In this document: one piece after another, positions 1 to 24,686 of the stretch
Position numbering within the stretch: the first letter of the stretch is position 1
Layout of the letters: each line of letters begins with the position of its first letter
Source: a virus
Length of the DNA: 24,686 bases
Reading direction: 5' to 3' (one strand)
Virus record (IMG/VR): IMGVR_UViG_3300032242_002798
Span: 1-24,686 of that record
The notes under the pieces: model-generated
Databases searched by the model: none
The model's input: only the letters and a program-made list of their open reading frames with translations
What the model was told of the DNA's origin: nothing
Made by a program: the position numbers and the translations under genes

Positions 1-1155
1 CCATTGATTTACTGTTCCTGCTAACAGAGTTTTTACCAGTTTATCTAAAAATACATGTACACTGAATAGCCCGTTGCTTTCAAGTGGCTCAATAAATCCT
101 GCGCTGAGTCCAATAGCTACTACATTCTTTACAAATATACGTCTATGGATACCTGTTCTAAACTGTATACTATTAAATTCAAGTGAATCTACTTCTTGCC
201 TAGTACGAGGATATTTCATTTTATCACTCATTAGATGCTGTTTAAATTCTTCTAGTGCATCTTCGGGCGTGATAAATTTATCGCTATAAACATAACCTGT
301 ACCAATTCTTTCCCAACTAGGAATATTCCAGACCCAACCATTGCCCAGTGCTGTACAGTTAGTATATGGTTCTAGTTCTTCTTCTTTATTTTTGTAAGGT
401 ATGCGTGTAGCCCAAGCACGATTGTTGGGTAACATATCACTATAAGAAAGCCACTCTTCTTTAAGTGCGCCTTCGAGTAGGAGACTTTTAAATCCAGTAC
501 AATCTATAAACAGTTGTGAATCTATAGCTGTTCCATCAGTAAGCACAAGTGATTCTACTCCTTTGTCAGATGTTGTAATATCAGCTACCGTAGAACTGAT
601 TAGTTTTACACCACGTGGAATGCAGTAATTGTCTCTAAGCCATGCACCGAATTTGGTAGCATCAAAGTGATATGCGGCTGTATATTTGGGATTAAAACTG
701 CCAAATTTACCGTTGCGATTTAGACTAAATTTATTAGTTTCAAATAGCGCGGCATGCGGGAAAAAACTTCTAACTAGGTCGCTATTAGGAGTGTTTGGAT
801 AAACTGCTTTCTTAATAAACCAATCAAATACACCGTGTTTGGTTCCTGCTAGATGAGCATTGCCAAAGGGATAGTGAAATCCCCCATCTCCTATTTCGCT
901 GAAATCTGTAAATTTTATACTGAGCTTGTAACTAGCATCAGTATGTTTCATGAAATCTAATTCATCGATTTCTAATACAGCACAGTATTCTTTGATGCTT
1001 TGTAGTGTGCTTTCACCGACTCCTACAGTAGGATAATCTGGACTTTCTACCACTGAAATATCCCAGTTAGGAAACATCTTAATTAGCATGGCTGCCGACA
1101 TCCAGCCAGCACTTCCACCTCCTACAATTACAATTTTACTGAGATTTTTAATCAT
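1..1155 (-). CDS. Flavin-dependent tryptophan halogenase-like protein, 3' part cut by window edge
   Basis: Translating the minus strand from the ATG at 1155 gives an open frame of about 385 codons that reaches the window start without a stop, so the C-terminus is missing. Residues 11-17 read GGGSAG-type (FAD-binding GxGxxG), residue K77 lies in DASYKLSIKF and matches the catalytic lysine of PrnA/RebH, residues about 273-278 are WVWNIP (the family WxWxIP motif), and IEPLESNG near the edge matches the segment with the catalytic glutamate. These enzymes use FADH2, O2 and halide to halogenate an aromatic substrate, classically tryptophan; the marine cyanophage enzyme VirX1 is a known viral relative that prefers iodide. 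No flavin reductase is seen nearby. The gene diverges from the Gly-rich fibre gene across a 114-bp gap. No clear ribosome site precedes the ATG. Family assignment is firm; substrate is unknown. Confidence 0.9.
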   Translation of the reverse strand, partial: MIKNLSKIVIVGGGSAGWMSAAMLIKMFPNWDISVVESPDYPTVGVGESTLQSIKEYCAVLEIDELDFMKHTDASYKLSIKFTDFSEIGDGGFHYPFGNAHLAGTKHGVFDWFIKKAVYPNTPNSDLVRSFFPHAALFETNKFSLNRNGKFGSFNPKYTAAYHFDATKFGAWLRDNYCIPRGVKLISSTVADITTSDKGVESLVLTDGTAIDSQLFIDCTGFKSLLLEGALKEEWLSYSDMLPNNRAWATRIPYKNKEEELEPYTNCTALGNGWVWNIPSWERIGTGYVYSDKFITPEDALEEFKQHLMSDKMKYPRTRQEVDSLEFNSIQFRTGIHRRIFVKNVVAIGLSAGFIEPLESNGLFSVHVFLDKLVKTLLAGTVNQW

Positions 1156-1197
1156 TTTTGTTTGCCCAATTTTTGTATACTACGTAAATATTTTTCT

Positions 1198-1205
1198 GAT
1201 AAATA
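1198..1205 (+). promoter_or_regulatory. Putative T4-type late promoter for the fibre operon
   Basis: GATAAATA matches the T4 late consensus TATAAATA at 7 of 8 positions and sits 64 nt upstream of the fibre ATG at 1270. Predicted transcript start is near 1211, leaving a leader of about 59 nt with a good ribosome site. No matching element reads toward the divergent halogenase. Confidence 0.55.
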
Positions 1206-1269
1206 ACTGTATATATTTAACAGGGTGTTTTAAAGCCACCCTTAATTGCGAAATAATCAAAGGAAAGAT

Positions 1270-3174
1270 ATGGCACAGCTACAAGGTATAACTATTAGCG
1301 ATACTGGTTATCTACAACTTCCATCCGGCCCAACTACAGGACGTGGCCCAGTACTACAATACTTTAATGCTACAGGTCCAGCAACATTTAATGTGCCAAC
1401 TGGCGTTACTAGCGTACAAGTGTTGGTAGTAGCAGGTGGTGGCGGAACTGGTAACGGACAGTATCATAATGGTGGTGGTGGAGCCGGTGGTGTTGTATTA
1501 CATCCTTCGTATCCAGTAACGCCTGGCGGTACAGTAAGTCTTTCAGTTGGTGCGGGTGGAGCTGGTGGAGCGGCTGGAGGTACTGGAAATGTGGGTGGTA
1601 ATGGTGGTAACTCAACATTTGGCACACTAACTGCCTTAGGTGGCGGATACGGCGGACTTTATCCCGCAACTGCAGGAGCACCCGGCGGATCAGGTGGTGG
1701 CGGTGCTGGCAATATTACAGCGTCATATCCATCAGTAGCCTCAACAGGATGGGGCGGCGGGTCAGCAACGCAACCAGCACAGACAAATACAGGTGCAACA
1801 GTTAACGCAGGTTATCCAGGCGGCAATGGTGCAACTGCTGGTAATATTCCTACAGGCAGTCAAGGCGCAGGCGGTGGAGGCGGTGGTGCTGGTGGTGCTG
1901 GTGGTGCTGGAGGTGCGGGTGGTGCGGGTGATGGTGGAGTTGGTGTTAGCATAAGTATCACAGGTGCTCCCCAATATTTTGGTGGTGGTGGTGGTGGCAG
2001 TTTATATCTTCCATCTAATCCTGTTACACATGGCGCAAAAGCAGGTGTCGGAGGCCTAGGTGGTGGTGGCGCAGGTGGAACAGATCAACGTCCCACAGAC
2101 CCAGATGAAAATAATGGAAGAATTAACACAGGTGGCGGTGCAGGTGGATTAGAGCGTTGGGATAATAGAGCAGGTGGCACTGGCGGCCCTGGTATTATTA
2201 TCGTCAGTTATCAATTGCCAAACACTCAAACACCTACAGTAGGACAAGCAAGATTTAACACTGATGTAAATCAACCAGAAGTCTATAACGGTACCTATTG
2301 GGAACCGATGCAAAAGACAATAACATATTTTGAGCATCCTGGTTACTACACATTCCAAGTTCCGCAACATGTTAATGCTGTTGAAGTACTTGTAGTAGGT
2401 GGCGGCGGTGCAGGTGGCTCAATCGGTGCAGGTGGCGGTGCAGGTGGACATGTTTATTATGCCAAATATGCTGTACAACCGGGTGGTAATATACCAGTTA
2501 AAGTTGGCCAAGGTGGAACATATTATTCAGGTTGGCACGATCAGGCTAGCGGCAATCCATCTAGCTTTCCTCGAACAGACGGTATAAGCGGAAATCAAGG
2601 TCAACCAAGTCACTTTGGCGCAGTTATAGCCTACGGTGGCGGAGCAGGTTCTGATAACTCTGGTAACGGAGGTAGTGTTTCTAGCGGTGGAACTGCTCAA
2701 TGGGGCGGAAGTGGCGGTGGTGGTAGCTATTCTACTTCTACACTAGCTGGATACGGAGTTCCGGGTCAAGGGAATCCAGGCGGTACAGGTTACCCTGGGC
2801 CTCCTCATGCTGCCGGTGGTGGCGGTGGTGCTGGCGGTGCAGGCGGACCAGCAGGCCCGGGTGCTGGTGGTGGTGGTGGTGCTGGTCTAGCTAATTCGAT
2901 TACTGGCTCTCCTGTACTACGAGCAGGTGGTGGAGGAGGCGGCAGTCATAATACAAGTAATTCAGGCCCCGGTGGCACCGGTGGTGGTGGTGGCGGCGGA
3001 TATTATACCAACGAATCAGCACCATATGCTGGTTATAGTCAACCAGCTGGCCCTCGTGCTAGCCCTGGACAATACGCTACAGGCGGTGGCGGTGGCGGTG
3101 GCGGCTATAACGGTTCAAACCCGTACGGAACTGCAGGTTGGGGCGGCCCAGGTGTAGTTATAATACGATACTAA
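1270..3174 (+). CDS. Glycine-rich phage adhesin/tail fibre protein with two Gly-rich domains
   Basis: The start is the ATG at 1270, preceded by AAAGGAAAG; a longer frame from a TTG at 1246 has no ribosome site. The 634-residue product has a short N-terminal part, then two related domains. Each begins with a TFxVPxxVxxVxVLVV strand followed by GGGG, runs through about 220-250 residues dominated by Gly with Ala, Ser, Tyr and Asn, and closes with GGPG plus a short hydrophobic strand (IIIVSY in the first, VVIIRY in the second). A linker at about 318-350 holds a PTVGQARFNT...VYNGTYW motif seen in other tail proteins here. Gly-rich domains of this sort occur in phage fibre tips; the Salmonella phage S16 gp38 adhesin folds as stacked polyglycine-II helices with host-binding loops. 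A receptor-binding role is inferred from composition and position. The two small genes just downstream share its transcript. Long GGT runs could vary in copy number. Confidence 0.75.
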   Translation: MAQLQGITISDTGYLQLPSGPTTGRGPVLQYFNATGPATFNVPTGVTSVQVLVVAGGGGTGNGQYHNGGGGAGGVVLHPSYPVTPGGTVSLSVGAGGAGGAAGGTGNVGGNGGNSTFGTLTALGGGYGGLYPATAGAPGGSGGGGAGNITASYPSVASTGWGGGSATQPAQTNTGATVNAGYPGGNGATAGNIPTGSQGAGGGGGGAGGAGGAGGAGGAGDGGVGVSISITGAPQYFGGGGGGSLYLPSNPVTHGAKAGVGGLGGGGAGGTDQRPTDPDENNGRINTGGGAGGLERWDNRAGGTGGPGIIIVSYQLPNTQTPTVGQARFNTDVNQPEVYNGTYWEPMQKTITYFEHPGYYTFQVPQHVNAVEVLVVGGGGAGGSIGAGGGAGGHVYYAKYAVQPGGNIPVKVGQGGTYYSGWHDQASGNPSSFPRTDGISGNQGQPSHFGAVIAYGGGAGSDNSGNGGSVSSGGTAQWGGSGGGGSYSTSTLAGYGVPGQGNPGGTGYPGPPHAAGGGGGAGGAGGPAGPGAGGGGGAGLANSITGSPVLRAGGGGGGSHNTSNSGPGGTGGGGGGGYYTNESAPYAGYSQPAGPRASPGQYATGGGGGGGGYNGSNPYGTAGWGGPGVVIIRY

Positions 3175-3185
3175 GAGGAAACGAT

Positions 3186-3443
3186 ATGAGAAAAATTACT
3201 CGAGACGGACACGATCACGCTCTCACAATTACAGTTTTTAATGAAGACGGTACAGTTTTAGTCGAAGATGGTTATCCTACTCCTGCAGGATTTGATGACA
3301 ATGCTGAAAAACAAATTAATGAGCAACTAACAGCTCTTGGAAAACCATTGCTCACAGCCGAAGAAATTGTCTACATGCGAACTTTAGTGCATGTACCTTT
3401 ACCAGGCCAACCATTACGAAATCCACCCGAGGGAGCGAGTTAA
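3186..3443 (+). CDS. Small conserved-looking protein, first of a tandem pair
   Basis: Eighty-five residues starting at the ATG at 3186, preceded by AAGAGGAAACG 12 nt after the fibre stop. I do not recognise a family. It has a strand-rich N-terminal half (LTITVFNEDGTVLVEDGYP) and a helical C-terminal half with ALGKPLLTAEEI, both matched in the next gene, so the two are paralogues. Position directly behind the fibre gene suggests a fibre chaperone, a fibre-bound cap or an accessory virion protein, but nothing in the sequence decides this. Confidence 0.7.
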   Translation: MRKITRDGHDHALTITVFNEDGTVLVEDGYPTPAGFDDNAEKQINEQLTALGKPLLTAEEIVYMRTLVHVPLPGQPLRNPPEGAS

Positions 3444-3444
3444 A

Positions 3445-3699
3445 GTGAGAAAATTTGTAAGACCAAGCATAGAGATGGGGGGATATACTGTTGAAGCGTA
3501 CGACGAGAATGGTATGCTAATGTTTATCCACAAGTATCCAACTCATCACGCTATACATCATTATGGAATTCTAGAGGCAGATATGAATAAAGATTTATTT
3601 GCACTCGGAAAACAGCCATTAACAGATGAAGAGATTGCTATGATCAAAGCATTATTTCCTGACGAAATGGTTAGATGCCAGGATTGCTCAACTGATTAA
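3445..3699 (+). CDS. Small protein, second of a tandem pair
   Basis: Eighty-four residues if started at the GTG at 3445, one base after the stop of the preceding gene, with GGGAG about 10 nt upstream. An in-frame ATG at 3391 would put the start deep inside the previous gene and add residues with no match to the paralogue, so the GTG is preferred. The product aligns with its neighbour: YTVEAYDENGMLMFIHKYPT against LTITVFNEDGTVLVEDGYPT, and ALGKQPLTDEEIAMIKAL against ALGKPLLTAEEIVYMRTL. It ends with a CQDC pair absent from the first copy. The stop overlaps the stop of the convergent oxygenase gene by a few bases. Function unknown. Confidence 0.65.
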   Translation: MRKFVRPSIEMGGYTVEAYDENGMLMFIHKYPTHHAIHHYGILEADMNKDLFALGKQPLTDEEIAMIKALFPDEMVRCQDCSTD

Positions 3700-4325
3700 T
3701 GAGTTTTAAAAAGCAAATTGCCAGATATCGATATTCTTGTTTTATCACTTGAATAAAAAGGATAAACTGAATGACTCAGTGATGAGGGAAAAAGTAAAAT
3801 TTTTCCCTCATATTTTTTGTCAGCAGGTATTTCTAAGAAGCATATACGACCTAATGAGTTAGTATAGGCAAATTGAAATACACCACCTACATCATTGTTT
3901 GACTGTCTTCCTAAACTTACACGGCGTTCTTCTTCCATAGTGTAAGGTATAGTGATCCACAAAACAAAGCTCATTATGCCCGAGTGTTGATGTATAGGAT
4001 TATATTCTCCGGCTTGTTGGAAATTAATCCAGGGAGCTGTCATCTCAAATGATACATCGGCTGTTAGAATACGAATATGTTCGAAATAATCATAACGTCT
4101 ATCGTATTTCCACAATAATTCAACTATATATTTTTCTAACAACGCCCTAATTTCAAGATCTTCAAGTTCAACTTCTTTTAAGATATGTCCTTGTAGCTTA
4201 TAGTTAGCAGGAGAAACGCTACTAGGGTTATGCTCAATGTTATCAATGCAATTTTTAATTTTAGAAAATAATTCTATAGGTACCGTTTCCATGAGGTACC
4301 CAAGATTAGGAAAATCAATATTCAT
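3696..4325 (-). CDS. 2OG-Fe(II) oxygenase of the phage type (PF13759-like)
   Basis: The product has 209 residues. PWINFQQAGEYNPIHQHSG at 98-116 followed by a hydrophobic strand is typical of the phage 2OG-FeII_Oxy_5 type; H112/H114 lie at the iron site, with distal H185 in FPSSLSHSVYPF and R197 likely binding the 2OG carboxylate. Such enzymes couple 2-oxoglutarate decarboxylation to hydroxylation of a protein, nucleotide or small molecule; the substrate here is unknown. It is the last gene of the minus-strand cassette and its ATG overlaps the preceding stop (ATGA), implying coupled translation. Its codons for residues about 171-182 also form a plus-strand terminator hairpin. Its 3' end overlaps the convergent small gene. 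Confidence 0.8.
   Translation of the reverse strand: MNIDFPNLGYLMETVPIELFSKIKNCIDNIEHNPSSVSPANYKLQGHILKEVELEDLEIRALLEKYIVELLWKYDRRYDYFEHIRILTADVSFEMTAPWINFQQAGEYNPIHQHSGIMSFVLWITIPYTMEEERRVSLGRQSNNDVGGVFQFAYTNSLGRICFLEIPADKKYEGKILLFPSSLSHSVYPFYSSDKTRISISGNLLFKTH
3782..3818 (+). terminator. Rho-independent terminator of the fibre operon, inside an antisense gene
   Basis: ATGAGGGAAAAA at 3782-3793 and TTTTTCCCTCAT at 3800-3811 pair perfectly over 12 bp around a six-base loop, followed by ATTTTTT. Read on the minus strand the same hairpin is followed by CACTGAG, so it should terminate only plus-strand transcripts, about 80 nt past the second small gene. Confidence 0.75.
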
Positions 4326-5038
4326 GATACGTGTGCTTTACGTTTTTTATATTTGCCAAGAAAGCTAGACTGATAGCCAAATTTACTAAACTTCATTTCA
4401 TATTCTTGTAAAGATAGAAGATGCTGATGAACTACAACTTCTGCATCAGATAATGGTATAAGCTGAGCAATAGGACTACCAGCTTCTAACTCTATACGAC
4501 AGTCTGTTTTTGGTAACAGTGCATTAACATGAGTAGCTACTTGCGTTTTAAAATTCATAATACCGGGTAACTGATGCATGCTATTCAGCAATGGTATTTG
4601 ATTCCACATTGGGCTTATCATTAAAAAATCAACTCCAGTTTTTTCTACTAGCGACCATGGAGAAAGGATTTTAATATGATGATAATTATTGAATTCAGAT
4701 CCTAGTTGTTCAGTACTGTGTGTATCTATTACTCCACCATCCGGTGCAGAATATTGATATCTCCATCCGCCTTCGCTAGATTCTAGAATTACATCGCACC
4801 AAAGAGGAAGCATAATCCCTGTTTTGAAGATGGCTGATAGTCCATCACAACGTTTAATCGTCGATTGCTTGAATTTTAAACCATATTCACTAGCAACTTC
4901 AAATGTAGGTGGCATAGATTTCCACCAACTAGGCAAAAAGTTCTTAGATTGATCAATTTTAAAATATTCATAAACGCCCGGATGACATGTAAAAGCATCT
5001 ACTGATATTTTTTTAGGTTTAAAAAAGAAACTGATCAT
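4322..5038 (-). CDS. Uncharacterised cassette protein, possibly DUF6065-like
   Basis: The product has 238 residues with no signal peptide or membrane segment. Visible blocks are LPSWWKSMPP at about 36-45, TIKRCDGLSAIFKTGIMLPLW around 60-80, a GGWRYQYSAPDGG turn, and a C-terminal LEAGSPIAQLIPL. This order (TIK-C-x-G block, then G.M.PLW, then a late GxPIAQxIP strand) recalls the DUF6065 layout, which I cannot confirm. The upstream neighbour shows a degenerate version of the same order, so the two may be distant paralogues. Both ends overlap neighbours by ATGA, placing it firmly in the operon. A binding or scaffold role beside the halogenase is conjecture. Confidence 0.6.
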   Translation of the reverse strand: MISFFFKPKKISVDAFTCHPGVYEYFKIDQSKNFLPSWWKSMPPTFEVASEYGLKFKQSTIKRCDGLSAIFKTGIMLPLWCDVILESSEGGWRYQYSAPDGGVIDTHSTEQLGSEFNNYHHIKILSPWSLVEKTGVDFLMISPMWNQIPLLNSMHQLPGIMNFKTQVATHVNALLPKTDCRIELEAGSPIAQLIPLSDAEVVVHQHLLSLQEYEMKFSKFGYQSSFLGKYKKRKAHVS

Positions 5039-5757
5039 AGAATATTCTTTTTAATTTCTTTAAGAATGATTTTATTTGAACGGGCCGCTAAAAATCTTTT
5101 GTATCTTGCGGCAAGCGGAACCCACGATTCCCAAACTGATGATTTACCACCGGTTGACGCATGTTGTCTTAGAGCATCCGTTATTTCAAATCTCACTAGC
5201 TTAACTGGATTAGGAGCATGAAAGTGTACATACGCCATAGCTTCGTCTTTTTCTGCACGGAATTCGTTGACGTTAGTATGTAAGCAGTATTCCAAATTAA
5301 TTAATCTAAACCATTTTGAAATATTAAATTTACCCGGAATCAAATTTCCATATTTTGCATGTTTAGGCTCTTCGAAATACGTATCAGTGATCATCATTTC
5401 CACGTCATCTTCACTAAAAAACGCCCATTGAAGTCCGTATTCAATCATTCGTCGATTAACAATACTACTTGGTCTAAATGCTGATGAAGTAATATAGTTT
5501 TTTTCTTTGGTTATTAAGTTAGTGCCGTCTAGCTCAAAATGAGTTGTTATCGGATTCGTTAGTACAAACGTACTTCTTGTAAATCCGCTAAATGCAGGGC
5601 AGTAAAAAAAGTTATTACCACGACCGGCAGCATCAAATTCGATTTTGTCCCCACGGATACTATCAAATACGCTATTAATATCTGGATATAACATATTCCA
5701 GTTATCCTCGCTTACAGGGAAGGCCGGCGCCCAATATACAATGCTATGCTTTGACAT
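5035..5757 (-). CDS. Uncharacterised cassette protein following the halogenase
   Basis: The product has 240 residues. It begins HSIVYWAPAFPV and carries FFYCPAFSGFTRSTFVLTNP around 50-69, a WAFFSEDDVEMMI strand, and PGKFNISKWFRLIN near 142-155. The arrangement parallels the downstream gene (C-containing block, hydrophobic strand, PG-FN block), supporting distant common origin, but identity is low. It overlaps the halogenase stop by 14 bases. The C-terminus is basic (RSNKIILKEIKKN). No catalytic motif is recognised; partner of the halogenase or a substrate-handling protein are both possible. Confidence 0.6.
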   Translation of the reverse strand: MSKHSIVYWAPAFPVSEDNWNMLYPDINSVFDSIRGDKIEFDAAGRGNNFFYCPAFSGFTRSTFVLTNPITTHFELDGTNLITKEKNYITSSAFRPSSIVNRRMIEYGLQWAFFSEDDVEMMITDTYFEEPKHAKYGNLIPGKFNISKWFRLINLEYCLHTNVNEFRAEKDEAMAYVHFHAPNPVKLVRFEITDALRQHASTGGKSSVWESWVPLAARYKRFLAARSNKIILKEIKKNIL

Positions 5758-7204
5758 TTCTAATTGCCTTTAAAAAATTCTTGTGAGATATAGTTCCCAC
5801 GGTTTCATCGTGTAGTTTAACATCTCTAATTAAATTGTCAACATAAATTTTTAGTTCAATCGGCAACATTTCATATTCTTCTCGAATTTTTTGATTGTTA
5901 AATAATCCTAATCCCATGGCAATAAAAATATGATGTCGTTCGGTGAACAACGCATAGGTACTATTTTGATTAAAATCTTCTCGAATTGGTAATTTAATTT
6001 GCCATCTTTCTAATTTTTCTTGCAGACTATCTGGTATTTCTAACGTTTTTAAATCCTGCCAAAATTTTGTATCTGTTCTAGGTGTTTGATAATGCATTAC
6101 AATAAAGTCTCGGATATTAATCATAATACTACTGACATCTTTATTGTAAGAATTTATAATTTTTTCATCATAATTAGGTAGCCGGTGCATTAGTAAAAAC
6201 ATCTGTTGTATGCTGGTACCTATACTAGTAGCTTCTAAAGGTTCTACAAAGTTTGCACTTAGTCCTACTGCACAGCAATTCTTAATCCATACTTTATCTA
6301 AGGCACCTGGATCAAATGTTAAATGCTTACCTACTGTAATTTCATGCCCTAAAAATGATTCAACTTCCTGTTTAGCTTGATCGGCATCAATATAATCGCT
6401 GTCAAAAATGTAGCCATTGCCACCTCGCCCAAACACCGGTATCCTGAATAACCATCCGTAGTCCATTGCCCTAGCTATGGTCCACATATTGTAATCGTCA
6501 GTGTCGGGTGTAGGGAAAGCAATAGCGGCTTTCATTTTTAAATACTTGCTGTAACTAGTCCACTTGGCTCCTAAGTTTCCTATTAGTACACGTTTAAATC
6601 CTGTACTGTCTATATAGAAATCAGCTGTATAAGTTTGTTTGTTACCTTTTAATTCTTTGATACCATTTTCATCACATACTGCTTCTAAAATTTCATCATC
6701 GACAACATCGATACTAAATTTTTCTGCAAGATTAGTAAGAAATGTATTCAACTTATTTGTGTTGAAATGAAACTGCATAGTGGGAAATTCATCAGGATTA
6801 GATAAAAACCATCTATTAACGGTGCTATTCCAAAATGGTTTTCCTACAAAATCTTGCGGTCTAGCATTTTTAGATATTAAATTAGCCAATACTATGGAAC
6901 ATTGAGCATCTTGTTTATCAAACTCTTTTTGTATGCTGTGCAGATAATCGGGTACACCCCAGTTTTGAAACATAATTCCAGCCTTGCAGGTAGCATCGCA
7001 TTCACGAACTACATCCCATAAGGAAATCCCTATGAAATCCATAAATTGTTTCCAATGCTCGGTACTCCCTTCACCTACTCCTATAATCCCTAACTTAGTA
7101 GATCTAACCACTGATACTTTTAGTTTAGGAAATCTTTTTTTAAGTATAAGTGCAGATATAAATCCAGCAGTTCCGCCACCAGCCACGCATACACTTTTAA
7201 TCAA
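5744..7204 (-). CDS. Flavin-dependent tryptophan halogenase-like protein, complete
   Basis: The product has 486 residues, a little shorter than the roughly 510-540 of PrnA-type enzymes. The start is TTG at 7204, since the FAD motif AGGGTAG follows at residues 8-14 and no ATG fits; AAGGA lies about 10 nt upstream. GVGEGST at 42-48, K74 in ECDATCKAGIMFQNW (catalytic lysine position) and VGLSANFVEPLEATS near 312-327 are all family features. The WxWxIP motif is altered to WLFRIP (251-256), the second Trp being Phe. It overlaps the upstream orphan by 8 bases and the downstream orphan by 14. It differs clearly from the other halogenase in this window, so the phage carries two types. Substrate, halide and regiochemistry cannot be read from sequence. 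Confidence 0.9.
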   Translation of the reverse strand: MIKSVCVAGGGTAGFISALILKKRFPKLKVSVVRSTKLGIIGVGEGSTEHWKQFMDFIGISLWDVVRECDATCKAGIMFQNWGVPDYLHSIQKEFDKQDAQCSIVLANLISKNARPQDFVGKPFWNSTVNRWFLSNPDEFPTMQFHFNTNKLNTFLTNLAEKFSIDVVDDEILEAVCDENGIKELKGNKQTYTADFYIDSTGFKRVLIGNLGAKWTSYSKYLKMKAAIAFPTPDTDDYNMWTIARAMDYGWLFRIPVFGRGGNGYIFDSDYIDADQAKQEVESFLGHEITVGKHLTFDPGALDKVWIKNCCAVGLSANFVEPLEATSIGTSIQQMFLLMHRLPNYDEKIINSYNKDVSSIMINIRDFIVMHYQTPRTDTKFWQDLKTLEIPDSLQEKLERWQIKLPIREDFNQNSTYALFTERHHIFIAMGLGLFNNQKIREEYEMLPIELKIYVDNLIRDVKLHDETVGTISHKNFLKAIRNVKA

Positions 7205-7598
7205 GGTATTTTGGTCCTTGACCTTTAATTATTTTTACTAGTTCATCCATTCTTCTAATATCTCCTGATGCTGTTACTAACGGATATTGAATGGCATCTA
7301 GACCAGTTCCTTCTTGCGTATAACCTTGAATTGCTATGTGTACTCCGGCTTTTTGGCATTCTTGATAAAATTCACTTTGAGTTAGATCATATTTAGGAAT
7401 TTGTACAACTTCAAATCGTCTGTTAACAAGTTCACTTAATTCGTGATGTCCTTGATCTGATAGCCAATTAGCAATCTCTTTGGCGGCGCTCTTATGTTGT
7501 AAATTAATGTTGCCGTAATCAAACATAGGAATCATTTCTAGTTTGATAATTTCCTGCATTTCAGCAGGAATATTGGTTACGTTTGTAGCTTGATCCAT
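7197..7598 (-). CDS. Small orphan protein upstream of halogenase
   Basis: The start is the ATG at 7598, with AAGGAG 6 nt before it; an in-frame upstream extension would run into the previous gene and is rejected. The 133-residue product is soluble and mixed alpha/beta. Visible parts are FDYGNINLQHKSAAKEIANW near 26-45, a VVQIPKYDLTQSEFYQE segment, and GTGLDAIQYPLVTASGDIRR near the end. I do not recognise a family. It begins 11 nt after the preceding oxygenase stop and overlaps the halogenase start by 8 bases, so it is co-translated with both. Candidate roles are a halogenase partner, a substrate carrier or an immunity-type factor; none is shown. Confidence 0.65.
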   Translation of the reverse strand: MDQATNVTNIPAEMQEIIKLEMIPMFDYGNINLQHKSAAKEIANWLSDQGHHELSELVNRRFEVVQIPKYDLTQSEFYQECQKAGVHIAIQGYTQEGTGLDAIQYPLVTASGDIRRMDELVKIIKGQGPKYLD

Positions 7599-7608
7599 AT
7601 AGTTCTCC

Positions 7609-8289
7609 TTATATTTGGAATTTTTTTGGGACGCCCGGCAAGATCCTTCCATCAAACTGATTTCTATAAGGACCTGCTAAGTCGTTATAATGTAAAAATA
7701 CCTGTGCGTGGTTCAACCCTTTGAATGCTTCTCTCCAGTGATCTAATTCACATCCCCTATAGATAATCATATCTCCAGGTTCCATATTAACCGGAACTCC
7801 GTCAACTTCTGGGTGTGCCGCACTTTCGATAAACATAGGCCAGTTGTAAGTTTTTTTCTCTTCTTCTGATAAATTTGAAACGTTGTATCCTAAACATAGG
7901 GTTGTACTAATTTCGCAACTATCGCGATCACTATGCCGTTTTAGTACTTCGCCGTGTTGATAATATCTCCAGTATGAATAGTTTGGACTTAGTTCTAATC
8001 CTGTATACTGTTGCATGATTTCATGGCTAGCGGTTAACAGAGTATCCATCATTGCATCGCCATAACAGCCATAGCTAATAGGAGCCTGTTCGTCTCCAAA
8101 TGCACCGTCCCAGTCTGCATTATAAGAGGCTTTGTCATATTGCGATTTGAAGTCCATTGCACGAACTTTTGTCGTAGCATACCGATACAGCAAACCGGCC
8201 ATGTTGGCATCTAAAAATTTTCTTATCACTACATATCTATTTTTTTGAAAATAATTTTGTATATTTTCTATAATTGCTAAATCTTCCAT
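7609..8289 (-). CDS. 2OG-Fe(II) oxygenase
   Basis: The product has 226 residues. YSYWRYYQHGEVLKRHSDRDS at 105-124 supplies the iron motif HxD (H119, D121), EPGDMIIYRG at 170-179 is the usual strand before the distal histidine, and H184 in LDHWRE completes the facial triad; K190 or R186 may contact 2OG. The double-stranded beta-helix order is intact, so it should be active. The ribosome site GGAG overlaps the end of the upstream gene. Third gene of the cassette. Hydroxylation or oxidative modification of an unknown substrate is inferred from the fold. Confidence 0.85.
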   Translation of the reverse strand: MEDLAIIENIQNYFQKNRYVVIRKFLDANMAGLLYRYATTKVRAMDFKSQYDKASYNADWDGAFGDEQAPISYGCYGDAMMDTLLTASHEIMQQYTGLELSPNYSYWRYYQHGEVLKRHSDRDSCEISTTLCLGYNVSNLSEEEKKTYNWPMFIESAAHPEVDGVPVNMEPGDMIIYRGCELDHWREAFKGLNHAQVFLHYNDLAGPYRNQFDGRILPGVPKKFQI

Positions 8290-8290
8290 T

Positions 8291-8848
8291 TTATCTCCAG
8301 TTTTCTGTGCTGAAAAAAAACACTTGTGTTAGTCTTCCAGTCTTGACATCATTTCCAAATCCAGGAACCATACTCCTGTGATATAACACACCTTTAAAAA
8401 GTATAAGTCTATTATAAATATTGCCTACAGTTGTGACAGGATCCCAATTTTCTATTTCATTATCTTGTATTTCATCTTTTAAATTAGGACCTCGATAAAA
8501 TACACCTGTATCTTTATATCTTAAAATCATAGTTCCAGAATTTAGTGGAGCATCAGGAGTTAGATATAGTATGCCAGACCATTCTTCACCATCGGTGTGT
8601 ACCCAACTTACATCCCCCTCTAAGCATAATTGAAATCTTGGTCCGCCTGCAAGATCAAAATCTACAGTTTTTTTACCTATAATATTTTCAATTTTTGCTT
8701 GGAGATAATTTCTATACCCATCATCGACAGGCGCACTACGCATACCGGGATAATTGCCTGGTCTGTCAAATTTTATATTCATCGCCGATTCTCTTACAAG
8801 ATCAGGATTTTCTAAAAAATTATCAACAACTATTGTAGTAACATTCAT
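8291..8848 (-). CDS. DUF6445-like 2OG-type oxygenase
   Basis: The product has 185 residues from the ATG at 8848, one base after the upstream stop. A TTG at 8869 would extend it by seven residues but leaves too little space after GGAG. The N-terminal VVDNFLENPDLVRESAM and GNYPGMRS at 31-38 are typical of the DUF6445 family, often met near tryptophan halogenases in bacteria. WVHTDGEEWSGILYLTP at 82-98 gives H84 and D86; distal H157 in LYHRSM and R172 complete a 2OG-Fe(II) site. Co-occurrence with a halogenase here repeats that known bacterial association. Substrate unknown. Confidence 0.8.
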   Translation of the reverse strand: MNVTTIVVDNFLENPDLVRESAMNIKFDRPGNYPGMRSAPVDDGYRNYLQAKIENIIGKKTVDFDLAGGPRFQLCLEGDVSWVHTDGEEWSGILYLTPDAPLNSGTMILRYKDTGVFYRGPNLKDEIQDNEIENWDPVTTVGNIYNRLILFKGVLYHRSMVPGFGNDVKTGRLTQVFFFSTENWR

Positions 8849-8849
8849 G

Positions 8850-9605
8850 TTAGACAAAAGGTTGCCCAAGACTCCACAGTACTAAACTGTATCGTGTGCC
8901 TCTAGTAACAGGTGTTACACAATGGTCTAAAAAGCTAGGAAATACAACAATACTACCCTGTGGGCGAATTTCCTCGCATTCGTAAAATTGATCACGTTCA
9001 ACGTGACGTCCAAAATCAAACTTAAGATTGCCTCCGTCGTAGTCGCCCGGTGCATTAAGATTAAGTGTTAGAGAAATTTTTCTAACTTTGCCAACCATCT
9101 GACTAGTAGTAACCCATCCTTGCGGTAATTTTCCATCTTCTTTTGGTAATTCTGGGTGTACACCGTAGATATAACGCTTATAAGCAGACGGACGATCACT
9201 TCCTCCGTCTTTGTGCCAACTATAAAATCCGCTTGGATCATACACTGTAAATTGAAAACTTTCACTAAAATCCCATTGCCAATTCCATCCAGCTTTAAAA
9301 TTAGCTTCGTGTACATACGGATGGATTAAATCATACAACCATTGTTCATTGAGCCACGTAACTTTACTGTCTCGAACATAAACATTATCTACGCCCTCTG
9401 CTTTTAGAGTTTGCATCGATGCTTCGCCTTGAGGCTGAGCATCAGGCCGGGCACCTTTTTGCATCTCACCATAAGTATAAGCTTCTACATTCCTACCCTC
9501 GGACTTTTGTTTCTCAATCTTTTCGAGACCAAGATCGATAATTCGCTGGCAAGTTTCTGGTGGAATTGCTTCTTTAAAAAAATAATATTGATTTGTCAGT
9601 TGCAT
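8850..9605 (-). CDS. PKHD-type prolyl-4-hydroxylase-like 2OG-Fe(II) oxygenase
   Basis: The product has 251 residues. SFQFTVYDPSGFYSWHKDGG at 116-135 gives iron ligands H131 and D133; FPSFLDHCVTPVTRGTRYSL at 222-241 gives distal H228 and the 2OG-binding R238, and GGNLKFDF is the expected strand between them. This is the layout of PiuC/PKHD-type hydroxylases and of the prolyl-4-hydroxylase-like genes widespread in marine T4-like phages. It is the first gene of the cassette, with AGGGA before the ATG at 9605 and a late promoter 26 nt upstream. Activity is likely since all ligands are present; whether the substrate is peptidyl proline is not shown. Confidence 0.88.
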   Translation of the reverse strand: MQLTNQYYFFKEAIPPETCQRIIDLGLEKIEKQKSEGRNVEAYTYGEMQKGARPDAQPQGEASMQTLKAEGVDNVYVRDSKVTWLNEQWLYDLIHPYVHEANFKAGWNWQWDFSESFQFTVYDPSGFYSWHKDGGSDRPSAYKRYIYGVHPELPKEDGKLPQGWVTTSQMVGKVRKISLTLNLNAPGDYDGGNLKFDFGRHVERDQFYECEEIRPQGSIVVFPSFLDHCVTPVTRGTRYSLVLWSLGQPFV

Positions 9606-9630
9606 AGATAGTCCCTAAATTAGTTGCTAT

Positions 9631-9638
9631 TATTTATT
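9631..9638 (-). promoter_or_regulatory. Putative late promoter of the halogenase/oxygenase operon
   Basis: On the minus strand this reads AATAAATA, ending 26 nt before the hydroxylase ATG. It predicts a leader of about 20 nt containing AGGGAC as ribosome site. It is the only such element seen ahead of the eight-gene run, implying late expression of the cassette. Confidence 0.55.
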
Positions 9639-9670
9639 ATGGCGTATTTTTACCGTAAACAAATATGATT

Positions 9671-10120
9671 CTAGATTAAATCTACTAGATCAAATACTGT
9701 TTGCAATTTAGTACGAATAGTTTTTGAACTAAAACTATTTCTTAATCCCTGATGCAAAGGTTTAGGAGTACGATCCATTGTAGCCCACGCCCACCCCTGG
9801 TGTTCATCACTTAGTACAGGAACGAATTCTGTGTCAATCACGCACAAGTAGGTATGAAAGTTGAACACACGATCGTTGCTCACAAACGTTTCTAAAGGAA
9901 TAGTTTTGATTATTTTGGGATGACTACTGATTTCTTCAGTAATTTCACGCTGTAGTCCCTGCCAAGGTGTTTCGCCTGTGACATTAGTACCGCCTACTAA
10001 CCCCCAAGTACCTTCATGTTTTCCTGTGGCCTTTTGTAGCAGTAGAAAACGTCTTGTAGATTTGGCATAAAATAATGCTCCACTACAGACTATTTGTTCT
10101 TTTACAGTATGATTTTCCAT
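9671..10120 (-). CDS. NUDIX hydrolase
   Basis: The product has 149 residues. The NUDIX box spans 44-66: G44, five residues, E50, seven residues, then REITEEIS (R58, E59, E62, E63), with Ser at the usual Gly near the end. The preceding KHEGTWGLVGG is the typical lead-in, similar to GDP-mannose mannosyl hydrolase and MutT-like phage enzymes. It should hydrolyse a nucleoside diphosphate linked to another moiety, as in nucleotide clean-up, ADP-ribose or sugar-nucleotide turnover; the substrate is not determined. It overlaps the end of gp15 by 19 bases, so it belongs to the gp14-gp15 transcript despite being metabolic. Confidence 0.88.
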   Translation of the reverse strand: MENHTVKEQIVCSGALFYAKSTRRFLLLQKATGKHEGTWGLVGGTNVTGETPWQGLQREITEEISSHPKIIKTIPLETFVSNDRVFNFHTYLCVIDTEFVPVLSDEHQGWAWATMDRTPKPLHQGLRNSFSSKTIRTKLQTVFDLVDLI

Positions 10121-11571
10121 TGTGCGGCAGTATATTCACCCTCGAAGCTCTTAACCCATGAAACACCGTTCCATAGGTATTGAACTCCTGTGTATATATT
10201 CGTCTGCCATATCATAGTGTCGTGTTCTTGGTTACTGTTAAAAATAACTTGCCAAGCTGTTCCGGTATATTCTATGATGTCATTTGCATAAGCTACTAGT
10301 GGTCCCCATACTGTTGACGGGCTAGCATTTATGCTACTGCCAATATCTTCTATGATAAGATAACGCTTGCCCGCAGTCATACCTGTAGGAACATAAGTTT
10401 GCGGATTAATAATAGCATCAAATGTTCCCGGGCTGTTTGGTCTACGACTAGCCGCGGCATTATAGTGTGTAATATCTGTGCTAAGATATCCTTTACTATC
10501 AATACCGGTATTGCTAGGATACGTGTCCGGATTGTAATTAATCTGTAACAATTTCGTATCTAGACTATTAACTGCTATAGTGCCTATAACAAAATTGCCA
10601 CTGGGCTGTTGTAGATAAATCTGACTAGATCCCGCAGTATATTGCCCGGGGTATCGTTGGAATAATTCGCTCCAATCAACCGCAGTTCCAGTGCTTACAG
10701 GGATATCTAATGTAGGTTCCATGGGAACATATCCGTCTGTACCATCATATAATCTGGCCTGTCCGTTGTAGACCTGTATGGTATATCCGGTGATAGTAGT
10801 AGTTTCTGTAGCTAGTAATTGTCCGAGACTAGGAGTAGTACCGTCTGTTTGAAGTGTAGGATCTATGCCAAGTCCTTCTATATATCCTGCAGGATACGCT
10901 GTTGATCCTTGATGTATATTGCTGATAATTTTTGTAATAACACCAAGATGTTTGACCTTAACTGGAGGACTAATCCAGATAGGTGATTCTAAAGTTAAAC
11001 TAGCAACATCTATAGCTGTGTCTGTCCCTTGTGGTACTTGTCGGCTTGACCAAGTAGTATCGGTTAGATTTAGTACACTGATACTGGTCCAGTCAATATA
11101 GTTGTCTGTAGTTTGTATTTCAAGACTAGGATTAAACAAGACTAAAATCTGCTCCATGATCTGTAATTTCTGATCAGTGCTTGACGCCCAGATATCACAT
11201 TTCATTTTTAAGTTAAATGGCGTAGGCATCAAACGTTCTACAGTATAGTTACGTCCTTGTGCTGAAGTATACTTACCTGTGGTGTTGTTTACATCACGCT
11301 CGCGGAAGTGCAGTTTACCCACATAGGTTTGATCAGCTAGTCTATTACGATCTAGTTCTAAACCTGTTATATAAACTGATATGCGAGGTATGTTACTGAT
11401 AGTGTTTTCTGAATTTTGATTTAGAATACTAGCTACCTGTCGATCTGCATCACCATATGTTACAGGTACCTGATGTAGAGTACCGTCGCCATACTTGACT
11501 ACAAAGTTACTGAATACACGAATCGTCTGTGTAAGATATCGTCTTATTTGCCCGTCGTAGAAAAACTGCAT
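10102..11571 (-). CDS. gp15: gp15-like tail terminator / sheath stabiliser with C-terminal extension
   Basis: The product has 489 residues. The first ~220 follow T4 gp15: FFYDGQIRRYLTQTIRVFSN resembles YFYNSSFRRYATLMGDLFSN, followed by VPVTYG, IPRISVYI, PTPFNLKMKCDIW and MEQILVLFNP. T4 gp15 caps the tail tube and sheath and docks the tail to the neck. T4 gp15 is 272 residues, so about 220 extra residues lie at the C-terminus. These contain WGPLVAYANDIIEYTGTAW and YTGVQYLWNGVSWVK, short beta motifs shared with gp14, gp18 and the fibre protein, and may decorate the tail surface. It starts at the gp14 stop (one-base overlap). Confidence 0.85.
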   Translation of the reverse strand: MQFFYDGQIRRYLTQTIRVFSNFVVKYGDGTLHQVPVTYGDADRQVASILNQNSENTISNIPRISVYITGLELDRNRLADQTYVGKLHFRERDVNNTTGKYTSAQGRNYTVERLMPTPFNLKMKCDIWASSTDQKLQIMEQILVLFNPSLEIQTTDNYIDWTSISVLNLTDTTWSSRQVPQGTDTAIDVASLTLESPIWISPPVKVKHLGVITKIISNIHQGSTAYPAGYIEGLGIDPTLQTDGTTPSLGQLLATETTTITGYTIQVYNGQARLYDGTDGYVPMEPTLDIPVSTGTAVDWSELFQRYPGQYTAGSSQIYLQQPSGNFVIGTIAVNSLDTKLLQINYNPDTYPSNTGIDSKGYLSTDITHYNAAASRRPNSPGTFDAIINPQTYVPTGMTAGKRYLIIEDIGSSINASPSTVWGPLVAYANDIIEYTGTAWQVIFNSNQEHDTMIWQTNIYTGVQYLWNGVSWVKSFEGEYTAAQWKIIL

Positions 11572-13031
11572 TAGAAGTCCGCCTTAGGTCTGAGTGCAGT
11601 GGATAGACTTGATCTTTCTGCTTCTCTTGTGTTATATAGTGTTACACTCCACTGGCCTGTAGTAGGTATGACTTGCTGTACGCCATTGATTGTAGGTAAA
11701 TTAATTCGCAAGCAAGCACTTACTGTGCCAACTGGACTAGTATAGTTATAGGAAGTATATAAGGTTGTTGGATAATCGCTTAGTGCAAATCCTAGTGTAG
11801 TAGTACCACCTATCTTGACCACAGCATACTTGGCCACACTACCGGTAGCAAATAATATTCTTGTATTGATTACTGTGGCATTGATGGTTAGATTAACAAC
11901 ATCAGTAGCCACTTCACTGTTATAGGTGTAATTATTGTTATTGATGAAACTAGTCTTGAGTGTGCTACGAGCATCAGTTTGTGTCATATCCATTCGTACA
12001 GCATCCTCTACTTTGATCCAACTATTACCTTCGAATCTAAATAGTCTGTTAGGTAAAAAATCTGTTCGCAGATAAAAATCATTCTCTCCAGGATTATCCG
12101 GAAACTGTACACCAAACCCAAATGCGTATCCGTTAACTGGATAACCATCACCTATTAAGTAACCAGTGTAACCAGTTCGAACAGGAACGCCGGCATTTTC
12201 GTTAGCGAGATAATTTATCTGACTAGCATCTAATGATGATTCATCTGCTGTCTGCACTACAGGTTTGCCGGTAGCAGGATCTACCGCCAGTGTATAAAAT
12301 TGACGAGTTTCGTATCCGCTCTTAGGCGCATCTGCTTGACCTTGTGCCACTACTTGATTACCTACATTCAGCACTGTATTATAATTACTGAGTAACTCGG
12401 CTAGGGTACTATTAGCACCGACAATAGGATCACCGTTGCTGTCTGCTAATGGTGCATTGAATATAGATGTAAACTGTTGTTGGTTTGCTACCTTCTTAAG
12501 TTTTAGTCTGTAGAGATGAGGCATCCAGGTTGCTGAAAATCCTTCGCTTGCACGTCCCACGTCAGTAACTTGATAGTATCTAGGCAAGCTGACATTATAA
12601 TTATTCAGGGCAAAGTCATCACGCAAGTGTGGTAGTTCTAGTACATCGCCGGTAATAGGTTTACGCCCTAGTATTTTTTGTATATCGTTAATATGTACAG
12701 TCATGTAGACTGTGTCGTTTTCAATAAAGAGTCCAAATTGACTTACGTTAAAATCAATGTTTTGTACATTGTAAAGTCCACGGATTCTATAGATCTCTTT
12801 ATCGTAAGTACGATCGCGATTTTCTAAAAACAATAAATCTTGAATATTTGTTACGCTAGTATTAGCATAGTTAGGTGTAGCCGCAGTGGCGTTATCAGCA
12901 GTGGTATTAGCACCTAGGTATTTGTGCCAATAAACGTCGGTTCCGCCCACAGTGAACATCTCTGAGGCCTGGCGGTCAATGAACTTGTAGTCCTTGCCTT
13001 TTTCTGGTTTGTATAGGGATAAGCGTGGCAT
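11571..13031 (-). CDS. gp14: gp14-like neck protein with C-terminal extension
   Basis: The product has 486 residues. The N-terminal half matches T4 gp14 in order: an AxEM-type segment then GGTDVYW, QFGLFIENDTVYMTVHINDI (T4 NFGMQVNDEVTLSVNPNLF), KPITGDVLELP and YYQVTDVG. Gp14 forms the neck hexamer between gp13 and the tail terminator. T4 gp14 is 256 residues; the added ~230 residues include FPDNPGENDFYLRTDF followed by LFRFEGNSWIKVED, a recurring motif in this genome. Transcription is opposite to gp13, from a late promoter that ends only 8 nt before the ATG; no ribosome site is visible. Confidence 0.83.
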   Translation of the reverse strand: MPRLSLYKPEKGKDYKFIDRQASEMFTVGGTDVYWHKYLGANTTADNATAATPNYANTSVTNIQDLLFLENRDRTYDKEIYRIRGLYNVQNIDFNVSQFGLFIENDTVYMTVHINDIQKILGRKPITGDVLELPHLRDDFALNNYNVSLPRYYQVTDVGRASEGFSATWMPHLYRLKLKKVANQQQFTSIFNAPLADSNGDPIVGANSTLAELLSNYNTVLNVGNQVVAQGQADAPKSGYETRQFYTLAVDPATGKPVVQTADESSLDASQINYLANENAGVPVRTGYTGYLIGDGYPVNGYAFGFGVQFPDNPGENDFYLRTDFLPNRLFRFEGNSWIKVEDAVRMDMTQTDARSTLKTSFINNNNYTYNSEVATDVVNLTINATVINTRILFATGSVAKYAVVKIGGTTTLGFALSDYPTTLYTSYNYTSPVGTVSACLRINLPTINGVQQVIPTTGQWSVTLYNTREAERSSLSTALRPKADF

Positions 13032-13038
13032 AGTAACA

Positions 13039-13046
13039 TATTTATC
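13039..13046 (-). promoter_or_regulatory. Putative late promoter of gp14-gp15-NUDIX, near-leaderless
   Basis: Minus strand GATAAATA; its last A (13039) is 8 nt before the gp14 start A (13031). With T4 spacing the transcript would start about 13033, leaving a leader of one or two bases. It lies back to back with the gp13 promoter. Confidence 0.5.
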
Positions 13047-13050
13047 GATA

Positions 13051-13058
13051 GCTAAATA
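13051..13058 (+). promoter_or_regulatory. Putative late promoter of gp13
   Basis: GCTAAATA ends 19 nt before the gp13 ATG, leaving a leader of about 13 nt that carries AAGAGGAC as ribosome site. Together with the element at 13039 it forms a divergent promoter pair in a 45-bp gap. Confidence 0.45.
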
Positions 13059-13076
13059 TAGTAAGAGGACAAAAAC

Positions 13077-13865
13077 ATGGCAGATTCACTACCGTCAAGT
13101 ACCCAAAGTACATCAACTCAAGAACGTAATAAAGTGTTTGATTATGTTAAACTCATGCTGGGCGACGGTATGATAGAAGTGGAGTTAGATCCAGTACACT
13201 ACGAAATGGCCTTAGATCGCGCACTAAATCGCATGCGCCAACGTAGCCCTAACGCTGTAGAAGAAAGCTACATGTTCTTAGAATTAATACAGGACGAAAA
13301 TGAATACAGATTACCTGATGAAGTTATCACAGTCCGCCAAGTTTTTCGTAGAGCTATTGGCTCAAGAACTGGTATTGGTGCAGGCGGTACTTTATTTGAA
13401 CCGTTTAATTTAGCCTACACAAACACCTACTTGATGTCGGGTAGCATGATGGGTGGACTAGCAACCTATGATGCCTTTGCCGGCTATCAGAAACTAGTAG
13501 GACGTATGTTTGGTAGTTACATTGAATTCCTCTGGAAACCTACCACACATATTTTAAATATTTTACAACGTCCTTTTGCACAAGGTGAACAGATCCTAGT
13601 GCAGACCTATAACTATCGTCCAGATTGGGTGCTTTTACAAGATCCCTATGCCAAACAATGGTTGCGTGATTACACACTAGCAACTGCTAAAGAAATGCTA
13701 GGTGAGGCACGCTCTAAGTTTGGGTCTATATCAGGTCCGAGCAGTCCTGTAACACTCAATGGTACGGCATTGAAAAGCGAAGCTAAGGAAATGATCGAAA
13801 AATTGGACAAGGAATTAGAAATGCTAGTTCCGGGCGGATCGGGCTATTACTTCGTAATAGGTTAA
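13077..13865 (+). CDS. gp13: gp13-like neck protein
   Basis: The product has 262 residues (T4 gp13 is 309). It resembles marine T4-like neck proteins: an acidic N-terminal helix block (VFDYVKLMLGDGMIEVELDP), ALDRALNRMRQRSPNAVEES, then LPDEVITVRQVFRR, a GxMMGGLATYDAFAGYQ loop, LQRPFAQGEQ and WLRDYTLATAKEMLGEAR, ending in YYFVIG. Gp13 joins the filled head's portal to gp14. The ribosome site AAGAGGAC precedes the ATG. In T4, genes 13-14-15 are codirectional; here gp13 is transcribed away from gp14-gp15. Confidence 0.83.
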   Translation: MADSLPSSTQSTSTQERNKVFDYVKLMLGDGMIEVELDPVHYEMALDRALNRMRQRSPNAVEESYMFLELIQDENEYRLPDEVITVRQVFRRAIGSRTGIGAGGTLFEPFNLAYTNTYLMSGSMMGGLATYDAFAGYQKLVGRMFGSYIEFLWKPTTHILNILQRPFAQGEQILVQTYNYRPDWVLLQDPYAKQWLRDYTLATAKEMLGEARSKFGSISGPSSPVTLNGTALKSEAKEMIEKLDKELEMLVPGGSGYYFVIG

Positions 13866-13873
13866 AAAATATC

Positions 13874-13903
13874 TTGACCCCTGTAATAAAAGTGTTATAT
13901 ACT
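13874..13903 (+). promoter_or_regulatory. Sigma70-type (early) promoter for dNMP kinase
   Basis: TTGACC at 13874-13879 and TATACT at 13898-13903 are separated by 18 bp, the only good host-type promoter I noticed. Predicted start is near 13910, giving a leader of about 17 nt that contains AGGGG as ribosome site. Confidence 0.55.
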
Positions 13904-13920
13904 AGCACTACTTACAGGGG
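13878..13920 (+). promoter_or_regulatory. Nested inverted repeat that could sequester the dNMP kinase ribosome site
   Basis: CCCCTGTAA (13878-13886) pairs with TTACAGGGG (13912-13920); inside, AGTGTTA (13891-13897) pairs with TAGCACT (13903-13909) with one G-T. The 3' arm contains the AGGGG ribosome site ending 6 nt before the ATG at 13927. Transcripts from upstream would fold it shut, whereas transcripts from the promoter inside the repeat lack the 5' arm. It lacks a following T-run, so a terminator is less likely. Confidence 0.55.
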
Positions 13921-13926
13921 ATTCTT

Positions 13927-14607
13927 ATGATCATTGGCGTATGCGGGTTTATTGGTTCTGGCAAAGATACTATTGCCGATTACTTGACTAACTTTCACGG
14001 ATTTCGACGAGAGTCATTTGCTAACAGTCTCAAGGATGCAGTAAGTCACGTGTTTGGTTGGGACCGAACTATGTTAGAAGGCCGCACAAAACAAGCACGT
14101 GAATGGCGTGAACAAGTAGATCCATGGTGGGCTGAACGTTTGAATATGCCTAATCTTACCCCACGTTGGATCTTACAATATTGGGGCACTGAAGTATGCC
14201 GCAAAGCATTCCATGATGATATTTGGATTGCATCATTAGAAAACAAACTACGCAATAGTAAAGACGACATTGTTATTTCAGACTGTCGATTTCCTAATGA
14301 AATTAAATCAATTAAAGATGCAGGCGGCATCGTAGTACGTGTTGTCCGCGGCTCTGAACCCGAATGGTATAATATGGCTGGTCGTGCTAATTCTGGCAGC
14401 GAAATTGACAAATTAGCACTTGAACGACTTGGAGTGCATGCTAGCGAAACTGCCTGGGTTGGAACTAAGTTTGATGCAGTATTAACTAACGATGGCACTA
14501 TAGACGAGCTAATGGCTAAAGTTAAAGATCTGGTACAAGATCACCCTGCTTCCACTTCATCCCTTCCTTATGTAGAACCCGCTGGCAGTTTGCACACACA
14601 GTCTTGA
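13927..14607 (+). CDS. gp1: Deoxynucleoside monophosphate kinase (T4 gene 1-like)
   Basis: The product has 226 residues (T4 gp1 is 241). A P-loop GFIGSGKDT lies at 7-15, followed by LKDAVSHVFGWDRTMLEGRTK, RWILQYWGTEVCR and IVISDCRFPNE, all typical of phage dNMP kinases. The enzyme phosphorylates dNMPs, including modified ones in T4, feeding triphosphate synthesis for phage DNA. The final ~22 residues (from DHPAST) are low-complexity and lie antisense to the HNH gene end, so the native C-terminus may have been replaced. It has its own host-type promoter with an AGGGG ribosome site, whereas its neighbours use late promoters. Confidence 0.9.
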   Translation: MIIGVCGFIGSGKDTIADYLTNFHGFRRESFANSLKDAVSHVFGWDRTMLEGRTKQAREWREQVDPWWAERLNMPNLTPRWILQYWGTEVCRKAFHDDIWIASLENKLRNSKDDIVISDCRFPNEIKSIKDAGGIVVRVVRGSEPEWYNMAGRANSGSEIDKLALERLGVHASETAWVGTKFDAVLTNDGTIDELMAKVKDLVQDHPASTSSLPYVEPAGSLHTQS

Positions 14608-14848
14608 GATTAATGTGATGGCAGTTGTCTAGATTGCCGTCGACGTGAAAAACAGCAAATACTTCTTTGTGAACACTTTTAAATCCACATTTATCACAGC
14701 TATTCTTAATTCTATAGCCAGCGCGATGCCAACGTGCTACTCCCTTTCCGCCAAGACATAGTTCGCATTTACGTCTATAGTAAGTTCGGCCGTTCTTGCG
14801 ATAGTTAACAGCGGCAGGCCTTAGGCCGCATATACATAGTGGTCTCAT
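14522..14848 (-). CDS. HNH-type homing endonuclease, small, zinc-finger
   Basis: The product has 108 residues. CxC at 5/7, CxxC at 28/31 and CxxC at 51/54, followed by FAVFHVDGNLDN (H68, D70, N72), HINLKTVC and CANC (C85/C88), form a zinc-finger HNH nuclease of the type frequent in T4-like marine phages as free-standing homing genes. It cuts DNA near its insertion site in related genomes to spread itself. It is inserted against the flow of the neighbouring genes and its last 86 bases are antisense to the dNMP kinase tail. The ATG at 14848 lacks a ribosome site but is preceded by CTTAAATA 6 nt away. Confidence 0.82.
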   Translation of the reverse strand: MRPLCICGLRPAAVNYRKNGRTYYRRKCELCLGGKGVARWHRAGYRIKNSCDKCGFKSVHKEVFAVFHVDGNLDNCHHINLKTVCANCQRVLHKEGMKWKQGDLVPDL

Positions 14849-14853
14849 GCAAA

Positions 14854-14861
14854 TATTTAAG
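14854..14861 (-). promoter_or_regulatory. Putative late promoter of HNH gene, leaderless arrangement
   Basis: Minus-strand CTTAAATA with its last A (14854) 6 nt before the start A (14848), the T4 spacing from -10 element to +1. Confidence 0.4.
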
Positions 14862-14913
14862 CCTTTTTCGCCCCTTTTCTAGACGCTATAACTGCGCCAA
14901 AAAGTCCAAATGC

Positions 14914-14921
14914 CATAAATA
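14914..14921 (+). promoter_or_regulatory. Putative late promoter of the sheath gene
   Basis: CATAAATA ends 33 nt before the gp18 ATG at 14954, giving a leader of about 27 nt with TGGAG as ribosome site. Confidence 0.55.
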
Positions 14922-14953
14922 CATTAACAGTATGTCATCATGGAGATAACACA

Positions 14954-17900
14954 ATGGCTCAATTAAGTTCACCAGGAATAAGCGTAACGGTTGTTAACGA
15001 ATCGTTCTACACACCCGCTGCCCCAGGTACCGTACCCCTAATCGTTGTTGCTTCGGCAGCAAACAAAATGAATTCAGCTGGAACAGGTATTGCTCCAGGA
15101 ACACTGACAGCAAACGCTGGTGCAGTATATCTACTAACAAGTCAAGCAGACCTTGGCGCAACATTTGGTATTCCTTACTTCCAAACTGATGCTAGTGGTA
15201 ATCCAGTTAATGCAGGCGAAACTAACGAATATGGACTACAAGCGGCCTACAGCTTTTTAGGTGTAAGTAATCAAGCATACGTTGTTCGTGCTCCAATCGA
15301 CCTTGGACAAATAACAGGTTCAACAAGCATACCAACTGGCAGTCCAACTGCAGGAACATACTGGTGGAATACTACAGCAACAAACTATGGTGTTTTCCAA
15401 TGGAATGCTGGCGCCGCTACTACAACAAACGGACAGACATTCCAAGAACAACAGTCAATTAATAACCTAACAGTTATCACCAACACAGCATATTTGAGCT
15501 CGTCAACAGGCTTAGATCTGTTAGACGTATATGATGCTCCTTTAGCTAGCTATGGTGCTCCAGGCAACTATGCAGTAGTAGCAAACAGTTCAGCTACAAA
15601 CACAAACATTCTATGGTTCAAGTCTTACACTACAGCCAATGACGGAACAGGCGGAACAAGTGTTACCGCTAGCAACAGTAGCTGGGTACAAGTTGGTACA
15701 CCAGCGTGGACAGCAAGCTGGCCAACAGTTACTACTACAGCCGCTAGTCCAACATTTACTGCTAGCCAGACTATCGTAATTAACACAAATACGATTACCA
15801 ATGCCGGTACAACTCTAGCAGGACTAGCCACAGCGATCAACGGCAGTGCGGCCCTAACCACAGCAGGTATTTCAGCTAGTGTTCAAAACGGTTTCTTAAA
15901 CATCTATTCAACAGGTGCTCAAGTTACTATCGCGGCTGGCACTATGTCTCTAACAACATTAGGTATCACAGCTGGTACATATAATCCACCAGTGTTAACT
16001 ATTGCTCCACACTATCAAGTTCCACAATACGGTAACTATTCATCAGGAATACTAACTGGTACTACTGGATTCCCAACAGGTAGCTTATGGATTAAAACAA
16101 CCACAGTTAACCTAGGTGCTAACTTTAATATCGAATACTACAACGGTACAACTGCTAGCTGGATGCAACAGTCTATTCCACAGATTTATGCTAATAATCA
16201 AACAGCAATGGCTACACTAGATCCACTAGGTGGCGGAGCTAATATTCCAGTTGGTCAGGTCTATATCAAGTATAATGACACAGAAGAAACTAGAACAATC
16301 AACAGTATCACATATCCGTCTTATGCTAACTACAAGGTTTTCTATCGTACTTCAACTGGCGCTACAACTGTAACGTCAAACATTATCACAGCAAGTACAT
16401 TTACAAGCGGTTCAAACACAATCGTAGCTGTTTCATCTAGCCAGATCGGTAGTGGTACACTAACATCAGCACCACAAGTAAGTGGCGCGGCTGTTACATT
16501 TACTGCTTCAGGTAATGCTACAACAGACGCACAGGCATTTGTTACAGCATTTAACAATGCTACACAAACACTGACTAACGTCGTAGCTAGTATCAATGCA
16601 AATAATCAAATCGTGATATCACATACACAAGGTGGTGATATACGCTTTACTGATGGTACTAATACTCCGATCAGAGCGGCCTTTACTACTAGCGGTACAT
16701 TAGGTATTAGCAATTTCTTTGCCGCACCTAACTCAACAGGTAGCGATGGCAAGTACTTAGTTTCTGCTTGGGCTAACACAACCACAGTTACTGGCAGTAC
16801 TCCTTGGGTAACAGTAAGCGCAACAGCACCTACAACAACTCCAGCTAACGGTACACTATGGTATGATACAGTAATCACTGATCTAGATATCATGATCAAT
16901 GATGGCTCACGTTGGAGAGGCTACTGCTCAACAGCAGGAAAAGTTGTTGTCAACCAAGGTGTTGGCTATGCAAACTCTGCCACAACTACAGACATTAATG
17001 GTCCTATTATTTCAGCAACACAACCGACTACTAACTCAACAGGTGCTAGTTTACAGCACGGTGATTTATGGTTAAATTCAAGCAACACAGAAGCTTGGCC
17101 AACACTGTACAAGTATAATTCACTAACAAAAGCATGGGTACTAGTTACTAACAGCGATCATACTACACAAAACGGAATTGTTTTTGCTGATGCACGTTGG
17201 TACGATGACAGCACAAACTCAGCTAGCGCAAAATCAGGCGCCGCAAGTCCACAAACTGTTGCGGGCGCACTAACAGGTACATTGATTACTAGTGACTTTG
17301 TAGACTTTGACGCTCCTAACCCAGCACTATATCCAAAAGGTATGTTGCTATGGAACCTACGTCGTTCAGGATTTAACGTTAAGAAATATGTAGTTGGTTA
17401 CGTTAACACAGCCGCACAAAATACAATCGTAAATGGCGCAGGCGTAGCACCATACATGACTTACTACTATCCAGATCGCTGGGTTACAGCAAGTCCTAAT
17501 GATTATCTAGGTGTTGGACAGTTTGGACGTAAAGCTCAACGTGCAGTTGTTGTAGCTTCACTAAACGGATTAATCAACAGCAATCAGAATATACGCAACG
17601 AAGACAGTCTTGTATACGACTTGTTATCTTGCCCAGGTTACCTTGAAACAACAAGTTCATTGGTTAGCCTAAACACAGGACGTGGTGGACTATCATTTAT
17701 CATAGCAGATGCTCCAGCTCGTTTAACACCGGATGCAACAAGCCTAAATGCTTGGGGTAGCAATATCAAGAATGCTACAGGTGACGGTGAAGTTGGTTTA
17801 ATCACAACTAGCGAAAACGTTGGTGTTTACTATCCATGGGCAGAAACTACAGACTTATACGGTAATAATATTGCTGTTCCTCCAAGTCACATCATGTTAC

Positions 17901-18478
17901 GTACAATCGCACTAAGTGACAACGTAAGTTATCCATGGTTTGCACCAGCTGGTGTACGTCGTGGCGGTGTAACAAATGCTAGTTCAGTAGGTTATGTAGT
18001 TGGACAAACAGGTGTATTCCAACCAACATCATTGAATACAGGACAGCGAAATACATTATCGACAATACAGGTTAATCCGATTACCTACATCGGTGGAACA
18101 GGTCTAGTGGTATACGGACAGTACACTCGTTCGTTAGTTGCTAGCTCAGTAAATCGTATCAACGTTGCACGTCTAGTGATTTATCTACGTTACCAATTGA
18201 ATGCTATTGCTAAGCCATACGTATTTGAACCAAACGATACAATTACACGTAATTCGATCAAGCAACAAATTGAAAAATTATTGCTTAACCTAACAGGTGA
18301 ACGTGCTCTATATGACCATCTAGTAGTATGCGATACAACTAACAACACTCCAAGCAGAATAGATGCTAATGAGTTGCATGTTGATATAGCTATTGAGCCG
18401 GTTAAGGCTGTGGAGTTTATTTACATTCCATTGCGTTTAGAGAACACTGGCGCTATTGCTGGTTTAGGTAGCAAATAA
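14954..18478 (+). CDS. gp18: gp18-like contractile tail sheath protein, enlarged
   Basis: The product has 1174 residues against 659 in T4 gp18. The N-terminus (MAQLSSPGISVTVVNESF) is the usual sheath arm; the C-terminal ~370 residues are the conserved core, with GGLSFIIADAP, PPSHIMLRTIALSDNVSYPW, YGQYTRSLVASSVNRINVAR and EKLLLNLTGERALYDHLVV. The middle is a large variable insertion, roughly residues 130-730, of Thr/Ser/Asn/Ala-rich beta repeats. Motifs of the form GxLW...YN...W recur near residues 134, 375, 633 and 701. In T4 the protruding sheath domains point outward, so these are probably surface decorations. The sheath contracts to drive the tube through the host envelope. Ribosome site TGGAG; late promoter upstream. 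Confidence 0.92.
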   Translation: MAQLSSPGISVTVVNESFYTPAAPGTVPLIVVASAANKMNSAGTGIAPGTLTANAGAVYLLTSQADLGATFGIPYFQTDASGNPVNAGETNEYGLQAAYSFLGVSNQAYVVRAPIDLGQITGSTSIPTGSPTAGTYWWNTTATNYGVFQWNAGAATTTNGQTFQEQQSINNLTVITNTAYLSSSTGLDLLDVYDAPLASYGAPGNYAVVANSSATNTNILWFKSYTTANDGTGGTSVTASNSSWVQVGTPAWTASWPTVTTTAASPTFTASQTIVINTNTITNAGTTLAGLATAINGSAALTTAGISASVQNGFLNIYSTGAQVTIAAGTMSLTTLGITAGTYNPPVLTIAPHYQVPQYGNYSSGILTGTTGFPTGSLWIKTTTVNLGANFNIEYYNGTTASWMQQSIPQIYANNQTAMATLDPLGGGANIPVGQVYIKYNDTEETRTINSITYPSYANYKVFYRTSTGATTVTSNIITASTFTSGSNTIVAVSSSQIGSGTLTSAPQVSGAAVTFTASGNATTDAQAFVTAFNNATQTLTNVVASINANNQIVISHTQGGDIRFTDGTNTPIRAAFTTSGTLGISNFFAAPNSTGSDGKYLVSAWANTTTVTGSTPWVTVSATAPTTTPANGTLWYDTVITDLDIMINDGSRWRGYCSTAGKVVVNQGVGYANSATTTDINGPIISATQPTTNSTGASLQHGDLWLNSSNTEAWPTLYKYNSLTKAWVLVTNSDHTTQNGIVFADARWYDDSTNSASAKSGAASPQTVAGALTGTLITSDFVDFDAPNPALYPKGMLLWNLRRSGFNVKKYVVGYVNTAAQNTIVNGAGVAPYMTYYYPDRWVTASPNDYLGVGQFGRKAQRAVVVASLNGLINSNQNIRNEDSLVYDLLSCPGYLETTSSLVSLNTGRGGLSFIIADAPARLTPDATSLNAWGSNIKNATGDGEVGLITTSENVGVYYPWAETTDLYGNNIAVPPSHIMLRTIALSDNVSYPWFAPAGVRRGGVTNASSVGYVVGQTGVFQPTSLNTGQRNTLSTIQVNPITYIGGTGLVVYGQYTRSLVASSVNRINVARLVIYLRYQLNAIAKPYVFEPNDTITRNSIKQQIEKLLLNLTGERALYDHLVVCDTTNNTPSRIDANELHVDIAIEPVKAVEFIYIPLRLENTGAIAGLGSK

Positions 18479-18490
18479 AGGAGAAATTAA

Positions 18491-19123
18491 ATGGCAATCG
18501 CGGCACTATCAAATTTTACAGTACCATTAGCTTCAGATCAAAGCGCAGGTTCACAAGGCATGCTAATGCCAAAGTTGAAATACAGATTTCGTATTTCATT
18601 CGAAAACTTTGGTGTAAGCACTCCTACAACTGAGCTAACAAAACAAGTTGCGGAAGCATCTCGTCCACAGGTTAAATTTACTGATCAAGTTATTGAAATT
18701 TACAACAGCAAGATCCACTATGCAGGCAAACCATCTTGGGAACCAATCCCAATTAAACTACGTGACGATGTCACAGGTGCTGTTAGCAAGCTAGTAGGCG
18801 AGCAAAATCAGAAACAATTTGACTTTTTTGAACAAAGTTCAGCGGCTTCAGCAGGTGATTATAAATTCACCATGCGTATTGAAATCCTTGACGGTGGTAA
18901 CGGCAATATGGTTCCAAGCGTTCTTGAAACATGGGTATGCTATGGTTGCTATGTTGAATCAACTAACTGGCAAGATTTAAAATACAGCGAGCAAGGCCCT
19001 GCTATGATTGACTTGTCAATACGATTCGATAATGCAGTACAAATTGCTCCAGTTCCAGCTATCGGTAGCCCAACACCGGTAATGAACAATGCTAAAACTG
19101 GTAATAACGTACTAGGCGCATAA
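18491..19123 (+). CDS. gp19: gp19-like tail tube protein
   Basis: The product has 210 residues. It shows the T4 tail-tube pattern: MPKLKYRFRISFENFG, VAEASRPQVKFTDQVIEIYN, PSWEPIPIKLRDD at about 82-94, an EILDGG strand, and WVCYGCYVESTNWQDLKYSE near the C-terminus. It polymerises as hexamer rings inside the sheath to form the DNA conduit. It begins 12 nt after the sheath stop with an excellent AAAGGAG ribosome site, so both share a transcript. It ends at a terminator, so high expression as one unit is likely. Confidence 0.92.
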   Translation: MAIAALSNFTVPLASDQSAGSQGMLMPKLKYRFRISFENFGVSTPTTELTKQVAEASRPQVKFTDQVIEIYNSKIHYAGKPSWEPIPIKLRDDVTGAVSKLVGEQNQKQFDFFEQSSAASAGDYKFTMRIEILDGGNGNMVPSVLETWVCYGCYVESTNWQDLKYSEQGPAMIDLSIRFDNAVQIAPVPAIGSPTPVMNNAKTGNNVLGA

Positions 19124-19127
19124 TACT

Positions 19128-19150
19128 AAGCCTGCAAGTGCAGGCTTTTT
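19128..19150 (+). terminator. Rho-independent terminator after the tail tube gene
   Basis: AAGCCTGC (19128-19135) and GCAGGCTT (19140-19147) pair over 8 bp with a 4-base loop, followed by a five-T run. It lies directly behind the gp19 stop and ends 36 nt before the next promoter element. Confidence 0.85.
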
Positions 19151-19185
19151 ATTGACTATCCATTAACTACGCACTTTATACATAG

Positions 19186-19193
19186 AATAAATA
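19186..19193 (+). promoter_or_regulatory. Putative late promoter ending 5 nt before a start codon
   Basis: AATAAATA; last A at 19193, start A at 19198. No Shine-Dalgarno exists upstream of the start and a terminator sits just before, so a new, near-leaderless transcript is expected. Confidence 0.5.
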
Positions 19194-19197
19194 CTGT

Positions 19198-20211
19198 ATG
19201 GCATTCACATCCAACGATCATTTAAAGTCCGATGCATTTACCTATCTACGTGACTGGCGACATGCCGCAGACTTGTTTAATGCTGACCAGTTTAGGCTTG
19301 CTCCTAAGTTTGGTTTTCAATTCCATGTGGCATTTGGTATCAATACAGGTGCATTACAAAATACTGCCCTAGTGCAACGCTACGGTTCTGAAATTAACAT
19401 GCTGGTTAAAAGTGTAGCATTGCCTAGTTATACAGTTAGTATAGAAACACTGAATCAATACAACAGAAAAAAGAATGTTCAGTACTATCACAAGCCCGGT
19501 GACATTGATATTAAATTCCACGATGATAACATGGGATTGATCAATCAACTTTGGCAAAATTATTATAGTTACTACTATGCAGATCCAATGTCTGCAAAAG
19601 TCTCCGGGGCCTACGCAAGGAACGCTACCCAGAGCAGTAATTATATTCCTACTAGTTACGGTCTTGACAATGGCAGTACTGATCCATTTTTTAATTATAT
19701 AAAAATCTATCAAATGGCTCGTCATGAATATGTAGAGTACATACTGAGCAATCCTATTATCACCAGCTGGAATCACAATCGACTAGATTATGCCGATACC
19801 AAGACACGCGAGTTTGACATGAAGATCATGTACGAAGCTGTTAGCTATAACGTTGGTTCTGTAGACCCGGCTATAGATCCATCAGGTGGAGTTGAAGGGT
19901 TTGGCGACACACACTATGATCACGGAATGAGCCCCCAACAGGGTATCAATCCCGATCCTACAGTAATTAATCCCAGCTTCGTAGAAAGTTTAAATCTAGA
20001 AGGTGCTGCCGGCTCTATACTAGCCAGTGTAATAAATCAAATAGCCAGTGCCCAGAATACTATAGCTCCAATTAATGCTTCAGGTACTGCTGGACTATTA
20101 ACTCCGCCCGCAGGAACAAATGTTGGTGGACTATCGGGCGTAGCATTTCCACAAAGTAGCACTGTAGCCAACACAGGCACAACAGCTTCATCATCAGGGA
20201 TCCAAGCATGA
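19198..20211 (+). CDS. Tail-tube-fold baseplate protein (gp48/gp54-like tube initiator)
   Basis: The product has 337 residues (T4 gp54 is 320, gp48 364). Residues 40-130 show the tube fold seen in gp19/gp54: FQFHVAFGIN, INMLVKSVALPSYTVSIETL, NQYNRKKNVQYY and KFHDDNMGLINQLWQNYY, then FDMKIMYEAVSYNVG near 215. The C-terminal ~120 residues are Gly/Ala/Ser/Thr/Asn-rich and low in complexity. Such proteins start tube assembly on the baseplate. Which of gp48 or gp54 it corresponds to cannot be settled by eye. Its start lacks a ribosome site but follows a late-promoter element by 5 nt. Its stop overlaps the next start (ATGA). Confidence 0.7.
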   Translation: MAFTSNDHLKSDAFTYLRDWRHAADLFNADQFRLAPKFGFQFHVAFGINTGALQNTALVQRYGSEINMLVKSVALPSYTVSIETLNQYNRKKNVQYYHKPGDIDIKFHDDNMGLINQLWQNYYSYYYADPMSAKVSGAYARNATQSSNYIPTSYGLDNGSTDPFFNYIKIYQMARHEYVEYILSNPIITSWNHNRLDYADTKTREFDMKIMYEAVSYNVGSVDPAIDPSGGVEGFGDTHYDHGMSPQQGINPDPTVINPSFVESLNLEGAAGSILASVINQIASAQNTIAPINASGTAGLLTPPAGTNVGGLSGVAFPQSSTVANTGTTASSSGIQA

Positions 20212-20576
20212 TAACAGGAAATTTACCAGTCTCTATACATGCAGATACTACTAGTGTAAAAATGTTCTTTGATAATTATTTTGCCACGCAGGTAAGTTTT
20301 CCTGCGGCAGAAATTGATGCCACAGTAGGATTTTTTGCTAAAAGAGGTTTTGATTCATCTAGTGCTAACTCGACAGCTATTATCTTACTTAATCAAGCTA
20401 GGGTTGAAAATGTATCAGTGTTTAGTTTACTTGACAAATTAAAAGGACTAACCGATGTACAGTTAGGTCAAGTTGTTGCTCAAGTTTTAAATGCCTATAG
20501 AGAAAAGACCAGTTTGTTAGGTTACAGAACTGCGGTAGTTACTGATACGTTCGAAGCTCGCAACATCTTAATATAA
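20208..20576 (+). CDS. Conserved small T4-like phage protein of unknown function
   Basis: The product has 122 residues, mostly helical. FFDNYFATQVSFPAAEIDATVGFF and a C-terminal LLDKLKGLTDVQLGQVVAQVL resemble a family I have met in marine T4-like phages near tail and head-completion genes. Function is not known to me. It starts by ATGA overlap with the tube-like gene, with AGGGA upstream, and is followed one base after its stop by gp4, so a virion assembly role is likely by context only. Confidence 0.65.
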   Translation: MITGNLPVSIHADTTSVKMFFDNYFATQVSFPAAEIDATVGFFAKRGFDSSSANSTAIILLNQARVENVSVFSLLDKLKGLTDVQLGQVVAQVLNAYREKTSLLGYRTAVVTDTFEARNILI

Positions 20577-20577
20577 A

Positions 20578-21006
20578 ATGTCTAAGTTTGCTCGCGGCAA
20601 GTTCAGTATGAAACATCCTGAAAAGTATGTGGGCAACAAAATGCCTACATACCGTAGTAGTTGGGAATGGAGTTTTATGAACTTTTGTGACAACAATGAT
20701 AGTGTAGTCAAATGGGCGAGTGAAGCTATACAAATCCCCTACATCGATCCCCTAACAGAAAAACATACAGTATATGTACCTGATTTTTTTATACAATATG
20801 TAGATAAAAACGGTCGCATGCAACTAGAGCTAATCGAAATAAAACCTGCTAGCCAAACAGTTTTAGAACGAGTTGGCAAGAGTGTACACAATCAAAGCCA
20901 GTTTATTAAGAATCAAGCCAAGTGGGCCGCCGCCGGAAACTGGTGTAAACAACAGGGCCTAAAATTCCGTATTCTTAATGAAAATGATATATTCAGCCAT
21001 CGCTAG
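20578..21006 (+). CDS. gp4: gp4-like head completion protein
   Basis: The product has 142 residues (T4 gp4 is 150). TYRSSWEWSFMNFCDNN at 24-40, IPYIDP, VYVPDFF at 65-71 and ELIEIKP at 84-90 form a TnsA/restriction-nuclease-like core: E30, D69, E87 and K89 are candidate catalytic residues. In T4, gp4 acts with gp2 and gp13/gp14 to finish the DNA-filled head. It follows its neighbour by one base with no ribosome site of its own, implying reinitiation. Confidence 0.87.
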   Translation: MSKFARGKFSMKHPEKYVGNKMPTYRSSWEWSFMNFCDNNDSVVKWASEAIQIPYIDPLTEKHTVYVPDFFIQYVDKNGRMQLELIEIKPASQTVLERVGKSVHNQSQFIKNQAKWAAAGNWCKQQGLKFRILNENDIFSHR

Positions 21007-21007
21007 A

Positions 21008-21015
21008 TATAAGTA
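21008..21015 (+). promoter_or_regulatory. Putative late promoter, leaderless spacing
   Basis: TATAAGTA, one mismatch to the T4 late consensus; last A 6 nt before the ATG at 21021, exactly the T4 distance to +1. No Shine-Dalgarno upstream. Confidence 0.45.
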
Positions 21016-21020
21016 GTAGC

Positions 21021-21632
21021 ATGAAAGAAATTATAAAAGATTACCTTTGGCTGGATAAATTTAAAGATATTGATAATCAAAAATTATATAATACTTGTTG
21101 TGAAATTGGAGAAACATTAGAAAAAGTTTTACCTCCAATATCCGAAGAACATAGCTACGGGTCATTTAGTTCGTTTTACTATAAAAAATATAATTTGTTT
21201 AGTTATGTATGCCCCGAAATACACAAACTATATGCATACATTTCTAAGTCAGTAGCTGACGAAATAGATCCTAATACAACTTACTACATTCAAGCATGGG
21301 TGAACTTATTCCAATCTGGGATGCATATTGATTGGCATGGACACTGGCCTCCAGATTTTAAAGTATATCACGGATTTTACTGTGTTAACTCCGAAACTAC
21401 TAACTCTTATACTGATTATAAAATACCCGGGCAAAAAGATATAATTAGAATAATGAGTGAGGACGGCCTGCTTGTATTTGGAAAATCCGACGGTGACGAA
21501 CACCGAAGCAGTCCTTGGGATAGTGCTGAGAAGTATAGAGTAACAATAGCATTTGATTTAGTACCTGCAGAAGCTGTTATTTTAACAGCTGATCCTAGCC
21601 ATAAATTTAATCATTACTTGCCATTTTTCTGA
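21021..21632 (+). CDS. 2OG-Fe(II) oxygenase-like protein
   Basis: The product has 203 residues. YYIQAWVNLFQSGMHIDWHGH at 88-108 gives the iron-site region with H102, H106 and H108 as candidates; the distal histidine is probably H161 in GDEHRSSPW, followed by R173 and VTIAFDLVP. The pattern resembles other phage 2OG oxygenases, though the first motif is HxxxH/HxH rather than HxD. It lies alone among structural and packaging genes rather than in the cassette. Its start lacks a ribosome site but follows a late-promoter element by 6 nt. Substrate unknown. Confidence 0.75.
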   Translation: MKEIIKDYLWLDKFKDIDNQKLYNTCCEIGETLEKVLPPISEEHSYGSFSSFYYKKYNLFSYVCPEIHKLYAYISKSVADEIDPNTTYYIQAWVNLFQSGMHIDWHGHWPPDFKVYHGFYCVNSETTNSYTDYKIPGQKDIIRIMSEDGLLVFGKSDGDEHRSSPWDSAEKYRVTIAFDLVPAEAVILTADPSHKFNHYLPFF

Positions 21633-21638
21633 TAAGTA
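21631..21638 (+). promoter_or_regulatory. Putative late promoter of gp16, leaderless spacing
   Basis: GATAAGTA overlapping the stop of the oxygenase gene; last A 6 nt before the gp16 ATG at 21644. No Shine-Dalgarno upstream. Confidence 0.45.
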
Positions 21639-21643
21639 ATAAT

Positions 21644-22123
21644 ATGACTAAGAAACTAGAAGAAGTTCTAAATCTTCCTGAAAGTAAGAAAATTGTCAAG
21701 GAAGAAGAAAAGAAGCAAGTTAAAGCTGATATAGCCCAGCCGTTCCTTCGCGACATTAGCGAGTTTGATAAAATTTCAGCCGCACTCCCGCAGGTAAAGG
21801 GACTAGGGGATATAGGCGATGCCGAACTAGACGAACTAGCCCAAAAAGCTAAAGATGCCTACGAGGATATCATGGACTTAGGTATGAATGTAGAAGCTAG
21901 ATACAGCGGACGTCTATTTGAAGTAGCCGCTAGCATGCTAGGACATGCTATTACGGCTAAAACTGCTAAATTAGACAAGAAATTAAAAATGATTGATCTA
22001 CAGATTAAGAAGCAAAAAATGGATCAAGATGCTAACAACGATGACAGCGTTACTATACAAGGCGATGGTGTTATCATCACAGATCGCAATAGTTTGCTCG
22101 AGAAATTAAAGAATTTAAAATAA
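21644..22123 (+). CDS. gp16: gp16-like small terminase
   Basis: The product has 159 residues (T4 gp16 is 164). Charged N-terminus; central helices with AYEDIMDLGMNVEARYSGRL at 72-91 and MLGHAITAKTAKLDKKLKMI at 98-117, predicted coiled-coil, and a C-terminal VTIQGDGVIITDRNSLLEKL. Gp16 oligomers regulate cutting and packaging by gp17. In T4 genes 16 and 17 overlap; here two other genes separate them. Start lacks a ribosome site. Confidence 0.85.
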   Translation: MTKKLEEVLNLPESKKIVKEEEKKQVKADIAQPFLRDISEFDKISAALPQVKGLGDIGDAELDELAQKAKDAYEDIMDLGMNVEARYSGRLFEVAASMLGHAITAKTAKLDKKLKMIDLQIKKQKMDQDANNDDSVTIQGDGVIITDRNSLLEKLKNLK

Positions 22124-22126
22124 ATA
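22119..22126 (+). promoter_or_regulatory. Putative late promoter of the gp16-gp17 spacer genes
   Basis: AATAAATA overlapping the gp16 stop, 19 nt before the next ATG; the predicted leader of about 13 nt still holds AGGA as ribosome site. Confidence 0.4.
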
Positions 22127-22144
22127 TATGACTAGGATCATACT

Positions 22145-22777
22145 ATGAAATCATTCAAACACTACTTAACAGAAAGCACTAAGGTCTACGAATTTAAGAT
22201 CAAAATTGCTGGCCCTCATACTAAAGAAGCAGTTGCACAGATTAAAGCTAGTCTAGCTGAATTCCATTGCGCTAAAGTTTCTTCTGGTAAAACTACACCT
22301 ATTAGCGAGCGCCAAGCAGACTTTCCAGAACACAGAAATACAGAAATGACTGTGTATGATATCGAAACTAATTATCCAGCTACTAGCTTACAAATTCGTG
22401 ATCGCATCGCAGTAGGACTGGGAGTAACACACAATCATGTTAAAGTGCATAGTGTATACGAAGAACTAGAAAATGAAATTAATCACCAGCATGACGAACT
22501 CACAGGTGAAGCATTAGTTGGAAAAGAACAAGATCCAAGTAATAACGGCAGTATGGTCAATGACGAATACAAATATAATCTACTAAAAGAATTAGGTAAA
22601 ACAAAACATCAGGGCACACAGTTTAAAGGATATAATGATCAAATCCTAGCTGACAGTGTTCCCGGCCTTGCTCCAGAATATCGTAAAGAAAAACAATCTA
22701 AGCAAGATGGTAAACACTTGAGTACTATTGGCACAACGCAAAATAAAATGCCTGCTATAGTTAAAGGAGCAAGATAA
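22145..22777 (+). CDS. Uncharacterised protein with T4 capsid-targeting-like N-terminus
   Basis: The product has 210 residues. The first residues MKSFKHYLTES resemble the T4 capsid-targeting sequence (MKTYQEFIAEA) that directs internal proteins into the prohead. Residues about 15-105 form a possible ferredoxin-like alpha/beta unit (VYEFKIKIAGPHTKEAVAQI ... VGLGVTHNHVKVHSVYEEL). The C-terminal half is polar and Lys/Gln-rich, probably disordered. AGGA precedes the ATG; its stop overlaps the next start (TAATG). Packaging or head-internal roles are inferences from the N-terminus and position. Confidence 0.65.
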   Translation: MKSFKHYLTESTKVYEFKIKIAGPHTKEAVAQIKASLAEFHCAKVSSGKTTPISERQADFPEHRNTEMTVYDIETNYPATSLQIRDRIAVGLGVTHNHVKVHSVYEELENEINHQHDELTGEALVGKEQDPSNNGSMVNDEYKYNLLKELGKTKHQGTQFKGYNDQILADSVPGLAPEYRKEKQSKQDGKHLSTIGTTQNKMPAIVKGAR

Positions 22778-23475
22778 TGAATTTAAAAGATTTGATCGCA
22801 AAAATGGATGCTATTGAAGAAGGCGTCGAAATGAAAGCCACTGAATGCGGCGAAATGCCAATGCCGGGCGCAGTGATGTCAATGGGCCCACAAGCTCATC
22901 AAGGTCAACAAGATAATGTGTCAATGACTATTAATGTCAACGGACAAGGCGAGGGTGGTCTTCGTAGTATTATGAATATCCTACGTGATATTGAAGCCGG
23001 TGAAGCACCGATGGACGGCGAGGAACCTATGATGGGCACAGAAGAAATTCTAAATGTTCAAGGCGACGAAAGCCCATTGTCTGTATCACCAGATGAAGAC
23101 ATGGAAGAAGTTATCGGAGACGATGAAGAACAGTGGGGCAATGCGGCACACGGTGGTCACGGTCATCATACACATGGCATAGAAGCAGTAACATTTAGTG
23201 GTGACGATATGAACGGTAAAGGTAAGATTAGCCCTGTATCACGTGCTCCTGGTACTAACTCATTACGTGAGCCCAGTCAATTTGATGAAGCACTAGTTGA
23301 TCGTTTACAAGCTATGTATCAAGAAATTAAAGAAGCAGGCGATAAGAGAACAATGAGTCGTGCGGCCAAAGGTATTATGAAATACGGCAAAAAGGGTATG
23401 CAAGCACTTGCTAAGGCTGGTAAAGAAGGGAAAGACTTAGATAAAGTTCGTGACAAGTATAACAAATACGATTAA
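22777..23475 (+). CDS. Acidic/basic bipartite protein of marine T4-like phages, unknown function
   Basis: The product has 232 residues. The N-terminal ~150 residues are acidic and Met/Gly-rich (NVSMTINVNGQGEGGLRSIM at about 47-66, long Glu/Asp stretch), with a His-rich patch AAHGGHGHHTHG. A conserved-looking linker PVSRAPGTNSLREPSQFDE follows, then a strongly basic tail with AAKGIMKYGKKGMQALAKAG. Charge polarity suggests DNA or head-protein contact, but the family function is unknown to me. It overlaps the upstream gene and ends before a strong terminator. Confidence 0.65.
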   Translation: MNLKDLIAKMDAIEEGVEMKATECGEMPMPGAVMSMGPQAHQGQQDNVSMTINVNGQGEGGLRSIMNILRDIEAGEAPMDGEEPMMGTEEILNVQGDESPLSVSPDEDMEEVIGDDEEQWGNAAHGGHGHHTHGIEAVTFSGDDMNGKGKISPVSRAPGTNSLREPSQFDEALVDRLQAMYQEIKEAGDKRTMSRAAKGIMKYGKKGMQALAKAGKEGKDLDKVRDKYNKYD

Positions 23476-23510
23476 ATTTCGTCGCAGTTAGCACTCTGTT
23501 TCCAGTGCCA

Positions 23511-23537
23511 AATAGACCCTTAGGGGTCTATTTTTTT
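23511..23537 (+). terminator. Rho-independent terminator before gp17
   Basis: AATAGACCC (23511-23519) pairs perfectly with GGGTCTATT (23524-23532) around TTAG, with a seven-T run at 23531-23537. A smaller GCACT/AGTGC hairpin lies just upstream. Confidence 0.88.
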
Positions 23538-23538
23538 C

Positions 23539-23546
23539 AGTAAATA
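23539..23546 (+). promoter_or_regulatory. Putative late promoter of gp17, leaderless spacing
   Basis: AGTAAATA immediately behind the terminator; last A 5 nt before the gp17 ATG at 23551. No Shine-Dalgarno upstream. Confidence 0.45.
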
Positions 23547-23550
23547 CATT

Positions 23551-24686
23551 ATGGCAAAATCACTAGACGGCGTCTTAACCAAAAAAGCGCATACTAAAGA
23601 AAAGTTTACAGAGGAACAGGTACAGCACTTGTTAAGGTGTGCTGACCCCAAAGACGGCTATCTCCACTTTGCTAAAAACTTCTTCCATATTCAGCATCCT
23701 GTTAAAGGTAAAGTTAAGTTTGAGCCTTTTGAATATCAAGAAAGACTACTAGCCGCCTATCACGATTATCGTTTTAACATCAACATGCTACCTCGTCAAA
23801 GTGGTAAGACAACTTGTGCATCTAGTTATTTGTTGTGGTATGCCATGTTCCATCCAGATCAAACTATTCTAGTTGCCGCACACAAGTACACAGGCTCACA
23901 AGAAATTATGCAACGTATCCGCTATGGATACGAGCTTTGCGATGACTACATACGTGCAGGTGTGGTTAACTATAATAAAGGGAGTATTGAATTTGAAAAC
24001 GGATCTAGAATTGTTTCAGCTACTACTACTGGTAACACCGGTCGTGGTATGTCCATATCCTTACTATATTGCGATGAGTTTGCGTTCGTACAGCCTAACA
24101 TTGCTACAGAATTTTGGACATCAATTAGCCCGACACTAGCAACTGGTGGTCGAGCAATTATTACATCAACACCCAATAGTGATGAAGATGAATTTGCTAT
24201 TATTTGGAAGGAATCACAAGACTTTTTTGACGAGTTCGGCAATGCACGAACTGACGGTAAGGGTCGTAACGGATTTCACGGATTCCGTGCCGAGTGGCAT
24301 GAACATCCAGATCGTGACGAAGAGTGGAAAAGAATTGAAACAGGACGCATTGGCGTAGAACGTTTCCGTCGTGAGTACGGATGCGAATTCTTAGTATATG
24401 ATGAAACACTAATTAGTAGTCTTAAACTTATCGACATGGTAGGCAGAGAACCAGCTTGGAAAATGGGGCAGGTGCGGTGGTACAAGAAACCAGAGCAAGA
24501 TAAGGTATACTTAATTGCCTTAGACCCCAGTTTAGGAACAGGTGGCGACTATGGTGCTATCGAAGTATTTGAAATGCCTGCCATGATACAAGTAGCAGAG
24601 TGGCAACATAATATAACACCTATACAACAACAAGTTAAGATATTTAGAGATGTACTGAAATATCTCGCAGACGAAATAGGTGAAAA
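23551..24686 (+). CDS. gp17: gp17-like large terminase, 5' part (runs off window)
   Basis: The frame is open from the ATG at 23551 for 378 codons to the window edge; T4 gp17 is 610 residues, so roughly 40% is missing. Walker A is PRQSGKTT (81-88), Walker B LLYCDEFAFV (171-180) and the coupling motif TSTPN (205-209); the RNase-H-like nuclease domain begins with LIALDPSLGTGGDYGAI, where D325 is the first metal ligand. Gp17 pumps DNA into the prohead through gp20 and cuts the concatemer. The start has no Shine-Dalgarno and follows a terminator and a late-promoter element directly. Confidence 0.95.
   Translation, partial: MAKSLDGVLTKKAHTKEKFTEEQVQHLLRCADPKDGYLHFAKNFFHIQHPVKGKVKFEPFEYQERLLAAYHDYRFNINMLPRQSGKTTCASSYLLWYAMFHPDQTILVAAHKYTGSQEIMQRIRYGYELCDDYIRAGVVNYNKGSIEFENGSRIVSATTTGNTGRGMSISLLYCDEFAFVQPNIATEFWTSISPTLATGGRAIITSTPNSDEDEFAIIWKESQDFFDEFGNARTDGKGRNGFHGFRAEWHEHPDRDEEWKRIETGRIGVERFRREYGCEFLVYDETLISSLKLIDMVGREPAWKMGQVRWYKKPEQDKVYLIALDPSLGTGGDYGAIEVFEMPAMIQVAEWQHNITPIQQQVKIFRDVLKYLADEIGE

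Follow-up and report, generated by a model that had tools for sequence, protein, structure and literature searches.

What does a phage halogenate and hydroxylate with a flavin-dependent halogenase and several 2OG-Fe(II)-type oxygenases encoded in one operon between its fibre and neck genes? The question was raised by a viral genome fragment of 24,686 nt (hereafter the window, meaning the whole stretch analysed). VirX1, reportedly described by Gkotsi et al. 2019, is to our knowledge the one viral halogenase that has been characterised, and most known flavin-dependent halogenases are natural-product enzymes.

Organization and recurrence of the operon

All eight ORFs of the minus-strand run at 3696..9605 were confirmed at the place and on the strand given in the first-pass annotation. 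The run comprises four 2OG-Fe(II)-type oxygenase genes, one flavin-dependent halogenase gene, and three orphan genes, and profile searches assigned its genes, from the first to the eighth, to 2OG-FeII_Oxy_3, DUF6445, phrog_2954 (Oxy3), phrog_10937 (OrfB), Trp_halogenase (HalB), phrog_17480 (OrfC), phrog_7084 (OrfD), and 2OG-FeII_Oxy_5 (OxyE). The inventory of eight genes stood, but a second halogenase gene (1..1155) and a 2OG-like gene (21021..21632) had been overlooked. The first oxygenase gene and the DUF6445 gene (ATG at 8848) are separated by 1 nt, as are the DUF6445 gene and Oxy3, and about 10 nt lie between Oxy3 and OrfB, given an OrfB start at ATG 7598. HalB, starting with TTG, overlaps OrfB by 8 nt and OrfC by 14 nt, and the OrfC/OrfD and OrfD/OxyE junctions are both ATGA overlaps. 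A sigma-70 promoter scan gave 46 hits versus 40 in shuffled sequences, which is no excess; lying between the fibre and the neck genes, the operon may be expressed late in infection.

The identical eight-gene order was found in contigs L058 and L059 at protein identities of 41-64%, the order in L059 being read from the remaining genes since that stretch ends before the first operon gene. L059 also repeats the glycine-rich gene and the second halogenase gene of the window (see below). Found again in independent contigs at such identities, the order is neither a product of chance nor unique to the window. The earlier reading of the run as a co-oriented tailoring module is supported, as are the recurrent order and the intact catalytic residues described below. 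Composition differs from locus to locus, with up to five halogenases per locus, and 309 of 332 adjacent cluster gene pairs lie within about 30-40 nt of each other.

These figures bear on whether the genes have a joint function at all. Unrelated accessory genes might have gathered in a fibre hotspot, with the 2OG enzymes affecting nitrogen signalling through the 2OG pool; the variable composition fits this explanation, and 2OG genes are frequent in cyanophages, where they have been proposed to modulate 2OG (Sullivan et al. 2010, PMC3037559). The maintenance of the exact order at 41-64% identity, the close spacing, and the concentration of 9 of the 13 oxygenase genes of phage Syn9 in 4.4% of its genome (p 3e-10) argue against it, and we consider it very unlikely.

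The backbone of the source phage is that of an Arenbergviridae-like jumbo phage (PA5oct), not a cyanophage, and the first-pass label of T4-like phage holds in the broad sense only. PA5oct itself is without the halogenase-oxygenase island. A NUDIX hydrolase gene (9671..10120, minus strand; PF00293, 50 bits) precedes the operon and is the same upstream neighbour in L015/L016; its membership of the module is uncertain.

Catalytic residues of the oxygenases and halogenases

The first operon gene (8850..9605) encodes a PKHD-like 2OG-FeII_Oxy_3 oxygenase (PF13640, 45.8 bits against a cut-off of 27) with 64-65% identity to its L058 and L015 counterparts. It had been called a PKHD-type hydroxylase; it is an oxygenase, but its score against the NCBIfam model for PKHD-type hydroxylase YbiX was 42.4 bits where the cut-off is 143, and sister models scored lower still. 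The DUF6445-family protein (8291..8848; PF20043, 41.4 bits against a cut-off of 24) has the HxD...H...R residues, kept at 94-100%, and is likely a 2OG oxygenase. A literature search on DUF6445 or DUF6065 (see below) found no paper. Oxy3 (7609..8289), a 2OG-Fe(II)-type oxygenase of phrog_2954 (HxD..H), has invariant HxDR and HxR motifs, the location of its 2OG-binding Arg being uncertain, and OxyE (3696..4325; PF13759, 45.5 bits; phrog_81) has an intact HxH...H...R motif. The metal-ligand triad HxD/E/H ... H is kept in all four. PHROG names phrog_2954 ferrochelatase, and this and the other PHROG or GenBank names for these oxygenases, endonuclease V and minor coat protein, were judged misannotations because the HxD...H residues are kept. 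The gene at 21021..21632 on the plus strand was recognized as 2OG-oxygenase-like from a profile search and its HxH...H...R residues, without a Pfam match; it falls in the tube-to-terminase structural run, for which the annotated PA5oct order lists no oxygenase.

HalA (1..1155, minus strand) is a VirX1-like flavin-dependent halogenase that has lost its C-terminus at the contig end (PF04820, 308 bits against a cut-off of 21). Its best PDB match is VirX1 (6qgm, E 6e-83), and it shares 74% identity with the L059 HalA, which is complete at 530 aa. HalA contains GGGSAG (GxGxxG), the catalytic Lys in YK, the catalytic Glu in EPLES, and GWVWNIP, which satisfies WxWxIP. HalB (5744..7204; PF04820, 294 bits against the same cut-off) likewise keeps GGGTAG, the Lys in CK, and the Glu in EPLEA, and its WxWxIP motif is degenerate (GWLFRIP, with Phe for the second Trp), as in several phage relatives. 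Degeneration of the active sites, which the first-pass annotation had allowed for, was found neither in the oxygenase metal ligands nor in the halogenase catalytic Lys and Glu. Free-Trp halogenases carry a substrate-lid motif, (Y/H)YHGxxxYS (PMC8269204), which HalB lacks: STYALFTERHH is aligned opposite HYHGFESYS of Trp 5-halogenase 8fov. HalA ends before this position. A scan of genome contigs with HalB detected one locus; it came from the single-cell genome of an alphaproteobacterium, on a contig that itself resembles a phage.

Predicted folds of the orphan proteins

OrfB (7197..7598) is small; its ORF is open from TTG 7655, but ATG 7598, preceded by AGGAG, is the likely start. It adjoins Oxy3 also in L058, L072, L075, L079, L087, and L088. 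OrfC (5035..5757) and OrfD (4322..5038), the orphans that follow the halogenase gene, had been described as related, and their families proved homologous (hhalign E 2.3e-6). The AF2 model of OrfD (pLDDT 88.7) matched dUTPases with Z 11.8 and an rmsd of 2.2 over 119 residues; that of OrfC (pLDDT 92.1) gave dUTPase matches with Z up to 8.0, which is borderline alone, and the OrfC sequence had no strong match in the PDB. Both are predicted to adopt the same dUTPase-like beta-clip fold without dUTPase catalytic residues. An active dUTPase role was rejected for OrfD, which reads PGIMNFKTQ where dUTPase reads GLIDSDYQG, with loss of the motif-3 Asp. OrfD is a remote DUF6065 (PF19541) relative, itself unmatched by that model but aligned with 24 relatives of which nine match (best 3.8e-41). 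tblastn at 1e-5 with OrfC and OrfD found no match in isolate phages, and homologues there were recovered through profiles only. Two widespread orphan phage families, phrog_7084 and phrog_17480, relatives of DUF6065, thereby gain a predicted fold.

The predicted fold raises the possibility of nucleotide or DNA base hypermodification, in which OrfC and OrfD would handle nucleotides and the oxygenases and halogenase would act on the base. OrfC-family proteins also occur near DNA-metabolism genes without a halogenase or oxygenase: other phages have them in the vicinity of genes for an exonuclease, a resolvase, and terminase. NUDIX and dNMP kinase genes lie close to the island. Against this, OrfD has the altered motif noted above and a C-terminus that is helical in the AF2 model, the Pfam scan placed the oxygenases in 2OG-FeII_Oxy_3/_5 and DUF6445 and gave no TET/JBP match, and PA5oct has the dNMP kinase gene but no island. 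We regard base hypermodification as highly improbable.

Clusters lie near glycine-rich adhesin genes

Beside the operon, at 1246..3174 on the plus strand, lies a gene for a putative tail-tip adhesin (32% Gly) with Gly_rich_2 domains (PF21722, 109 bits), which also matches phrog_863, tail fibre assembly (E 7e-7). A homologue occupies the equivalent place in L059 and L015/L016, and glycine-rich genes adjoin or alternate with oxygenases and halogenases in L015/L016, L013, L018, and L020. Among isolates, the 177-kb Syn9 genome has only three glycine-rich ORFs, and these are found 0.6 kb ahead of the run of halogenases and oxygenases that includes VirX1; in Sf-FR1 the order is three glycine-rich fibre genes, halogenase, OrfD, 2OG, DUF6445, Oxy3, and neck gene; and in S-SRM01 the halogenase is flanked by a tail fibre gene and an annotated gp37-gp38 adhesin tip.

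On the mostly short metagenomic contigs, proximity to glycine-rich genes was not significant (p 0.12), and whole isolate genomes were therefore tested instead. Permutation gave a combined p of 0.0026 for the five isolate genomes with clusters, uncorrected for the division into cluster and lone genomes having been set after the genomes were viewed, and p 0.88 for the five with lone halogenases, which occur at sites distant from adhesins. Clusters, unlike lone halogenases, sit near genes for glycine-rich gp38-like adhesins. Since fibre regions are hotspots of accessory genes, this neighbourhood may be passive.

Proposed function of the island

From this co-location, which is the one tie between the enzymes and the adhesin, we tentatively propose, at a little under even chances, that the island hydroxylates and halogenates the phage's own tail adhesin, the 1246..3174 product being the candidate substrate. 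Side chains of this neighbouring gp38-like protein, or of its companions, would be hydroxylated by the oxygenases and halogenated by one or two halogenases, which may tune its stability or the chemistry of receptor binding. Translated with the halogenase, OrfC and OrfD could serve as non-catalytic partners for substrate docking or as a scaffold.

Several features of single components were also weighed. The PGII adhesin gp38 of PP01 is glycine-rich and touches receptors via loops that include a Tyr (PMC12892980); this Tyr, the missing free-Trp motif of HalB, the open site of VirX1, the 2OG-like gene in the structural operon, and the bacterial halogenase-DUF6445 loci beside surface receptors were counted for adhesin modification. 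The degenerate WxWxIP of HalB, the OrfC relatives without halogenase or oxygenase, and the lone halogenases away from adhesins were counted against it.

A host protein or receptor might instead be modified during infection, for takeover or a superinfection block. The many paralogous oxygenases and multiple halogenases per locus suggest multiple targets, and Syn9 has additional 2OG genes scattered among its replication genes. As the position of the operon hints at late expression and clusters follow adhesin genes, not early genes, we find a host target quite unlikely.

Comparison with known systems

Natural-product chemistry, the setting of most known flavin-dependent halogenases, would suit the making or decoration of a metabolite or surface sugar that carries halogen and hydroxyl groups. 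Such small-molecule or glycan tailoring was put forward for the halogenase and multi-2OG cluster of the jumbo cyanophage S-SSM6a (Iyer et al. 2021, PMC7824862), described there as possibly serving secondary metabolism or glycan modification; it combines a halogenase and 2OG enzymes with a cupin, carbamoyltransferases, and sugar-nucleotide genes. VirX1 has an open active site and can add iodine in vitro to a wide range of small aromatic compounds (PMC8407142). The S-SSM6a cluster resembles that of the window in its halogenase, several 2OG-type oxygenases, and nearby glycine-rich genes, three of which precede its first DUF6445 gene by ~1 kb, a point against a metabolite or glycan product even there. 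It differs in having carbamoyltransferases, a methylase, a cytidylyltransferase, and RfaE; none of these, and no scaffold-making enzyme or carrier protein, was seen among the scanned genes of the window, a genome fragment. We judge such tailoring unlikely here.

VirX1 had been cited in the first-pass annotation as a single enzyme, yet the same protein in Syn9 belongs to a 14-gene run (gp41-gp54) of halogenases, oxygenases, and an orphan. Like the window, the Syn9/Syn10 locus has overlapping halogenases, an OrfC/OrfD homologue (gp43), and several 2OG, DUF6445, and Oxy3 oxygenases, and adjoins fibre and glycine-rich genes; unlike it, the locus belongs to another phage family, has a tandem halogenase pair, no OrfB match, and not the exact eight-gene order, and its halogenases are about 25-41% identical to those of the window. 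This context suggests that such phages chemically alter their own host-gripping proteins, with the adhesin as putative substrate. The substrates of VirX1 given in the reviews consulted are non-natural ones only, and the cluster context with tail-adhesin genes narrows the question of the native substrate of this well-studied, unusually promiscuous enzyme. That marine and jumbo phages have a dedicated post-translational system in which partners of the dUTPase fold present polyglycine tail adhesins for hydroxylation and halogenation (Cl, Br, or I) is possible but rather doubtful; if it were true, the native substrate of VirX1 would be a phage adhesin. Halogenated adhesins would add a further level to the chemistry of receptor binding, and the phages would be a new place to look for enzymes that halogenate proteins.

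In bacteria, the association of DUF6445 with halogenases noted in the first-pass annotation was seen at 11 of 14 loci. The bacterial loci (TonB receptor, SapC, Cupin_8, halogenase, DUF6445) resemble the window in joining a halogenase to DUF6445 and a cupin-type partner next to a surface receptor; they differ in that the receptor is bacterial, that structural genes of a phage are absent, and that no Oxy3/OrfC/OrfD set was found. The genome of Pelagibacter phage HTVC008M resembles the window in carrying Oxy3 and four 2OG genes near a Gly_rich_2 gene and a halogenase inserted in structural genes; it differs in that this halogenase is ~4 kb off, adjoining terminase genes, and no OrfC/OrfD was found. 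The contrast drawn earlier between a single VirX1 and a combined operon is not supported. With the related S-SSM6a cluster published in 2021, the window operon counts as a variation on a type of cluster already described.

Organization and recurrence of the operon

The operon island is a real, recurrent, accessory tailoring module. All eight ORFs proposed in the first-pass annotation were found at 3696-9605 on the minus strand, separated by gaps of 1-10 nt or overlapping by 4-14 nt in the window sequence. In the 5′ to 3′ direction of the transcript, they encode a 2OG-FeII_Oxy_3 oxygenase, a DUF6445 protein, the oxygenase Oxy3 (phrog_2954), the orphan OrfB, the halogenase HalB (TTG start), the orphans OrfC (5035-5757) and OrfD (4322-5038), and the 2OG-FeII_Oxy_5 oxygenase OxyE. 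The active sites were not degenerate: HxD/H...H metal ligands are kept in all four oxygenases and a clear 2OG Arg in three, and HalB retains GxGxxG and the catalytic Lys and Glu, though WLFRIP replaces WxWxIP. A 12-bp terminator-like hairpin with a T tract, oriented for the plus strand, lies within the 3′ end of OxyE (3782-3811), where two transcripts converge.

The gene order, which might have been unique to this contig, recurs exactly in locus L058 (41-64% identity) and from DUF6445 onward in L059, where the compared stretch ends before the first gene; both loci were OrfC-seeded, independently of the halogenase-seeded set, and are counted as one recurrence because they may represent one virus population. 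Among 23 distinct halogenase-seeded IMG/VR loci, 19 carry at least one oxygenase of the operon families and 13 at least three, with maxima of 11 oxygenases and 5 halogenases per locus. In 309 of 332 pairs of adjacent cluster genes, the two either overlap or are no more than about 30-40 nt apart.

The window backbone order (Ad2, dNMP kinase, sheath, tubes, terminase) is that of the jumbo phage PA5oct (Arenbergviridae), with 56% identity in terminase and 44% in sheath. As searches of PA5oct for halogenase and Gly_rich_2 gave no match, the island is accessory to this backbone. At the position of the PA5oct head-closure gene, the window has a TnsA-like endonuclease N-terminal domain (PF08722; 20578-21006, +). 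The structural operon contains a further 2OG-like gene (21021-21632, +), whose product keeps HxH...H...R and gave no match in Pfam. A zinc-finger/HNH-like ORF (14522-14848, -) lies antisense to the dNMP kinase 3′ end, in the gap that precedes the sheath gene.

The orphans OrfC and OrfD

Profile comparison with hhalign (E 2.3e-6) shows that OrfC and OrfD belong to homologous families, and AlphaFold2 models both with high confidence (pLDDT 92 for OrfC, 89 for OrfD). dUTPases were the top structural matches of both models, suggesting a dUTPase-like fold for OrfD (Z 11.8, rmsd 2.2 over 119 residues) and, with Z up to 8.0, borderline taken alone, for OrfC. The OrfD profile also matched many dUTPase sequences weakly over motifs 3-4; the motif 3 catalytic Asp is absent from the window OrfD. 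Relatives of OrfD match DUF6065 (PF19541), to which the window OrfD itself gave no match. OrfC-type proteins are not limited to the module, since they occur in halogenase-free phages close to DNA-metabolism genes. Three loci (L107, L128, L099) carry several OrfC/OrfD copies and no oxygenases, and there these proteins likely have an independent role.

Proposed association with tail adhesins

The first-pass annotation overlooked a second halogenase, HalA (1-1155, -), which runs off the contig and has VirX1 as its closest solved relative. It is divergent from a gene (1246-3174, +) for a putative tail-tip adhesin of 642 aa, 32% glycine, with Gly_rich_2 domains, located between HalA and the operon. 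Immediately 3′ of this gene, two small genes that overlap and look related (3138-3443 and 3391-3699, +) may encode fibre chaperones. In L059, the Gly-rich gene and HalA (the latter at 74% identity) are likewise present beyond the operon, on its far side, and L015/L016 combine the neck genes of the window with NUDIX, oxygenases, OrfB, two halogenases and two Gly-rich genes. The only three Gly-rich ORFs of the Syn9 genome end 0.6 kb ahead of its halogenases, and the S-SRM01 halogenase is flanked by a fibre gene and a gp37-gp38 adhesin tip; S-SSM6a, S-H38 and HTVC008M agree more loosely. Under post hoc grouping, permutation tests gave a combined p of 0.0026 for five genomes with clusters and of 0.88 for five in which the halogenase stands alone; on mostly short contigs, the same proximity test gave p 0.12. 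A phage-like contig from an alphaproteobacterial single-cell genome (L149:734-2050) encodes a C-terminal halogenase part after an unrelated, oxygenase-like N-terminus, adjoining tail-collar-like genes.

T2-type gp38 adhesins are polyglycine sandwiches bearing receptor loops, one of which, in PP01, cross-links to the receptor via Tyr (PMC12892980), making aromatic adhesin targets plausible for the halogenase. Modification of tail adhesins is our best, still tentative, guess for the module; its main rival, a metabolite or glycan system, appears rather unlikely.

Comparison with bacterial and phage systems

The proposed association of DUF6445 with halogenases in bacteria was borne out, with a halogenase within about 8 kb in 11 of 14 DUF6445 loci. 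Such loci (L166-L179) carry one to three halogenases, and both DUF6445-halogenase loci scanned contain a TonB receptor, SapC and Cupin_8.

Contrasting the operon with a single viral halogenase, VirX1, was unfair, because Syn9 gp42, identical to the VirX1 crystal sequence at every residue after the first position, sits within gp41-gp54, a run that comprises two halogenases together with an OrfC/D homologue and roughly eight oxygenases; 9 of 13 Syn9 oxygenase genes are packed into 4.4% of the genome. We infer the same clustered context for the VirX1 locus of Syn10, which likewise has two halogenase places.

In the literature examined, we found no prior description of the adhesin link, the VirX1 genomic context or the dUTPase-fold orphans. 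The module is not new as a kind, because the S-SSM6a cluster prefigures it (PMC7824862). Sf-FR1 closely resembles the window, in the order three Gly-rich fibre genes, halogenase, OrfD, 2OG, DUF6445, Oxy3 and neck gene.
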